DNA of 64,000 nt from Clostridium sp. 'deep sea' (GTDB lineage: Bacteria; Bacillota; UBA994; PWPR01). Made by a program: the position numbers and the translations under genes. Where the stretch lies: contig NZ_CP063353.1 of the NCBI RefSeq assembly GCF_014931565.1, positions 2,480,001 through 2,544,000 on the forward strand, in the 5' to 3' direction. Below the pieces are notes generated by a model. The model searched no databases and had not been told where the DNA came from. It saw only the letters and a program-made list of their open reading frames with translations. This document shows positions 1-64,000 of this stretch, piece after piece. The stretch's first letter is position 1; each line of letters opens with the position of its first letter.

Positions 1-1143
1 ACACCAGACGTAATTACTTGGAGACGCTATATTCATGCCCATCCGGAGCTAGGAATGCAAGTGTGGGGCACTGCTGATTACGTTGAAAAAATATTAAGAG
101 ATAATGATATTGAGGTTATCCGTTATGAACACATGCCAGCTGTTGTGGGTATTTTAAAAGGTGGAAAACCAGGCAAGGTAATTGGCTTAAGAGCAGATAT
201 GGATGCTTTGCCTATGCAAGAAGTTGTTGATGTGCCATTTAAGTCTGTTTATGAGGGTAAAATGCACTCCTGTGGGCATGATATGCATGCTGCAATACTA
301 TTAGGTACAGCTGTGGTATTGGCTAAGCACAGAGAAGAGGTTAAGGGAACAGTTAAGTTTTTCTTCCAGCCAGCTGAAGAAGGACCAAATCCCGGTGGAG
401 CATTGCCAATGATTGAAGCTGGTGTTATGGAAAATCCAAAAGTTGAAGCCTGTTTTGGTCTACATGTTTTCCCATCAGGCACACCAGGTGGATATTTCTG
501 TAAAAAAGGAGTAGGTTCATCTAACTCAGATAAAGCAGTAATTAAAATAATTGGTAAAGGTGGTCACGGAGCGTCACCTGACAATGCAGTTGATCCTGTA
601 CTTATTTCTATGTATGTAGGAATAGCTTTACAAAGCATAGTTAGTAGAAATGTTTCACCAATGGATTCAGCTGTGGTTTCAATTGGCTCAATTCACTCTG
701 GAACAGCCCCTAATATAATACCTGCAGAGGCTGAAATGCAGTTATCTATTAGGTCATTTAGTAAAGAGACAAGAGAGCTATTAGCAAAAAGAATTAGAGA
801 GATTTCTGAGGGTATTTGTCAATCCATGGGAGCTACTTGCGAAATAGACTACTCATTTGGTTATCCAATGATGGTTAATGATGATAGGGCTGTAGATTAT
901 TTTGTAAAAATTATGGGTGAAGAAAGAGTTATGATTGGTGATAAAGCAATTTCTGGTAGCGAAGACTTTTCATACTTCTTGCAAAAGGCACCAGGAGTTT
1001 TTATTGGCTTACCTGCAGCACATAAAGACAAGGAAAACTACTATAATCATCATCCAAAGTTTAACCCCAATGAGGACTGTTTAGCTTATGGTGTTGAGGC
1101 ATTTGTAAAAATTATAATGGAACAAGACAAAATGGTTTTTTAG
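1..1143 (+). CDS. M20 family amidohydrolase (N-acyl-amino acid hydrolase type), 5' partial
   Basis: Metal-dependent hydrolase of the M20D amidohydrolase family, expected to cleave N-acylated amino acids or related amides in the cytoplasm. The reading frame is open from base 1, and the first codons already encode family sequence (RRYIHAHPELGM). The internal ATG at 55 is therefore not the start; the true start lies upstream of the window. Visible signatures, counted from base 1, are GLRADMDALPM near residues 62-72, HSCGHDMHAA near 89-98 (metal-ligand region), QPAEEGPNPGG and a late SEDFSYF. A Rho-independent terminator follows 42 bp after the stop, so this is the last gene of its transcript. 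Substrate cannot be assigned from sequence; family members include hippurate hydrolase and aminoacylase-like enzymes. Confidence 0.9.
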   Translation, partial: TPDVITWRRYIHAHPELGMQVWGTADYVEKILRDNDIEVIRYEHMPAVVGILKGGKPGKVIGLRADMDALPMQEVVDVPFKSVYEGKMHSCGHDMHAAILLGTAVVLAKHREEVKGTVKFFFQPAEEGPNPGGALPMIEAGVMENPKVEACFGLHVFPSGTPGGYFCKKGVGSSNSDKAVIKIIGKGGHGASPDNAVDPVLISMYVGIALQSIVSRNVSPMDSAVVSIGSIHSGTAPNIIPAEAEMQLSIRSFSKETRELLAKRIREISEGICQSMGATCEIDYSFGYPMMVNDDRAVDYFVKIMGEERVMIGDKAISGSEDFSYFLQKAPGVFIGLPAAHKDKENYYNHHPKFNPNEDCLAYGVEAFVKIIMEQDKMVF

Positions 1144-1184
1144 TTTAGCAAATAAAATTATTATATAATCATACTTAATAACAG

Positions 1185-1228
1185 ACTGCCAAGAAGACAA
1201 TTACACTGTTTACTTGGCAGTATTTTTA
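1185..1228 (+). terminator. Rho-independent terminator of the M20 gene
   Basis: Inverted repeat ACTGCCAAG (1185-1193) and CTTGGCAGT (1213-1221), followed by a T-rich tract. It sits 42 bp past the amidohydrolase stop codon. Confidence 0.85.
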
Positions 1229-1339
1229 TATATTTATTCTTTAACTAATATTGAGTGAATTATTTGAAAAGTATAATATGCTAGCAGTTGGGTTATAACT
1301 ACTTTATGTATTTAACTATGGATACGAAAAGAGGAAAAT

Positions 1340-2137
1340 ATGAAACCACTTATTATATTAGTAACTTTAAGTTTACTTTTAGTTAATGCAGTAGCTATGC
1401 CTTGTAGTAATTTGGAGATATATGATTGTTTAGATGACTTTTTAGCGAATTGGTTAACTAGAACTATTGTCTCAGCCCAAAAAAGTGATTTAGCTGGTTT
1501 AGAGTTCAACGCTAAAGTAGTGGATAGAAGCCCTTTACAAGTAAAAAAAACAGTTAATGAAATTAATGCACAAGCTAATAGAGTATATCTGCAGAATAGA
1601 AGTAATCAGTATTTATATAGGTATCAAATTAACAAAGGAGATACCTTGTGGGGTATTGCTAAAAGATATAATACCACTGTAAACAATATTAAAAACGTAA
1701 ACCCAACAGTTAATGCTAAAAAGCTAATAGTAGGTAGTTATATTTATTTAACATCGAGTTCTAAAGTTAAGCTTAATTTTAAGTGGCCTTTGCAAGGTAC
1801 CATCACAAGTCCCTTTGGTATGAGAAACAATAAACTACATAAGGGTTTAGATATTGCTGCAAATACTGGTACAAGAATTAAGGCATCAGCTACGGGTATA
1901 GTACTTGAAGCTGGGTGGCATAATTCGTATGGTTTTTATGTATTAGTTAGTCATATTAATGGTTATCAAACAAGGTATGCTCACTGCTCTAAACTGCTTG
2001 TTAAAAGGGGTCAACAAGTAAGTAGCCAGCAAACTATTGCTTTAGTAGGTAGCACAGGTAAAAGTACAGGACCTCATGTACATTTTGAAATAATAAAGAA
2101 TAGTAAACACCAAAACCCAATAAATTATCTTTCATAA
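1340..2137 (+). CDS. Secreted LysM-M23 peptidoglycan endopeptidase
   Basis: A 265-residue exported protein predicted to bind peptidoglycan and cut peptide cross-links outside the membrane. Residues 1-19 form a signal peptide (short basic start, then a hydrophobic run ending NAVA). A LysM domain covers about residues 95-138 (GDTLWGIAKRYNTTVNNI). An M23 (lysostaphin/LytM-type) domain covers about 155-262, with zinc ligands in HKGLD (H167, D171) and HVH (H246, H248). The ATG at 1340 has a GAGGAAA ribosome binding site just upstream. The gene stands alone and is convergent with the next gene, sharing the hairpin at 2143-2167. Domain order is typical of clostridial cell-wall or sporulation hydrolases; which of these roles applies is not visible. 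Confidence 0.9.
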   Translation: MKPLIILVTLSLLLVNAVAMPCSNLEIYDCLDDFLANWLTRTIVSAQKSDLAGLEFNAKVVDRSPLQVKKTVNEINAQANRVYLQNRSNQYLYRYQINKGDTLWGIAKRYNTTVNNIKNVNPTVNAKKLIVGSYIYLTSSSKVKLNFKWPLQGTITSPFGMRNNKLHKGLDIAANTGTRIKASATGIVLEAGWHNSYGFYVLVSHINGYQTRYAHCSKLLVKRGQQVSSQQTIALVGSTGKSTGPHVHFEIIKNSKHQNPINYLS

Positions 2138-2142
2138 AAAAG

Positions 2143-2167
2143 CAGTCGTTCATACTTTGAACGACTG
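2143..2167. terminator. Bidirectional terminator between convergent genes
   Basis: Perfect 10-bp stem CAGTCGTTCA / TGAACGACTG with a 5-base loop. The plus side lacks a long T run, but on the minus strand an AAAAAA stretch at about 2136-2141 supplies the U tract for the minus-strand gene's transcript. Confidence 0.75.
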
Positions 2168-2181
2168 TTCTACTATTTATC

Positions 2182-3093
2182 TTAACCTATCCAGTTTGGT
2201 TTTAATTTATGAAATCCATCAAAGTCATTAACTAGTTTGTTTGCTCTGTTCATCATTAAATTTAGATGTTCAGGAGAAGATTTTTTTATCCATGAAATAG
2301 TATTTATCATTATTACTGCTGTATATAGAGCATTTATGGTCCAAAAATACCAGGGTATTTTATTATTAAAATAGCTGTGTAATTGCCCTCTACAATAGCT
2401 TTTAGATATTTCACTTCCATAAAAGAATAGCTTGGCAAAATCGTGCCAAGGATCTCCATAGGTACACCTATTAAAATCGATTGCTCCAGCATAAAAACCG
2501 TTATTAACAACAATATTATCTGGGTGGAAGTCATCATGCAAAAAACTATAGGGTCTATCTTTTATAATGCCTAGATTATCTTCGATAAAATTTAATATAA
2601 AATTATCATCTTTTAATCTAATATCGTCCTGTAGATAAACACGTTTATTTAATTGCCATTTTCTTAAGTAGTTACTATGCCAGTTATTTTCCTTATTATG
2701 TTTAAGGCTATGAATTAGTTTTAAATCTTGGCCTGCATTAAATCCAATGTCATACTGATTTTCATTACTAAGGCTATAAAGTGCTTTACTGGCATCAGTG
2801 CCTTCTATCCATGTTAGTAGGGCATAATAACAGTTTTGATCTACTGTATAGCCATGTGAAAGTGGTTTGCTACATTTAACACCCATATTAATGAGTTTAT
2901 TCAAGCACTGCATTTCAAATTGTTTGTGCGCAGCAAACTTATAACTAGTTAACCTTAATAGATATTTTGTATTGTATTCTGTTAAAATATTAAATTTAAA
3001 CTCAGAAGAGTAGCCGGCGTTAATAAGCGTAATAGTTTTAATATTTTTAAGTTCTGGAATGAGGGAGCACATTTCAGTTAAATACTTTTGCAT
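2182..3093 (-). CDS. APH-type aminoglycoside/choline kinase-like phosphotransferase
   Basis: A protein-kinase-like small-molecule phosphotransferase of the APH superfamily, 303 residues from the chosen start. The catalytic loop HDDFHPDN lies near residues 186-193 and the metal-binding IDF near 205-207, followed by the typical GDPWHDFAK. I start it at the ATG at 3093 because a strong AAAGGGGTG site lies 6-8 bases upstream. The 30-codon in-frame extension to 3183 is a hydrophobic AT-rich stretch without a binding site. The substrate is unknown: relatives include antibiotic kinases, choline kinase and homoserine kinase-like proteins, and nothing here shows a resistance role. Confidence 0.8.
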   Translation of the reverse strand: MQKYLTEMCSLIPELKNIKTITLINAGYSSEFKFNILTEYNTKYLLRLTSYKFAAHKQFEMQCLNKLINMGVKCSKPLSHGYTVDQNCYYALLTWIEGTDASKALYSLSNENQYDIGFNAGQDLKLIHSLKHNKENNWHSNYLRKWQLNKRVYLQDDIRLKDDNFILNFIEDNLGIIKDRPYSFLHDDFHPDNIVVNNGFYAGAIDFNRCTYGDPWHDFAKLFFYGSEISKSYCRGQLHSYFNNKIPWYFWTINALYTAVIMINTISWIKKSSPEHLNLMMNRANKLVNDFDGFHKLKPNWIG

Positions 3094-3192
3094 ATTAACA
3101 CCCCTTTTTATAATTTTAACTATTATAAACAATACTAAAAATAAATCAAGAAAAAAATAGTTATAAAAATATTTTAATAACAATAAGAGTAG

Positions 3193-3810
3193 TTAAAAGC
3201 CATATGATCCCTTTAACATCATAACTGTCATTCTGTTTTTTTCATGCTGACCCCTAATTACACTAACATAATTGCACACCCTTTGAGACTGTACACATTC
3301 GGTACAGGATTTGTTTTCTGTACATGGAGGATGGTAATTAGCCCTTTTGGCATTTAGTGGAGTAGCAATTTTTAAGGCCCTTATTATGCCTTCATTTTCA
3401 TTTTCAACAAGTTTATTTTCACCAACTATAATTATAACTTGTTTAGGTCCAAAGGTCATGGCAGCTACCCGATTTCCACTATGGTCAATATTAATTAATT
3501 TACCATCTTTAGAAATTGCATTACTACTTGTTATGTACAAATCTGTTATTAAAGATTTTCTTTTAAGTATATATTGATCTTTAGCATCTTTAGCCAGAGT
3601 TTTATCATAAACAGTTTTACCAAGACTACATGATAAATCAAATATTTTAAGATTTTTTAAAGTCTTTGAGTTACCAATTCCTATGGTTTCAACTTTTTTA
3701 ATTAAATCTGTAAGGTCGTTTAACAACTTCTTTTTGTCTTCATAATATAAAAAATTGATGTTTCTTTTATTAAAATTGTCTTTAACCTGCTTTAAACTGA
3801 AGTTAATCAT
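3193..3810 (-). CDS. LUD-domain protein (LutC/YkgG-like, DUF162)
   Basis: A 205-residue LUD-domain protein. The core has GIGNS near residues 44-48 and the family pattern TSSNAISKDGKLINIDHSGN, followed by a hydrophobic strand and the GENK turn. The family includes LutC, part of the lactate oxidation complex, but stand-alone members of this type are common in Clostridia and mostly uncharacterised. A C-terminal cysteine group (C163, C169, C172, C179) could bind metal; that is inference. I start at the ATG at 3810, which has an AGAGGAAA site. The in-frame extension to 3891 would read straight through the terminator hairpin of the upstream gene, so it is not coding. Confidence 0.8.
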   Translation of the reverse strand: MINFSLKQVKDNFNKRNINFLYYEDKKKLLNDLTDLIKKVETIGIGNSKTLKNLKIFDLSCSLGKTVYDKTLAKDAKDQYILKRKSLITDLYITSSNAISKDGKLINIDHSGNRVAAMTFGPKQVIIIVGENKLVENENEGIIRALKIATPLNAKRANYHPPCTENKSCTECVQSQRVCNYVSVIRGQHEKNRMTVMMLKGSYGF

Positions 3811-3846
3811 TATTAGTATTTCCTCTCTATTTAGATTATTTTTTAA

Positions 3847-3882
3847 TACTAAAAAGGAGAGGTTCTCTGTGAAGGCCTCTCC
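3847..3882 (-). terminator. Rho-independent terminator after the LapA-like gene
   Basis: Stem GGAGAGG (3856-3862) / CCTCTCC (3876-3882). On the minus strand it is followed by TTTTT (3855-3851). It lies just after the stop of the gene at 3892-4305 and fixes the LUD start downstream of it. Confidence 0.85.
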
Positions 3883-3891
3883 CTGTTGCAA

Positions 3892-4305
3892 TTACTTAGA
3901 AAAATCTGTTTGTTCATCTTCTGTAGTAGCTTTTATTGACTCATTATTTACAATAATTTTGGGTGGAACTAAAAGCTTTTCTTTATATTCATTTACTTGT
4001 CTTTGTAATGAATTTATAGTTCCAAGCTGTTCTGCTATTTGCTCTTTTATGGTGTCTTTCTCTTTCTCCTGTTCATTAATTCGCTTTTTTAGCTTAATAA
4101 TTTGCCAGTTTTTACTTTGAATTCTAGGTAAAGATAACAATAAGCTAAGTATAACTCCTATGGCTAGACTAAGTAATAAAACTAAAGCTAGCGAACTGGA
4201 AAATTGCCAAACAAAGAAATAAACTGTAACCATAGTAGTATTTTGTACTGCAAAAAATACAGCCAATAAAGCAATTAATAAGGCTATTATTAAAAAAAAC
4301 TGCAT
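3892..4305 (-). CDS. LapA-domain (DUF1049) membrane protein with coiled coil
   Basis: A 137-residue inner-membrane protein. Two hydrophobic segments (about residues 3-22 and 36-60) enclose the short motif FAVQNTTMVTVYFFVWQF, which is characteristic of the LapA/DUF1049 domain. After residue 70 comes a lysine/glutamate-rich stretch predicted to be coiled coil. In Gram-negatives LapA helps lipopolysaccharide assembly; in Firmicutes the role of this domain is unknown and an LPS function should not be transferred. It lies downstream of murC on the same strand, separated by about 50 bp. Confidence 0.8.
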   Translation of the reverse strand: MQFFLIIALLIALLAVFFAVQNTTMVTVYFFVWQFSSSLALVLLLSLAIGVILSLLLSLPRIQSKNWQIIKLKKRINEQEKEKDTIKEQIAEQLGTINSLQRQVNEYKEKLLVPPKIIVNNESIKATTEDEQTDFSK

Positions 4306-4355
4306 TTGATTACCCTCCCCAAATTTATCCTTGTTACACTAAATTATAGCATAAA

Positions 4356-5708
4356 CTATTTTAATAATATATCAATAACTTTATCTATTGGTCCAGCGCC
4401 CATTGTAATAAATAAATCTTGGGGTTGTAAAACTTGTTTAATTTTTTTAGCAACATCATTATAAGACTCAATAAAACAAACATCAGGATGACACTCAGAA
4501 ATAGCCATTGTTAAAGTTTTAGAATCAGCTGTTGGGTCATAAGGCTCTCTTGCGGCGTAGGTATGCGTAATAATAACCTTGTCAGCTGCTGCAAAAGCAC
4601 CTGCAAATTCCGCTAAAAGAGATTTTGTTCTGGTATAGGTATGGGGTTGAAAAGCTACTATTAAACGTTTTGGTTTAATACTATCTCTAGCAGCCTGTAA
4701 AGTAGTACTAATTTCTTTTGGATGATGAGCATAGTCATCCACTAAGCAGGCTTCATTAAGAAATCCTCTTTTTTCAAAACGACGTTTTGTGCCCATATAA
4801 TCATAAAGGGCTTTTTTTATGTTATTTAAATCTAAATTCAAAATATAACAGCTAGCTAATACAGATAGTGAATTATAAATATTATGTTTGCCTGGCACTC
4901 TTAATTCAATATCTATAGTAATGTCGTTTTTGTAAACAGCAGTATACTTACTGCCTCCTTTATCATAAACAATATTTTTAGCAACCCAATCATTTTTTGA
5001 GTCCAAACCAAAAGTAATAATTTTACAACTAAGGTCATTAGTAATAGCAGTTGATTTTTGATCGTCTCCATTTATAACAAGATATCCGTTAGATTCTATT
5101 TTTTTACCAAAAGCATTAAATGACCTAGTAATGTGTCCTAAGTTTTTAAAATAATCTAAATGGTCTCGATCAACATTTAAAATAATACCTATATACGGTT
5201 TAAGGTGTAAAAAAGTTTCAACATATTCACAGGCTTCTGTTAGTAATATATCGCTGTTGCCTATATAAACATTTCCAGAAATAAAGCCTAAATTACCACC
5301 TACTAAAGCTGTTGGATTGGCTTTGCCTTTAATTAACGCTGTAGCTAACATAGCTGTAGTTGTAGTTTTGCCATGGCTACCAGCAACTGCTATACTTTTA
5401 GAGTATTCTGCAGTTAATTCACCTAAAAATTCAGCTCGTTCTAAAACAGGGATTCCCAATTTTCTGGCAGCTATTAGTTCCTCATTAGTATCTTTAATAG
5501 CGGCAGTATAGACAACTTTATCTGGGTTTACTTCATCTATATTTTTAGCAACTTGTTCTAAAAACACGGTTGCCCCATTATCAATAAGTCTCTGTGAAAG
5601 AGGGCTAATTTTTAAATCGCTACCACTAACTAGGTGTCCGTTATGTTGCATAATAGCAGCTAAAGCACTCATGCTAATTCCGTCTATGCCAATAAAATGT
5701 ATTTTCAA
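4356..5708 (-). CDS. murC: UDP-N-acetylmuramate--L-alanine ligase
   Basis: Cytoplasmic ATP-dependent ligase that adds L-alanine to UDP-MurNAc, the first peptide step of peptidoglycan synthesis. The 450 residues match the family's usual size. The N-terminal IHFIGIDGISMSALA is the UDP-sugar binding start, AGSHGKTTTTAML near residues 109-121 is the ATP-binding P-loop, and the C-terminal domain has the HHPKEI and FQPHTYTRT motifs of MurC. The ATG at 5708 has a GGAGCTGAC site. The gene is monocistronic or co-transcribed with the LapA-like gene downstream; it is not in a dcw cluster here. Confidence 0.95.
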   Translation of the reverse strand: MKIHFIGIDGISMSALAAIMQHNGHLVSGSDLKISPLSQRLIDNGATVFLEQVAKNIDEVNPDKVVYTAAIKDTNEELIAARKLGIPVLERAEFLGELTAEYSKSIAVAGSHGKTTTTAMLATALIKGKANPTALVGGNLGFISGNVYIGNSDILLTEACEYVETFLHLKPYIGIILNVDRDHLDYFKNLGHITRSFNAFGKKIESNGYLVINGDDQKSTAITNDLSCKIITFGLDSKNDWVAKNIVYDKGGSKYTAVYKNDITIDIELRVPGKHNIYNSLSVLASCYILNLDLNNIKKALYDYMGTKRRFEKRGFLNEACLVDDYAHHPKEISTTLQAARDSIKPKRLIVAFQPHTYTRTKSLLAEFAGAFAAADKVIITHTYAAREPYDPTADSKTLTMAISECHPDVCFIESYNDVAKKIKQVLQPQDLFITMGAGPIDKVIDILLK

Positions 5709-5897
5709 AGAGGTCAGCTCCTTGTTTTGTTTAATAAGACACTTTTATGGGTAATTAATATATTGTAACCGTTTATTAGATGTCTTTAGTTAATATTTTA
5801 GCATAAACAGCGAGCATACCATAGTTGGTAACAATATAATATAAGATGGATGCGAAACATTTCGACACATAAGTACTTGTAGTAAAGGGAGGTTATT

Positions 5898-6188
5898 ATG
5901 ACTAAGGTACATAATGATGATGGATATGTTACTCAATTATGTGAAGCTTTACTAAAACTAAAAACTATTGATGAAAGTAGAAATTTTATTGTAGACTTGT
6001 GTACAGCTACAGAAATTCAGGTTTTAGCACAAAGATTAGAGGTTGCTAAACTCCTATACGAGAGTCATACCTATGACGAAATAGAGAGTGCTACAGGCGC
6101 AAGTACTGCAACAATTAGTAGAATAAAGAGATTTTTGAAGCATGGTAATAATGGTTACAGAACTGTTTTAGAAAGAATAAAAAAGTGA
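5898..6188 (+). CDS. YerC/YecD-family TrpR-like DNA-binding protein
   Basis: A 96-residue helix-rich protein of the TrpR-like YerC family, probably a dimeric DNA-binding regulator. The C-terminal half (TGASTATISRIKRFLKHG, about residues 67-84) is the helix-turn-helix. The family has no generally established ligand, and unlike TrpR it should not be assumed to sense tryptophan. A GGGAGG site precedes the ATG, and the gene is followed after 29 bp by the prohibitin-like gene on the same strand, so the two may be co-transcribed. Confidence 0.85.
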   Translation: MTKVHNDDGYVTQLCEALLKLKTIDESRNFIVDLCTATEIQVLAQRLEVAKLLYESHTYDEIESATGASTATISRIKRFLKHGNNGYRTVLERIKK

Positions 6189-6217
6189 ATTTCAACACTA
6201 AATAGGGAGATATTTGT

Positions 6218-7063
6218 ATGGATTTTGATATTAAAGTACCCAAGCCAAAATCAAAAAAATTTGGCGGAATTATTGTTTTAGTAGTTTTACTTGTAGCCTT
6301 AGTAGGATTTGCTTCAAGAACTATTGTTATTATACCTGCCAATACAGTAGGTATAAGATTTGCACCTTTTAATGGTGGTGTACAAGATGAGATGCTTAGC
6401 GAAGGCTTAAAAATAGTTATGCCTTGGGATAAGGTATATAAGATTAGTACAGAGGTACAGTCTAAACGAATTGAAAAGGTCTATGGACAAACTAAGGATG
6501 CCCAGTTTTTAACAATATCTATAGATGTTAAGTACAAAATTGATGAAGACTTAGCGTTTCAAGTTTTTAAAAACTTTAAAACAATGAGTAATGTAGATAA
6601 AGACCTTATTTACCCAACAACTAAAAGATCTATAGAGGGTGTAACAACAGAGTTTAACATCATTGAAATATTGGGTAGTAATAGAAATGAGGTTTATGCT
6701 TCTATTGAAAAAGAATTAGCAAAACGTTTACAGGTAAATGGAATTAACTTACACTCAATTACCTTTTTAGATACTGATGCTGGTGAAGACATTGAAAAGG
6801 CAATTAGAGCTGAAGCTGTAGCTAAAAAGGCTGTTGAGACAGCTGAGCAAAATAGAATAAAGGCCGAAATAGAAGCTCAACGTAGAATTATTGAAGCTGA
6901 AGCAGAAGCCAAAGAAAAGAAAATAATTGCTGAGTCAATCTCGAAAAATCCTGAGATAATAGAGCTTGAATGGATAAAAAAATGGGATGGTAAATTACCA
7001 GAAATTATGACAGGTGAAGGCAACGGAATGATTTTAGACTTAAATAAAAATAAGGGTAATTAA
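6218..7063 (+). CDS. Prohibitin/SPFH-domain membrane protein
   Basis: A 281-residue membrane-anchored SPFH-superfamily scaffold. A short basic N-terminus is followed by one transmembrane segment at about residues 18-38. The SPFH/Band 7 domain covers roughly 45-205, and an alanine/glutamate-rich coiled coil follows (about 205-250, repeated AEAEAK-like patterns). Such proteins form oligomeric assemblies on membranes and influence proteases and membrane organisation; no specific partner is encoded nearby. The ATG at 6218 has a GGGAG site. A strong hairpin terminator overlaps the stop codon. Confidence 0.88.
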   Translation: MDFDIKVPKPKSKKFGGIIVLVVLLVALVGFASRTIVIIPANTVGIRFAPFNGGVQDEMLSEGLKIVMPWDKVYKISTEVQSKRIEKVYGQTKDAQFLTISIDVKYKIDEDLAFQVFKNFKTMSNVDKDLIYPTTKRSIEGVTTEFNIIEILGSNRNEVYASIEKELAKRLQVNGINLHSITFLDTDAGEDIEKAIRAEAVAKKAVETAEQNRIKAEIEAQRRIIEAEAEAKEKKIIAESISKNPEIIELEWIKKWDGKLPEIMTGEGNGMILDLNKNKGN

Positions 7064-7090
7064 AAAAGTGGCCTAAGGCCACTTTTTTGT
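7062..7090 (+). terminator. Terminator overlapping the prohibitin gene stop
   Basis: Stem AAAAAAGTGGCC (7062-7073) / GGCCACTTTTTT (7077-7088) with a 3-base loop, starting within the TAA stop codon. Confidence 0.9.
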
Positions 7091-7178
7091 AGTGAGCTTG
7101 CCTATATTTTATTGGCTTCACCTATTTTAATGTAATGATTTTATTCTGCTTTGCTCCATAAAACATATTGGCGTTGCG

Positions 7179-7560
7179 TAGTGTATAATTGACATGTCAA
7201 TTATGTAGTGTACTCACTTTGTTCGTGTAGTGCGCTGTCGCTGTATTTTAGTTCACATTGTAAATTTTTAGTTGATGTGTAAAATGAATGGTGTAAGCCT
7301 CAGAAATGATATAAACTAAAAATATCACAAGAGGAGTACACCATTATGTCATTTAAAGGATTAATAAGTAAAGAAGAAATAAGAAAATTAATGCAGTCAG
7401 GAAAGTTAAATACACATACTAAATAATCACATAAACAAAGTGCAATGTGCCCAATACGTTTGCACAGCAAACTCACTACACGCAACCGAAGGTAAGTACA
7501 CCCACGTATTTTACTTTGTAAAATACACACCACACGATGCTAAAAAGCGAGTACAACACA
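7179..7560. mobile_element. Degenerate mobile-element-like patch with inverted ends
   Basis: This fills most of the 529-bp gap 7064-7592. It starts with a perfect 20-bp palindrome (7185-7204, half-site ATAATTGACA) flanked on both sides by GTAGTGTA. Imperfect inverted ends then share GTACTC-CTTT and CGTGT-GTG (7210-7232 against the complement of 7528-7554). A second perfect hairpin, GTATTTTAC / GTAAAATAC, lies at 7506-7526. Between them is a well-initiated but very short ORF (7346-7426). The pattern fits a MITE or a deleted insertion sequence; I could not match it to a named element. Confidence 0.4.
7346..7426 (+). pseudogene. 26-codon ORF, probable transposase N-terminal remnant
   Basis: ATG at 7346 with a GAGGAG site 9 bases upstream, encoding 26 residues (MSFKGLISKEEIRKLMQ...) and then TAA. 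The sequence resembles the lysine/glutamate-rich start of IS256-type transposases, which is a weak similarity recalled by eye. No continuation in any frame is visible. It lies inside the inverted-repeat-bounded patch. It could instead be a real microprotein. Confidence 0.35.
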
Positions 7561-7592
7561 GGGGGTGGAAAATCTTTTCCGCCCCCTTAACC

Positions 7593-8132
7593 TTATATCT
7601 TATTAAATACAGCTTCTAACTCTAAATCAGATAGTTTTGCCTCTTTAAACTTCTTTAAATAATTAACCAAACTAGTAGCTCTTATGACAGTACTCTCGGT
7701 AACAACCTCACTTAAGTCTGCTTTTTTGCCAAATACTACAACAGGATAAATTGGCACAATACCTTCGGGATCATTAATTCTCGAGCGCATGCTTTTTACA
7801 GCATAAAGGTTATCTATAGTAGGATTATGGATTTCTTTTTGTCCAGTCTTTGTTACTACCTTCCATTTTTGCTGTGGTTCTTCACCAATAACCTTACCAT
7901 TGTGATCACATATATTAATTAAAAAAATACCTGCTTGAGACATAATTAAATGCTCTATTATTATTTTTTCTCCTTTATCATTTTTAGCTAATATATGGTT
8001 TTTAATTTTAAAATCTTTTGGTAGGCGCTGTAACTGTTGTCTGGTTGTTTTATAGGCATCTTGTTTCAAAAACATAATTACAACTGCTAAAACAATAACA
8101 GCTAAAACAATAATTTCTGTAAGGTGGTTCAT
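7593..8132 (-). CDS. Membrane-anchored NERD-domain protein
   Basis: A 179-residue protein with an N-terminal transmembrane helix (about residues 5-23) and a nuclease-related (NERD) domain from about residue 45. Family-like features are the hydrophobic strand HLIMSQAGIFLINIC, the QQKWKV segment and the NPTIDN motif followed by a basic helix. NERD domains belong to the restriction-endonuclease-like fold, but whether this copy keeps a nuclease active site is unclear by eye. The ATG at 8132 has an AAAGAGGTAC site. It stands alone, divergent from hisS. Confidence 0.72.
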   Translation of the reverse strand: MNHLTEIIVLAVIVLAVVIMFLKQDAYKTTRQQLQRLPKDFKIKNHILAKNDKGEKIIIEHLIMSQAGIFLINICDHNGKVIGEEPQQKWKVVTKTGQKEIHNPTIDNLYAVKSMRSRINDPEGIVPIYPVVVFGKKADLSEVVTESTVIRATSLVNYLKKFKEAKLSDLELEAVFNKI

Positions 8133-8350
8133 AATGTACCTCTTTTCAAAAATAGATACTCTTATTTTAAATAAAAAAACCTAAAGTTTAAAGCTTAAAA
8201 CATAAATAAAGCTTATTTAGTAAAAAAAGCGAGGAAAATAATATTAAATGTAGATTCAAGACAATTAAATCTGTGCTTTTGTGTATAATTAGTATTAATC
8301 TGATATAATTGACTTCAAGAAAATTACGCTTGTAATAGGAGTGAACAACT

Positions 8351-9619
8351 ATGCTAACTAAAGCACCAAGGGGTACTTACGATGCTCTACCAGGTATAGT
8401 AGAACGTTATCAATATATAGAGAATGTGTTTAAAAATGTAGCTGAAAGTTTCGGCTATAAAGAGATTAGGACTCCCGTTTTTGAACATACAGAGTTATTT
8501 AAAAGAGGGGTTGGTGAGACTACTGATGTTGTTCAAAAAGAAATGTACACTTTTGAAGATCGTGGTGGCAGAAGCTTAACCTTAAGGGCCGAAGGAACAG
8601 CCCCTGTTGTACGAGCTTTTGTGGAAAAAAAATTATATAATCAAGCATTACCTGCTCGATTTTTCTACAATGGGGTACCTATTTTTAGATATGAAAGACC
8701 TCAGGCTGGTCGCCTGAGACAACACCATCAGCTAGGTGTAGAGCTTTTTGGAATCAATAATCCTAAAATAGATGTAGAGGTTATAGATTTACTTTATACA
8801 TTTTACAAAGAGCTTGGTATGAATCAACTAGTTATAGACATTAACTCAATTGGCTGTGTAAAGTGTCGTAAAGAACATCGAAAAGCTTTGGTAAGCTTTT
8901 TAGAAAAAATAAAAGATCAGTTATGTGAAACTTGCCAAGCTAGATTAACTAGAAACCCAATGCGAATTCTTGATTGTAAAAATGAAAACTGCCAATATTT
9001 AACTTTAAACGCACCTGTTACAAGTGATTATTTGTGTGATGAATGTAAAAATCATTATAGCCAAGTTAAACAGGGACTCATTTCAGTGGGCGTAGAGTAT
9101 AACGAAAATAAAAGGCTGGTAAGGGGTCTTGATTATTATACCAACACTGCATTCGAAATTAAAAATACAGCTCTAAAAGGTGCTATAAATGTTATTGGTG
9201 GTGGTGGAAGGTATAATGGTTTAGTTAAAAATTTAGGAGGTCCAAGTATACCTAGTATAGGTTTTGGTTCTGGATTAGAGAGAATTGACTTGGCTTGTGA
9301 AGCAGAGGGCATTAAATTTCCTACTAAAAACTATTGTGATATATATATTGTAAGAGCAGATGATTATGCAGGTGATTTAGTCTTTAAGTTACTACATGAC
9401 CTGCGTAAGCAAGGCATTAAATCGGATATGGATTATGCTAACAGAAGCCTAAAGTCTCAGATGAAACAGGCTTCTAAGTTAAACTCAAAAATTGCATTAA
9501 TTATTGGTGAAGACGAAGTTAAATTAAATAAAATTACCTTAAAAAACCTTAAAAGTGGGGAACAAAGTAAAATTTGCAGGACAGATATAGTGCAAAAAAT
9601 TAGAAATATTATTGGATAA
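8351..9619 (+). CDS. hisS: Histidyl-tRNA synthetase
   Basis: Class II aminoacyl-tRNA synthetase charging tRNA-His in the cytoplasm. Its 422 residues match the bacterial family. Motif 2 is seen in FRYERPQAGRLRQHHQLGVE, and the histidine-specific signatures LVRGLDYYTNTAFE and GGGGRYNGL are present. A cysteine-rich insertion (CVKC...CETC...CKNENC...CDEC, about residues 170-235), as often found in clostridial HisRS, could bind zinc. The C-terminal anticodon-binding domain is complete. The ATG at 8351 has an AGGAGTG site. No T-box is visible in the 218-bp leader. A terminator follows directly. Confidence 0.96.
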   Translation: MLTKAPRGTYDALPGIVERYQYIENVFKNVAESFGYKEIRTPVFEHTELFKRGVGETTDVVQKEMYTFEDRGGRSLTLRAEGTAPVVRAFVEKKLYNQALPARFFYNGVPIFRYERPQAGRLRQHHQLGVELFGINNPKIDVEVIDLLYTFYKELGMNQLVIDINSIGCVKCRKEHRKALVSFLEKIKDQLCETCQARLTRNPMRILDCKNENCQYLTLNAPVTSDYLCDECKNHYSQVKQGLISVGVEYNENKRLVRGLDYYTNTAFEIKNTALKGAINVIGGGGRYNGLVKNLGGPSIPSIGFGSGLERIDLACEAEGIKFPTKNYCDIYIVRADDYAGDLVFKLLHDLRKQGIKSDMDYANRSLKSQMKQASKLNSKIALIIGEDEVKLNKITLKNLKSGEQSKICRTDIVQKIRNIIG

Positions 9620-9629
9620 TGTTAGAAAA

Positions 9630-9662
9630 ACCGTTAATATAAAGAATGTTAACGGTGTTTTT
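9630..9662 (+). terminator. hisS terminator
   Basis: Stem ACCGTTAA (9630-9637) / TTAACGGT (9649-9656) followed by GTTTTT, 10 bp after the hisS stop. Confidence 0.85.
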
Positions 9663-9766
9663 AATTGTTTTTTTGCGAATAGTAGGATATCTTTATTGAC
9701 GTTAATAAATTTATGTTCTAAAATATTAATAGAATGAGATATTCGAAATAAATAGGAGGTAAGTAA

Positions 9767-10807
9767 TTGAAACATATCAAAGATAATATTTATATTGAAA
9801 ACTCGATTGTCTACGAACTTATGAGCTCAATATTTTATATCCAAAATTACGAGGTTATTAATAGCAATCCGCATCGTAAAAAATATATATCCAAAGATAC
9901 AATAGAATGGCTTGCAATTATGGATGCTCAATTAAACGATGGTATACGCAAAGAAATTGAAGTATTCTTTGATATAGATAGCTACTGCATTTATGGTTTG
10001 ATTGGTCTTGTATATAAGTATGGGGTATTAGAGGATATTCAGCGATTTATGTTTCATTTTCTAACAAAAGTAACTGCCTCTGAAATCATAACTAGCTTTT
10101 TGGGGCCTATAATGAATCAGGTTAACGAAGATGATAGTAAGGATTTAACACCTCAAAAGGCTCTGGAGTTACTTAAAGAATCTGCCTTGCCAGAGAGGGA
10201 GAAATGGAAACTTACCTATTTCTTTATGAATGTGGATGTAATTAAAGAAAGACTTATGGAGTTAATCTCGGACTACTATAGACTTTATTTTAAAAAATCT
10301 GAAAAAGCAATATCAGAAACTTACAATCAAGATAATTTAAAGTTAGAGAAAATTTTAAATAGTAAAAGTACAAATAAAATAAACACTTTATTGGCAACAG
10401 ATGTTGAATTCTTAGAAGAATTTAATAAAGTTATCGTGTTCCCAGTACATAACTATGGGGTATCCTTAACAAATTTTGTTTTTGAAGACAATATAATATT
10501 CTTAATAGGTATGGATAGGCTTAAGCTTATTGAAATAGATCGAGTAGAGGATTCTTTAGATTCACTTAAGGCAATAACAGATGAAAAACGTATTAGAATA
10601 ATTCGACTCTTAAATGAAAAAAACTACTATGGTTACGAAATTGGTCAAAAATTAGGATTATCTGACTCCACCATATCACACCACCTATCTGTTCTTGCAA
10701 AAGCAAAAGTGGTAGAACCTTTACGTAGAGAAAATAAGGTATACTATAAAGTTAATAAAATAATGATTGAAGACATATTAGAGAGAGCAAAACTGTTACT
10801 CACTTAA
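9767..10807 (+). CDS. ArsR-type winged-helix transcriptional regulator
   Basis: A 346-residue protein whose C-terminal 85 residues form an ArsR-like winged helix (TDEKRIRIIRLLNEKNY, then the recognition helix SDSTISHHLSVLAKAKVV and the wing REN-KVYYKVN). The first 260 residues are helical, without a family I recognise, and may sense a ligand or partner. I use the TTG at 9767 because a perfect AGGAGG lies 7 bases upstream. It is the first gene of a four-gene unit: the GlmL-like gene starts 22 bp downstream with its own AGGAGG. The position suggests it controls that unit. Confidence 0.82.
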   Translation: MKHIKDNIYIENSIVYELMSSIFYIQNYEVINSNPHRKKYISKDTIEWLAIMDAQLNDGIRKEIEVFFDIDSYCIYGLIGLVYKYGVLEDIQRFMFHFLTKVTASEIITSFLGPIMNQVNEDDSKDLTPQKALELLKESALPEREKWKLTYFFMNVDVIKERLMELISDYYRLYFKKSEKAISETYNQDNLKLEKILNSKSTNKINTLLATDVEFLEEFNKVIVFPVHNYGVSLTNFVFEDNIIFLIGMDRLKLIEIDRVEDSLDSLKAITDEKRIRIIRLLNEKNYYGYEIGQKLGLSDSTISHHLSVLAKAKVVEPLRRENKVYYKVNKIMIEDILERAKLLLT

Positions 10808-10829
10808 ATAAATAGGAGGTTAGAGAACT

Positions 10830-12722
10830 GTGAAAAAATATGTATTGGCTATTGATGTTGGAAGTACAACAACAAAGGCTATTCTTTTCGGTTCAAAAGA
10901 TGGTCTAAGACTTATAAATTGGGCTGGTGCACCTACAACTGTAGAAAAACCTCATGAAAATGTTATTGTAGGTGTTAAAAATTCCGTATCAATGCTTGAA
11001 AAAAAATGCGGAAGAAAATTACTTAAAGACACTAGTATAATTACCCCAGCAACAGGAAATGAAGGAGTAGATATTTTTGTAGCCACGAGCAGTGCGGGTG
11101 GTGGACTTCAAATGCTTGTAACAGGTGTAATGAAAAAGATGACCGCAGAGAGTGCTTATAAAGCAGCACTTGGGGCAGGGGCTATTGTTACTGATGTTTT
11201 GGCGGTTGATGATGGGCGAACAGATTTAGAACGAATCCAAAGAATTCAACGTTTGAGACCTGATATGGTTCTAATTTCAGGTGGCGTAGATGGTGGGAAT
11301 GAAGTTCATGTTGTATCTATGGCAGAACTAGTTGCTAAGGCTCAGCCAGCATCTCGTTTGGGAAGTAGATTTAGATTGCCTGTAGTTTATGCTGGTAATG
11401 TTGAGGCAAGAGAACAGGTTGGAAATTTCTTAAAAGAAAAAGCTGAGGTTCATTATGTAGATAACCTTAGACCTATATTAGAGAGAGAAAATCTTGAACC
11501 AACTGGAGAAAAAATTCAGGAGCTGTTTTTAGAGCACGTTATGTCGCATGCACCAGGATACGAAAAACTAATTGAAATCACTGGTGGTAATATAATGCCA
11601 ACTCCGAATGCAGTGGGAGATCTTTTAAATACAATTGGCGAATCAAAAAATGTAAATATTTTGGCTGTTGATATTGGTGGTGCAACAACAGATGTTTTCT
11701 CTAGCATGTTAATTGGCCATAGAATGTTAAATGATGGTTATGCAGACGATGGTAATGTTAATAAATTGGAAGTAAGACCAGATGATGTTGAGTATAGAAG
11801 AACATTTTATAGATCTGTTGATGCCAACTTAGGAATGAGCTATAGTGTTGGAAATATTTTGGCAGAGTCGGGTGGAGAAAAAATAATTAGGTGGTTGCCA
11901 TTCAGTATAACTGAAAATCAGTTGCGTAATATTTTATCTAATAAAATGATTCATCCAACAATTTTGCCTCAAACAAAAGACGCACTATTAATAGAACACG
12001 CTGCTGCTCGTGAGGCCATACATCTTGCCTATACAAGGCATAAGCTAATGGCTTCTGGATTAAGTGGTGTTCATATAGTTAGAGCTATTACTGATGCCTT
12101 TAATCAAGATAATGTAAATGAGATGTCACTTATTGATGATGCAGAAGTTGATGTTATTATTGGCTCTGGTGGTGTGTTATCCCATACCCCTAACAGAAAT
12201 CAAGCACTAGCAATTATGCTAGATGCATTTCAGCCAGTGGGTGTAACAGAGCTATATGTGGATAGTATTTTTATGATGCCCCATTTAGGAGTTATGCTTA
12301 AAGAAGTAGCTAAAGAAGAGGTCTTTAATGTAATAAAAAAAGACTGCTTAATACCTTTAGGAACATGTTTATCGGTGGCCGGTCCCATAGCTTCCCCTGG
12401 AAAAGCTGTTGCCAAGGTAACAATTGAGTATGATGGTGGTAAAGTAGAGAAGCATCATATAGTGGCTGGAGAACTTAAAAGACTACCGTTAGAGTATGAT
12501 CAGGAAGCCACAGTTACCATTAAACCATCATTAGGATATAATGCGGGCGATGGTACTAATAGAATAACAAAGGCTTTAATAACTGGTGGTTCTGGCGGAA
12601 TTATATTAGATGGCCGTGGCAGGCCTATTCAGGTTGCAAAAGATCCTCAGCAAAGAATAGCGCAACTTAAACAATGGTTAACAGAACTTAGTGCTTATCC
12701 AGAAAGCTATATGGGGGTGTAA
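10830..12722 (+). CDS. GlmL/MutL-family ASKHA ATPase
   Basis: A 630-residue protein of the GlmL (MutL) family, named for the gene accompanying the B12-dependent glutamate mutase GlmE/GlmS. The actin-like ATPase signatures are clear: DVGSTTTKA near the N-terminus and DIGGATTDVFS near residue 284. SGGVDGGNE, ATSSAGGGLQM and a second ATPase lobe with IIGSGGVLSH also match. GTG start at 10830 with AGGAGG 10 bases upstream. No mutase subunit or B12-binding DxHxxG protein lies in this window, so a reactivase role for a mutase is not supported by context. The next gene begins 2 bp after the stop, implying translational coupling. Confidence 0.88.
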   Translation: MKKYVLAIDVGSTTTKAILFGSKDGLRLINWAGAPTTVEKPHENVIVGVKNSVSMLEKKCGRKLLKDTSIITPATGNEGVDIFVATSSAGGGLQMLVTGVMKKMTAESAYKAALGAGAIVTDVLAVDDGRTDLERIQRIQRLRPDMVLISGGVDGGNEVHVVSMAELVAKAQPASRLGSRFRLPVVYAGNVEAREQVGNFLKEKAEVHYVDNLRPILERENLEPTGEKIQELFLEHVMSHAPGYEKLIEITGGNIMPTPNAVGDLLNTIGESKNVNILAVDIGGATTDVFSSMLIGHRMLNDGYADDGNVNKLEVRPDDVEYRRTFYRSVDANLGMSYSVGNILAESGGEKIIRWLPFSITENQLRNILSNKMIHPTILPQTKDALLIEHAAAREAIHLAYTRHKLMASGLSGVHIVRAITDAFNQDNVNEMSLIDDAEVDVIIGSGGVLSHTPNRNQALAIMLDAFQPVGVTELYVDSIFMMPHLGVMLKEVAKEEVFNVIKKDCLIPLGTCLSVAGPIASPGKAVAKVTIEYDGGKVEKHHIVAGELKRLPLEYDQEATVTIKPSLGYNAGDGTNRITKALITGGSGGIILDGRGRPIQVAKDPQQRIAQLKQWLTELSAYPESYMGV

Positions 12723-12724
12723 AA

Positions 12725-14071
12725 ATGCCAATTGCAGTAGTTAAAACAATTAATAATCTAAGATTAATTAACCGAAATAGAAAACTCTCTTACCCTGGAG
12801 ATGTATATGTAAAAGTAGGAGATAAGGTTAAGGCAGATACAATAATTGCTCGTACAGAAGTAGATTTTGCTGCAGCTCGTTCTATAAAGGTTGCTTCTTA
12901 CTTTGGAGTGCCTAACGATAAGATAGAGAGAATCTTAAATGTTAAAGAAGGGGATATGGTTAGTAAAGGTGATGAAATTGCCACTTTAAAGAAGGGGTTT
13001 TTTAGTAAAAGACAGAATCTTACTTCACCCTTTAATGGTGTTGTTGAACATATTTCTTTGAGTAGAGGTGAAATTATCATTCGCGAAAGGTTTTCTGCTG
13101 ACGAATCGGTAGTTGAAATTGATGTAGCTACCAAGCTTAATATCTCTCCATTTTTTCTAAAGACCTTTATGCATGTAATAGAAGGGCAGTCAGTAACCTA
13201 TAACCAAACTATCGCCTCTCTTGATGGTTTTGCTTCGGGAGCTATCCTGTCGCCTGCTAGGGGAACAATTGAAAGAATCGATACCCGAAAGGGCAAAGTT
13301 TTTATTAGGAGACCTTATAGTCCTGTTAACTTGTTCGGTTATATTAGCGGAGAAGTAAAAGAGGTCACCCCTCAGTATGGAGCAATAATAGAGACGCCGG
13401 CCTGTTATATTGAGGGCGTATTTGGTGTAGGTAATGAAACCTATGGCGAGCTTGAAATTGTTGTAAAATCACCAGCTGATAAAATAACTGCAGATATGTT
13501 AAAGGATAGCCACAGCGATAAAATTTTGGTTGGTGGCTCTGGTATAACATATGATGCGTTACAAAAAGCTGTTGAGCTACATGTTAGGGGCATAATTATT
13601 GGCGGGTTAAATAACTATGATGTCGTTAAACTAGTGGGACATGAAATTTCAGTGGGCATAACAGGGCAGGAAGAAGATGATATAACTTTAATTGCAACTG
13701 AAGGCTTTGGAGATGTGCCTATGTTACCACGCACTTTTGAATTATTAAAAAAACATGTAGGAAAAACAACCTCTCTTAATGGAACAACCCAAATTAGAGC
13801 TGGTGTAATAAGGCCTGAAATTATTATTCCATTAGATGCCCAAGTTACTGAAGATCCTGAAGGAGAAGATACCTTAATGGAGCCTCAGAAAGGCATGAAA
13901 GTACGAGTAATAAGTGACCCATTTTATGGTATGTGGGGTGAGGTAATAAAAGATGGTAGTGAAACTATAGCTATGGAGAATGGCACCAAACAAAATGTTG
14001 TACATGTAAAACTGGAGTCTGGAAAAGTTATACAAATAGGTGAGAATAATATTATCGTTTATGAGGTGTAG
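12725..14071 (+). CDS. Uncharacterised protein with barrel-sandwich-like repeats and C-terminal KOW
   Basis: A 448-residue protein I cannot assign to a named function. It has several lipoyl/biotinyl-like (barrel-sandwich) segments, seen as repeated G-D-x-V turns (GDVYVKVGDKVKADTIIA, VKEGDMVSKGDEIATL, SPFNGVVEHI, SPARGTIERID). The middle region contains VGGSGITYDALQKAVEL and a glycine-rich strand (RGIIIGGLNNYD). The C-terminus looks like a KOW/SH3-like strand set (GMKVRVISDPFYGMWGEV). No biotin or lipoyl lysine motif (MKM or DKA) is visible, so covalent cofactor attachment is unlikely. Its start lies 2 bp after the GlmL-like stop and its end 3 bp before the next gene, so it is probably a functional partner of both. 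Confidence 0.75.
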   Translation: MPIAVVKTINNLRLINRNRKLSYPGDVYVKVGDKVKADTIIARTEVDFAAARSIKVASYFGVPNDKIERILNVKEGDMVSKGDEIATLKKGFFSKRQNLTSPFNGVVEHISLSRGEIIIRERFSADESVVEIDVATKLNISPFFLKTFMHVIEGQSVTYNQTIASLDGFASGAILSPARGTIERIDTRKGKVFIRRPYSPVNLFGYISGEVKEVTPQYGAIIETPACYIEGVFGVGNETYGELEIVVKSPADKITADMLKDSHSDKILVGGSGITYDALQKAVELHVRGIIIGGLNNYDVVKLVGHEISVGITGQEEDDITLIATEGFGDVPMLPRTFELLKKHVGKTTSLNGTTQIRAGVIRPEIIIPLDAQVTEDPEGEDTLMEPQKGMKVRVISDPFYGMWGEVIKDGSETIAMENGTKQNVVHVKLESGKVIQIGENNIIVYEV

Positions 14072-14074
14072 TAA

Positions 14075-14494
14075 TTGAAAGTTAAAGCTGGTTTGTTATT
14101 TATTGTTACGATGGTATTAGGAACTATATTCTACCATGTATTTGTAATAAACATAGCAGAAATTATTGTGTTTAGATGCTTTTTTGCAACTGTTGCGGTT
14201 TACTTAATAGGTGACTTCTTCTCACATTATGTACTTAGGTTACCAATCTTCAATTATACTAATATCTTTATTTATATTAAAAGGGAGTTGTTAGGACAGA
14301 TAGGCTTTATGTTTGTTTTCTCGTTTGCCTGGTGTTATTTTATAGTATATTTAACCCGCTGGGGAGCTGATTCTTTATTAGAACAGCTCATTTTAACTGG
14401 AGGTTTTATTCCATCACTATATTATCTTGTAAATCATATACGATACTTTAATACCTCAGATAGAGAAAATCGCCGTATGAAGAGAAAATTATGA
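14075..14494 (+). CDS. Small multi-pass membrane protein of the GlmL-like unit
   Basis: A 139-residue protein with about four predicted transmembrane segments (roughly residues 5-25, 28-50, 72-94 and 100-120) and a basic C-terminal tail (RENRRMKRKL). TTG start at 14075, with GAGGTG 6-7 bases upstream and overlapping the end of the previous gene. No family recognised. Tight spacing places it in the same transcript as the GlmL-like and KOW proteins, so it may be their membrane anchor; that is inference. Confidence 0.7.
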   Translation: MKVKAGLLFIVTMVLGTIFYHVFVINIAEIIVFRCFFATVAVYLIGDFFSHYVLRLPIFNYTNIFIYIKRELLGQIGFMFVFSFAWCYFIVYLTRWGADSLLEQLILTGGFIPSLYYLVNHIRYFNTSDRENRRMKRKL

Positions 14495-14834
14495 ATACAA
14501 TGGGGCATTGCCCCTGCTTCTTTTATATAACTGCCTTCATTATATTAAGCCAATTAAAGAATGTGATGTTAATATGGTGCAGTTTAGAAACTAAACCTAT
14601 ATCCAGACTTATATGAAGACATATTATAATAAAACTTTTTCCTAACAACCATTGTGAATTTTAACAATGGTAGATGCTTTAAAAGCTGAGTTGCCAGCTA
14701 TAAAATTCGGTAACTTTACTAAGAGTTAAATTTAATAATTAACTTATTTATAAATAAATAAAAAAAATCTTGCATTTAAATAATAATCTGTGTTATAATT
14801 CTTTTTGTTACTTTATATGAGGTAGGTGAAAGAT
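14495..14834. other. Intergenic region between the GlmL-like unit and rpmE
   Basis: This 340-bp stretch holds a short GC hairpin GGGGC / GCCCC (14502-14514) that may end the upstream transcript. A second hairpin, CCATTGT / ACAATGG (14649-14670), is not followed by a T run. The rpmE promoter follows. No ORF with a convincing start was found. Confidence 0.5.
14770..14799 (+). promoter_or_regulatory. Probable rpmE promoter
   Basis: TTGCAT (14770-14775), 18-bp spacer, TATAAT (14794-14799); 35 bp upstream of the rpmE start. Confidence 0.6.
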
Positions 14835-15038
14835 GTGAAAAAAGACATTCATCCAAATTATAATAAATGTACTGTTACTTGTGCTTGTGGTAACACATTC
14901 GAAACTGGCTCTACAGAGAAAGAACTAAGTGTAGAATTATGTTCTAAGTGTCATCCATTTTTCACTGGTAAACAAAAACTGGTAGATACAGGTGGAAGAG
15001 TAGAGCGCTTCAACCGACGTTATGGAATTAAAAAATAG
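14835..15038 (+). CDS. rpmE: 50S ribosomal protein bL31
   Basis: Zinc-type ribosomal protein bL31, 67 residues from the chosen start ([12 protein letters not shown]). The zinc-binding cysteines are seen in CACG and CSKCHPF, so this is the C+ form rather than the zinc-free paralogue. I choose the GTG at 14835, which has a GAGGTAGG site at proper distance and gives the canonical N-terminus. The GTG at 14826 would overlap the binding site. Terminator immediately downstream. Confidence 0.95.
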
Positions 15039-15047
15039 TTGTTCGAA

Positions 15048-15074
15048 GCAGAGTCTTAGAGACTCTGCTTTTTT
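15048..15074 (+). terminator. rpmE terminator
   Basis: Perfect 8-bp stem GCAGAGTC / GACTCTGC (15048-15055, 15061-15068) followed by TTTTTT. Confidence 0.92.
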
Positions 15075-15179
15075 AGTGTTTAATTACTTTTAATAAAAGC
15101 TATTCAAGTATTAAGCTAATGGGTTATAATATAGAGAGTTCTAATAAAAACAGTAGATAAAACGGAGTGGTAAAGACTT

Positions 15180-15764
15180 ATGATGCCCATTATCAATGAA
15201 GGTTGGATTGAGGTTATTTGTGGTAGTATGTTTTCTGGTAAAAGCGAAGAGTTAATAAGAAGAATTAAACGAGCTCGGTATGCCAAACAGAAAGTTCAGG
15301 TTATTAAACCTCAAATAGATAACAGATATAGCGTTAATGAAATAGTATCACACGATGGTTCGTGCATAACCGCAGTAAACATAGAGCATCCAGAGGACAT
15401 ACTTACTTGTATAGACTGTGACACTAAAGTGGTTGCCATAGATGAAGTTCAGTTTTTTGATAATGGTATAATAGATGTATGTCAAGAGCTAGCATCTCGG
15501 GGATTGAGAATAATTGTTGCTGGACTTGATACAGACTTTAGAGCATTGCCATTTGGGCCTACCCCTGGCTTAATGGCTGTTGCTGAGTATGTAGATAAGC
15601 TACAGGCTATTTGCATGAAATGTGGAAATCCCGCGAGTAGAACTCAGCGATTAATTAACGGAAAACCAGCCTCTTTTAATGGTCCAACAGTGTTAATTGG
15701 CGCTAATGAATCATATGAAGCCCGTTGCCGACACTGCCATGAGGTTCCCGTTGAGTCTAAGTAA
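15180..15764 (+). CDS. tdk: Thymidine kinase
   Basis: ATP-dependent salvage enzyme that phosphorylates thymidine, 194 residues, type II (TK1-like). The P-loop is [10 protein letters not shown] (about residues 15-24) and the DEVQFFD motif (Walker B-like) is near residue 94. The zinc ribbon is formed by CMKCGN and CRHCHE, and the substrate lasso carries the arginine-rich turn typical of the family. An ACGGAGTGG site precedes the tandem ATG ATG; either may be used. It lies in the rpmE-tdk-DUF1385-prfA-prmC order often seen in Clostridia. Confidence 0.95.
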
Positions 15765-15804
15765 TTGGACCTGGTATAACTAACTTAATTAGGATGATTA
15801 TATA

Positions 15805-16695
15805 ATGTCAAAAAAACAGACCATAGGTGGTCAGGCTGTAATTGAAGGGGTAATGATGCGTGCTCCAAAAGGTTATAGCGTTGCAGTTCGTTGTCCAGAT
15901 AATAAAATATCAGTTAAAACAGAAGTAACAAGTAAAGGTGAAGTTGCAAAGTGGAAAAAGCTGCCTATAATAAGGGGCGCCTTAGGTTTAGTAGATAGTA
16001 TGTATTTAGGAGTAAAGTGTATTATGCACTCTTCTAATGAGGCCTATGGTGAAGAAGAAGAACTAAGTAGTGGTGCTATGTGGCTTTCAGTGATTATGGG
16101 TATTGGTGGAGCTGTATTATTATTTATGGTATTGCCAACAATTTTAACTGGTTTAGCTAAAAAAACTTTTGAAAATCCCTTAACCTTAAATTTAGTTGAG
16201 GGAGTTATGAGAATCACTATTTTTGTGCTCTATGTATTTATTATTGGTAGAATGCCTGATATAAAACGGGTCTTTCAATACCATGGTGCAGAACATAAAT
16301 CTATAAATTGTTTAGAAGATAATAAAGAATTGACTGTAGAAAATGCTCAAAAGTACACAACCCTTCATGTTAGGTGTGGAACAGCTTTTATGTTATTAGT
16401 AATGATTATTGCTGTATTTATATTTTCGTTGTTTGGGTGGCAAACTGTACTACAGAGAATACTAACCCGTATTATACTTTTACCATTAATAGCAGGCTTA
16501 AGTTATGAACTAATTAAATTAGCAGGAAATAATAAAGACAGTAAGTTTTGGAGGATGATTTTGGCTCCAGGCTTATGGATGCAAAGGCTCACAACAGCAG
16601 AACCCGACGACAGTCAGGTAGAGGTTGCTTTAACTGCTCTAAAAGAGGCCTTAAAATTAAATAACGATGTAACAGGAGTGAAAATAGATGCTTGA
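15805..16695 (+). CDS. DUF1385 (YqhQ-like) membrane protein
   Basis: A 296-residue DUF1385 protein of unknown biochemical role, conserved next to prfA/prmC in Firmicutes. It begins with the family motif [15 protein letters not shown] and contains the central [13 protein letters not shown], whose histidines and acidic residues suggest metal binding. Three to four hydrophobic segments (about residues 90-112, 125-150, 193-215, 218-240) indicate membrane insertion. Its last 8 bases overlap the start of prfA, implying translational coupling. Confidence 0.9.
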
Positions 16696-17761
16696 TAAGT
16701 TAGAAGGTATTGTAAAGCGATTTCATGAGATAACGGGGTTATTATCTAAACCAGAGATAATTAAAGATAAAACAAAGTTCAGAGATTACTCTCGCGAACA
16801 CTCTAATTTATCCCAAACAGTTGATGTATATGAAAAATATAAAAAGGTTTTAACTGAACTAACAGACTCTCAAGCAATGATTGAAGACCCAGAAACAGAT
16901 GATGAATTTATTGTAATGTTAAAAGATGAAATCAAAAAGCTTCAAGAACAGCAGCAAAATTATGAAGAGGAACTAAAGTTTTTATTATTACCAAAAGACC
17001 CCAATGACGATAAAAACGTAGTTGTTGAGGTAAGAGCTGGTGCTGGTGGAGAGGAAGCAGCTCTATTTGCTGCTGAGCTTTTTAGAATGTACACCAGATA
17101 TGCTGAGAGACATAGATGGAAAGTTGAAGTTATGGATGCTAGTTCAACTGGTATTGGGGGATATAAACAAATTACCTTTGTTATTGAAGGTAAAGGTGCA
17201 TATAGTCGGCTAAAATATGAAAGCGGAGTGCATAGAGTACAGCGAGTACCCGCTACTGAAACTAGTGGTAGAATTCATACCTCCACTGCAACAGTTGCAG
17301 TATTACCTGAGGCTGAAGAAATTGACCTTGAGATTGATCCAAATGAAGTAAGAGTAGATATCTTTTGTAGTAGTGGTCCAGGTGGACAGTCTGTAAATAC
17401 AACATATTCAGCGGTACGTTTAACCCATATTCCAACAGGATTAGTTGTTTCAATTCAGGATGAAAAATCTCAAATTAAAAATAGAGAAAAAGCAATGCGC
17501 GTTTTACGTAGTAGACTATTGGAAATAGAACAGGCTAAAAAAGATGCTGAAATGGCAAGTGAGCGTAGAAGTCAGGTAGGTACTGGAGATCGTAGTGAGC
17601 GTATTAGAACCTATAATTTCCCTCAAACTCGCATAACCGATCATCGCATAGGATTAACAGTTCATCAAATGGAAAAGGTTTTAGATGGAGAAATTGATGA
17701 ATTTATTGATGCTTTAAGCACTGAAGATCAATCTAAAAAGCTTGCTAAATTAGAAGGTTAA
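16688..17761 (+). CDS. prfA: Peptide chain release factor 1
   Basis: Class I release factor that reads UAA/UAG and triggers peptide hydrolysis on the ribosome. Full length at 357 residues. The catalytic GGQ is at residues 232-234 in [12 protein letters not shown]. The stop-codon-reading region includes PATETSG (about 188-194), the RF1 PxT-type motif, which separates it from RF2. The ATG lies inside the end of the DUF1385 gene, with an AGGAGTG site. PrmC, which methylates the GGQ glutamine, is encoded 2 bp downstream. Confidence 0.97.
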
Positions 17762-17763
17762 TA

Positions 17764-18621
17764 ATGAAATTAAGAGAACTATGGAATAATGGTAGTGAGT
17801 TTCTTGCTACCCATAAAAGAGAAAACGGGCGGTCAGACGCCCGTATTTTATTAATGCATTTATTACAAATAGATTATACCCAGTTTATCCTAAGACTTGA
17901 ACAAGAGATAAACCTTAAACTAACCGAGAGTTATGAGAGAGAATTAACTAATTTAATTAGTGGAAAGCCCTTGCAATATATCTTAGGGGAACAAGAGTTT
18001 ATGGGCTTAATGTTTAAGGTAAATAATAATGTATTAATTCCACGTGGAGATACAGAGGTTTTAGTTAACAAAACCCTTGAGTTGACTAGTAATTTTCCAA
18101 GTTTAAATATTGTTGATGTAGGTACAGGAAGTGGTATTATAGCTGTAACTTTAGCAAAAAAGCTGCCCAAAGCTAAAATCACTGCAATAGACATCTCTGC
18201 AAAAGCTTTAAAGGTAGCAGAGTTAAATGCTCAAGATAATAAAGTAAAAAACAATATAAATTTTATTAAGGGAGATTTATTAAGCCCACTTTTAAATAAT
18301 AAACAACAGTACCAAATAATAGTTAGTAACCCTCCGTATATTTCGACACCAGAAATGAAAAATTTACCTCAGCATGTTTTAAATGAACCCCATTTAGCAT
18401 TAGAAGCTGGCTATGACGGTTTGGATTATTATAAAAGATTGGCACAAAGTGCACCATTAGTTTTATGTAACAATGGATACCTTATTGTAGAGATAGGTTC
18501 CAGTCAAGATAAACAAGTTAAAAAAATATTTTCCAATAATGGATTTATTGATATTGAGTTATTTAAAGACTTTGCAAATCTTCCAAGAGTTGTTGTTGGT
18601 AAATTAAAAAAAACCCTTTAA
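17764..18621 (+). CDS. prmC: Release factor glutamine methyltransferase
   Basis: SAM-dependent methyltransferase that modifies the GGQ glutamine of release factors. It has 285 residues with a helical N-terminal domain, the SAM-binding DVGTGSGIIAV near residue 119 and the catalytic NPPY in VSNPPYIS. LIPRGDTE (about residues 92-99) is also typical. It is coupled to its substrate gene prfA with a 2-bp gap. Confidence 0.95.
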   Translation: MKLRELWNNGSEFLATHKRENGRSDARILLMHLLQIDYTQFILRLEQEINLKLTESYERELTNLISGKPLQYILGEQEFMGLMFKVNNNVLIPRGDTEVLVNKTLELTSNFPSLNIVDVGTGSGIIAVTLAKKLPKAKITAIDISAKALKVAELNAQDNKVKNNINFIKGDLLSPLLNNKQQYQIIVSNPPYISTPEMKNLPQHVLNEPHLALEAGYDGLDYYKRLAQSAPLVLCNNGYLIVEIGSSQDKQVKKIFSNNGFIDIELFKDFANLPRVVVGKLKKTL

Positions 18622-18779
18622 ATATAAAAATATAGTGCTATAATGTTTGGAAATAACATCGCTGATAGCTAACACATCTAAATGAGTTAGGCATAAAATA
18701 AATTGGTGAGTTATAACAAAAAATAAGTAGTGGAAACTATTCTGCAACTTATTATGAGAATGTGCTAGGGGGAGTTATC
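18622..18779 (+). promoter_or_regulatory. lysA leader with promoter and small hairpins
   Basis: A TATAAT (18639-18644) suggests transcription starts near 18651, giving a leader of about 130 bases. Two weak hairpins are visible: GCTAAC pairing near GTTAGGC (18668-18692), and AATAAG / CTTATT (18722-18753) enclosing TAGT / ACTA. The conserved core of the lysine riboswitch was not found, so regulation by lysine is not shown. Confidence 0.35.
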
Positions 18780-20093
18780 GTGAAATTAAGAGGAACTATG
18801 CGAGTTAATAGTGAAGGTGTTTTAACAGTAGGAAATGTAAGTACTAAACAATTGGCTCAAAAATATAAAACTCCATTATATATAATTGATCAACAATGTA
18901 TTGAAGAAAACATAAAAAACTTTAAATCATGGTTTAGTTCAGATATTCTTGATACTCAGATTGTTTATGCCTCTAAGGCTCTTATTAATGGCTACATGTG
19001 TAATCTAATTGCTGAAAATGGTTTAGGTATAGATGTAATATCTAAAGGGGATATGGTGTTGTTGCATAAATGCAATTATCCTCTAAACAGAGTTTATTTA
19101 CATGGAAATGCTAAATCAGAGGCTGAGCTTGAGTTTGCCTTAAAACATGGTGTAGGTAGAATTGTTGTTGATAACTTTGATGAATTAGACAGAATTAAAG
19201 AAATCTGCACCAAAAATGACTATAAAACTAAAATACTTATAAGGGTTAATCCTGGTGTTAAAACACACACCCATAAATATTTAAGAACGGCCCTAGATTC
19301 ATCTAAATTTGGCATATCACTCTATCGCCAAAATTCTTATGAAAAAATTAAACAATTAAAAAATGATCCACATATTGAATTAGTAGGTATACATTGTCAT
19401 ATTGGATCACAAATTAATGAAGAAGCAGCTTTTATGAGAACGGTAGAAGTAATGCTTAATTTCTGTTTAGAGATATTAAATAAAACTGGAATAGAGTTAA
19501 CAGAAATTAACTATGGTGGTGGTTTTGCAATTTACTATGCTAAAAGAGATACCCCACCTGATTTATCTGCTTTGTTACCAGCAGTTATAAAAAAGACTGA
19601 AGAACAAATAAAAAAGAATAATTTAAATATAAAAAAGGTGATTATTGAGCCGGGTAGATCTATAGTAGGTGCTGCAGGTACTACTCTTTACAAAATAGAA
19701 GCTCATAAAACAACCTATAGTGGACGTAAATATTTAATGGTTGATGGAGGTATGTCGGATAACCCTCGTCCAGCATTATATAATGCTCAGTATGAGGCAG
19801 TGATTGTTGACAAAATGTTACAAGACCCTATAAATAGGGTAGCGGTAGCCGGCAAATGCTGTGAGTCAGGTGATATTTTAATAGATGACATTGTTTTTCC
19901 AGAAACCAAAAATGGTGACATCATAGCAGTTGCTGCGACGGGTGCCTATAATTATTCAATGGCAAGTAATTATAATGGTTTACCACGACCTGCTATGGTA
20001 GCAGTTAAGAACAGTAAGGATATACTAATAACCAAGCGTGAAGAAATCAATAGATTACACGAATGTGATGTAAACGTTGATACTTTAGAATAA
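18780..20093 (+). CDS. lysA: Diaminopimelate decarboxylase
   Basis: PLP-dependent enzyme converting meso-diaminopimelate to L-lysine. From the GTG at 18780 it has 437 residues; that start has an AGGGGGAG site 6 bases upstream, whereas the longer ORF would begin inside the site. The fold III PLP lysine lies in YASKALI, and [25 protein letters not shown] and the C-terminal CCESGDI (active-site Cys loop) are all present. It is followed by dapA and dapB, making a lysine/DAP operon. Confidence 0.96.
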
Positions 20094-20115
20094 AACCTTA
20101 TTTGGAGTTGATAGA

Positions 20116-20994
20116 ATGCTTTTTAAAGGATCTGGTGTAGCGATTGTAACCCCATTTATTGCAGATAAAACGATTAACTATAATCAGTATCAAGAACTAC
20201 TTGAGTGGCATATTAAAGAAGGTACAGATTGTATTGTTGTTTGTGGAACAACTGGTGAAGCATCTGCAATGACAACAGAAGAACAACAGAGTTTGATTAA
20301 ATTTACCGTAGAAAAGGTGGCAGGAAGGATTCCTGTTGTTGCAGGAACTGGTAGTAATAATACTAAACATGCCGTAGAGCTTAGTCAATATGCTGAGTCT
20401 GTTGGTGTGGATGGTTTGCTAGTAATTAATCCTTATTATAATAGAACCTCTCAGCAAGGCATTATAGAGCACTTTAAGGTAATAGCTGATTCTGTAAATA
20501 CACCAATAATAGTTTACAATGTGCCATCACGTACTGGCTGTAATATTACTGCTCAAACTGTTAAGCAATTAGCTAATATTCCTAATATAGTTGCAATAAA
20601 AGAAGCTAGTGGAAATATCTCTCAGATTGCTGAAATAGCAAGGATTTGTCCTAGTGATTTTATAATATACTCGGGTAATGATGATCATATTGTTCCTGTA
20701 TTATCTTTAGGGGGGCAAGGTGTTATAACAGTTGTTGGAAATATTCTACCAAAGGAAACATCTGTATTAGTACATGAATACTTAAAAGGCAATACTAAAA
20801 AAGCCTTAGAAATGCAATTAAAAATGAATGGTGTTGTAAAATCTCTCTTTTTAGAGAACAACCCTATACCAGTAAAAAAGGCCATGCAGTTACTCAATCT
20901 TTGCAGTGGCGAACTACGATTACCACTAGTTGATATGCAAAAAGATACACTGGAGATTCTTAAACAAGAATTAAATAAATACAATCTTCTATAG
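20116..20994 (+). CDS. dapA: 4-hydroxy-tetrahydrodipicolinate synthase
   Basis: Class I aldolase joining pyruvate and aspartate semialdehyde in the DAP/lysine pathway. Full length at 292 residues. GTTGEASAM near residue 44, YNVPSRTG near 135-142 (catalytic Tyr) and AIKEASGN with the Schiff-base Lys near residue 163 are visible. The start ATG has a TTTGGAGT site. It lies 22 bp after lysA. Confidence 0.96.
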
Positions 20995-21048
20995 ATAAAA
21001 CAAGAATAAATTACTATATGTAAAAACTATATAGTTAAGGAGAAGTAA

Positions 21049-21783
21049 ATGAAAGCTATAGTATATGGATCCGATGGCGTTATGGGTAATATGCTGGTTG
21101 ACCAAGTAAAAAAATGTAATGATATACAACTGGTAGCTGAAATAACACCATTAAATAATGAGGGAATAAAATGCTTATCTCAATTCGAAGGTGAAGCAGA
21201 CATTGTAATCGATTTTTCGCACCCAAATAATCTGCCAGATATAATTCAATGGGGCTTAAAAACTAAAAAGCCGTTATTGCTGTGTACAACTGGTTATAGT
21301 GAAAGTGATTTAGACCTTATTAAAAAGGCATCCCATAAATGCCCTGTTTTAGTAGCTGGTAACACCTCAATGGGCGTTAATATAGTTAAAATAATACTTG
21401 AAAAAATGGTAAGCCTCTTAGGAGATTGGGATATTGAGCTGCTAGAAAAACATCATAACAGAAAAAAGGATAGTCCTAGTGGAACAGCTAGAGAGCTTTT
21501 GCATATCTTAGAAACCAATAATGTAAGCTTAACCCAACCTATTTATGGTAGGGGGTTAGGGGAGTTCAAGAGAACAAAAGGAGACATTGGTGTTCATTCT
21601 ATTAGGGCAGGTACAATAGCAGGAGAACATAGTGTATTATTTGCGCGTGATGATGAAATAATAGAAATAAAACACCAAGCTTTATCACGTAAAATATTTG
21701 TAAATGGTGCAATTAAAGCAGCCGAGTGGTTGGTGCAACAACAAGCAGGATTTTATACTATGCGTGATATGTTTCAGAGATGA
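21049..21783 (+). CDS. dapB: 4-hydroxy-tetrahydrodipicolinate reductase
   Basis: NAD(P)H-dependent reductase following DapA. It has 244 residues, slightly short for the family. The N-terminal nucleotide fold reads IVYGSDGVMGNM; one expects GxxGxMG, and here the first glycine pair is GSDG. DFSHP, TTGYS, GNTSMGVN and the catalytic EKHHNRKKDSPSGTA follow. The ATG at 21049 has an AAGGAGAAG site. A terminator 60 bp downstream ends the lysA-dapA-dapB unit. Confidence 0.94.
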   Translation: MKAIVYGSDGVMGNMLVDQVKKCNDIQLVAEITPLNNEGIKCLSQFEGEADIVIDFSHPNNLPDIIQWGLKTKKPLLLCTTGYSESDLDLIKKASHKCPVLVAGNTSMGVNIVKIILEKMVSLLGDWDIELLEKHHNRKKDSPSGTARELLHILETNNVSLTQPIYGRGLGEFKRTKGDIGVHSIRAGTIAGEHSVLFARDDEIIEIKHQALSRKIFVNGAIKAAEWLVQQQAGFYTMRDMFQR

Positions 21784-21843
21784 AAATGAGATGAAAGTAA
21801 CACACAGATAACAACGTTTTAGTTGTCACATATCTTAATAATA

Positions 21844-21874
21844 AAAGGAAGCTTATGTTAAGGCTTCCTTTTTA
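21844..21874 (+). terminator. dap operon terminator
   Basis: Stem AAAGGAAGC (21844-21852) / GCTTCCTTT (21863-21871), continuing into a T run. Confidence 0.88.
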
Positions 21875-21934
21875 ACGTAAAAAAATATTTTTATCATAGT
21901 ATTTTTTAAGATATTAGAAAAAAAACACAAAATA

Positions 21935-21961
21935 AAACAAGTTAATATAAAGAACATGTTT
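21935..21961. promoter_or_regulatory. TetR-type operator in front of the BCCT gene
   Basis: A 27-bp imperfect palindrome with arms AAACAAGTT (21935-21943) and AACATGTTT (21953-21961). Of its 27 bases, 24 match the element at 24475-24501. The right arm overlaps the -35 of the predicted promoter. Both copies flank the tetR gene at 23646-24311, so they are its likely operators. Confidence 0.7.
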
Positions 21962-21988
21962 GATAGTTGAATGTGTTTATGCTATGCT
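21959..21988 (+). promoter_or_regulatory. Predicted BCCT gene promoter
   Basis: TTTGAT (21959-21964), 18-bp spacer, TATGCT (21983-21988). It has the same geometry relative to the operator as the grdI promoter. Confidence 0.5.
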
Positions 21989-22023
21989 TATTTTAGGAAA
22001 AACATATGTGTGGGAGGAGAATT

Positions 22024-23592
22024 ATGAGTAAGGAGAAAGCAGGGTTAAAACCAAAAAAAGGTAATAGTGTATTCTTTATTTCAGTAGCTGTAGTTTTTGC
22101 AGTAGTGCTTTGGGGAATTATAGTGCCAAAGAACTTTGAAAAAACAGCTAATCATTTATTGGGTTATATGCTAGATAATTTTGGTTGGTTTTATCTTATA
22201 GCAGTATCAATGTTTATTGTGTTTGCACTTGGGCTGGCGTTTAGCAAATATGGAAAAATAAAGCTTGGGCCAGACGATTCAAAGCCAGAGTATAGTAATA
22301 TTTCATGGTTTTCGATGTTGTTTAGTGCCGGTATGGGTATAGGCCTTATATTCTGGGGTGTAGCAGAGCCGCTAAATCATTTCATTAATCCAGCTGGATT
22401 CTCAGGTGCTGTAGCAGGGTCATCAGCCGCAGCAGATTTTTCAATAAAGATGTCTATTACACATTGGGGATTCCATATTTGGGCTACCCATGGAGTGATG
22501 GCACTTGCACTTGCCTATTTCCAGTTTAGAAAAGGAGCTCCTGGCTTAATAAGTTCAATTTTTGTTCCTTTGATTGGTGAAAAAAGAGTAAGAGGACCAA
22601 TTGGTAAAGCAATTGATATCTTTGCTATTTTTGCAACCGTTACAGGAGTTGCTTGTTCATTAGGAATGGGAACACTTCAAATAAATGGTGGTCTTAATTA
22701 TCTATATGGATTACCAAAAACAACTTTAGTTCAAGTTGTCATAATTGTTTTGGTTACCATTGCATTTATGATATCAGCTATAACTGGCTTAAACAAAGGA
22801 ATCAAATGGTTATCTAATACTAATGTAGCTTTAGCATTTATTATTTTAACTCTAACTATTCTTGTAGGACCTACTGTAAAAATCATTAGTGCCTTTACAA
22901 ATGGCATGGGTATGTATATAAGTGATATTATAAGGACTAGTTTGCATATGGAACCCTTTGGAGATAATTCTTGGATAGGTGGCTGGACCATATTCTATTG
23001 GGCTTGGACTCTGTCTTGGGCACCATTTGTGGGCTCTTTTATTGCCAGAATATCAAGAGGAAGAACAATCAAAGAGTTTGTTTTGGGTGTTATGGTTGGT
23101 CCTGTTTTAGGAAGTGCATTATGGATGGCCACTTATGGTACAGTTGGAATGAACTTAGGTAGTGATATTGCAACTAAAGCAGTTCAAGTAACTGAAACAG
23201 CCTTCTTTGTTGTTATGAGTCATTATCCGTTAGGTGGTATTATTTCCTTTATTACCGTAATACTATTAGTTACGTTTTTTGTTACTTCAGCTGATTCTGC
23301 AACATTTGTACTTGGTATGTTTTCATCTCATGGAAACCTAAACCCATCAACTAAAAAGAAGATAGTTTGGGGAATAATTCAATCGCTATTAGCAGTCGCC
23401 TTGTTGCTTGCAGGTGGGGGTGGAATTAAAACCTTGCAGAATGCTGTTATTGCTGTTGCCTTGCCTTTCACAATTATTTTGGTATTAGGTTGTGTTTCAC
23501 TGTATAAAGTGCTTAAGCAGGATAGCCAAAATGGATCGTCTAAAAAAAGACTTAAAGATAGCTCTTTAAGTACTAAAGCATCAGTATCATAG
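22024..23592 (+). CDS. BCCT-family betaine/choline/carnitine transporter
   Basis: A 522-residue integral membrane transporter with about twelve hydrophobic segments. Diagnostic motifs are GMGIGLIFWGVAEPLNHF (glycine-rich TM3 region), WGFHIWATHG, and the BCCT signature FYWAWTLSWAPFVGSFIARI, whose tryptophans line the substrate site. The gene is placed beside the betaine reductase genes and under the same type of operator, which argues that it imports glycine betaine as an electron acceptor rather than only for osmoprotection. I start at the ATG at 22024 (GGGAGGAG site 5 bases upstream); the extension to 22006 would contain that site. Confidence 0.92.
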   Translation: MSKEKAGLKPKKGNSVFFISVAVVFAVVLWGIIVPKNFEKTANHLLGYMLDNFGWFYLIAVSMFIVFALGLAFSKYGKIKLGPDDSKPEYSNISWFSMLFSAGMGIGLIFWGVAEPLNHFINPAGFSGAVAGSSAAADFSIKMSITHWGFHIWATHGVMALALAYFQFRKGAPGLISSIFVPLIGEKRVRGPIGKAIDIFAIFATVTGVACSLGMGTLQINGGLNYLYGLPKTTLVQVVIIVLVTIAFMISAITGLNKGIKWLSNTNVALAFIILTLTILVGPTVKIISAFTNGMGMYISDIIRTSLHMEPFGDNSWIGGWTIFYWAWTLSWAPFVGSFIARISRGRTIKEFVLGVMVGPVLGSALWMATYGTVGMNLGSDIATKAVQVTETAFFVVMSHYPLGGIISFITVILLVTFFVTSADSATFVLGMFSSHGNLNPSTKKKIVWGIIQSLLAVALLLAGGGGIKTLQNAVIAVALPFTIILVLGCVSLYKVLKQDSQNGSSKKRLKDSSLSTKASVS

Positions 23593-23623
23593 AGTGTAAA
23601 AAATAGTAGCTATTATTAAGCAA

Positions 23624-23661
23624 AAAAAGAGTTCAATACAATTTGTTATTGAACTCTTTTT
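23624..23661. terminator. Bidirectional terminator between BCCT and tetR
   Basis: 15-bp stem AAAAAGAGTTCAATA (23624-23638) / TATTGAACTCTTTTT (23647-23661). It overlaps the tetR stop codon and serves both convergent genes. Confidence 0.88.
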
Positions 23662-24311
23662 AAGTATTTTTTTAAGGTATTTTTTAGATATTTCATAGTA
23701 ACTTGTTCAGCTTCTTCTAAAGAATAATCTATTTGTTTATTTATAATTCTAGAAACCATTCCCTGATAAATTAAAATATGAACATCATTTAATTCAGTTA
23801 GTTCGTTTTGATTTATAAATCCCTCTTCTACACAAGGGGTTAGGATAGTTATGCCTCTTTCAAAAATATCGTGTTTATAAAGCATATTTTTTAGCTTAAT
23901 AGGGGGTTCTCCAAGTTCCTCTGGGTAAATATTATAGAATTCTTTGATAGGGTCTTCTACCGCAAAATGATGTTTTGAGTAAAAGAGAGCATAATAAATT
24001 TTTGGCTTTAAAAATGAATGATGACAGAAACATTCCCAAATTTTTATATATCTTTCTAATGAGTTTTTGGCACTATCAATATACTTAGGTAAATTATATG
24101 TATAGTCCTTAATGAATTTCATAGCAGCCAAAAAGGTTAAGTGTTCTAAATTTTCAAAATAATTGTATAGTGTTGAACTATTATATCCTGCGATATCGGC
24201 AACTTTTCTAACTGTAATTGCGTCAATTCCTTCATCTTTAATAATTTTTGCTGCTGCATTTATAAAATACGACTTTCTTATATTTCTTCGCATGTCTTTT
24301 TTATTGTTCAT
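23646..24311 (-). CDS. TetR-family regulator of the betaine genes
   Basis: A 221-residue TetR-type repressor. The N-terminal helix-turn-helix (AAKIIKDEGIDAITVRKVADIAGYNSSTLYNYF, written here as positions 18-50) is a clear TetR DNA-binding domain. The C-terminal ligand-binding part has no recognisable sequence match. It sits between the convergent transporter gene and the divergent grdI gene, and near-identical 27-bp inverted repeats stand before each of those genes. Repression relieved by betaine or a related compound is the natural inference. ATG at 24311 with a GGTGAT site; its own start is about 160 bp from the operator. Confidence 0.85.
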   Translation of the reverse strand: MNNKKDMRRNIRKSYFINAAAKIIKDEGIDAITVRKVADIAGYNSSTLYNYFENLEHLTFLAAMKFIKDYTYNLPKYIDSAKNSLERYIKIWECFCHHSFLKPKIYYALFYSKHHFAVEDPIKEFYNIYPEELGEPPIKLKNMLYKHDIFERGITILTPCVEEGFINQNELTELNDVHILIYQGMVSRIINKQIDYSLEEAEQVTMKYLKNTLKKYLKRVQ

Positions 24312-24474
24312 ATTTTATCACCAACTTAATAATTAGAGCTAATTTGCTTTGATTAATGACTTTCATTAAATTTATTTATAAGACTAAATTTTATCTACTA
24401 TAAACAACTTAGGTAACAAAATACAGCCATTAACATTAAATGTATCTTATCATACCTATAAAATATTATCAATT

Positions 24475-24501
24475 AAACAAGTTATTAAATAGAACATGTT
24501 T
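24475..24501. promoter_or_regulatory. TetR-type operator in front of grdI
   Basis: Arms AAACAAGTT (24475-24483) and AACATGTTT (24493-24501), 9-bp spacer; second copy of the element at 21935. It overlaps the -35 of the grdI promoter. Confidence 0.7.
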
Positions 24502-24528
24502 ACAATAAGAACGCGTTTGTGATATTAT
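24499..24528 (+). promoter_or_regulatory. Predicted grdI promoter
   Basis: TTTACA (24499-24504), 18-bp spacer, TATTAT (24523-24528). The -35 shares bases with the right operator arm, so repressor binding should block polymerase. Confidence 0.55.
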
Positions 24529-24597
24529 AATTTATAAGATTATTGATAAATTAAATTAAGTGTTAAATAAGCTTAATAAAGAAAGGGTGGAAACAAA

Positions 24598-25923
24598 ATG
24601 AAACTAGAATTTGGAAATTTTTATGTTAAAGATGTTCGTTTTGGTAATCATACCTCTTATAAGGAGGGCACTTTAACAATAAATAAAGAAGAAGCTTTAA
24701 AAATTGTTAGAGAAGATGAGCATATCACCGAAGCCGATTTAGTAATAGCTAAACCAGGCGATGAGGTGAGAATTATTCCTGTTAAAGATGCTTTTGAGCC
24801 AAGGTATAGAGTTGATGGAAATACTTTATATCCAGGTATAACTGGTGAAGTGTCTCCAGTAGGAAACGGAAGAGTTAATGCACTAAAAAATATCAGTGTA
24901 CTATCTGTTGGAAAACACTGGGGAGGGTTTCAAGACGGCTTAATTGATATGTGTGGTGAAGGAGCTAAACATACCTATTATTCTCAGCTAATTAATATTT
25001 GTTTAGTAGCTGATACTGATGAAGAGCATGAAAGATATGAACAGCAAAAGCAAAATATTGCAATTAATAAAGCAGCGATGAGGCTTTCTGAATATCTAGG
25101 AAGTTGTACAAAAGATTTAGCAGCTGAAGAGGTAGAAAGCTTTGAACTAAAGCCAATGACAAAACGCACAAAAGAAGAAAATGAACTACCCTCAGTAGTT
25201 GTAGTTTTACTTCCTCAATCCCAGCTAGACCAAGCAGGGTTTAATGAGCGGGTATATGGATGGGATACTAAAAAGATGTTACCAACATTAATGCATCCTA
25301 ATGAAATTTTAGATAGTGCCATGATTTCCGGTAGCTTTACACCGAGCTCTTCAAAGTGGGCAACATATGATATTCAAAACTTTCCAGTTATTAAAAGGGT
25401 GTATAAAGAGCACGGTAAAACTCTAAACTTTTTAGGTGTAATTGTATCAAATCTACAGATTGTCTTAGAAGAAAAAGAAAGATCTGCATTATATGTTAAA
25501 CAAATAGCTCAATCAATAGGAGCAGAGGGTGCTATTATTGTTCAAGCTGGTTATGGTAATTGTGATGCAGACTTAATAGGTACTATTGTTACTTTAGAAG
25601 ATGTAGGTATAAAAACTGCTGGAATAGCAACAGAGAGTCCTGGTAGAGATGGAGTATCACAGCCAAAAGTAACACTTGATGAAAAGGCAGATGCTATAGT
25701 TACCACTGGTAATGTATCAGAGTTAATAGAATTACCACCAATGAAAACTGTAATTGGTGAGCTAGAGTCTTTAGGAAGAGATGGATTTGGTGGAGGCTGG
25801 GCTGATGATGAAAAACTAGGCCCATCGGTTAGAGAAGATGGTTCAATAATTATGGAAGAAAACTCAATGTTCTGTGGTGATCAGATTGTAGGATGGTCTC
25901 CAAAAATAATAAAGGAATATTAA
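24598..25923 (+). CDS. grdI: Betaine-reductase-type component B, GrdE/GrdI-family subunit
   Basis: A 441-residue protein of the GrdE/GrdG/GrdI family, the non-selenoprotein part of substrate-specific component B in glycine, sarcosine and betaine reductases. The glycine-specific GrdE is a proprotein cleaved at a cysteine to give a pyruvoyl-type carbonyl. In the matching segment here (SGSFTPSSSKW, residues 244-254) no cysteine is present, which suggests an unprocessed subunit. Betaine cannot form a Schiff base, and the BCCT transporter lies next door, so I assign betaine (GrdI). ATG with AAAGGGTGG site. It is followed 12 bp later by grdH. Components A and C are not in the window. Confidence 0.82.
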   Translation: MKLEFGNFYVKDVRFGNHTSYKEGTLTINKEEALKIVREDEHITEADLVIAKPGDEVRIIPVKDAFEPRYRVDGNTLYPGITGEVSPVGNGRVNALKNISVLSVGKHWGGFQDGLIDMCGEGAKHTYYSQLINICLVADTDEEHERYEQQKQNIAINKAAMRLSEYLGSCTKDLAAEEVESFELKPMTKRTKEENELPSVVVVLLPQSQLDQAGFNERVYGWDTKKMLPTLMHPNEILDSAMISGSFTPSSSKWATYDIQNFPVIKRVYKEHGKTLNFLGVIVSNLQIVLEEKERSALYVKQIAQSIGAEGAIIVQAGYGNCDADLIGTIVTLEDVGIKTAGIATESPGRDGVSQPKVTLDEKADAIVTTGNVSELIELPPMKTVIGELESLGRDGFGGGWADDEKLGPSVREDGSIIMEENSMFCGDQIVGWSPKIIKEY

Positions 25924-25935
25924 GGAGGTGCAAAG

Positions 25936-27252
25936 ATGAAAAAAGCAATTTTGTATATAAATCAATTTTTTGCAGGTATTGGTGGTGAAGATAAGGCTGA
26001 TTATGCCCCAGAGATAAGAGAAGGCTTGGTTGGGCCTGCCTTAGCATTAAACAAGCAACTTGGTGATGAGGTAGAGATTACCCATACAGTTATCTGTGGT
26101 GATAACTTTATGGGTTCAAAAACCGAACAAGCAGTTGAGATAATTTTAGGATTTTTACAAGATAAAGAATTTGATATTTTCTTTGCAGGTCCTGCATTTA
26201 GAGCTGGTAGATATGGCACTGCATGTGGTCATATTTGTAAAGCTGTAAAAGAAAACTTTAACATACCAGTAATTACCTCTATGAATGAAGAAAACCCTGG
26301 TGTAGAGATGTTCCGCAAAGATATCTATATTTTTAAAGGTGGAGCTAGCGCTGCAGGTATGAGAAAAAATGCCAAAGCAATGACTAGTTTTGGGCTTAAA
26401 ATACTTAATGGTGAAGAGCTTTTGCCTGCTGAAGAAGAGGGATATTACAGCAGAGGTATAAGGCATCAAGTAGTATTAGATCCACCTGTAATGGCAGCTG
26501 ATAGGGTTGTTGATATGTTTATAAAGAAAATCTATCAGCAGCCATTTAAAACTGAATTGCCAATGCCTAAACTAGACAGAGTTCCAGTAGCTACACCAAT
26601 TAAAGACTTAAGTAAAGCAACTATAGCGTTAGTTACATCAGGTGGTATTGTACCAGTATCTAACCCAGATAGAATTCAATCGGCCTCAGCAACTAGATGG
26701 GGAAGATATAATATTGAGCACATGGATCGGTTAGAATCGGGGGTATTTAAAACAATTCACGCAGGTTTTGATCCTACAGCAGCCAATGCAGACCCAAATA
26801 TTATTATGCCTGTTGATGTTATGAAGCATTATGAAAAAGAAGGAATAATTGGTAAATTGCACGAGTATTACTATGCTACAGTAGGAACAGGTACAACACA
26901 AGCAGAGGCAGCTAGAATGGGTAAAGAAATGCTAGAGTACTTAAAAGAAGCAGAAGTAGATGGAGTTATTTTAGTATCTACTTGAGGCACCTGTACACGT
27001 TGCGGTGCAACGATTGTAAAAGAAATTGAAAGAGCTGGAATACCAGCGGTTCAGATGGCAAATATAATACCTGTTTCAAAAACAGTAGGTGTAAATAAAA
27101 TGGTATCAACCCTTTCTATACCTTATCCGCTGGGTGATCCTAATACAACAAAAGAAGAACAATGGAAAGTAAGATATCATAGAGTAGGTGTAGCGTTAGA
27201 GGCTTTGACTACAGATATTAATGAGCAAACTTTGTTTAAAGTTAAATTTTAG
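25936..27252 (+). CDS. grdH: Betaine-reductase selenoprotein component B (UGA = selenocysteine)
   Basis: Selenoprotein subunit of the GrdB/GrdF/GrdH family, 438 residues if the in-frame TGA at 26983-26985 is read as selenocysteine (residue 350). The context STUGTCTRCG gives the UxxCxxC redox motif of the family, and the downstream frame continues as family sequence to a normal stop. A hairpin GCACC / GGTGC (26987-27008) starts one base after the TGA, where a bacterial SECIS is expected. The ATG has an AGGAGGTG site. With GrdI it would bind betaine and transfer the carboxymethyl group to the GrdA selenocysteine. Automatic annotation would split it into a 349-residue protein and a downstream fragment beginning at 27055. 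Confidence 0.9.
26986..27010 (+). promoter_or_regulatory. Candidate bacterial SECIS element in grdH
   Basis: 5-bp stem GCACC (26987-26991) / GGTGC (27004-27008) with a 12-base loop, directly after the Sec UGA. Bacterial SECIS elements sit immediately 3' of the UGA inside the coding sequence. Confidence 0.6.
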
Positions 27253-27349
27253 CTTCAAAAATAAAATTTATTAATAAAATATATAAAAAATAATTTAATA
27301 TTAGAGCGTATGTTACTCCTATATTAATAATAAAAACTGGATAACATTT

Positions 27350-27390
27350 AACAGATGATTTCTGTATTTTACAGAAGTCATCTGTTTTTA
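27350..27390 (+). terminator. grdIH terminator
   Basis: Long stem AACAGATGA-TTTCTGT / ACAGAA-TCATCTGTT (27350-27387) with an ATTTT loop and following T run. Confidence 0.9.
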
Positions 27391-27411
27391 AACTAAGGAT
27401 ATCTTAAGTAG

Positions 27412-27813
27412 CTATTCTTTAAAAATTTTAACTCTAAAATTACCGTTGCCTTCATAAATTACAACAAAGTTTTCTCTTAAATATTTTATATTATATGTTT
27501 TTAGCTCTGTACAATCTTTATTAGTTATATTACTTAAAAAGCGGTACTGATTTTTTTTGTGCTCAGTCACTCCCCATGGTTCTAGGTATAGTTTATCGCT
27601 ATTTTTTAGTAGCCAAAAGTCAGTGTCTTCTACAATATTTAGCCTATTTAAGGCCTCTTCAAGTTCTTGTTCTACGTTAAAGGCTATTGTGTTTAAGGCC
27701 TCTTGACGAGAATCATATATTTTTTGTAGGCAATAGGGTACTATCAAGCTTATTAGTAAAAAAGTTAATGCTCCAATTATAACTAACTTAAAAAATGGTT
27801 TTATATGTTTCAT
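27412..27813 (-). CDS. Hypothetical membrane-anchored protein
   Basis: A 133-residue protein with a basic N-terminus and one transmembrane helix (about residues 9-29), followed by an extracytoplasmic part rich in charged residues (EVEQELEEALNRL-like helix, then beta-rich sequence). No family recognised. The ATG at 27813 has an AGGAGGGT site, a strong argument that the gene is real. It stands alone between two terminators. Confidence 0.65.
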   Translation of the reverse strand: MKHIKPFFKLVIIGALTFLLISLIVPYCLQKIYDSRQEALNTIAFNVEQELEEALNRLNIVEDTDFWLLKNSDKLYLEPWGVTEHKKNQYRFLSNITNKDCTELKTYNIKYLRENFVVIYEGNGNFRVKIFKE

Positions 27814-27870
27814 AAATACCCTCCTTTATAAAAAGATTAGCCAACATGTATAATTATTATTCAAAAAAAT

Positions 27871-27895
27871 AAAACACCTTTAAGGTGTTTTTCTA
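27871..27895. terminator. Bidirectional hairpin terminator
   Basis: 10-bp stem AAAACACCTT / AAGGTGTTTT (27871-27880, 27882-27891). T-rich on both strands; serves the minus-strand ymaF-like gene. Confidence 0.8.
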
Positions 27896-27940
27896 AAATT
27901 GCTTTGTTATAAATTTTAGTTATAGATACCTATACTAAAG

Positions 27941-28246
27941 CTAGCAGCAATCAGGACGATTAGGAGCTGCTGTTGTTAGTGTTCTAAAGTAATGACAATG
28001 TCCATCTTTAAAAGAGGTAACACATCTAATTTCATGAATGTGCTTTCTTCCCTTAACAATCTCTCTGCAAGTACAACCACATATAGAGTGAACATGTCCG
28101 AATACATAAGATGTACCAGTAGCTATTGGATGCTCATGACCATAACATACTGGTCTAACTGTACCTGTTGTGGCAGATACAGCATGGCGATGTCCAGCAA
28201 CAAAACTGGTAACATTATTAAATCTATGCGTATGACAACACCACAT
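27941..28246 (-). CDS. YmaF-family His/Cys-rich protein
   Basis: A 101-residue YmaF-family protein with repeated H-x-H units spaced by about 15-17 residues (HTHRF, GHRHAV, GHEHPI, GHVHSI, HIHEI, GHCHYF) and several cysteine pairs (WCC, CGCTC, terminal CC). This layout suggests metal binding or a repetitive coat-like fold; the family has no proven function. I start at the ATG at 28246 because a GAGGAGGGTG site stands just upstream. The in-frame extension to 28318 has no binding site. Next to it, divergently, is the PLP lyase gene. Confidence 0.75.
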   Translation of the reverse strand: MWCCHTHRFNNVTSFVAGHRHAVSATTGTVRPVCYGHEHPIATGTSYVFGHVHSICGCTCREIVKGRKHIHEIRCVTSFKDGHCHYFRTLTTAAPNRPDCC

Positions 28247-28415
28247 ATTATCACCCTCCTCATAATCATAATATGAAACATTAGGACAGGCGGTACTTGT
28301 TTCATTAAATTTCTCCATTTATTTTTTATTACAATATTTTTAAACTTCTAATTAAGTGCAGGGTATTAATTTAATTTGTAGAACTTTTAATCACTACTAA
28401 CAGGAGAGTTATATT

Positions 28416-29573
28416 ATGAAAAAAAATAATGATATGTTTATGGAAACAATGTTAGCTCATTATGGTGAAGACAAATCAATGTATCATGGTTCTGTAATCC
28501 CACCAATATTTCAAACCTCATTATTCACATTTGAAAATATGGAGGCAATATCTAATGCCTTTAACACCAAAGGTAGTTATTTATACACTAGAGGATTAAA
28601 CCCAACTGTAGAAGTAGCAGAAAAGAAAATTGCCAAGCTAGAGTGTGGTGAGAGAGCTAAATTATTTTCCTCTGGTATGGGAGCAATTTCTGCAAGTATA
28701 TTAAACTTTGTTAAAACAGGTGACCATATAGTTGCGCTAAAAACAGTATATGGACCAACTATTAATTTTTTCTCTAAGTACTTAGCTAATAAATTTAATA
28801 TTAAAACAACCTATGTTGAGGCAACTACAGATAATGTAATAGATGCAATTAAAGATAATACAACCCTTATATATTTAGAAAGTCCTACAAGTTTAGTGTT
28901 TGAAGTTTTAGATTTAAAAAAAATTGCAGCTGTTGCTAAAAAGCGTGGAATAGGAACTGTTATAGATAATACTTGGGCAACACCACTTTACCAAAATCCT
29001 TTAACAATGGGTATTGATGTTGTGGTACATTCAGCTAGTAAATATTTGTCGGGTCATAGTGATGTTGTTGCTGGAGTTGCTGTTGCTAGTGAGGAAATAA
29101 TTCAATCAATATTTGAAGTTGAACATGCCCTGCTAGGAGCTAAAATTGCCCCTATAGAGGCTTGGTTAATACTACGAGGACTTAGAACCTTACCTGTAAG
29201 AATGAAGCATCATAGCGAGAGTGCTTTAAAAATTGCATTGTATTTAGAAAAACATCCAAAGATTAAAAAAGTCAATCACCCGGGCTTAAAATCACACCCT
29301 AACTATGAGTTAGCTAAACAACAATTAAGTGGCTATAGCGGATTATTTAGCTTTGTAATTGACTCTGACCTACAAGGAACAAGAAGGTTTGTAGATAATC
29401 TTCAATTTTTTAATATTGGAGTAAGCTGGGGTGGATTTGAGAGCCTTGCGTTAAACCTTGCTTACGATGGAAAAAATAAAAATGTGGAAACCGGATTGGT
29501 AAGGGTATCTATAGGACTTGAAAATACTAATGACTTACTAGCAGATATAGAACAGGCACTTAAACTTGTTTAA
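28416..29573 (+). CDS. Cys/Met metabolism PLP-dependent enzyme (methionine gamma-lyase-like)
   Basis: A 385-residue fold-type I PLP enzyme of the trans-sulfuration family. The PLP lysine is in VVHSASKYLSGHSDVVAG, and YTRGLNPTVEVAE, FSSGMGAISAS, DNTWATPLYQNP and the C-terminal VRVSIGLE are classic. Family members include methionine gamma-lyase, cystathionine gamma-lyase/beta-lyase and O-acetylhomoserine sulfhydrylase; these cannot be separated safely by eye. Isolated context without other sulfur genes favours a catabolic gamma-lyase. ATG with a CAGGAGAG site. Confidence 0.88.
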   Translation: MKKNNDMFMETMLAHYGEDKSMYHGSVIPPIFQTSLFTFENMEAISNAFNTKGSYLYTRGLNPTVEVAEKKIAKLECGERAKLFSSGMGAISASILNFVKTGDHIVALKTVYGPTINFFSKYLANKFNIKTTYVEATTDNVIDAIKDNTTLIYLESPTSLVFEVLDLKKIAAVAKKRGIGTVIDNTWATPLYQNPLTMGIDVVVHSASKYLSGHSDVVAGVAVASEEIIQSIFEVEHALLGAKIAPIEAWLILRGLRTLPVRMKHHSESALKIALYLEKHPKIKKVNHPGLKSHPNYELAKQQLSGYSGLFSFVIDSDLQGTRRFVDNLQFFNIGVSWGGFESLALNLAYDGKNKNVETGLVRVSIGLENTNDLLADIEQALKLV

Positions 29574-29612
29574 AAAATGTATATAACTTAAATTAATGGT
29601 CATAATACTAGT

Positions 29613-29685
29613 GGAGTCGAAAACTGTACTGAGTCACAAGCAGCATTATTTCTGATAAGCTGTTTGCCAGTCAACTTTCGACTCC
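29613..29685. repeat. Long-range inverted repeat downstream of the PLP gene
   Basis: GGAGTCGAAA (29613-29622) and TTTCGACTCC (29676-29685) are perfect 10-bp arms around 53 bases that contain a smaller AGC / GCT-based pairing. A short T-rich tail follows. It could be an extended terminator or a repeat remnant. Confidence 0.45.
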
Positions 29686-29717
29686 GTTTATATTAGTTTT
29701 TGAACAAACATTTATTG

Positions 29718-30136
29718 TTAAGAATCAAACCTTGCCATTGCTACAGTTATACCCTTATTGCAGGTTTCAAAGCCCAATGAACTATAAAATTTGCGTACAT
29801 ACTCAGTATCTTTACCTGCATCTGTCAAAAGCACCTTTTGCCTTACATGTTCATATTTTTTTAAAACCATATTCATAAGGCTTTGCCAATTCCATTCTTT
29901 TGATATTGGGGATCTACTAATAGGTCCTGAATATATATAATAGTTGCCCCATCACCAATAACTCTAATTAATCCTACTAATTTATTATCATCATAGGCTG
30001 TTATTACAGACAATGAGTTTTCAATGCCTTGCATTGTTAGTGTCATATTATTTGCATAAGCTAACCAGCCATTTGCAGAATACAGGTCATAAATTTCAGA
30101 CTTAAGTGGAATATAATTATTTTTATAAATAATCAT
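29718..30136 (-). pseudogene. Frameshifted GNAT N-acetyltransferase
   Basis: Two reading frames together make one GNAT-family acetyltransferase of about 139 residues. The N-terminal frame (30136 down to 29873) has the beta-strands LVGLIRVIGDGATIIYIQDL and the acetyl-CoA loop DPQYQKNGIGKAL, then meets a TGA. The C-terminal frame (from about 29876 to 29718) continues directly with MNMVLKKYE, the AGKDTEYVRKFYSSLGFE motif and a stop. A single missing base in GCCTTATG near 29878 (expected GCCCTTATG) explains the break. It could be a true pseudogene or a sequencing/assembly error. ATG at 30136 with an AAGGGG site. Confidence 0.8.
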
Positions 30137-30274
30137 TTTAAGCCCCTTATAATTATTTGATAACCTATTTTATTATAAATTAAATATTATAGCAATTTAT
30201 GCATTAATCTATTAAATGACATACATATAAATACTTGATATACTATCTATTATTATAACAAGGGGAATAAGAGC

Positions 30275-31075
30275 ATGTTTGATTATCATATACACAGTCA
30301 CTTTTCAATAGATAGTAAAATGAAGATGGAAGAGATTATTAAAATAGCAATAACAAAGCAGCTTAAAGAGATTTGTTGCACAGATCATATTGATTTAGAC
30401 TTTTTTTATAAAGAAAGGCCATTTGAATTTGATCCAAGTCTTTATTTTAAAGAGTTTAAGAGACTTAAGGAGATATATAGCAGCAAAGTAACCATAAGAA
30501 GTGGGGTAGAAATTGGTTTGCAACCTCATTTACTAGAGAGATATCAAAAAATAGTTACATCATATAATTTTGATTTTATCTTGGCTTCTGTTCATAGTGT
30601 AGAAAACGTAAGCCTAACTAAAAAGGATTTAGTAGTGAAATATGGAGCAACAGAATTATGGCAGCGGTATTTTGAAGAAATGTTGAATAGTATTAATAAT
30701 TTTCAACAATTTAATATCTTAGGACATTTAGATGTTCCTAAAAGATATAATATAGAGATGAAAAATTCAAGCTTGAAACCATACCATTCTATAATTAAAC
30801 AAATTTACAAAACTTTAATAGCTAATGGCAAAGGTATTGAGGTAAATTCAGCAGGCTTTCATTATTATGGTTTAAATGATAATAATCCTAGTAAAGATTT
30901 ACTTAAGCTTTATTATGATTGTGGAGGGGAAATTGTAACATTTGGTTCAGATGCACACAACTATACTCAAATCGGTAAAAACTATTATAGTGTAATTAAT
31001 ATACTAAAAGATATTGGCTTTAAGTATATTTGTACATTCAAAAACCAGCAAGTAATTTTCCACAACATTAAGTAG
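30275..31075 (+). CDS. Histidinol-phosphatase, PHP family (HisJ-like)
   Basis: A 266-residue PHP-domain phosphoesterase. Metal-binding motifs HIHSHFSID (residues 4-12), CCTDHID near 36, SGVEIGLQ, ILASVHSV, LGHLDVPKRY and the final FGSDAH are all in place and typical of the HisJ type. The expected reaction is dephosphorylation of histidinol phosphate. No other his biosynthesis gene is in the window (hisS is the tRNA synthetase), so another phosphoester substrate remains possible. ATG with an AAGGGGAATAAG site. Confidence 0.85.
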   Translation: MFDYHIHSHFSIDSKMKMEEIIKIAITKQLKEICCTDHIDLDFFYKERPFEFDPSLYFKEFKRLKEIYSSKVTIRSGVEIGLQPHLLERYQKIVTSYNFDFILASVHSVENVSLTKKDLVVKYGATELWQRYFEEMLNSINNFQQFNILGHLDVPKRYNIEMKNSSLKPYHSIIKQIYKTLIANGKGIEVNSAGFHYYGLNDNNPSKDLLKLYYDCGGEIVTFGSDAHNYTQIGKNYYSVINILKDIGFKYICTFKNQQVIFHNIK

Positions 31076-31742
31076 CAATTGTGAAAAAGTTAATGATTTA
31101 TTTAGTTTTAAACTATAAAATATTTAAATTAGTAAAATTATTGCAAGGGAAATAGCCGCCTTAGTAAGATAAAATGTATACAGAGTTAAGTGTTCAACAA
31201 GGAATTTAGATAAATATTGACAATTAGCAATATATAGTTGTAAAAAATGCTACAATCAATCAGTGCGTACGGTTGTTTTGTTCACATGTTATCCACATTC
31301 TGTGGATAACTTGAATACTGGGAAATAAAAATTGTGGAAATAAATCGAAATATACCATACTATTCGACTACCTAATAATTAATAGATAAATATTTGCCAT
31401 TTAAAATTTATTAATAATACAATATTTTTAAAATAATTATTAGCAAGTAAAATGATATTTCTCCTAAAATGTTATACACAGTTGCCTGTGGATATTGTGT
31501 ATAACTACGTTTGTAAACATAAGTAGTTCTATAGAGAGACTTTTATTTTAACCTAGGGCTTTAAATGAACTGTAAAAAAGTAGATTTTAAAACTAATAAA
31601 TGAATGTTAGGAACATTTACATATTTCATTAGTCTATCTTATATATTCAGAAACTTGCAATTAAAATTAAAAGAAGCTAAACTTTAAATCAATTGTTCCA
31701 TAATTAGAGCGTAAAACATTGTAAATAGAAGAAGGAGGGTAG
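31076..31742. other. 667-bp intergenic region with DnaA-box cluster
   Basis: No convincing ORF. It contains two groups of DnaA-box-like 9-mers (31289-31309 and 31472-31504) separated by about 160 bp of very AT-rich DNA (31320-31470), listed separately. The last 60 bp contain the ribosome binding site and presumably the promoter of the response regulator. Confidence 0.6.
31289..31504. promoter_or_regulatory. Cluster of five DnaA-box-like sites
   Basis: Perfect TTATCCACA on the plus strand (31289-31297) and on the minus strand (31301-31309) in a head-to-head pair. A second group has TTATACACA plus (31472-31480), ATATCCACA minus (31487-31495, one mismatch) and TTATACACA minus (31496-31504). Such density is well above chance in a few hundred bases. 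Neither dnaA nor dnaN is nearby, so this may be a DnaA-binding regulatory cluster or an origin-linked element rather than a canonical oriC. Confidence 0.65.
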
Positions 31743-32447
31743 ATGTTGAATCAAAAAAAAGTGCTTATAATCAGCTCAGATCAATCAATTAAAGAACTGT
31801 TAAAAATGCATCTAGAAGCAGAAGGATGTTTAGTGGATGTTGCTGAGAAAAGTTATGTAGGAAAAGCGTTGTATAAAGATAAATTACATGATTTAATAGT
31901 AATAGATATGGCTACAACAGATTGTGATTGTATTGAACTTGCTGGATGTATAAGAGAAGTTAAAGATACTAAAATTGTTTTCTTAACCGAAGAAGATAAA
32001 CAGCACGGAGTTTATCTAAACATAGTAATGGATAATGCCAATAACTTAGATATAAGAAATATTGATCAGTTAATGGATATAGTTGCTGAGCAATTTAACT
32101 TACATAAAAGGCAGGTTATCCAAAAACAGGAGAAGGGTCAATATTTCTGTGGAGATTTTAAACTTAATATTGCCAATAAAATGGCATATATTAAAGAAAG
32201 AGAACTAAAGCTTAGTGATATGGCTATGAAGTTACTTATTTATATGGTGCTTAATGAAGGAAACTATATAAGTAAAAAAGAGCTTTATCAAAAGGTTTGG
32301 AACAACCCAGTTTCTCAAAATGATAGTACAGTAATGGCTCATATTCGTAACCTACGCAGAGAGTTAAGGGATAATGATGTGGCTAACCCGCTATATATAC
32401 ACACCAAACGTGGGGTGGGCTATATGTTTAAATGTGATAGAAACTAA
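31743..32447 (+). CDS. Orphan OmpR-type response regulator with degenerate receiver
   Basis: A 234-residue protein with a receiver-like domain (about residues 1-115) and a winged-helix output domain (about 130-230, with the wing TKRGVGYMFK). Asp55 in VIDMATTD may be the phosphoacceptor. However, only one acidic residue remains in the N-terminal pocket (SSD13), and the conserved Lys-Pro pair after the fifth strand is missing. Phosphorylation-independent action is therefore likely. No histidine kinase is adjacent. It starts with ATG (GGAGGGT site) and is followed 24 bp later by the dockerin-like secreted protein, probably in one transcript. Confidence 0.85.
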   Translation: MLNQKKVLIISSDQSIKELLKMHLEAEGCLVDVAEKSYVGKALYKDKLHDLIVIDMATTDCDCIELAGCIREVKDTKIVFLTEEDKQHGVYLNIVMDNANNLDIRNIDQLMDIVAEQFNLHKRQVIQKQEKGQYFCGDFKLNIANKMAYIKERELKLSDMAMKLLIYMVLNEGNYISKKELYQKVWNNPVSQNDSTVMAHIRNLRRELRDNDVANPLYIHTKRGVGYMFKCDRN

Positions 32448-32471
32448 ACATAAGATAGGGGGAGGTCCATT

Positions 32472-33470
32472 GTGAAACACATAGGCAGATTAGCTTTAAT
32501 GATAATGCTAATTATACAGGTTAATTTTGCTTATGCAGATTACGATGATATTACAAACCTGTTTATTAATGCCAAGCAACTTAAATTAAATGCAAAAGTA
32601 AACGGTGAGTTATCAACAGAGTATGATATAGACTGCTTTACTTTTGAGGCTCCCATAACAGGCTATTACACTGTTTTTGGCTCGGGGCAACTTGAGCTAA
32701 GAGGGCATTTATATAATAGTGACATTAAATTTATGAGGACTGGCAATACGTTTAGAGAAAAAAACGTCTTTTTTTTAGTGGTTTATTTGCAAAAAAATGA
32801 ACAAGTATATTTAAAAGTAGATAGTACTGTAAGAGAGATGCAGGCTTATAAAGTTACAGTAACTCGAGAAAGTTTACCCTTTAATAAAGTAAAGCCATTG
32901 CATAGTAAAGTAGAGACATTGATTAATCCTAATGAAGTTAAAACTATAAAAATACCACTATCATTTTGGAATGATAACATTGATGTAGGATATATTTCCA
33001 AAGCCTATACTTACTTAATGCAGATTAATTCTAATGGAAAAATTCAAGGGCAAGCTGGATTTAACACCGATAGCTATGAGCTAGAGTTAGACATCTATGG
33101 AGAGACAGATGCCGTACTAACTATCAGCTTCGGTGATAATGTAACTTGCCAAGTATCAATAAAGGCAACTATTCATGAAGAAAATGATCAAACTAGGACA
33201 GAGCCCCTTAATCCAGATGTAAATAATAATGAAATTGCACAGCCTCAAAATCCAAACCCCATAGAAAACCCAATTGCCAATACAAAACAGGGTGATTGTA
33301 ATTTAGATAGTATTGTAGATATTAATGATGTTGTAGCATTGCTTGATGTTAATCAGCTCAGTAGTTTTAATGAACAGCAGTTTAATATAGCTGATGTTAC
33401 CAGCAATGGCATTGTAGACTTCACAGACGCTTTAATTATATTGAGAAAAGTCACTGGCTTTAGTAGATAA
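32472..33470 (+). CDS. Secreted protein with C-terminal dockerin-like domain
   Basis: A 332-residue exported protein. Residues 1-22 are a signal peptide. The middle (about 25-240) is beta-rich, of a pre-peptidase C-like appearance (DIDCFTFEAPITGYYTVFGSG), though I cannot assign a family firmly. A proline/asparagine linker follows (about 245-272). The last 59 residues carry two calcium-loop repeats (GDCNLDSIVDINDVVALL and ADVTSNGIVDFTDALIIL) of type I dockerin form. Dockerins bind cohesins; none is in this window. GTG start at 32472 with a GGGGGAGG site. A terminator follows. Confidence 0.8.
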   Translation: MKHIGRLALMIMLIIQVNFAYADYDDITNLFINAKQLKLNAKVNGELSTEYDIDCFTFEAPITGYYTVFGSGQLELRGHLYNSDIKFMRTGNTFREKNVFFLVVYLQKNEQVYLKVDSTVREMQAYKVTVTRESLPFNKVKPLHSKVETLINPNEVKTIKIPLSFWNDNIDVGYISKAYTYLMQINSNGKIQGQAGFNTDSYELELDIYGETDAVLTISFGDNVTCQVSIKATIHEENDQTRTEPLNPDVNNNEIAQPQNPNPIENPIANTKQGDCNLDSIVDINDVVALLDVNQLSSFNEQQFNIADVTSNGIVDFTDALIILRKVTGFSR

Positions 33471-33486
33471 TAAAATAATAATAAAA

Positions 33487-33531
33487 GGTTGTCGTTTTAG
33501 CTAAAAAAGCTAAAGAGACAGCTTTTTTTTA
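33487..33531 (+). terminator. Terminator of the regulator/dockerin unit
   Basis: Imperfect long stem GTTGTCGTTTTAGCT / AGCTAAAGAGACAGC (about 33488-33522), followed by TTTTTTTT. Confidence 0.85.
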
Positions 33532-33786
33532 CTAAAACAACTATGTTTATAAACTATAAAACACCACATACATTTATTCTGTAATGAATTCTGCAAATAG
33601 TACTCAGTTGTGTTTAAGCAGTTTTGTGTTTGTCAAATTGTTTTAAACACCAAACCTCTTTTAGATTAAAACAAGCAAAATAAAAAAACTGTATAGTTAT
33701 TATACAAAACAAGGTTTTTGTTTAAAAAAAATAATTGTTAAGAGTTAACAATAGCTTTACAATATTAGCTATAAGGGGTGAAATAA
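33532..33786. other. Intergenic region upstream of the TolC-family gene
   Basis: AT-rich, no ORF seen. It contains a perfect inverted repeat ATTGTTAA-GAG-TTAACAAT (33734-33752) about 35 bp before the gene start, a possible operator. Confidence 0.45.
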
Positions 33787-35295
33787 ATGTTAAAAAAAAG
33801 TATATCATTATTACTTATTATTACAATGTTGGTTAGCATAAATTTAATGGCTTTAGCTACTGATATAGCGGAAACAGAAAGTGAAAAAGAGATAGAGAAT
33901 AAAGAGTCAGTTCTTATAGAATTTACTTTAGATAAAGCCATAGATACAGCATTACAAAATAATCTTCAATGGCAATTAGCTAATAAACAAATAGAGTTGC
34001 AAAATTTACAAGTAACTATCTCCGATAGATTAAATAATGATTTACGCAAAGCAGAGAGAAATTTAAGGGATGCAGGAGAAATGTTAAGTGAGAGTATTTT
34101 AGCAATACAACATGAAATAAGCTTTATAAAAAGCTTAACATTTCCAACTGGTAAAATAGGAGATCAGTGGGATATATTAACCAATAGGCAGGTTAGTATA
34201 AGCTTTATTAATAATTTAATACAACAATTTGGTAGTGAAATAGCTGTAAAAAATTATCCAACTCATAATTTAATTGGAGCAATGGAATTGGCTAGCCAAG
34301 ATTCAGCTGAGAAGTTTTTTGAGATAAAATCTGGCAAGACCCAAACAATAAGAACAGCTAATGAAACAGCGGCGTCCCTTATGGGACTAAAATCTGTAAG
34401 AAAACTTACCATGAAACAGGCTTTAAAAATAATCAATACCTCCATAGATAATGGCTCAATACTCTTAAAAAAGGCCGATGAAGATGCTAAAAGGGGCATT
34501 AAATTACAGGCTGAAAATGCTTATTACGAGGTAGTTAAAAAGCAAAAATTATTACAGGTACAGCAAAAAGCAGAGCAAAGAGTAAGCGAGCAATACAAAA
34601 ATGCCTTAAAGTCTAGTAAGGAAGGTCTATTATCTAAAAGAGAGTTGGAGCTAGCCCAGATTCAACTTAATAACATGAAAGCAAACCTTCATAATGCAGA
34701 AATTGGCCTAAAAAAAGCTAAATTAGATTTTTGTGTGGCATTAGGTATGCCGCTTAATCAAGAGTTTATTGTTACTGAGCCAGAGTGGATTTTAACTGAA
34801 ATCAGCCTTGAAGAGGGTTTAGAAATGGCTAAAACTAACAGAACAGATATGGTAACAGCAGCTCAGGGATTAAGTTTAGCAGAGCTAAACTTAGAGTATG
34901 TTGATGAAAAACATAAAGATAGCAGCAATGAGTTTAAAGAATCTGCTTTGTATAAGGATAGTAAACTGCTTGAGTATAATCAAATTACACTTAATGCAGA
35001 GGTAACAATCACAAAATCATATATGGATTGGCAGAATGCCGATTATGCATATCAGCAAATACAAGAAAACTTAGCTTTAGTTAATAACCAGCTGAATATA
35101 GCCCAAGTTAGCTTTGATGTTGGTTATAGTGGAAAAGGGGAGAGTCCTTTAATAACCTTGTTAGAGGCTGGAGAGCAAGTAGCTAAATTAGAGCAGGCCT
35201 TAACTACTGCGGAGTTTAATAGAAATTTAGCATGGCAAAAGTTTTTGAAAGAGATTGGTTATGTTAAAGAGGATTTAAAAGAAGAAGAGAAATAA
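33787..35295 (+). CDS. TolC/outer-membrane-efflux-family protein
   Basis: A 502-residue exported protein of the OEP/TolC type. Residues 1-25 are a signal peptide. The rest is two long helical repeats: residues about 45-290 and 315-490, with heptad-like QKAEQRVSEQYKNALKSS and the family-type turn KEGLLSKRELELAQIQL. Each repeat starts near a helix with a conserved DKAIDTALQNNLQ or EEGLEMAKTNRTD. In diderms TolC forms an outer-membrane channel; related proteins also occur in monoderm Clostridia, where the role is unclear. No pump or membrane-fusion protein is adjacent. ATG with AAGGGGTG site. Confidence 0.78.
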   Translation: MLKKSISLLLIITMLVSINLMALATDIAETESEKEIENKESVLIEFTLDKAIDTALQNNLQWQLANKQIELQNLQVTISDRLNNDLRKAERNLRDAGEMLSESILAIQHEISFIKSLTFPTGKIGDQWDILTNRQVSISFINNLIQQFGSEIAVKNYPTHNLIGAMELASQDSAEKFFEIKSGKTQTIRTANETAASLMGLKSVRKLTMKQALKIINTSIDNGSILLKKADEDAKRGIKLQAENAYYEVVKKQKLLQVQQKAEQRVSEQYKNALKSSKEGLLSKRELELAQIQLNNMKANLHNAEIGLKKAKLDFCVALGMPLNQEFIVTEPEWILTEISLEEGLEMAKTNRTDMVTAAQGLSLAELNLEYVDEKHKDSSNEFKESALYKDSKLLEYNQITLNAEVTITKSYMDWQNADYAYQQIQENLALVNNQLNIAQVSFDVGYSGKGESPLITLLEAGEQVAKLEQALTTAEFNRNLAWQKFLKEIGYVKEDLKEEEK

Positions 35296-35302
35296 ATAGA
35301 AG

Positions 35303-35350
35303 GGTCTGCAGTTCAAAATGAAATTGAAATTTGAACTGCAGACCTTTTTT
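35303..35350 (+). terminator. Strong terminator between convergent genes
   Basis: Perfect 15-bp stem GGTCTGCAGTTCAAA (35303-35317) / TTTGAACTGCAGACC (35330-35344) and TTTTTT. Confidence 0.93.
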
Positions 35351-35362
35351 ATAAATTAGAAG

Positions 35363-37369
35363 CTAAACTTCAACTAAACCAAGCTCTACTAACATTTTAA
35401 CCATAAAAATAGCAGGCTCAGCATTAAATTGATTTGTTTCATGTTTTATCTTTGTGATAATTTCAGCAAGATTACGCTTGCCGTCCATCCAGTACATTAA
35501 ATAGGTAAGCTTACTAAAGTCTTTAGCATAAAGTTTTTTTAGGTGCCTGTATTCACTTAATGTAGCAGCTGAGAGATTAGTTAATTTACCTCTTAGGCTT
35601 ATTGGCCCGCGACTAAGCCTTTTCGCTATAATAGTTTTTGCCTCTTTGGTAAAATTATTTTCACAAGCAGTTGTATAAAAACTGTTAATAGCTATTTCAT
35701 TTTTAGTGAATAGTCCCTCAAACAAATTAGTGGACTCTTTAATTTTAAAGGATGTTAAAGCAGTAGTTTTATTTGAATATTCATGTATAATATCGTAAAG
35801 GTTTTCATTAAACTTTGCGAGTGATTTAAACTGCTCAATTTTAATATCCTGTAAATATTTAAGATGTTTAATGCTATAGTCTTTTAGATCCATTACCTTT
35901 TGCCAGTCACTATTTTCAGCTAAAAGAGAGGCTTTGCTAAATTGTTGTTTAAGATAAGTGGCAATAGCACTTACATAGTTTTGATACATAGCCTCTGCCA
36001 ACCATAAAACATCACTTTTCTTAGCTGTGGCGCAATAATAGCTATACAGAGCTGCTATTGTTCCTACCCTTTTAAGCATCTTGGGGTCAACTTTATCTAT
36101 AGTATCTTGGCTAGTATGGTAGTACTTATCGGGCCACTGAATTAACATAGGAGTGCCTACCCCAATTGTAGGATCGCTAAAAATATAGTGGTCACTGCCC
36201 CCTGAGAATGGGGTAACTGTATGCATAAATAAAGCATACTTAGCAGTTCCAGCTAAATTACTTACCTCTGCTGCAACTGTGTTTAAAGCCTCTTTTAATA
36301 AATCACCTGCAAAATGACCTATTGCATGGGGAGGCATTTCAGCAATTAAAGGACTATGGCATAAACTTTGCTTTTGTCCAACCATATCCAAGTTTAATGC
36401 TGCTACCATATTAGGTATTGTAGATTCATTATTAGCTAAAAAAGCATAACTTCCAGACATCTCAGGTAATAACAAAAATCTAATACTACGCTTGGGTTGA
36501 CAAAGTTTTTTGCTATCAATTAAGAACTTTAAGGTTCTGGCAGTTTCGAGCAACACCCCACACCCAGAGGCATTGTCATTTGCGGAGGGTTTAGGGTGGC
36601 ATAAATGCGCTACCAATACTACCTCTTGTTTACTTTTCCCGGGGATTAGGGCATTTACCACCTCTATTTCACCATTATAAAACTTAGCATCAATAGTTGC
36701 CTTTAATTTAACAACACCGTCTTGAGCTAACCTACGTAGTTTATCTCCTGTTTTAGGAGATAACACAAAACCAAAACACTTTTGCTCATCTCCATACCAC
36801 CAAAATGAGGTATAGGTTAAGGCATCACCCATATCATAGCGATGCCTTATGGGCGGTAATTCAACGATTCTGTCTGTGATAATAGCTAAAGCCCCTCGTT
36901 TAATAGCCCACTCTCTAATATAATCATAGTTACCTGAGGTTAGTACAAACTTATTTGTAAAATCAAGGTCTAAATAATTGCTCTCTTCATCACCCTTATC
37001 TAAAATAATTAATTCAGCTTCAGTTCCTAAAGGGTCGGTAGCTATACTTCGCTGAATAAGAGAAATAGGAACATTCTCAAAGTTGGCAATAACCTCTGGA
37101 GTGGGTTGAACTATTTCTAAAATTCCCTTACTTGCGACCCACTCTTGGGGCATAAGGTACTTAAAGTACTCTGTTTTGCCATCACCAGCATAAGAAAGTA
37201 TTTCGGTTTTTAAGCCGCTTTGGCGAAAAATGCCTTCACAATACTTAGCAGCAGCTCGGTGTCCTGGGCTGGCTTGAATTCTGTGATGTAAACTGATATT
37301 AGTAACGTGATCAAAAGCTCGTTGTTCACTATATTCATTCTTTAATAAATTTAGATATTTTGTTAACAT
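35363..37369 (-). CDS. M28-type aminopeptidase (DUF4910-like) with PA-like insert
   Basis: A 668-residue metallopeptidase-like protein. Metal-ligand motifs of the M28 fold are seen: HLCHPKPSANDNASG (H255, D265), LLPEMSGSY (E303), NLDMVGQ and YYHTSQDT. The N-terminal third includes a PA-like domain (about 105-230) inserted before the catalytic part, and the last about 90 residues look like a small winged-helix segment (DGKRNLAEIITKI). This architecture matches a widespread family often annotated as aminopeptidase-like, with unknown substrates. No signal peptide, so cytoplasmic. ATG at 37369 with AGGAGG. Confidence 0.8.
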   Translation of the reverse strand: MLTKYLNLLKNEYSEQRAFDHVTNISLHHRIQASPGHRAAAKYCEGIFRQSGLKTEILSYAGDGKTEYFKYLMPQEWVASKGILEIVQPTPEVIANFENVPISLIQRSIATDPLGTEAELIILDKGDEESNYLDLDFTNKFVLTSGNYDYIREWAIKRGALAIITDRIVELPPIRHRYDMGDALTYTSFWWYGDEQKCFGFVLSPKTGDKLRRLAQDGVVKLKATIDAKFYNGEIEVVNALIPGKSKQEVVLVAHLCHPKPSANDNASGCGVLLETARTLKFLIDSKKLCQPKRSIRFLLLPEMSGSYAFLANNESTIPNMVAALNLDMVGQKQSLCHSPLIAEMPPHAIGHFAGDLLKEALNTVAAEVSNLAGTAKYALFMHTVTPFSGGSDHYIFSDPTIGVGTPMLIQWPDKYYHTSQDTIDKVDPKMLKRVGTIAALYSYYCATAKKSDVLWLAEAMYQNYVSAIATYLKQQFSKASLLAENSDWQKVMDLKDYSIKHLKYLQDIKIEQFKSLAKFNENLYDIIHEYSNKTTALTSFKIKESTNLFEGLFTKNEIAINSFYTTACENNFTKEAKTIIAKRLSRGPISLRGKLTNLSAATLSEYRHLKKLYAKDFSKLTYLMYWMDGKRNLAEIITKIKHETNQFNAEPAIFMVKMLVELGLVEV

Positions 37370-37467
37370 CTTTTATGTACCTCCTATCTTTGTTATGATA
37401 TATTTTGATAATAGAAAGAGGATTCCTGCTAACGTTAAAGTAATATTATAGAGATTGGAGCGATTAA

Positions 37468-38220
37468 ATGGAAAAAAGAGAATTGAAAATATTATTAGCG
37501 AAAGTGCGCTCTAATGAAATAGGCATAGAGCAGGCTGTTAAAGAATTGGAGCAATTGCCATTTGAAGACCTTGGTTATGCCAAGATTGACCACCACAGGG
37601 CCTTAAGGTCAGGCTTTCCCGAGGTTATTTATTGTCCTGGCAAAACTATAGAACATACTGCTGAAATATTTTCAAAACTAGCTAATAAAAGCAATAGAGT
37701 ATTAGCTACTAGGGCAACTCAAGAAAAATACTTAGCTATCAAAGAAAAAGTACCTACTGTACGCTTTAATGAGTTAGCAAAAACTGTTTCTTACCAAAAA
37801 AATTTAATAAATACTGGCATTGGTAAAATACTAGTAATATCTGCAGGAACAGCAGATTTACCAGTAGCTGAGGAGGCAGTAGAAACTGCTAAAATAATGG
37901 GCAACGAGGTTGAGTGTTTATATGATGTAGGAGTAGCAGGTATTCATCGATTACTTCAAAATAAACAAAAGCTAGATGAAGCGACTGTTATTGTGTTAGT
38001 TGCTGGTATGGAAGGAGCTTTAGCTTCAGTAGTTGGGGGTTTAGTTTACAAACCGTTAATTGCAGTACCTACAAGTGTGGGTTATGGAGCAAATTTTCAG
38101 GGTTTATCAGCCTTATTAGCAATGTTAACGAGCTGTGCCTCTGGTATAACTGTTGTAAATATTGATAATGGTTTTGGAGCAGGGTATGCTGCTTCACTAA
38201 TAAATCACATAGGGAGATAA
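37468..38220 (+). CDS. larB: Nickel-pincer cofactor biosynthesis protein LarB
   Basis: A 250-residue LarB. Its C-terminal half is PurE-like (SAGTADLPVAEEA, GVAGIHRLL, AGMEGALASVVGGL, ALLAMLTSCASGITVVNIDNG), preceded by YAKIDHHRALRSGFPEVIYCPGK, which is distinctive for LarB. LarB carboxylates and hydrolyses nicotinic acid adenine dinucleotide to start the nickel-pincer nucleotide of lactate racemase and related LarA-type enzymes. ATG with a TTGGAGCG site; larC starts 2 bp after its stop. LarA and LarE are not in the window. Confidence 0.93.
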   Translation: MEKRELKILLAKVRSNEIGIEQAVKELEQLPFEDLGYAKIDHHRALRSGFPEVIYCPGKTIEHTAEIFSKLANKSNRVLATRATQEKYLAIKEKVPTVRFNELAKTVSYQKNLINTGIGKILVISAGTADLPVAEEAVETAKIMGNEVECLYDVGVAGIHRLLQNKQKLDEATVIVLVAGMEGALASVVGGLVYKPLIAVPTSVGYGANFQGLSALLAMLTSCASGITVVNIDNGFGAGYAASLINHIGR

Positions 38221-38222
38221 AA

Positions 38223-39414
38223 ATGAGTATAATATATGTACATGCTTATAGTGGCATTGCTGGAGATATGTTACTTGGAGCATTTGTTGACTTAGGTGTA
38301 TCACTAAATTCTATAAAAGAACAGCTAGCAAAACTAAAATTAGCTAACTATACTCTAGTTAGTAAAACTGTGGTAAAAAACGGCGTAACTGGTACAAAAG
38401 TGGATGTAGAAACCTCAGAAGACCATCATCACAGAGGTTTAACAGAGATAACAAATATTATAAATGAATCAGATTTATCAGATAAAGTTAAAGAGCAGAG
38501 TATAAGAGTATTTAGGGTTTTAGCTGAGGCGGAAGCATATGTGCATGGCAGTACTATAGAAGAAGTGCATTTTCACGAGGTAGGTGCCATAGATGCTATC
38601 GTAGATATTGTAGGTAATTGCATAGCCTTAGAATTATTAAACTGGCCTCAAATTATAGTATCACCTATTCATTTAGGCACTGGCTTTGTAAAGGCTGCTC
38701 ATGGAGTAATACCTGTACCAGCACCAGCAACACTAAAAATACTAGCCCAAAGAGATATTCCTACGTACAGTAGAGGCATTATGAATGAGTTAGTAACCCC
38801 TACTGGGGCAGCAATTATTACTGCATTGGCTAATAACTTTGATTTTCAGCCCCAAATGAATATTAAAAAAATTGGTTACGGGGCAGGATCAAGAGATTTA
38901 GAAATACCAAATTTTACTCGCCTGATACTAGGGGAGCGAAAAAAAAATAATCTCCAAAAATACCGACATCATCACCATCATTAAAACTAATATAGATGAC
39001 AGTAATGGAGAAAACCTAGGGTTTTTAATGGAGCAGCTCTTAAAAAATGGGGCTGTTGATGTTAGCTTTAGTTCTATTCAAATGAAAAAAAACCGACCAG
39101 CTGTAGCCTTAACCATTATGGCAAAAGAAAATACAGTAAACCCATTAATAAATATACTATTTAAACATTCTGGAACATTAGGAGTAAGAATAAACCAAGA
39201 ACAAAGAATTATTTGTGAGCGAAAAATTGAAATAATAGATACTAAATTAGGAAAAATAAAAATAAAGGTTGCCATTTGGCAAGGAAATGTGGTAAATATA
39301 AAACCTGAGTATGAAATTTGCAAAGCTATAGCACTTAATAATAATGTGCCATTAAAAGTTGTGCAAGATATTGCTATAAACGCATATCGAAAAAAACATG
39401 AAATGCAGGTGTGA
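38223..39414 (+). CDS. larC: Nickel insertion protein LarC, split by a frameshift (LarC1/LarC2)
   Basis: LarC is the CTP-dependent enzyme that inserts nickel into the pincer cofactor. The first frame (38223-38984) gives DIVGNCIALELL, NELVTPTGAAIITALA and GYGAGSRDLEIPNFTRLILGE, then goes off-family after a run of nine A (38939-38947). The +1 frame from that run continues perfectly with TNIDDSNGENLGFLMEQLL and QMKKNRPAVALT to the stop at 39414, which is the LarC C-terminal domain. Removing one A would fuse the frames. In Lactobacillus plantarum the full-length protein is made from larC1/larC2 by programmed frameshifting, so this may be functional recoding or transcriptional slippage rather than damage. 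Confidence 0.88.
38939..38947 (+). promoter_or_regulatory. A9 slippery run at the larC frame change
   Basis: Nine consecutive A bases at the exact point where the LarC reading frame must change by +1 (or -2). Runs of this length are prone to ribosomal or RNA-polymerase slippage, and also to sequencing error. Confidence 0.6.
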
Positions 39415-39935
39415 AAGTGAGAAACAAATCAGTACAGATATTGGTTGAAAGTGGAGCTATGGTAGCCCTTGCTGTTTTATTTGATTTTCTTAAGATTTAT
39501 CAATTACCAAACGGTGGATCAGTAACTTTGGGAAGTATGGTTCCTATCATGTTTTTAGCTTGGCGAAGGGGTGTAAAGGTAGGCGTTGCTGCTGGTTGTG
39601 TATTTGGCTTTATTGGTTTTATAATAAAACCTTATTATTTACACTGGGTTCAGTTTTTTGTAGATTATTTGCTGGCATTTGGCGTACTTGGTTTAGTGGG
39701 TTTTTGGAGGCAAAAACAGGGAACTGTTAGTATTGCTATAGCTGTTATTTTTGCAGGAACATTGCGTTACTTAGTACATGTAGTGTCTGGTGTTTTGTTT
39801 TGGATGGAAGGCTTAGATACCACAGCTGCAATTATAGCTTCTTTACAATATAATGCTACTTATATGGTACCAGAAATAATAATTTCAGTTGTAGTGATGA
39901 CGGTATTAATACGGAGAAAATGGAATGTTAGTTAA
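39411..39935 (+). CDS. thiT: Thiamine ECF transporter substrate-binding subunit ThiT
   Basis: A 174-residue membrane S-component of an energy-coupling-factor transporter for thiamine. Six hydrophobic segments and the family sequences GAMVALAVLFDFLKIYQLPNGGSVTLGSMVPI and FVDYLLAFGVLGLVGFWR (given by position, about residues 15-45 and 80-98) are typical of ThiT. The start is GTG at 39411 or GTG at 39417, overlapping the larC stop. No TPP riboswitch precedes it because it lies inside the lar transcript. The thiamine pyrophosphokinase gene overlaps its end. Confidence 0.9.
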   Translation: MKVRNKSVQILVESGAMVALAVLFDFLKIYQLPNGGSVTLGSMVPIMFLAWRRGVKVGVAAGCVFGFIGFIIKPYYLHWVQFFVDYLLAFGVLGLVGFWRQKQGTVSIAIAVIFAGTLRYLVHVVSGVLFWMEGLDTTAAIIASLQYNATYMVPEIIISVVVMTVLIRRKWNVS

Positions 39936-40578
39936 AAAAGCTTTGGTGGTAGGTGGTGGTCAAGCCCCAGCTACTCCAACATTATTAAAATTTGCAAATG
40001 AATGTGATCTGGTGGTAGGTGCTGACTTAGGTGCAGAACACTTACTAAAAGTAGGAAAAATTCCTGATTTAGTTATTGGTGACATGGATTCATGTGCCAG
40101 GGGAGTTATTAGTAAGTTAGAGTCTACTGGTTGTGAAATAGTTATCTATGACTCCGAAAAAGATTTTACTGATTTAGAAGCCGCTTTGGATTACTGTGTA
40201 GAAAAAGGATATGTTGATATAACTGTTTTAGCTGCTATCCATGGTAGAAGAACGGACCATGTTTTTGGCAATGTGTTTTTACTAACAAAATATGTTAATA
40301 AAAATATTAGAGTGCGTTTATGTGATGATAACGGTCGTTCTTTAGAGATTATAAATAAAGATTTAAAAATTACAGGTAAGCCAGGGGCGTATGTGTCTTT
40401 AATACCAGTGACTGATAAAGTAACAGGTGTTACAACAGCAGGATTAAAATATCCACTAAACAACTATACCTTGACTCAGGGTAATACCCTAGGAGTAAGT
40501 AATGAACTAACTGAAGATGAAGCGTACATAAACATACATGAGGGTTTATTGCTGGTTATAAAAGAACTTGATAGTTAA
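39925..40578 (+). CDS. thiN: Thiamine pyrophosphokinase
   Basis: A 217-residue ThiN-type kinase that pyrophosphorylates thiamine to TPP using ATP. Motifs VVGADLGAEHLL, PDLVIGDMDS, KDFTDLEAALDY, and GRRTDHVFGNVFLL with the C-terminal beta-domain YVSLIPVTDKVTGVTT are all diagnostic. It overlaps thiT by 11 bases, and together they form a thiamine uptake and activation pair appended to larBC. Terminator follows. Confidence 0.94.
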   Translation: MLVKKALVVGGGQAPATPTLLKFANECDLVVGADLGAEHLLKVGKIPDLVIGDMDSCARGVISKLESTGCEIVIYDSEKDFTDLEAALDYCVEKGYVDITVLAAIHGRRTDHVFGNVFLLTKYVNKNIRVRLCDDNGRSLEIINKDLKITGKPGAYVSLIPVTDKVTGVTTAGLKYPLNNYTLTQGNTLGVSNELTEDEAYINIHEGLLLVIKELDS

Positions 40579-40583
40579 ATAAA

Positions 40584-40634
40584 AAGAGCTGTTTTCCTTA
40601 GTTAATTTTAGAGCTAAAGAAACAGCTCTTATTA
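40584..40634 (+). terminator. lar-thi operon terminator
   Basis: Stem around AAGAGCTGTTT (40584-40594) / AAACAGCTCTT (40620-40630), with inner CCTTAG / CTAAAG pairing. Ends in a short T/A-rich tail. Confidence 0.8.
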
Positions 40635-40701
40635 AATTACACGTTTAGATCTCTAAAACTAAACCGATATAAATACAAAAGATGCAAAAAGGGGATTTAA
40701 A

Positions 40702-41271
40702 ATGAGGGTTACAAACTATACAGCAATTTATACAGCTGTAAAAAATTCAAATTTAGCTAAACCCAAGAAACATGCTCAAAAACAAACAAAAACTTCAACA
40801 ATAGAGTATAATAAAAGTGAGCAAAAACTAGTAGATTACACGTATATAAATCCAAAGCAAAAAAAAATAAGTAAAAGCAACATAGAAAAAATGCAGCAAG
40901 AGCAGCGACTGAAGATGCGTCATGGGTTTATGAAAATGGCTCAGGAAATTGTTTTAGATCAAGCTATGGGCTATAGACAAGCACTACAGCAATTACTCCA
41001 CAAAAATAAAATAAGCAAAAACAATATAGAGCAAGCTAAACTAAACATTGCAGAAGAAGGCTATTGGGGTGTTACAAAAACAGCCACTAGAATCATAACA
41101 TTTGCTAACAGTTTAACAAATGATAACCCTCAGCTAGCCAAGGAACTACAAGTGGGCTTTATTAAAGGCTTTGAGGCAGCTGAAAAAGCTTGGGGTGGAC
41201 AGTTACCACAAATCTGTTATGAAACTAAAAATATGGTTCTAAATGAGTTTGAAAGTTTATTAACTAATTAA
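40702..41271 (+). CDS. Conserved hypothetical protein, helical
   Basis: A 189-residue soluble protein without signal peptide. The first about 75 residues are basic and low in complexity (KPKKHAQKQTK, NPKQKKISK). The C-terminal half is helical and includes TRIITFANSLTNDNPQL and the recurrent pattern GFEAAEKAWGGQLPQI, which I recall from uncharacterised proteins of Clostridia and Bacilli. No function assigned. ATG with a AAAGGGG site and its own promoter-sized gap. Confidence 0.65.
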   Translation: MRVTNYTAIYTAVKNSNLAKPKKHAQKQTKTSTIEYNKSEQKLVDYTYINPKQKKISKSNIEKMQQEQRLKMRHGFMKMAQEIVLDQAMGYRQALQQLLHKNKISKNNIEQAKLNIAEEGYWGVTKTATRIITFANSLTNDNPQLAKELQVGFIKGFEAAEKAWGGQLPQICYETKNMVLNEFESLLTN

Positions 41272-41367
41272 TTAAATAGTGTTATATACAATTAATTTAA
41301 CATAATGCCAGAAAAAAAAACATATATATTAGTAGCTAATTCTTACCCTAAGGGGAGGACTGATAAT

Positions 41368-41757
41368 ATGTTAAAGAGATTGCGATTTAGTGGAATAAGT
41401 GTTTGGGTAGGTCTCTTGTGGGTACTAACAGGTTGGCTAATATATGTTTCCACATATGCGGGATTTGCAGCAGGGCTTTTGGCATTTCCACTTAGTGTAG
41501 GTTATTGGATGAGTAATGCTTTAATTCAACCCTTATCATTAGGTTTAGCCAATTACTTAAATGCCTTTGTTTTAAGTGTGCCAATTGGGGTGGTTGCTAG
41601 CTTTACACTAGGAAAGCTGTTATCGGCTGTTGTAAAAGTGTGTCGTAATAGAATAGTATACTTACGACCACAATCAAGGAGAAAAATGGTATTTAGAAGC
41701 AAAAAGAAGCCAATGAATACTGTGCTATTTAATAAACCTAAAGACGTTGAAAATTAA
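41368..41757 (+). CDS. Small membrane protein, unknown
   Basis: A 129-residue protein with three hydrophobic stretches (about residues 10-28, 32-52 and 68-90) and a strongly basic C-terminal tail (RNRIVYLRPQSRRKMVFRSKKKP by position 102-124). I choose the ATG at 41368, which has an AGGGGAGG site. The longer ORF from 41305 has none. No family recognised. Followed by a terminator hairpin. Confidence 0.6.
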   Translation: MLKRLRFSGISVWVGLLWVLTGWLIYVSTYAGFAAGLLAFPLSVGYWMSNALIQPLSLGLANYLNAFVLSVPIGVVASFTLGKLLSAVVKVCRNRIVYLRPQSRRKMVFRSKKKPMNTVLFNKPKDVEN

Positions 41758-41794
41758 AACGCGATAGAAATAAATATGTAGCAAAAAACTTAAG

Positions 41795-41819
41795 CAGCTA
41801 TTTCTATAGCTGTTTTTTT
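41795..41819 (+). terminator. Terminator
   Basis: Stem CAGCTA (41795-41800) / TAGCTG (41807-41812) followed by TTTTTTT. Confidence 0.85.
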
Positions 41820-41983
41820 ATGTCATTTGTTATGGTTGCACAATAATTATAAACTATATTTAGTTTAAAATACAGAATATTCTAATAAATATAGTTTGCC
41901 TAAAAAAGATGGTATGTACTTTACTTTTTTGATGTACAATGTTATTCTTTTTTCAATATAAATATCAAAGAGGAGAGGGCTTT

Positions 41984-42643
41984 ATGAAAAAAAATTCTTC
42001 AAATAATAAAGGGTTTACTTTGTTTGAGTTATTAGCTGTTTTAGCTATTTTGTCAATAATAGCTGCTATAGCAGTCCCTAGAGTTATGCAAACAATTAAG
42101 AATGCAAGAATAGAAGCTTTAAAGAGTAACATGCAACTAATTGCTAACTCTATGCAAAGATATGTAACAGAAAAAGAATTAACATCATGTATAGGTGGAA
42201 TGTTTGTAATTAATCCTAATGTATCTGAGACTGAAGTGCAATCTGGTAATAAATTCTTCTACAATGATAACACTCCAGAACAGACGGATTCAGGTGATGC
42301 TCCTACAACGCCAACTAATGATTCCATACATAATGTTACTATAGATAATTTAGATGAAAATAAACCAATTCAAACATATATTATGGAAAATTACATTGAG
42401 GGTGGAATACCAAATCATATAAGAGTATTAGTATATGCTGGTGCAGATAATGTAGGCAGAATTATTGTTTCATATGGTGAAGTTGATATAAACCCTAGTG
42501 ATGATAGTATTAATGATAAATTATTAATTAATGGCATTAAAGCAGACGAATTAGGTACTGTATCAAGTACGGGTTCATACATGATTATTAAAACATTTGA
42601 GTTAGAAAGTGGAGATGGTCATAACCATGTGACAACTCAATAG
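41984..42643 (+). CDS. Orphan type IV pilin-like (prepilin) protein
   Basis: A 219-residue protein with a class III prepilin signal: KKNSSNNKG|FTLFELLAVLAILSIIAAIAV, with cleavage expected after the glycine, Glu at position +5 and a long hydrophobic helix. After the helix comes a globular domain with an acidic, threonine/proline-rich loop (about residues 95-115) and a C-terminal beta part. No pilus assembly ATPase, platform protein or peptidase is near, so it depends on genes elsewhere. ATG at 41984 with a GAGGAG site; the ORF extension to 41939 lacks one. A terminator follows. Confidence 0.85.
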   Translation: MKKNSSNNKGFTLFELLAVLAILSIIAAIAVPRVMQTIKNARIEALKSNMQLIANSMQRYVTEKELTSCIGGMFVINPNVSETEVQSGNKFFYNDNTPEQTDSGDAPTTPTNDSIHNVTIDNLDENKPIQTYIMENYIEGGIPNHIRVLVYAGADNVGRIIVSYGEVDINPSDDSINDKLLINGIKADELGTVSSTGSYMIIKTFELESGDGHNHVTTQ

Positions 42644-42650
42644 ATAAATA

Positions 42651-42682
42651 AGCCCATCTAAACTGTGGTGGGCTTTTTATTT
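42651..42682 (+). terminator. Prepilin gene terminator
   Basis: Stem AGCCCATC (42651-42658) / GGTGGGCT (42667-42674) with one wobble pair, then TTTTTATTTTT. Confidence 0.85.
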
Positions 42683-42734
42683 TTAAAGATATTCTTAAAC
42701 CTATCCTAACACTTTAAACAAACCGTAAGTTATA

Positions 42735-43257
42735 ACTATACGTTTTAATTACAACAGGTGTCAGGCCTCTTGCTGGTAAGGTAGATAGTACTTCCAGCGC
42801 AAGAGTTAACTATGTAGACTTGGCAAGCTAGTCCTGTTGAGGCCAGACCCCACCGTGAGATATGCCATGCTTTTTGAGGTAGAGGTAATTAAGGACTACT
42901 CCTCTAACCCAATACCTCCAGCAACCCTCCCACAAGGGACATTTCTTGATGAAAACTTTTTAAGTAGCTTTATAACTTGAAGTTAGTTTGTGCTTATAGT
43001 GGTGGCAGCCACAACCCGAATGATGTGTCCTGTATTAAAAACTGGCATTGGCAACCCTCCCTTACTTAAAAACTAGCATGCCGAAGGCTCTGCGGAATAA
43101 CTTTTCATTAAACTCTAGGTTAATTAAACACTATACCGCTATTTTTTGGTTACAAGCAGGATAATTAGCTTGTAATCTCAAATAGATACTACACTAAGAT
43201 AAATAAAGAAAATCAATTAATTAATATGAGTATGTAGTTAATTTGAGGAGGTAAAAA
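42735..43257. other. Non-coding region with nested inverted repeats and direct repeats
   Basis: Between the prepilin and M24 genes, and visibly richer in G+C than its surroundings between about 42750 and 43110. GGCCTC (about 42764) can pair with GAGGCC (about 42840), while ACAGG just before and CCTGT just before the partner can pair across it, a pseudoknot-like order. Inside, CTCTTGC-TGG pairs with CCAGCGCAAGAG. GCAACCCTCCC occurs twice (42921-42931 and 43051-43061), and TTAAAAACTNGCAT is repeated 30 bp apart near 43036 and 43066. No ORF. It is either a structured RNA or a decayed repeat element. Confidence 0.45.
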
Positions 43258-44355
43258 ATGTTTAATTATCAAGAGCGAGTTAAAAGATTACAAGAACTAG
43301 CTGTATCAAGAGCAATAGACTATATATTTATAGTTCCAGGTGCTAATTTAGGATATTTTACAGGTTTAAACATGCATATGAGTGAGCGTCCAACTATGGT
43401 TGTTGTTCCAGCAAAAGGAGAAATATTTGCTTATTGTCCAGCCTTTGAATCAGCAAAAATAAAAAAGGTAACAGGTATAGATAACTTTATAACCTATATT
43501 GATGAGGAAGGCCCTTATCCAACAGTTAAACGTTGGGTTGAAAAAAATAATATTAACCCAAACTCTACTATTGCTTTTGAGTATCGAACTGCTCGCTTAT
43601 TAGAGTATGATGTAATAAAACAAGCTCTACCAAACTGTAGGCTATTAGATGCAAGAGCTTTAATGGCAGAGTTACGGATGTGTAAAGACTCACAAGAACA
43701 ACAGTATTTACAAAAAGCTGCTGATATTAGTGACGCAATGTTAAAGAGAGTGAGAGAGGTATTAAGGCCGGGCGTTAAAGAAAGTGATATTAAAAAAGCT
43801 GCATTGGATGTTGTGCAAAACAATGCCCCATGTAGTCTCAGCTTTTTGTCTGTAGCCTCTGGACCAAAAGCCTCAGACCCACATGCAACTTCTGAAGATC
43901 GAATTATTAACAAGGGCGAAATGGTAATAATAGATACTGGAGCTATTTTTAATGGTTATAGTTCTGATATAACACGAACACTACCAGTAGGAGAAGTAAG
44001 TGAAGAACTTAAAAAGATATATGCTATAGTAAAACGGGCCAACCAAGCCGGTAGAGATGCAGCAAAACCAGGTATAACTTGTCAAGAAATAGACCGCATT
44101 ACTCGAAAGGTAATAGAAGACTCAGGATATGGTTTATATTTTACGCATAGAACAGGGCATGGCTTAGGTCTAGAGGTTCACGAAGAACCTTATATTGTTG
44201 AAGGTAATAATGTGGTATTAAAAGAAGGCATGGTCTTTACTATTGAACCCGGTATTTATATTCCTGGAGTTGGTGGAGTAAGAATAGAAGATGATGTAGT
44301 TATAACCGAAGAAGGTTGTTACAGTCTCACAAACTACCCCAGAGAATTAAGCTAG
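43258..44355 (+). CDS. M24 family Xaa-Pro peptidase
   Basis: A 365-residue metallopeptidase (aminopeptidase P/prolidase family) removing or cleaving X-Pro peptides in the cytoplasm. It has the N-terminal creatinase-like domain (residues about 5-130) and the pita-bread catalytic domain, with metal ligands in VIIDTGAIFNGYSSDITRT, HRTGHGLGLEVHEEP, FTIEPGIY and VRIEDDVVI. ATG at 43258 with a GAGGAGGT site. Whether it is an aminopeptidase or a dipeptidase cannot be told by eye. Confidence 0.93.
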   Translation: MFNYQERVKRLQELAVSRAIDYIFIVPGANLGYFTGLNMHMSERPTMVVVPAKGEIFAYCPAFESAKIKKVTGIDNFITYIDEEGPYPTVKRWVEKNNINPNSTIAFEYRTARLLEYDVIKQALPNCRLLDARALMAELRMCKDSQEQQYLQKAADISDAMLKRVREVLRPGVKESDIKKAALDVVQNNAPCSLSFLSVASGPKASDPHATSEDRIINKGEMVIIDTGAIFNGYSSDITRTLPVGEVSEELKKIYAIVKRANQAGRDAAKPGITCQEIDRITRKVIEDSGYGLYFTHRTGHGLGLEVHEEPYIVEGNNVVLKEGMVFTIEPGIYIPGVGGVRIEDDVVITEEGCYSLTNYPRELS

Positions 44356-44384
44356 TTAATAGAAAATTTTATTGCAGTTGTTGA

Positions 44385-44590
44385 TTAACCATAAGGAACC
44401 TAAGAACACGAAGAAAAGATTGTTTTATTTATGGTTTTGCTTTTATAAATGTGAACTTAATACTTTAATAAATGGTCGGGAGAACCCCGACCCTACAAAT
44501 TTTCGAGTACACTTATTTTATCAATTACCTAAACCGCGAAACATAGTGAACCCAAACAAAAGGGTTGCCTTTGGCAATCCTTTTATAATG
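44385..44590. repeat. Repeat-like sequence with two GC hairpins
   Basis: Part of the 693-bp gap 44356-45048. It begins with a tandem-like AAGGAACCT-AAGAACACG-AAGAAAAG stretch. Next is hairpin GGTCGGG / CCCGACC (44474-44492). A terminator-like hairpin AAAAGGGTTGCC / GGCAATCCTTTT (44558-44584) follows. The composition differs from neighbouring genes and resembles dispersed intergenic repeats of other bacterial genomes. An overlapping 82-codon frame here has no binding site and is not called. Confidence 0.4.
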
Positions 44591-44748
44591 CCTAATAAAG
44601 AGTTTAAGAGAAAGTCTTAACAATATTATATTAATTTATGTTTAAAAAATAAACTATATTTAAAATTTTGAACTTTATCAATTATAATAGTATTATTAAT
44701 TAGCACATTATACTTTGAAGATGGGCTTATCAGTTGGTTATTTACAAG

Positions 44749-44856
44749 CTAAATAACACGAAAATATAGGTACAAATTAAATAAAATCACTGTAACTATA
44801 GAAATTGCTATAAAGCTTATAAAAGTGAAGGTATCAAGCTTTGGTTGTTTAATCAT
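44749..44856 (-). CDS. Small hydrophobic peptide (35 aa), candidate
   Basis: A 35-residue frame on the minus strand: a short polar start (MIKQPKLDTF), one transmembrane helix (about residues 10-30) and a short tail ending FRVI. It has an AGGAGAG binding site 8 bases before the ATG and a promoter-like TTGAAT-16 bp-TATAAT (44922-44895 on the minus strand). Such a combination is unlikely by chance in this spacer. It could be a membrane microprotein or a type I toxin-like peptide; no antisense partner was identified. Confidence 0.45.
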   Translation of the reverse strand: MIKQPKLDTFTFISFIAISIVTVILFNLYLYFRVI

Positions 44857-44894
44857 GGCTATTACTCTCCTAACACTTATAGCATACGAAGTAT

Positions 44895-44922
44895 ATTATA
44901 CAAAATAAACAACACAATTCAA
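44895..44922 (-). promoter_or_regulatory. Promoter-like sequence for the 35-aa peptide
   Basis: On the minus strand TTGAAT (44922-44917), 16-bp spacer, TATAAT (44900-44895); about 40 bp before the small ORF. Confidence 0.45.
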
Positions 44923-45048
44923 CATAATTTTTGTTATAATTACAATAATAAAAAGACATTAAATAACTTTGTTCGACATTTAAGTGTAGCGTTAGTCACT
45001 ATTTGCCTTTTGCTTACACAATGTGACAAATAGAAGTGAGGATAAGCA

Positions 45049-47469
45049 ATGGAATTATTAGCACCTGCTGGCAGTATTGAGTCATTAAAAGCCGCAATAT
45101 ATGCTGGTGCAAATGCTGTTTATTTAGGGGGTAAAAAATTTAATGCCCGAGCTAATGCAGCTAACTTTACATTAGAAGAGCTTAAAATAGCTTGTGACTT
45201 AGCACATGATTATAATGTACGAGTTTATTTAACCGTAAATACCCTAACCCATGAGCAAGAGCTTTTAGAGATGGGCAACTACTTGTGTGAGGTAGCCAAC
45301 TGTGGTGTAGATGCCTTTATAGTTCAAGATCTAGGGGTTGCTAAATTGGCATCAAAAGTAGCACCACAAGTTGAATTACATGCCAGTACACAAATGACAA
45401 TACACTCAGCAGAGGCCTTGCCCCTGCTAATTGAAAATAACTTTAAAAGAGTGGTATTGGCTAGAGAAGTAGAGCTTGCTAGCATTAAAAAAATGCATGA
45501 GCAATATCCTCAAATTGGCTTAGAGGTGTTTGTTCATGGTGCTTTGTGTTATGCCTACTCTGGACAATGTTTAATGAGTAGCATAATAGGTGGCAGAAGT
45601 GGTAACAGAGGGGCCTGTGCTGGTCCATGTCGCTTACCATATACTTTAATGAAGGATGGCATTGCTGTAAAAACAAATGGTAACTACTTAATGAGCCCTA
45701 AAGATTTATGTTTAATAGAGCATTTACCAATTCTTAAAAAATACGGAGCAAGTGCCTTAAAAATTGAAGGAAGATTAAAACGACCTGATTATGTTTATAC
45801 AGTTGTTTCAAGATACCGAGAAGCCTTAAATAAAGCTGAAAGTTACCACTTTAGCAAAAGCGATAACTATCAGTTAAAACAAGCCTTTAATCGCTGCTTT
45901 ACTAAGGGGCTTATTTTGGGTGAAAAGGGTCAGGAACTAATGAACATAGATCGACCAGATAACCGCGGAGTTGAGGTAGCTGTTGTTAAGGATTGTTATA
46001 AAGGTAAACTAAAAATTAAGTGTTTAACTAATCTATTTAAAGGGGATATAATAGCTTGGCATGATGGAAAAAAAACTCAAACCCTAAAGCTACCCAAAGA
46101 CTACAATTTAGGAGCAATGATTGCTATTAAAACTAATGATAATGTTAAAATTGGTGATAAAGTAACTAGGGTTGTAAGTATAGAGCAACAGCGTAAGGTA
46201 ACTGAGGCAATGCGGAGACCGTTTGCTAAATTTGCCTTAAATATAACTGCCAATTTAACAGCTAATCAGCCTTTAGAAATAACTGCAATTGATAGTAATG
46301 GATATCAAGTAACAGTATTAGGTGAAAACTCATTAGAGCCAGCTTTAAACAAAATAGCTACCGAGAATTATGTATGTAGTCAATTGGGAAAACTAGGTGG
46401 CACAATGTGGTATTTGGCTGAATGTAATGTTAAGATAAGTGGTAATCCTGCTGTAAGAGCAGCTGAACTTAATAAATGTCGTAGACAGTTAATAACTAAG
46501 TTAATGGCTAAAAAACACAAGAAACAGCACCAAAACCCTAACTTAAAAGAGTGTAATACTGAGGTATTGGAACAATTACAGTATCAAAAACATCCAACAA
46601 AACAACAAATACTAAAACACCCAAAGCTTGCTGTTTCAGCTCAAACTCTATCTGAGGCTAAAGCAGCGCTAAATGTAGGGGCAGACCTTGTATACTTAGG
46701 TAGTGAAACTTTTCATAATTTAAGTGAAAATGAACTACAAGAACTATCCCAGTTTAATAAACATAAACTTGTGTTAAGGCTACCACGTATTACAGAAGAT
46801 AAAGACTTTAATGACTTAATAAACAGAATAAACTACTTTACAGAGTTTGGTATAAATAGTGTTTTAGTAGATAACTTAGGTCAATTAAACTATCTAAAAA
46901 ACAAACAACTAAAATTAATATCGGGATCTGGAATTCCAGTTTTTAATGCCTTAACTATTAAAGAACTAAAAAAGCAAAATATTAGTAGAATTACATTTTC
47001 ACCAGAACTTAACTATAAACAAATATCAGAACTAGTCAGTCTTTCAGATTTACCTATAGAGATAGTAATCCATGGGAGAATACTATTAATGATACACAAA
47101 TCATGTATTTTAAGTGGATTAGGAACCTGTAATAATGACTGTTTAATTTCTAAATACAGCCTAAAAGACCGAAAAAATTATCAGTTTCCACTTGTGTTTG
47201 ATAACAGCCATCGCTCCTACTTATATAATTGTCAAGATTTAGCTCTATATAATAAAATACCAGAGTTGTTTAAATTAAATGCCAGTGTTTTACGAATAGA
47301 AGCAAGTGGTAGAGGAGAGCAATATGTGATAAATGTTGTACAAGAGTATCAGCAATTATTACAAAAAATTGATAATATTAGTGAAGAAGACTGTGTACAA
47401 GCATATAAAAACTTAATCGAATATAGCGAAATGGGTTTAACTAAGGCACATTGGCAAAGAGGAGTATAG
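45049..47469 (+). CDS. U32 family peptidase, double-domain (DUF3656-containing)
   Basis: An 806-residue U32-family protein. The family signature EVFVHGALCYAYSGQCLMSS with following GRSGNRGACAGPCR lies around residues 160-195 and contains conserved cysteines. The middle (about 370-450) corresponds to the DUF3656-type insert. A second, shorter U32-like half starts near residue 525 (LAVSAQTLSEAKAALNVGADLVYLGS) with a degenerate HGRILLMIHKSCILSG segment. Members annotated as peptidases include proteins now tied to 23S rRNA or tRNA hydroxylation and prephenate-dependent chemistry, so protease activity is not assured. ATG with GTGAGGAT site; next is walR after 111 bp. Confidence 0.88.
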   Translation: MELLAPAGSIESLKAAIYAGANAVYLGGKKFNARANAANFTLEELKIACDLAHDYNVRVYLTVNTLTHEQELLEMGNYLCEVANCGVDAFIVQDLGVAKLASKVAPQVELHASTQMTIHSAEALPLLIENNFKRVVLAREVELASIKKMHEQYPQIGLEVFVHGALCYAYSGQCLMSSIIGGRSGNRGACAGPCRLPYTLMKDGIAVKTNGNYLMSPKDLCLIEHLPILKKYGASALKIEGRLKRPDYVYTVVSRYREALNKAESYHFSKSDNYQLKQAFNRCFTKGLILGEKGQELMNIDRPDNRGVEVAVVKDCYKGKLKIKCLTNLFKGDIIAWHDGKKTQTLKLPKDYNLGAMIAIKTNDNVKIGDKVTRVVSIEQQRKVTEAMRRPFAKFALNITANLTANQPLEITAIDSNGYQVTVLGENSLEPALNKIATENYVCSQLGKLGGTMWYLAECNVKISGNPAVRAAELNKCRRQLITKLMAKKHKKQHQNPNLKECNTEVLEQLQYQKHPTKQQILKHPKLAVSAQTLSEAKAALNVGADLVYLGSETFHNLSENELQELSQFNKHKLVLRLPRITEDKDFNDLINRINYFTEFGINSVLVDNLGQLNYLKNKQLKLISGSGIPVFNALTIKELKKQNISRITFSPELNYKQISELVSLSDLPIEIVIHGRILLMIHKSCILSGLGTCNNDCLISKYSLKDRKNYQFPLVFDNSHRSYLYNCQDLALYNKIPELFKLNASVLRIEASGRGEQYVINVVQEYQQLLQKIDNISEEDCVQAYKNLIEYSEMGLTKAHWQRGV

Positions 47470-47481
47470 TTTTAGATTATA

Positions 47482-47497
47482 ATGCGTTTAAACGCAT
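47482..47497. promoter_or_regulatory. Perfect 16-bp palindrome upstream of walR
   Basis: Sequence ATGCGTTT-AAACGCAT, fully symmetric, 12 bp after the U32 gene stop and about 33 bp upstream of the predicted walR -10. No T tract, so it is more like a protein-binding site than a terminator. Confidence 0.45.
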
Positions 47498-47507
47498 AAA
47501 TTAACAA

Positions 47508-47535
47508 TTAATATACAGGAAAAAGACTGTATAAT
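47508..47535 (+). promoter_or_regulatory. Predicted walR promoter
   Basis: TTAATA (47508-47513), 16-bp spacer, TATAAT (47530-47535), 46 bp upstream of the walR start. Confidence 0.5.
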
Positions 47536-47580
47536 ATAGAAAAATAATATAATTATAAATAAATTGAGGGGGAGCTATAA

Positions 47581-48279
47581 ATGACGGCTAAGATACTTGT
47601 TGTTGAAGACGAGCAATTAATTGCTGAAATGATTCAGTTTAACTTAGAAAAACAAGGTTATGAGGTATATGTAGCACCCGATGGTATACTTGCAGTTCAA
47701 AAGGTTGAGCAAGTAAAACCAGACTTAATATTACTTGATATAATGTTGCCAGGTTTAAATGGCTTTGAGGTGTGCCGTCAAGTAAGGAAAAATCATAATA
47801 CTCCAATAATAATGCTAACTGCCAAAGAAACAGAGAGTGATAAGGTTCAAGGACTAAACCTTGGAGCAGATGATTATATTACAAAGCCTTTTAATCCTCA
47901 GGAACTTTTAGCCCGAGTAAATGCTCAGTTACGTAGAGCAAATGTGTTAAATGTTCAAGAATTAAATAATGTAAATCAGCTTAACTTTGGAAAATTAAAG
48001 ATTGATATAGAAAAATATGAAGTTTATAAAAGTGATAATCTACTTGCATTAACAATAAGAGAATTTGAGCTACTAAGTTTCTTAGCTAAAAATGCCGATA
48101 AGGTGTATTCTCGAGCAGATCTTTTACATGAAGTATGGGGCTATAAAGAGTTTTTTGGAGATGACCGAACAGTTGATGTAACAGTTCGCCGTTTACGAGA
48201 AAAAATTGAAGAAATCCCAAGTGCACCACAGTATATTATAACAAAACGCGGTGTAGGGTATTATTTTAAAAGAAAATAG
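47581..48279 (+). CDS. walR: Response regulator WalR (YycF)
   Basis: A 232-residue OmpR-class regulator. The receiver domain is complete: acidic pair in VVEDEQ, phosphoacceptor Asp in LLDIMLPGLNG (D53), Thr in IIMLTAKE and Lys in DYITKPF. The C-terminal winged helix has REFELLSFLAKNADKVYSRADLL, and GDDRTVDVTVRRLREKI gives the recognition helix. The order walR-walK-yycH-yycI identifies the essential cell-wall homeostasis system rather than PhoP. GGGGGAG site before the ATG. Confidence 0.93.
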   Translation: MTAKILVVEDEQLIAEMIQFNLEKQGYEVYVAPDGILAVQKVEQVKPDLILLDIMLPGLNGFEVCRQVRKNHNTPIIMLTAKETESDKVQGLNLGADDYITKPFNPQELLARVNAQLRRANVLNVQELNNVNQLNFGKLKIDIEKYEVYKSDNLLALTIREFELLSFLAKNADKVYSRADLLHEVWGYKEFFGDDRTVDVTVRRLREKIEEIPSAPQYIITKRGVGYYFKRK

Positions 48280-48288
48280 GGTAATTAT

Positions 48289-50277
48289 ATGTCAACAAAG
48301 CTACTTAAGCGTAGATCTGCAAGTATTCAATGGCGCCTAGTATTTATATATGTATTAGTAATAGTTGTAGTTATGCAAGCAGTAAGTTTTTACTTAATAT
48401 CAAACATCCAGAAAATGCTAGAAGGTAGTTTTGAAAAACGAATTCAAGATAACTCACATGTATTAGCAAACAGACTAAGAGATAACATCAGTGATACTGA
48501 GTATGTAAGTAGAATAATTGAAGATGAGTTAAAGTATCAAAGACCCAATGATGATTCAAGTAATGCTGCAGTTGATAAATATAATATACTATTGTTCAAT
48601 AATGAAAAAAAATTAATATATGGACCCAGTGATGATTTTTTATATTGGTCTGATGATGTTTTAATTAATGCAGAGCTTTCAGATGATAATTATTATACTA
48701 AAATTAAAAAAAATGTAACGGATCAAAACAAAAGATATTTAATAAGTTGTGAGAAAATAGTTAGTGATGAAATTACACTGGGCTATTTATATACTATTGC
48801 TGCAATGGAAAATCAGGTTTACAAAAACGTTAATCAAATTAGAAGTACTATGTTAATGGGTACAATGATAACTTTAGTAATCTCTATGATACTTAGCTTA
48901 GCCTTAGCTGGTACTATTACAAAACCTATCAAACAACTTACTTTAAGTGCGGCAGAAATGGCACGGGGTAATTTCTCTCAAGAAATTGAGGTTCATTCAA
49001 ACGATGAGATAGGTCATTTAGGTGATATGTTTAACTCTATGGCAAGGCAATTGAGTCAAACATTGGGTGAAATATCTAATGAAAAAAGTAAAATGGATGC
49101 AATCTTTACTTACATGAGTAACGGAGTTATTGCTTTTGATATCAATGGTGAACTTATTCATATTAATCCTCTTGCGAAAGAGTTATTAGTTTTACCAAAT
49201 AAAGAAGCCCATTTATTGGTACCAGAAATAATTGAAAAACTAGAAATAAATAAAATTGAACAAACAGCAAAGATGGATCGACTCATTGTAAAAGAGATTA
49301 CTCTTCCTTATGATGGAGGTCGTACTATTCGTATGCAACAGGCTCCATTTAAACGTGAAAAACAACATAATGGAGTTATTATGGTGCTCGAAGACGTTAC
49401 TGAACAACAAAAATTAGAGCGTATGCGTAGAGAATTTATAGCCAATGTATCTCATGAGTTAAAAACACCACTCACAAATATTCAGGTAAGAATACAAACT
49501 TTACAAGAATATATAACAGAAAAAAAATTAACACCCATACAGCTAATAAATATTATAAAAGCTGGTTGGAGAATGTTAAATATCAATAGAGATAGAGTTA
49601 AGCAGCTTTTACCTGGAGATGCATTTGATGAGTATGATTTAACATATGAGCAACTAAAAGAACTGTATGCTTGGCAAATCGAAAGCATCCAGCGTAAAAT
49701 GTTGCCGGATATAGTGTCAGAAACAACCCGAATGAATAAATTAGTTCGTGACTTATTGCAGCTATCTCAACTCGACTCAGAGCATGTAAAGTTTAATAAA
49801 AGAAGGTTCTCAATCAATAGCTTATTAGAACAGGTAGTCGAAAGGATGCAAGCAACTGCCAAAGAGAAATCAACAATAATAACTTATGAAGCTAAGCCAG
49901 ACATGCCAGAGGTTTTTGCTGATAGTGATACCATTGAGCAGGTAGCTTACAATGTGTTAAGTAATGCCATAAAATACTCTCCTAATGACAGTGAGATTAA
50001 TGTTACTTTAACAAGAGAAGACAGTTTTGCTGTAGTTAGTATTCATGACAATGGTATTGGTATACCTGCAGAGGATTTACCGCGCATTTTTGAGAGATTT
50101 TATCGGGTAGATAAAGCACGATCTCGTAGGTTAGGTGGAACGGGACTTGGCTTGTCTATTGCTAAAGAAATTATTGAAACCCATGGCGGTCATATAGATA
50201 TCTTTAGTATCATGGGTGAGGGTACTGAGGTAAGATTTACACTTCCTTTTGTTAAGGCAGTTGATGGTGTATTATGA
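48289..50277 (+). CDS. walK: Sensor histidine kinase WalK (YycG) with insertion in DHp domain
   Basis: A 662-residue membrane histidine kinase. TM1 is at about residues 17-38, an extracytoplasmic domain spans 39-186, TM2 187-209, HAMP 210-262 and a PAS domain about 266-372. The phosphorylated His is H389 in VSHELKTP. N-box VLSNAIKYS and G-boxes DNGIGIP and GGTGLGLSIAKEI follow. Between HELKTPL and ETTRMNKLV there are 82 residues, where Bacillus subtilis WalK as I recall it has about 32. Roughly 50 residues (about 411-465) are therefore inserted within the helical hairpin. The frame is intact throughout. It follows walR after 9 bp and overlaps yycH by 4. Confidence 0.92.
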   Translation: MSTKLLKRRSASIQWRLVFIYVLVIVVVMQAVSFYLISNIQKMLEGSFEKRIQDNSHVLANRLRDNISDTEYVSRIIEDELKYQRPNDDSSNAAVDKYNILLFNNEKKLIYGPSDDFLYWSDDVLINAELSDDNYYTKIKKNVTDQNKRYLISCEKIVSDEITLGYLYTIAAMENQVYKNVNQIRSTMLMGTMITLVISMILSLALAGTITKPIKQLTLSAAEMARGNFSQEIEVHSNDEIGHLGDMFNSMARQLSQTLGEISNEKSKMDAIFTYMSNGVIAFDINGELIHINPLAKELLVLPNKEAHLLVPEIIEKLEINKIEQTAKMDRLIVKEITLPYDGGRTIRMQQAPFKREKQHNGVIMVLEDVTEQQKLERMRREFIANVSHELKTPLTNIQVRIQTLQEYITEKKLTPIQLINIIKAGWRMLNINRDRVKQLLPGDAFDEYDLTYEQLKELYAWQIESIQRKMLPDIVSETTRMNKLVRDLLQLSQLDSEHVKFNKRRFSINSLLEQVVERMQATAKEKSTIITYEAKPDMPEVFADSDTIEQVAYNVLSNAIKYSPNDSEINVTLTREDSFAVVSIHDNGIGIPAEDLPRIFERFYRVDKARSRRLGGTGLGLSIAKEIIETHGGHIDIFSIMGEGTEVRFTLPFVKAVDGVL

Positions 50278-51758
50278 TACTTGAAAGAATAAAAACACTA
50301 ATATTAATTATATTAGTACTTACGAGTTTAGTATTATCACTAACCCTTTGGACTGATGTGAAAAACTATGAGGCATTACCCTCTTGGGTATTAAAGAGTG
50401 CAACAGTTCATCAAGTTGTAGACCCTGAGGATCAGCCCATTGTTAAGAATATTGAAGAGGAAAAATTACTGAGTGCACTATTAGAACCAGATAGAATGGT
50501 AGATCATGGGAAATTTGTTAGTAGAATGTATTACCTTGGTAGCAGTGGTTTTGCCTCAAAAGCTTGGAGCAGAGTTTATGAGTCTTTAAAAACAGGCACT
50601 AATGCAAATATTACTAAAATTAATCTAGATGAATGGACCAATACAGTTAAGAGTAGTAGTTATGAGTTTTTATTAGCAGGAAGTTATCCTGTTAACATGA
50701 TGTTCCCATCTTGGAATGGCGAAAATGTCTCCATGAAAATAGATAGAATAATGGTTACAACGGGTGATAAACCGGAAATATATTTACGGTCATTAAACTA
50801 CAGAACATTATACAAGGTAGTGTTAGAAGATGTTGCATGGCCTGAAAACGGTATAAAGACATTTAGAGGTAATGGTGATAATGGCTGGCGTGTATACGAT
50901 GGGGGTTATGGAAATGCCTCTATTTTAACTGGTGTATATCTGCCATCAAACTTCATAACTAATTATGGAGCGGATTTTCCAGAGATTATGATGTCTGCTG
51001 AAACTCAGGACCGTAAAAAGTGGCTTTCTATATTCTTTACGAATACTAATTTAGCTCGAGAGATTGTGTTAAGCCAAAATAGATATCGCTATCTGTTTAG
51101 TTCAACAACGTTAGCTATTGACTATAATAAAGCACCCCATATTGAGTATAGTTTTGTTACTTTAAATAAAAATAAAAATTCCATAAGTTATGCTGATGAA
51201 TTTTTAAAGAGTAGTAAGTTTGCAAATGAACACAACTATACCAATTGGCCTAACTTTGAGAGCGATGTTAAACTAGTTAGAACATGGAAAAAAACAGATA
51301 AGATCAATTTTGTTTATAATACCTATTCAACAGGTTTAAAATATAATATACCTGTATTGTATAGTATTCCATCCTACACAGTAGAAACTGAGGGCGGTAT
51401 TGTTACAGAAATGACACGTCAGGTATGGGAATTAGGTAGACATAATAAGGTGCCTAAAATTGCTATTGAGCCTTCAGATGCCATAGAAAAGCTCTCTAGT
51501 GATAAGTGGAAGGTGTCTACAGAATTTAATCCTTATGCAGCCGAGGTTGTATCAAAATTTCAGGATTATTTAAAAAATGGTTATAAGATATCTGATGTCA
51601 TGTTATCTTATTTTGTGGACTATAAATTTACAGATAGCTATTTAGTAGCCCCGCATTGGGCAGTTACTTTAACTAACGGTGATGGGGTTGCTGTGCGTTT
51701 TTTAATTAATGCTTTAACAAGTAATGTACCTCAAGAGAATGGATTTATTGTTGAGTAA
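50274..51758 (+). CDS. yycH: WalRK accessory membrane protein YycH
   Basis: A 494-residue YycH-type regulator of WalK. One N-terminal transmembrane helix (about residues 7-25) anchors a large extracytoplasmic domain. The gene starts with an ATGA overlap with the walK stop and is followed after 17 bp by yycI, the usual order. Recognition rests on position, topology, length and family-like strands such as PYAAEVVSKFQDYL. In Bacillus YycH and YycI interact with WalK; the direction of control differs between species. Confidence 0.82.
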   Translation: MILERIKTLILIILVLTSLVLSLTLWTDVKNYEALPSWVLKSATVHQVVDPEDQPIVKNIEEEKLLSALLEPDRMVDHGKFVSRMYYLGSSGFASKAWSRVYESLKTGTNANITKINLDEWTNTVKSSSYEFLLAGSYPVNMMFPSWNGENVSMKIDRIMVTTGDKPEIYLRSLNYRTLYKVVLEDVAWPENGIKTFRGNGDNGWRVYDGGYGNASILTGVYLPSNFITNYGADFPEIMMSAETQDRKKWLSIFFTNTNLAREIVLSQNRYRYLFSSTTLAIDYNKAPHIEYSFVTLNKNKNSISYADEFLKSSKFANEHNYTNWPNFESDVKLVRTWKKTDKINFVYNTYSTGLKYNIPVLYSIPSYTVETEGGIVTEMTRQVWELGRHNKVPKIAIEPSDAIEKLSSDKWKVSTEFNPYAAEVVSKFQDYLKNGYKISDVMLSYFVDYKFTDSYLVAPHWAVTLTNGDGVAVRFLINALTSNVPQENGFIVE

Positions 51759-51775
51759 AGCTAAGGAGGGTAATT

Positions 51776-52735
51776 GTGAATTGGTCTAAAGCAAAAACAA
51801 TCTTAATAGTTACCTTTTTAGTGTTAAATCTTTATTTAGTATCCCAATTGATTATGCAGAGAAATAGCTCAATTACAATAACTGAGTATAATGCTGTTAA
51901 TGAGAGTACGCTAACTCTGTTAAGAGAAAAATATAATATTGATGTTTCATTGGAGAAACTCGATAAAGGGGTCTCCCCAAATGTTAATCCTGAGGTAGGC
52001 TATAAGTTGGTTGATAAAGATGCCTTAATTAAAAATCTATGGCCTACTAAAACGGTTTTCCCTAATGCAGAGGGCAGGTATGTACTTGAAAATGAGTATT
52101 TAATAATTGGCAGAAATGATTATTATTATAATAACTTAAATAGGCAAGATAGGTTAATGAGTAAGTCGTATTTAAATATTATTAAGGACAATCATAAAAT
52201 TAGCTTTATGTCAGGTATACTTAAAAAAGATTTAGAGAATGCTTTAGGTATAGAATTTAATAATTGGATCCTTAGTGGTATGCAGGAAATTGAAGAGAAT
52301 GATGAAGTGTTTTACTCATTTACTTTTACCCAACTTATTGACTTAGAGGTATATGATATTAGTAGTTATACTAGGGTTAAGATTAGTAGCAACGGCAGTA
52401 TTGTAGAGGTAAAACGTTCGGAACTTGAGAAAAAGGCGAATAATAAGAATTTTATTGATAAAATAAATGAAAAGATAAGCCTAAGTGAAAAAACTAAAAA
52501 AATATCTGCAGCCGAAGCACTATTATTTTTGGCTGGGCAAAAACCTTATGAGGGAAATATTTCAATAGATAATATTAAATTGATATACTTTGGATTAAAA
52601 CAATCAGATTTAGATCAAAGTGAGAATATACCGTTTATGTGGCCATTAAAGCCTGTATGGAAGATTGATACAATAAGTGAAGATGGCACTAAAGAAGTGT
52701 ATTTTTTAGATGCATATACTGGTAAACTAGAGTAG
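51776..52735 (+). CDS. yycI: WalRK accessory membrane protein YycI
   Basis: A 319-residue YycI-family protein. It has the typical start MNWSKAKTILIVTFLVLNLYL, a single transmembrane helix (about residues 7-25) and an extracytoplasmic domain ending in the YFLDAYTGKLE strand. GTG start at 51776 with an AAGGAGGG site. It closes the wal operon; the usual downstream yycJ metallohydrolase and htrA are absent, and murA follows after a 160-bp AT-rich gap. Confidence 0.84.
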   Translation: MNWSKAKTILIVTFLVLNLYLVSQLIMQRNSSITITEYNAVNESTLTLLREKYNIDVSLEKLDKGVSPNVNPEVGYKLVDKDALIKNLWPTKTVFPNAEGRYVLENEYLIIGRNDYYYNNLNRQDRLMSKSYLNIIKDNHKISFMSGILKKDLENALGIEFNNWILSGMQEIEENDEVFYSFTFTQLIDLEVYDISSYTRVKISSNGSIVEVKRSELEKKANNKNFIDKINEKISLSEKTKKISAAEALLFLAGQKPYEGNISIDNIKLIYFGLKQSDLDQSENIPFMWPLKPVWKIDTISEDGTKEVYFLDAYTGKLE

Positions 52736-52895
52736 TTATTTATTATAATAGAAATATTAAGATTACCTTAAAAAAAAATTACTTCAAGTTGTAGAAATAT
52801 GTTAGAATTAGTTTTAGAGAAATAAAGCTAGATAATTAATTATAGAAATGCTTATTAAGGGCATCCGGCGAATTGTTGGATCGGAGGAAAACGAA

Positions 52896-54170
52896 TTGGC
52901 AAGTAGGATAAAAGTAAAAGGCAAAAAGACGATTAAAGGGTCTATTAGTGTTAGCGGAGCAAAAAATGCAGCTTTAGCTATTATTCCTGCCACTATATTA
53001 GCAGGAGATACATGCATATTAGAGAATGTGCCTCAAATAACTGATGTAATGACATTTCAGCATATTTTGAAAGAAATGGGAGCTGAAGTAGAGCAAATTG
53101 ATCAAAGCAAATTTAAAGTAGATTCAAGCACTATGACAGAATGGCAGGCAGTTTCTGAGAGTATGAATAGTTTTAGAGCCTCTTATTATGTTTTGGGTGC
53201 TTTGTTAGCTAGATTTAAAAAGGCTAAGGCTGTTTTACCAGGTGGTTGTAGCATTGGCTTAAGACCTATAGATCAACACATTAAGGGTTTTGAAGCTTTA
53301 GGAGCAAAATGCAAAGTTGAACACGGCACCATAACTGTTGAGGCTGAGCGGTTAATTGGCACAACAATTTACCTAGATGTAGTTAGTGTTGGTTCAACAA
53401 TTAACATTATGTTAGCTGCAGCTGGCGCAGAAGGTAGAACCGTAATTGAGAATGCCGCAAGAGAGCCCGAGGTAGTAGATGTAGCTAACTTCTTAAATGG
53501 AATAGGAGTAAAAGTACGTGGTGCAGGTACAGCTACTATTAGAATAACAGGTAATGACAATAGAACAGGTGTGACTCATCCCATAATTCCTGATAGAATC
53601 GAAGCAGCAACATGGTTATCTATGGCTGTTGCAACAAATAGTAATATAAAAGTTGAAAATGTCATACCAGTTCACCTTGAGGCTGTAATTGCCAAATTAA
53701 GAGAAATGGGTGCTAAAATAGAAGAGGGCGAAGATTTTATTAAAATATCTGCCAATGGTAATCTTAAGGCAGTAGACTTAAAGACATTCCCTTATCCTGG
53801 TTTACCCACCGATATTCAATCGCAAATGATGATAGCACTTTTACAAGCAAAAGGTGTAAGCACAATAATAGAGAATATTTTTGATAATAGATTTCGTTGT
53901 GTTTCTGAGCTTCGAAAAATGGGTGTAGATATTAAAGTGGATGGCTCAATGGCAATGATAGAGGGACCCCAGTCATTGAGTGGTGCTTTGGTTTATGCAA
54001 CTGATTTAAGATGTGCAGCTGCTCTTATAATAGCTGGATTATGTGCAGAGGGCGAAACGATTATTGAGAATATTTTTCATTTAGATCGAGGATATGAGCA
54101 CGTTATTGAAAAATTGAGTGCTTTAGGTGCCGAAATAGTAAGAGAAACCTATGAGACATTAGATGACTAA
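52896..54170 (+). CDS. murA: UDP-N-acetylglucosamine 1-carboxyvinyltransferase
   Basis: First committed enzyme of peptidoglycan synthesis, adding enolpyruvate to UDP-GlcNAc. From the TTG at 52896 (CGGAGG site 8 bases upstream) it has 424 residues. This start gives the usual short N-terminus before GSISVSGAKNAALAI. The catalytic, fosfomycin-reactive cysteine is present in LPGGCSIGLRPIDQH. FPYPGLPTDIQSQMM and the C-terminal HLDRGYEHVIEKL complete the family pattern. The ORF extends to an ATG at 52848, which lacks a binding site. Whether it is the MurAA or MurAB paralogue is not determined. Confidence 0.94.
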   Translation: MASRIKVKGKKTIKGSISVSGAKNAALAIIPATILAGDTCILENVPQITDVMTFQHILKEMGAEVEQIDQSKFKVDSSTMTEWQAVSESMNSFRASYYVLGALLARFKKAKAVLPGGCSIGLRPIDQHIKGFEALGAKCKVEHGTITVEAERLIGTTIYLDVVSVGSTINIMLAAAGAEGRTVIENAAREPEVVDVANFLNGIGVKVRGAGTATIRITGNDNRTGVTHPIIPDRIEAATWLSMAVATNSNIKVENVIPVHLEAVIAKLREMGAKIEEGEDFIKISANGNLKAVDLKTFPYPGLPTDIQSQMMIALLQAKGVSTIIENIFDNRFRCVSELRKMGVDIKVDGSMAMIEGPQSLSGALVYATDLRCAAALIIAGLCAEGETIIENIFHLDRGYEHVIEKLSALGAEIVRETYETLDD

Positions 54171-54198
54171 TTTTTTAGAAATTATTATAATCAATAAA

Positions 54199-54232
54199 AA
54201 AGGCTGCCCACAAAAAAGTGAGCAGTCTTTAA
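54199..54232. terminator. Bidirectional terminator after murA
   Basis: Stem AAGGCTGCCCAC / GTGAGCAGTCTT (about 54200-54230) around AAAAAA. T-rich on both strands; shared with the convergent lipoprotein gene. Confidence 0.82.
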
Positions 54233-54235
54233 TAA

Positions 54236-54577
54236 TTATATGGGTTTATTAGAGATGATTTTTTTAGCAACTAAATTAATAGGATTTTTATCTGTGAGTT
54301 TTTTGGCAACTTCAAAAATAATGATATTGTCTTTGGCAAACTTGTGATCTACTTCTGTGTTATACTCAGTGGCTTCCTCAATAATAATAATAGCACTTTC
54401 TACATGAATGCCAGTTAAGACTTTAACAGTTATTTCATTATCATTAATGGCTGTAATTTTACCTGATATAGTAGTTATGTCTGTCGCATTAGCATTACTT
54501 GATTTCGACCCATTACAGCCACTAAGCAAGCAAACTGAAATCAATACTGCTGTAGTAAGTGAAATTAATTTTTTCAT
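54236..54577 (-). CDS. Small lipoprotein, unknown function
   Basis: A 113-residue lipoprotein: the signal peptide ends in the lipobox LLSG-C (Cys21), so the mature protein is lipid-anchored outside the membrane. The mature part is a short serine/asparagine linker and a beta-rich domain of about 75 residues (SGKITAINDNEITVKVL), reminiscent of OB-fold-like DUFs. No family named with certainty. ATG at 54577 with AGAGGATT site. Confidence 0.75.
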   Translation of the reverse strand: MKKLISLTTAVLISVCLLSGCNGSKSSNANATDITTISGKITAINDNEITVKVLTGIHVESAIIIIEEATEYNTEVDHKFAKDNIIIFEVAKKLTDKNPINLVAKKIISNKPI

Positions 54578-54650
54578 AATTATAATCCTCTATAAAACTT
54601 TATCTTAAGACTTCCCAAATAACCAAATTGTTCCCTATGTTAAAACACGG

Positions 54651-55436
54651 TTAAGATTTTTTTTGCTTTTGTAAACCAGATGCTGGATCTACAACATAAT
54701 TCTCTTTATAAAGAATATCAGAAATTTTTACCACTTTAAAGCCTTTTTCTTGAAAGTAATCTAGAATACGGGGTAATGCTTCAGTAGTATGAGCGCCATT
54801 ATTATGAAATAATACAATAGAACCTTCTTTTACACGTTTAGTAACCCTATTGTAAATATAATTGGCGTCTGCATATTCACGCCAATCCAAAGAGTCAACA
54901 TCCCATTGAATTGCCTCATAATTATTACTATGACAAGATTCAATTACGGCATTATTATACTCTCCAAAGGGGCATCTAAATAGCCAAGCATCTTGTTCAG
55001 TAGTTTCTTTAATAAGTTTATGGGTTTCCATAATTTCTTTGCTTCGTTCGGCACTGCTTAAGGTGTTCATATGGGGATGAGTTAAGCTGTGGTTACCTAT
55101 TTCATGACCACGATCAGCAATTAGCTTAGTTTTTTCGGGGTATTCTTCAATCCAGCGACCGCATAAAAAGAATGTTGTTTTAATATCATATTCATCAAGA
55201 ATATCGAGCAGTGTTGCCGTATTATCAGAACCCCAGGCTGCATCAAATGAAATAGCAACAACTTTTTCTTCAGTATGTACTGCATAAATTGGAACAATTC
55301 TATTGCTAGCAACTACAGCCAATAGTTTATGGCCAACAGTAGGAAACAAGGTAAGGGTGCAGACAACTACAATTATCAATGTGCATACAATTAAAGCTGG
55401 TATTTTAAATCTAGAGACATTAAAAGATAGAAACAT
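54651..55436 (-). CDS. Polysaccharide deacetylase (PdaB-like)
   Basis: A 261-residue membrane-anchored NodB-type deacetylase. The N-terminal helix (about residues 12-32) may be an uncleaved anchor. NodB motif 1 is VAISFDAAWGSD (Asp pair), motif 2 is GNHSLTHPHMN (metal His residues), and motif 3 is RCPFGEYNN. The FDAAWG variant of motif 1 and the IVLFHNNG segment are typical of the sporulation-linked PdaB family, which suggests a role in spore or peptidoglycan modification. ATG at 55436, preceded by a weak GAGGTGAG site. Confidence 0.88.
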   Translation of the reverse strand: MFLSFNVSRFKIPALIVCTLIIVVVCTLTLFPTVGHKLLAVVASNRIVPIYAVHTEEKVVAISFDAAWGSDNTATLLDILDEYDIKTTFFLCGRWIEEYPEKTKLIADRGHEIGNHSLTHPHMNTLSSAERSKEIMETHKLIKETTEQDAWLFRCPFGEYNNAVIESCHSNNYEAIQWDVDSLDWREYADANYIYNRVTKRVKEGSIVLFHNNGAHTTEALPRILDYFQEKGFKVVKISDILYKENYVVDPASGLQKQKKS

Positions 55437-55573
55437 AAGCTCACCTCACATAAAACTAACATATACCTAATTAAATAATATGCATTATTAAAAATAAATA
55501 TGTGAATAAGTTTGTTAGATATGGTTACGTAGGTTATCATAGCTATTTTGATAACCTACTGTAAACTTATCAA

Positions 55574-55612
55574 TAAAAAAAGACTAACCATTATTATTTA
55601 GTGATTAGCCTT
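55574..55612 (-). terminator. Terminator of the asparaginase gene
   Basis: On the minus strand, arms GGCTAATCACTA and TAATGGTTAGTC (55610-55582) pair with some G-U pairs, and are followed by TTTTTTT (55580-55574). Confidence 0.75.
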
Positions 55613-55639
55613 TATTAATAATTTATTTTGTTATTTTAC

Positions 55640-56650
55640 TTAGCATTTCTCTAACTTAAATACTGATTTTAGTTCTCCCACAGCTTCTTTGCGGTGGTTT
55701 TTTGTTAATGGGTTATGAAACGTTCTTAGTGAAGCAAGCTGATCTTCATTTAAATATCCTAACTGTTTTAGTGTTTCAGTCATGGCACTGTAACCAGCTA
55801 TTCCTACGCCACTCTCTATCTTAAGGGCAATTGCTATATTTTTATCTAATAGACCACAGCAGTAAATACCTTGTGCTCCACTTTTGTTGATCCATAAACC
55901 ATTACCAACCTCTATAAGAGCGTTACAATAACGACCTGTGCCTGCTATTTTTGTAGGGTAAGCAATCATAGCTTTTGCTATTTTTTTAGCTGCCACAGCT
56001 AAATCATCGGGTAAGTATTTTGGAGTTGTTAAATTTGCCCATGCTAAAGCCATATGGTAAACAGATAATCCGTGTACTGGAACTCCACAGCCGTCTACAC
56101 CCAAAACAATATCCTCTGGGTTTAAACGTGCACAGGTAGCCATGGCTTGTAACATATCTTTTTGCACTTGGTTTTCTATACTAGTGTAGTTATTTAGCTC
56201 ATAATTTTTTTGTCTTGCTAAGGTAAGCATACCAGAGTGTTTACCAGAGCAATTGCAGTGTACCTCGCTAGGGGTTATGCCTTGTCTTACTAACTCATCA
56301 GCAGCAGCTCTATAAAGAGGTGGATGGGATCCACATTGTAAATAACTTTCATCTAAACCAATCTTTTTTAAAATAGATCTTACTGTTGAAGTGTGCTCTT
56401 CTTCACCGCTATGTGAAGCGCAAAAAATGGCAACTTCCTCTTCAGTTAAACCAAAGTTTTCAACAGCGCCAGAGGCGACAACAGGAAGTGCCTGAATAGG
56501 CTTAGCAGAAGACCGAATATAGCTTATTTTATTTACGGGATCACCAGCTTTATATAAAAGATCTCCTTCGGTGTTTACAACAGCAATATCTCCACGATAA
56601 ATGGTTTCAACCATATTTCCACGTATTGCGTGAACTAATTCAATACTCAT
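55640..56650 (-). CDS. Asparaginase II-family protein
   Basis: A 336-residue member of the asparaginase II family (the rhizobial AnsA-like type, not the classical AnsB fold). Motifs RGDIAVVN, YIRSSAKPIQALP, FCASHSGEEEH, CNCSGKHSGML, GVDGCGVPVHGLS and the late KSGAQGIYCCGL are distinctive. It probably hydrolyses asparagine or a related amide in the cytoplasm. I start at the ATG at 56650 because of the GAGGAG site 7 bases upstream; the ORF extends 18 codons further. It is divergent from the sugar operon, with a 142-bp shared promoter region. Confidence 0.88.
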   Translation of the reverse strand: MSIELVHAIRGNMVETIYRGDIAVVNTEGDLLYKAGDPVNKISYIRSSAKPIQALPVVASGAVENFGLTEEEVAIFCASHSGEEEHTSTVRSILKKIGLDESYLQCGSHPPLYRAAADELVRQGITPSEVHCNCSGKHSGMLTLARQKNYELNNYTSIENQVQKDMLQAMATCARLNPEDIVLGVDGCGVPVHGLSVYHMALAWANLTTPKYLPDDLAVAAKKIAKAMIAYPTKIAGTGRYCNALIEVGNGLWINKSGAQGIYCCGLLDKNIAIALKIESGVGIAGYSAMTETLKQLGYLNEDQLASLRTFHNPLTKNHRKEAVGELKSVFKLEKC

Positions 56651-56792
56651 AGTATCTCCTCTTTCTATAAACGTGTATACAGTATTCTTCGCCCTTATGT
56701 CCATGAATCCTGCTTAATATGGCAGATAAAATATCAAAAAAATGCCCAATAAATGATATACTTAGAGCGTACAAAAATAGGAGGAGATAAGT

Positions 56793-57905
56793 ATGACAAT
56801 TACAATACCAAATGGAGCAAAATACACATATAAAGAAACTATGCAGCAACCACAGCTATGGGCAGAGGTAGCTAAAAATAACTATCAAAGTATGATATCT
56901 AAAATGGCAGCAGGTAGAAGAATAATTTTAACTGGTGCAGGCAGTTCTTCGTTTGTTGGGCAATGCACTGCGCCTTTTTGGAGTAGGACTGTTAAAAAAA
57001 CCATAGAGCCTATTGCTACAACAGATATTGTGGCTGTTCCTTATTTACACTTACGAGATGAACCTACTCTATTGGTGTCTATGGCTAGGTCAGGTAATAG
57101 CCCTGAGAGTGTTGCAGCTGTTAAAATTGCCGAGCAGATGATTACAGACTTAAAACAAATATTTATAACCTGTAATGAAAACGGTGCTTTAGCTAACTAT
57201 GCAGCCAATAAAGAGAATATAGAGCTAATTTTAATGCCAAAAGAGGCCGATGATCAGGCCTTTGCCATGACCTCAAGTTTCACAACCATGGTTATAAGTA
57301 CCTTGCTTTTAGCAGATGTACATAATGAAGTTTCTAATATTTTAAATTCAGTTTCTAAAAATGGTCAGCAACTAATTAGCAATAGTGAAAATCTTATTAA
57401 AGATTTACTTAAAATAGATTTTAACAGAATAGTATTTTTAGGTGATGGTGATTTAACCGCGATGGCAAGAGAAGCAAGTCTTAAAATGTTGGAGTTAACT
57501 GCCGGAAAAGTTGTGCCCCTGTATGACTCATTATTAGGATTTAGGCATGGTCCCAAGACCTTTATAAATAATAAAACAATTATAGTGACCTTTTTATCTA
57601 ATAACAAATATACTCAGCAGTATCAACTAGATTTAATTACCGAAATTAATAGAGATAATGAAGCGGCTTGTATTATTGCCTTGAGTAGTTCGCCTGTGGT
57701 TGTTCCTAATTCAGTTATAAACTATGTAACTGGCGATAATCATGTAAAAGAAGACATATATTTAATGTTTAACTACTTACTGTTTGCCCAAATTTTAGTG
57801 CTTTATAAGTCGATTTTATTGGAGATTGATACAGATAATCCTATGCCCTCAGGAACAGTAAACAGAGTTGTAAAAGGTGTTACTATTCATCAATATAAAA
57901 AGTAA
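56793..57905 (+). CDS. SIS-domain sugar-phosphate isomerase/deaminase (AgaS-like)
   Basis: A 370-residue protein with two SIS domains (phosphosugar binding). The first has ILTGAGSSSFVG near residue 46 and SMARSGNSPESVA near 93. The second has IVFLGDGDLTAMAREASLKMLEL and LLGFRHGPKTF. This arrangement is that of AgaS, the galactosamine-6-phosphate isomerase/deaminase, and of other ketose/aldose isomerases. It is the first gene of a five-gene operon and has a AGGAGGAGA site. A galacto-type aldolase downstream fits a route to tagatose phosphates. Confidence 0.88.
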   Translation: MTITIPNGAKYTYKETMQQPQLWAEVAKNNYQSMISKMAAGRRIILTGAGSSSFVGQCTAPFWSRTVKKTIEPIATTDIVAVPYLHLRDEPTLLVSMARSGNSPESVAAVKIAEQMITDLKQIFITCNENGALANYAANKENIELILMPKEADDQAFAMTSSFTTMVISTLLLADVHNEVSNILNSVSKNGQQLISNSENLIKDLLKIDFNRIVFLGDGDLTAMAREASLKMLELTAGKVVPLYDSLLGFRHGPKTFINNKTIIVTFLSNNKYTQQYQLDLITEINRDNEAACIIALSSSPVVVPNSVINYVTGDNHVKEDIYLMFNYLLFAQILVLYKSILLEIDTDNPMPSGTVNRVVKGVTIHQYKK

Positions 57906-57914
57906 GGAGTGCTT

Positions 57915-59171
57915 ATGAAAAACCCTACAATAGCCATTATAGGCGCTGGACAAAGAGGTAAAGATGTATATAGTGAGTTAATTTATAATTATTACCCACA
58001 GGTTAAGATTGTAGCTGTAGCAGAGCCAGATGATCATAAACGTAAACAAATGGTTGATAAATTTAAAATTAAGCCTGAGAATAGCTTCCATTGTTTCAGT
58101 GAGCTATTAAAACAGCCCAAGCTATGTGATGCAGTAATTATTGCCACTCCAGACGATAAGCATTTTAAACCTGCTATGCAAGCTATTGAAAAAGGATATC
58201 ATATTTTACTAGAGAAGCCGATGTCCAATAACGTTTTTGAATGTGTAAGGCTTAGTGAGCTAGCAAAAGAGAAAAATACCATATTTATAATAGGACATGT
58301 TTTAAGATATACCCCTTTCTTTAGCGAGCTTAAGAAGCTAATAGATAATAAAACAATTGGAGAATTAATTACAGTTCAGCATAATGAAAATATAGGTTAT
58401 TATCATTTTGCCCATAGTTTTGTAAGAGGTATTTGGAAGAACTCTTTTACATCTAGCCCTTTAATATTAGCAAAGAGCTGTCATGATATGGATATATTAT
58501 TATGGTTAATAGGGAAAGACTGTTTGTCTATTAGCTCCTTTGGCTCTCTAAGTCATTTTAAACACAGCGAAGCTCCCAAAGGAGCAGGCGACCGCTGTGT
58601 AAGCTGCAAAATAGAACAGATGTGCCCGTACTCAGCAAAAAAAATCTACTATCCAAATATAGGAAAATGGCCAACTACTGTTATTTGTAATGAGCAAACA
58701 GAAAAAGAAATTATTAAAGCACTTCATACTGAAGACTATGGAAAATGTGTTTATAAAAGTGACAACAATGTAGTCGATCATCAAGTATCAATAATGAAGT
58801 TCGAGAACAATATTACCGCAACTTTTAATCTATCAGCTTTTACCACTGAGGTTAATCGTACAATAAAATTAATGGGTACTCATGGTGAAATTAGAGCCCA
58901 TATGTTAAAAAATGAAATAGAAGTGTCTATTTTTGGTAAGCCTAAAAAGCAAATAATAGTTCCTAACCAAATAGCCGGGGGTCATGGAGGTGGAGATGAA
59001 GGGCTAACAAGAGATTTTATAGCTCTCTTAATGGAAAAGCCAAGTAAAGCCCTTACCTCAGTTAATAAATCTGTTCAAAGCCATATCATGGCTTTTGCAG
59101 CAGAACACTCCCGTGTTACTGGAAAAACTATAGAGCTAGCTGATTTTTATAAATCAATAGTAAGTGATTAA
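57915..59171 (+). CDS. Gfo/Idh/MocA-family oxidoreductase with Cys motif
   Basis: A 418-residue NAD(P)-dependent oxidoreductase. The Rossmann fold begins IAIIGAGQRGKDVY, and the family motif EKPMSNNVFE contains the catalytic-region Lys (of EKP). A later insertion carries RCVSCKIEQMCPYSAKK, a cysteine group that occurs in a subset of this family and may bind zinc or an iron-sulfur cluster. Start at ATG 57915 with an AAGGAG site rather than the GTG at 57909. Substrate unknown; operon context suggests a sugar or amino sugar derivative. Confidence 0.88.
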   Translation: MKNPTIAIIGAGQRGKDVYSELIYNYYPQVKIVAVAEPDDHKRKQMVDKFKIKPENSFHCFSELLKQPKLCDAVIIATPDDKHFKPAMQAIEKGYHILLEKPMSNNVFECVRLSELAKEKNTIFIIGHVLRYTPFFSELKKLIDNKTIGELITVQHNENIGYYHFAHSFVRGIWKNSFTSSPLILAKSCHDMDILLWLIGKDCLSISSFGSLSHFKHSEAPKGAGDRCVSCKIEQMCPYSAKKIYYPNIGKWPTTVICNEQTEKEIIKALHTEDYGKCVYKSDNNVVDHQVSIMKFENNITATFNLSAFTTEVNRTIKLMGTHGEIRAHMLKNEIEVSIFGKPKKQIIVPNQIAGGHGGGDEGLTRDFIALLMEKPSKALTSVNKSVQSHIMAFAAEHSRVTGKTIELADFYKSIVSD

Positions 59172-59173
59172 CC

Positions 59174-60145
59174 ATGAATTACTATTTAGGAATTGACGGT
59201 GGTGGAACCTGCACTAGTTTTATAGTGGCAACTGAAAATGGGGAGATAAAAGCCCACTATCAAACATCAACCTGTCACTATCAGCAAGTAGGCTTTTTGG
59301 GATTAATAACTACCCTTAAAAACGGTATTAAAGAAGCACTAAAACAAGCAAATATAACAAAAAATAACTTAACGTCAGTTTTTGTAGCTCTACCAGGTTA
59401 TGGTGAAAGTTTAGAAGCTAAAGAACAGATGAATAGTATAATAAAAGGATTATTTTATCCTGTAATTTATGGCTGTGGAAACGATGTTTTGGCAGCGTTT
59501 GCTGGCTCATTAGGATTAGAGTGGGGGGTTAATATATTAGCTGGTACTGGCTCTTTAGCGTATGGACAGTATCAGAAACAAGAGGCCAGAAGTGGTGGCT
59601 GGGGTTATCTTTGTGGTGATGAAGGATCCGCTTACTGGATTGGCAGAAAGCTACTAGAAATTTTCACTAAACAATGTGATGGAAGAATGACTAAGAGCTT
59701 AATATATACACTTGTAAAAGAGAGGTTAAACTTAAAGTATGATTTTGAGATTGTGGAGCAAATAACTTCTTGGAATGGTAGAAGAGATAAAATTGCTGAG
59801 TTGGCAACCATTGTTACTCTTGCTGCTCAAAACAAAGATAATAATGCTTTAAATATTTATCAACTTGCAGCTAAAGAGTTAGCTCTCCAGGTTAAATCTG
59901 TAATTAATTGCTTAGAGTTTAAAGGGTTAAAGACTATACCAGTTTCGTGGTCAGGTGGTATATTTAAATCCAAAAATATAATCTTTAGTCCACTTATAAA
60001 AGAGCTTAAAGCAGTAGATAGCAGATGTGTTTTACAAGAGCCTTTATTAAATCCAACGTGTGGAGCAATTTTATTGGCCAAACAATTAGTACAACCTGTA
60101 ACACAGTCTTTTATTAATAAACTAACTAATAAGGAAGTGAAATAA
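59174..60145 (+). CDS. BadF/BcrA-type sugar kinase (N-acetylglucosamine kinase-like)
   Basis: A 323-residue ASKHA-fold ATPase of the BadF/BadG/BcrA/BcrD family. YYLGIDGGGTCTSF (phosphate-1), LPGYGES, the second phosphate motif LAGTGSLAYG and WGYLCGDEGSAYWIG are visible. In sugar clusters this family includes N-acetylglucosamine and N-acetylmuramic acid kinases, which fits an amino-sugar role. Starts 2 bp after the oxidoreductase stop and ends directly before the aldolase gene. Confidence 0.85.
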   Translation: MNYYLGIDGGGTCTSFIVATENGEIKAHYQTSTCHYQQVGFLGLITTLKNGIKEALKQANITKNNLTSVFVALPGYGESLEAKEQMNSIIKGLFYPVIYGCGNDVLAAFAGSLGLEWGVNILAGTGSLAYGQYQKQEARSGGWGYLCGDEGSAYWIGRKLLEIFTKQCDGRMTKSLIYTLVKERLNLKYDFEIVEQITSWNGRRDKIAELATIVTLAAQNKDNNALNIYQLAAKELALQVKSVINCLEFKGLKTIPVSWSGGIFKSKNIIFSPLIKELKAVDSRCVLQEPLLNPTCGAILLAKQLVQPVTQSFINKLTNKEVK

Positions 60146-61009
60146 TTGGCAGAGTTAATCGCTATAAAAGCCCTAGAGCATGCCTCTAAAAACAGCTATG
60201 CTGTGCCCGCCTTCAATGTCTATAACATTGAGACCATTAATGCAATACTAGAGTCTGCACAGCAGCTACAATCTCCAGTTATTTTAGCCTTATCCCCATC
60301 AACAATCAAACATATTGGTTTTAACTTGGTACATGCATTAGTTAAACATAAAGAGTGGCGTAGTGAAAACAAAATTATAATGCATTTAGATCATGGCCAT
60401 AATATTGGCTTTATTAAAGAATGTATAGATATAGGATTTGACAGTGTTATGATAGATATGTCTACTGAAAATTTACAGACAAATATAGTTGAAACTAAAA
60501 AAATAGTAGACTATGCCATAAATAAAAAAACAGCTATCGAAGCAGAATTAGGCTGTGTAGGTGGTTTTAATGCAGGAACAAAAACAGTTGTGAAAAGCAA
60601 TTGGTATACCGATCCTGAAGTGGCTCAGCAATTTATTAAAGCAACTGGCATAGATTTTTTGGCTGTAGCAATAGGCAGTCAGCATGGCCCCTATAAGACA
60701 GCTCCAATACTAGATATAACGAGACTTAAACACATAAAAAATAACACTAATATACCATTAGTATTACATGGGGCTTCAGGATTAAGTGCAGCTCAATTAA
60801 AAGAGGTTATAAAAAGTGGAATCAGCAAAATAAATATAGCTACAGATTTGAAAATTGCCTTTACAAATGCCATAAAAGAGTATCTGGAACATAACCCTAA
60901 GGAGATAGATTTGCGCAGATATTTAAGGCTGGGACAACAGGCTGTTACTGAAATAGCAAATAATAAAATAAAGCTATTTGGTAGCCAAGGAAAGAGCTGT
61001 TTATTATGA
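60146..61009 (+). CDS. Class II ketose-bisphosphate aldolase (GatY/KbaY/FbaA-like)
   Basis: A 287-residue zinc aldolase. Metal- and substrate-binding motifs AVPAFNVYNIETINAI, MHLDHGHNIGF, EAELGCVGG, LVLHGASGLS and SKINIATDLK are present. The size and the presence of a LacC/FruK-like kinase next to it favour tagatose-1,6-bisphosphate as substrate, but fructose-1,6-bisphosphate cannot be excluded. TTG start at 60146 with an AAGGAAGTGA site; its stop overlaps the next ATG (ATGA). Confidence 0.87.
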   Translation: MAELIAIKALEHASKNSYAVPAFNVYNIETINAILESAQQLQSPVILALSPSTIKHIGFNLVHALVKHKEWRSENKIIMHLDHGHNIGFIKECIDIGFDSVMIDMSTENLQTNIVETKKIVDYAINKKTAIEAELGCVGGFNAGTKTVVKSNWYTDPEVAQQFIKATGIDFLAVAIGSQHGPYKTAPILDITRLKHIKNNTNIPLVLHGASGLSAAQLKEVIKSGISKINIATDLKIAFTNAIKEYLEHNPKEIDLRRYLRLGQQAVTEIANNKIKLFGSQGKSCLL

Positions 61010-61932
61010 TTGTGAGTATTTGTTTAAACCCCTCTGTTGATGTGGCTCTAACTATCAAGAAGCTTAAGTTAGGTAAAATTAATCGAACCCAAAATGTTAT
61101 TAGAGTTGCAGGAGGTAAAGGCAATAATGTTGCCAGAATAACTAAAATTTTAGGAGAAGATACTTTAGTAATTGAGCCTGTAGGTGGCTCGGATGGTCAA
61201 TTTATTTGCAGTGAGTTAGCTAGACTTGGCATAGACTACGCTATTATTAATATTACACAGCCTACAAGACGCTGTATAGCAATTATTGATGAAGATTTTA
61301 TCACAGAGGTTAGAGAAAACGGTCCAACTTTAACCGATGAAGAGTATCAACAATTTATAAACCTATATAAACAGAATATTAAAAAAGCCAGTGTAATTAC
61401 AGCCTCAGGCAGCCTACCTAAAGGAATAAATAATGAAGCCTATGCCGATTTAATAAAAATTGCTCAAAAACATAATGTACCATTTTTTTTAGATGCTAAA
61501 GCTGAGGCATTATATAAAGGCATTAAAGCTAAACCTACCTTAGTAAAAATAAATGAGACTGAGTTAGCAGAATGGTCAGGAATAAAACTAAATAGTATCC
61601 AACAATATATAAATGCATTGAGCAGAATTAAAAAAGAAGGTATAGAGATAGCCATAGTTAGCCTGGGAGAAAAAGGAATGTTAGCATTCTGGAAAAACAA
61701 GCTATATCAAGTTAAGGTACCTTTAATTAAAATCAAAAGTACGGTTGGTTGTGGTGATGCTACTATGGCAGGAATTGCTGTGGCTTATAAACAAAACTTA
61801 GGAATAAAACAGGTATTAAAATTGGGAGCAGCTTGTGGTTCGGCAGCCGCCATGCAAACAGCCACTGGTATTATAAATCTTAGAGATTTAGAGCACTTAA
61901 AAGCAAAAATAAAAATTACCGAGTTAACGTAA
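61006..61932 (+). CDS. PfkB-family hexose-phosphate kinase (LacC/FruK-like)
   Basis: A 308-residue PfkB kinase. N-terminal LNPSVDVALTI and AGGKGNNVARI match the 1-phosphofructokinase/tagatose-6-phosphate kinase group. The catalytic loop is STVGCGDATMAG, where the usual GAGD is GCGD; the catalytic Asp is kept. It overlaps the aldolase gene by 4 bases. The likely reaction is phosphorylation of a ketose phosphate to the bisphosphate cleaved by the upstream aldolase. A terminator follows. Confidence 0.88.
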   Translation: MIVSICLNPSVDVALTIKKLKLGKINRTQNVIRVAGGKGNNVARITKILGEDTLVIEPVGGSDGQFICSELARLGIDYAIINITQPTRRCIAIIDEDFITEVRENGPTLTDEEYQQFINLYKQNIKKASVITASGSLPKGINNEAYADLIKIAQKHNVPFFLDAKAEALYKGIKAKPTLVKINETELAEWSGIKLNSIQQYINALSRIKKEGIEIAIVSLGEKGMLAFWKNKLYQVKVPLIKIKSTVGCGDATMAGIAVAYKQNLGIKQVLKLGAACGSAAAMQTATGIINLRDLEHLKAKIKITELT

Positions 61933-61941
61933 GGGTAGCAT

Positions 61942-61988
61942 CAAAGCATCTTTGTATCTGTTGGTAAAAGATGCTTTGTTATTTTTTA
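61942..61988. terminator. Terminator of the sugar operon
   Basis: 12-bp stem CAAAGCATCTTT (61942-61953) / AAAGATGCTTTG (61967-61978), followed by TTATTTTTTAT. It also lies just past the convergent Nudix gene stop. Confidence 0.88.
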
Positions 61989-62483
61989 TATACTTAAGCT
62001 ATTACAATATTTTCTTAAGGTACTTACATGCATTGCATAAAACATATCTGTATTAAAGATTAACATTCTTTTTAACTGCTCTAAACTTACCCATCTAAAA
62101 TTACAGGCCTCATTTGTGCTATTAAGTAATTGCCCTGTAGCCCTACAAATAAAAACTTCTACCATTATTGGGTAATCACCTTTAGTATTCTGTGAGCAAG
62201 AAAAAGGTTGATAATTAACTACCTTATAGTTATCGATTTCATATATTTCAGCTTTATCTTCATCTTTAATACTAATAACGTTTAGGCCAGTTTCTTCAAA
62301 AACTTCTCTTCTTAAACAATTATAAACATTTTCAAAAGCCCTCACTTTGCCTGCAGCAATTTCAACCATTCCTTGAATACAATGAGGCTCTTGTTTTACT
62401 CTATCCTGAATAAGAATATATTTTTCATTTTTGATTATACGTTCAATAATTCCGCCAACTGCGGGTATTGCAAATGTCTCCAT
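61986..62483 (-). CDS. Nudix hydrolase
   Basis: A 165-residue Nudix protein. The full Nudix box is visible as G-x5-E-x7-REVFEETGL (starting GKVRAFE). Strands preceding it (MVEIAAGKV) and the late FRWVSLEQLKRM are ADP-ribose or NDP-sugar pyrophosphatase-like. The substrate is not determinable by eye. ATG at 62483 with an AGGAGAAG site. Confidence 0.88.
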   Translation of the reverse strand: METFAIPAVGGIIERIIKNEKYILIQDRVKQEPHCIQGMVEIAAGKVRAFENVYNCLRREVFEETGLNVISIKDEDKAEIYEIDNYKVVNYQPFSCSQNTKGDYPIMVEVFICRATGQLLNSTNEACNFRWVSLEQLKRMLIFNTDMFYAMHVSTLRKYCNSLSI

Positions 62484-62687
62484 TAGCTTCTCCTAAATAT
62501 AATTTGTGTTATCTAAATAATAACATATATAAAGTAATATGATAATAAACTAATATTAATATAAGATTATTAAGACAATTAACTATTTCGGCAACTATAA
62601 ATTAATGATATAAAAGAAAATTAAATATTTGTATGCTTATATTATATTTGTCTATAAAAACTTAGTAAATATAATATATTATATTTA

Positions 62688-62717
62688 TTGACAAAAATTG
62701 TTTTACAATGTTATACT
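62688..62717 (+). promoter_or_regulatory. Strong promoter for a small RNA or leader
   Basis: Perfect TTGACA (62688-62693), 18-bp spacer, TATACT (62712-62717), the best sigma-A-type promoter seen in the window. Confidence 0.65.
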
Positions 62718-62723
62718 GATTAA

Positions 62724-62812
62724 GTACATTAATATAATGTGGCCAGCCAGCTATGTTGGTTTTCCAACAAGTGGGTTTATAAGAGTACCTTCATTAGAGG
62801 GTACTCTTTTAT
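62724..62812 (+). ncRNA. Candidate small structured RNA or riboswitch-like leader
   Basis: About 85-90 bases between a strong promoter and a terminator. It contains hairpin GTTGG-TTTT-CCAAC (62755-62768), a GTGGCCAGCCAGC segment before it, and ends in stem AAGAGTACC (62781-62789) / GGTACTCTT (62800-62808) plus TTTT. No known riboswitch consensus was recognised. It may be an independent sRNA or an attenuator controlling the patatin genes downstream. Confidence 0.45.
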
Positions 62813-62947
62813 ATAATATTTTAATTCTTAACAAATTTTTAAGATAACATGAAGAATTAAAAATTTACATTTAATTTTATCTTCATGTATACTAAAATAT
62901 CTATAGTAACTTATTTAATTGATATTAAAGGAGCAAATATAAAAAAA

Positions 62948-63787
62948 GTGAATAATAAAACAAGTTTAATAATAGAAGGCGGAGCAATGAGGGGTATTTT
63001 TACTGCTGGAGTGTTAGATACCTTTATTAAAAATGATTTTTATCCCTTTGATTTATGTTATGGAGTATCTGCAGGGGCTCCTAATGTAGCGCTATATTTA
63101 GCAGGTCTCTATAATTATAGCTACAAAATATTTACCCACTATATGATTAATCAAGGATTTAAAAGCTGGAGAAGGTTTTTAAGGGGGGGAAATCTGTTAG
63201 ATATAGATTGGCTTTGGGATGAGCAAATGAAAGCTAACAACCTAAAACTAAAGGAGATATTCTTAAAAAACTCCAAATTAATAGTGGTTACTGCAAATGC
63301 CATAAATGGAGAGGTAGTTTATATAGAGCCAAATGAAAATAACATTATTCAGGCTTTAAAAGCTGCAACATCTGTACCCATAGTACACCGTAATATGCCT
63401 AAAATAAACGGTGTATATCTAATGGATGGTGGGGTTGGCGACCCATTACCTGTTCAAGATGCTTATAATAGAGGAGCACGAAAAATTTTAGTAGTAAGAA
63501 CTAGAAAATACGATTACAAAGTTTCAGATAAAATGGATAGAGCAATGTCTACTATCTATTTAAGAAATAATCCTCAATTACGAAAAGCAATTTCTCAAAA
63601 GGCATATAAGTATAGAAGGGCAATAAAGTACCTTAGAAATCCACCAGTTGATGCTGAGGTAATAGAAATTAATCCCCCAATATCTTTTCAAACAGAGAGA
63701 TTAACTAGAGACTTATTAATACTTAATAAAGACTATGAGCTTGGTTTAGAAATGGGAAAACAGGCTTTAAAACAATGGAATAAATAA
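62948..63787 (+). CDS. Patatin-like phospholipase
   Basis: A patatin-family serine acyl hydrolase of 279 residues from the GTG at 62948. The oxyanion loop is EGGAMRGIF, the nucleophile elbow is GVSAG (GxSxG) and the catalytic Asp lies in LMDGGVGDP, so the Ser-Asp dyad is intact. No signal peptide. The ORF extends to an ATG at 62885, but that start lacks a binding site; the GTG has AAAGGAG about 14 bases upstream, which is long. A second copy begins 64 bp downstream. In Gram-positives these proteins are annotated as YjjU/RssA-like esterases of unknown substrate. Confidence 0.82.
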   Translation: MNNKTSLIIEGGAMRGIFTAGVLDTFIKNDFYPFDLCYGVSAGAPNVALYLAGLYNYSYKIFTHYMINQGFKSWRRFLRGGNLLDIDWLWDEQMKANNLKLKEIFLKNSKLIVVTANAINGEVVYIEPNENNIIQALKAATSVPIVHRNMPKINGVYLMDGGVGDPLPVQDAYNRGARKILVVRTRKYDYKVSDKMDRAMSTIYLRNNPQLRKAISQKAYKYRRAIKYLRNPPVDAEVIEINPPISFQTERLTRDLLILNKDYELGLEMGKQALKQWNK

Positions 63788-63851
63788 TCTTGCTATTAAC
63801 CTCGTCTTTTTAGGGAATACTAGGTGTATCTATAATGAGCGAGGTTTTAAA

Positions 63852-64000
63852 ATGAGTAATAGAACTGCATTAGTAGTTGAAGGTGGCGCTATGAGAGGAA
63901 TATTTGCTGCTGGAATATTGGATAGTTTTGTGGATAAAAGGTTTAATCCTTTTCAAATATGTATTGGAGTATCCTCTGGAGCAAATAACTTAACTGCATA
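63852..64000 (+). CDS. Second patatin-like phospholipase, 3' partial
   Basis: The frame is open to the window end (about 49 codons). It repeats the start of the preceding gene: ALVVEGGAMRGIFAAGILDSF and CIGVSSGANN, thus the oxyanion loop and the nucleophile motif GxSxG. It is a tandem paralogue. ATG at 63852 with a GCGAGG site. Confidence 0.85.
   Translation, partial: MSNRTALVVEGGAMRGIFAAGILDSFVDKRFNPFQICIGVSSGANNLTA

Follow-up and report, generated by a model that had tools for sequence, protein, structure and literature searches.

The module and its promoter elements

The window analyzed here is a stretch of 64,000 nucleotides from Clostridium sp. 'deep sea' (NZ_CP063353.1, positions 2,480,001 to 2,544,000), and coordinates without further indication refer to this stretch. 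It harbors genes for a BCCT transporter, a TetR regulator, GrdI and GrdH, whose positions and families agree with those given in the first-pass annotation of this DNA. The features of the module are the following:

21935-21978, forward strand: predicted operator 1, transporter promoter; box 1 AAACAAGTTA (21935-21944), box 2 GAACATGTTT (21952-21961) and box 3 GAATGTGTTT (21969-21978), with a 17-bp period
21959-21988, forward strand: putative transporter promoter, TTTGAT-18-TATGCT or better TTGATA-17-TATGCT (consensus match only)
22024-23592, forward strand: BCCT-family transporter (PF02028, 610 bits; NF047988, 649.9 against a cut-off of 650)
23624-23661, no strand assigned: terminator with a 15-bp perfect stem, where the transporter and tetR genes converge
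23646-24311, reverse strand: TetR-family regulator, GrdR-like, 221 aa (PF00440; homologues adjoin grdIH; TetR fold in an AlphaFold model)
24475-24518, forward strand: predicted operator 2, between the divergent tetR and grdI genes; box 1 AAACAAGTTA (24475-24484), box 2 GAACATGTTT (24492-24501) and box 3 GAACGCGTTT (24509-24518)
24499-24528, forward strand: putative grdI promoter, TTTACA-18-TATTAT (consensus match only)
24598-25923, forward strand: GrdI, component B subunit of a betaine-type reductase (PF09338, 563 bits)
25936-27252, forward strand: GrdH, selenoprotein B subunit (NF040795, 818.9 bits against a cut-off of 775)
26986-27023, forward strand: SECIS_4 selenocysteine insertion element, directly 3' of the UGA (57.9 bits, gathering threshold 38)

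GrdH has the features expected of component B of betaine reductase: it scores above the NF040795 cut-off and carries an in-frame UGA (Sec) at 26983-26985, served by the SECIS element, within a UxxCxxC motif (UGTCTRC in the sequence).

Two 27-bp elements, AAACAAGTTAATATAAAGAACATGTTT (21935-21961) and AAACAAGTTATTAAATAGAACATGTTT (24475-24501), stand ahead of the transporter gene and of grdI, and share 24 of 27 bases, just as had been reported. A pattern search of the 3,831,732-bp genome with AAACAWGTT-N9-AACWTGTTT returned, at zero mismatches, only these two copies at the two promoters of the module; none of the five best imperfect matches in the genome (2 mismatches) lies near grd genes, and the three that were inspected are found inside ORFs or at ORF 3' ends. 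When 0 to 3 mismatches were allowed, the window contained four matches (0.65 expected; none of the dinucleotide shuffles reached four). The two extra imperfect matches correspond to a third box located exactly 17 bp downstream at both promoters, which had been overlooked.

Both promoters share a common register, in which the right arm of the element lies over the -35 and the -10 hexamer is at offset +48. The earlier description of an 18-bp spacer at both holds, although the transporter promoter is better read with the 17-bp spacer listed above; matches to the promoter consensus at these operators are no more frequent than expected by chance.

A 14-bp box family in related loci

A scan of genome contigs provided 80 named GrdI loci, with further loci added from whole-genome searches; their usual gene order is tetR< grdI> grdH> BCCT>. 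A palindromic EM motif search was carried out on the 230 bp upstream of 82 grdI genes (and of the BCCT gene of the window), distributed in random halves; the halves had not converged in a first run with 400-bp regions, whereas they did with 230 bp. The 14-bp palindrome ATAATCATGATTAT was recovered de novo and independently in both halves, and boxes of at least 8 bits were present in 31/41 and 27/41 of the held-out regions, where dinucleotide shuffles would give 1.5 and 2.1 (58 of 82 in total versus 3.6). The family consensus is ATAAWCATGWTTAT, with the variants ATAAACATGTTTAT and, in Lachnospiraceae-type loci, ATAAGCGCGCTTAT. Boxes occur at 4.8 per kb upstream of grdI versus 0.05 per kb elsewhere in the same loci (~90-fold), and the distance between them peaks at exactly 17 bp (41 pairs), followed by 34 bp (8 pairs). 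Downstream of a BCCT gene of Marinisporobacter (locus L092, 11359-11423) there are four consecutive boxes with the 17-bp period.

None of the six boxes of the window reaches 5.5 bits with the family matrix. Judging from their spacing, their A-type right halves and their mutual similarity, we regard them as divergent members of the family. The 27-bp inverted repeat of the first-pass annotation does exist, but it would be better read as the first two boxes of a 17-bp-phased set of three; these two resemble one long repeat because their inner halves are degenerate in the window. That one TetR dimer instead binds the whole element as a single inverted repeat seems improbable to us, even though the best-conserved segments within the window are its outer arms, AAACAAGTT and AACATGTTT. 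The half-site centres would be 18 bp apart, whereas a TetR dimer reads half-sites with 5 bp between them (PMC2723105), a spacing that fits one 14-bp box and not the two arms; moreover, in the relatives every arm forms a full 14-bp palindrome by itself, and lone boxes are found there along with pairs and runs of three or four on the 17-bp period.

Boxes and regulator genes go together. A TetR gene upstream of grdI and a box were both present in 52 loci, the TetR gene only in 4, the box only in 4 and neither in 20 (Fisher p 2e-11, a value that overstates independence given the shared ancestry of the loci). The "neither" class includes the Halanaerobiales, whose boxes lie some 0.6 kb ahead of grdI and whose TetR gene follows the BCCT gene. 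Modules of Sporomusa, Brachyspira and Metaclostridioides which have no TetR have no boxes either, while loci with TetR only or TetR-BCCT, and no grdIH, do carry them. In five other genomes boxes are placed ahead of grdA-grdI-grdH-BCCT and/or trxB-trxA-grdC-(grdD) operons. Among records found afterwards, Acetoanaerobium noterae (TetR and box) fits this co-occurrence, and two Enterococcus megaplasmid modules have neither TetR nor box upstream of grdI. These megaplasmids (L215 and L217) encode a full cluster, trxB-trxA-grdA-grdC-grdD-grdI-grdH-BCCT, in which no TetR was found; in the annotated E. gilvus megaplasmid module a GntR-type gene follows the BCCT gene.

The type of box also varies with the regulator. 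At position 5 of the box, loci carry T, A or G, and across the 57 loci of T or A type a GrdR residue 34 other than I, or a V/I at residue 45, was seen in 15/17 A-type versus 1/40 T-type regulators, according to a rule chosen post hoc, once the data had been seen; all G-type regulators (9/9) have N45. Window GrdR has V34 and is paired with A-type boxes, the type being a manual assignment based on its three boxes. In the alignment (offset 7), residues 34 and 45 correspond to T27 and Q38 of TetR, whose equivalents were both located at the DNA interface in a study of AmtR, the Gln38 equivalent contacting a base (PMC2723105). After correction for kinship about 3 independent pairs were in favor and 0 against (p 0.25, with few pairs and low power), and extra genomes from one class, all with a single regulator type, added little to this test. 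Lachnospiraceae-type regulators with a GFHNST recognition helix (loci L105, L107, L109, L112, L113, L121, L124, L126 and L128) pair with ATAAGCGCGCTTAT-like boxes that are often ~41 bp apart and not 17.

These data bear on whether the boxes could be bound by another conserved regulator, or be promoter elements, with the TetR gene close by only incidentally. The boxes do overlap promoter elements, and the binding of GrdR is itself a prediction; nevertheless, the joint presence of box and TetR gene, the lack of boxes in modules without TetR, the shift of box type with the DNA-contact residues of TetR, and the boxes kept at TetR loci devoid of grdIH make this very unlikely.

The regulator and its predicted circuit

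The helix-turn-helix of the window regulator is recognized by the TetR_N profile (PF00440, 34.6 bits against a cut-off of 24), and its AlphaFold model (pLDDT 92.4) displays an all-helical TetR fold over the full length. Its assignment to GrdR comes from homologues whose genes adjoin grdI-grdH and are accompanied by conserved upstream boxes, the boxes of the window itself being divergent, and the conserved ligand-domain residues of the family (W92, F95, F110, M143 and R152) are all present. Structural comparison with Foldseek and VIA-align recovered the general TetR fold and no telling ligand match; the best VIA-align hit was EthR2 (Z 14.0, rmsd 3.3, 180 residues aligned), with choline- and dye-binding TetR proteins appearing only as ties. 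An identity as BetI was rejected (TIGR03384, 33.5 bits against a cut-off of 201.3). BetI, the choline-responsive TetR repressor of the bet genes, is likewise a locally encoded member of the family linked to quaternary-amine metabolism; however, the similarity to it is weak and N-terminal (those 33.5 bits), the ligand domains have no sequence similarity, and the predicted target of GrdR is reduction whereas that of BetI is choline oxidation. With the TetR/tetO pair, GrdR and its box share a helix-turn-helix that aligns at a constant 7-residue offset and an operator box whose length is similar and whose core is TCA..TGA-like; unlike tetO, the GrdR boxes are in tandem on a 17-bp period, and the ligand domains differ as well.

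The claim that regulator and operator were undescribed stands for the operator and not for the regulator. Its gene is named grdR in the grdRIH cluster of C. sporogenes (PMC4517662); another report calls grdR of C. ljungdahlii a "known repressor" (PMC13241827), and a tetR gene has been drawn with grdHI (PMC6716910). We found no operator, binding assay or box described for GrdR in the literature available without subscription. The grdR-grdI-grdH clusters of C. sporogenes, Peptoclostridium (Eubacterium) acidaminophilum and C. ljungdahlii resemble the window in that the regulator gene adjoins grdIH. In our set, C. ljungdahlii is represented by locus L075, with a 43% identical TetR, grdI, grdH, a BCCT gene and three 17-bp-phased boxes. 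The window differs from the grdR-grdI-grdH cluster in that the transporter gene is apart from grdIH, on the far side of tetR, and is preceded by an operator copy of its own.

Taken as a whole, we consider that the locus encodes a Stickland-type reductase module that is specific to its substrate and controlled by a local TetR repressor, GrdR, acting at 17-bp-phased boxes, with a probability of roughly 0.85. The comparisons give the TetR-box mechanism good support; elements, boxes, spacing, co-occurrence and insertion are observed, while binding, repression and inducer are predictions. GrdR dimers would bind the 14-bp pseudo-palindromic boxes, 17 bp apart and three per promoter in the window, so that bound protein would cover the -35 and the spacer and keep RNA polymerase from transcribing both the transporter gene and grdI-grdH. 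For box 1, positioned upstream of the -35, such a role is less certain. The grdI operator is also upstream of tetR, making autoregulation of tetR probable. The substrate of the module, or a close relative of it, would bind GrdR and release it from DNA, switching on import and the substrate-specific GrdI-GrdH together; these would feed the common GrdA/GrdCD/TrxAB core, encoded elsewhere under a glycine riboswitch. The earlier proposal of one repressor switching import and reduction thus gains comparative support from the co-occurrence, the boxes at regulon genes of relatives and the covariation of recognition residues, while its betaine label is doubtful.

Genomic setting and the substrate question

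As had been noted, GrdA and GrdCD are absent from the module; they are encoded, as is TrxAB, at 2.716-2.724 Mb, where GrdX-TrxB-TrxA-GrdE-GrdA-GrdB-GrdC-GrdD form one operon behind a glycine riboswitch. Further copies of the element had been expected near grdA/grdCD or trxAB, but the core operon of this genome has no convincing box, and the expectation is borne out only in relatives, ahead of grdA and of trxB-trxA-grdC. A perfect 12-bp box occurs at the end of coaX (L044, 3851-3864), just upstream of the core glycine riboswitch (3895-4069). As a candidate operator of the core operon, this 12/12 match (TAAACACGTTTA, L044:3852-3863) was discounted, since it extends over the end of coaX and the core operon of a congener (L168) lacks it.

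A second betaine module is located at 1.437-1.442 Mb, with TetR divergent from grdI-grdH-BCCT and proteins 42-72% identical to those of the window (TetR 42%). It is canonical, its BCCT (664 against 650) and GrdH (836) both passing the betaine cut-offs. A box, TTAAACGTGTTTAT, is present in this module (L045, G000:C1:1430000-1448000). Cross-talk between window GrdR and the TetR of the second module is possible. The congener (G332, assembly ~94% complete) has, among strong matches, the second module only.

In the congener (L213, 7848-10953) and a more distantly related member of the family (L214, 7831-9751), dapB and a Cys/Met-metabolism gene lie tail-to-tail, no other gene intervening. In the window (21783-28416) the module is inserted between these two genes, and orf133-ymaF-CGS is inverted with respect to the two relatives; since the site is empty in both and the window carries the inversion, the module arrived or was moved here with rearrangement. 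Its GC content is ordinary, and no mobile-element genes were found at its immediate flanks among the ORFs and families inspected. Related modules are carried by Enterococcus megaplasmids and by a further large replicon whose record lists it as a plasmid. The picture of a mobile-looking module plugged into a shared core therefore stands as regards the insertion and the separate core, but no mobile-element gene was found at its edges.

The betaine label is where the module itself gives conflicting signals. GrdH passes the betaine cut-off, but the transporter lacks two residues linked to quaternary ammonium compounds, GrdI is the oddest of its family and a canonical module exists elsewhere. The transporter is a full-length homologue of BetP and TmaT (E about 1e-105 and 8e-111) and differs from them at two positions of the aromatic box, with H156 and T329 in place of Tyr and Trp; other grd-linked BCCTs keep the Tyr in 57/57 and the Trp in 55/57 cases. 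In TmaT, Tyr154 and Trp326, together with Trp146 and Trp329, are reported to be conserved in quaternary ammonium carriers alone (PMC11708041), and two of these four residues are replaced in the window. The glycine-betaine BCCT model (NF047988) is also missed, marginally, at 649.9 against 650. Window GrdI has 20 substitutions at columns conserved in at least 97%, the most among 84 sequences (the next has 8), versus only 2 in GrdH. End branches are long for all four module proteins, and that of GrdI (0.66 against a family median of 0.079) is the most extreme relative to the median. No relative of GrdI with a solved structure was found by sequence.

It is conceivable, though we would not bet on it, that the circuit is the same while the module no longer serves glycine betaine, the transporter and GrdI having diverged toward another X-CH2-COO- compound and the 1.44-Mb module handling betaine. 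The replacement of a nearly universal Tyr/Trp pair, the contrast between GrdI and GrdH in conserved-column substitutions, the long branches and the canonical scores of the second module point in this direction. Against it, GrdH is above the betaine_GrdH cut-off (818.9 versus 775), the transporter misses its own by 0.1 bit only and retains two of the four quaternary-ammonium residues, GrdR keeps its family ligand-domain residues, and the search turned up no close relative sharing these changes. Since the module genes are intact and appear regulated, decay is hardly the first explanation to suggest itself. In its fuller form, held slightly more tentatively still, the idea is that an inserted, fast-evolving GrdR-BCCT-GrdIH set may import and reductively cleave an acetate derivative without the classical trimethylammonium, keeping GrdR-box control and the common selenoprotein core, much as fluoroacetate reductase acts on fluoroacetate; the module would then have changed its fuel.

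Whichever its substrate, the circuit of the main reading is of a known kind; its operator and regulon are newly defined here, and the copy of the module that this genome carries is an unusual one. Betaine reduction is a major anaerobic source of trimethylamine in gut and marine sediments, and its gene control has so far consisted of a named regulator without a described site. Across dozens of anaerobes, the conserved, cross-validated box predicts regulon operons, separate trxB-trxA-grdC operons among them, and the specificity rule from two recognition residues offers a testable handle on the pairing of GrdR and box. Finally, its odd transporter and GrdI single out the window copy as a possible case of a Grd reductase with a new substrate.
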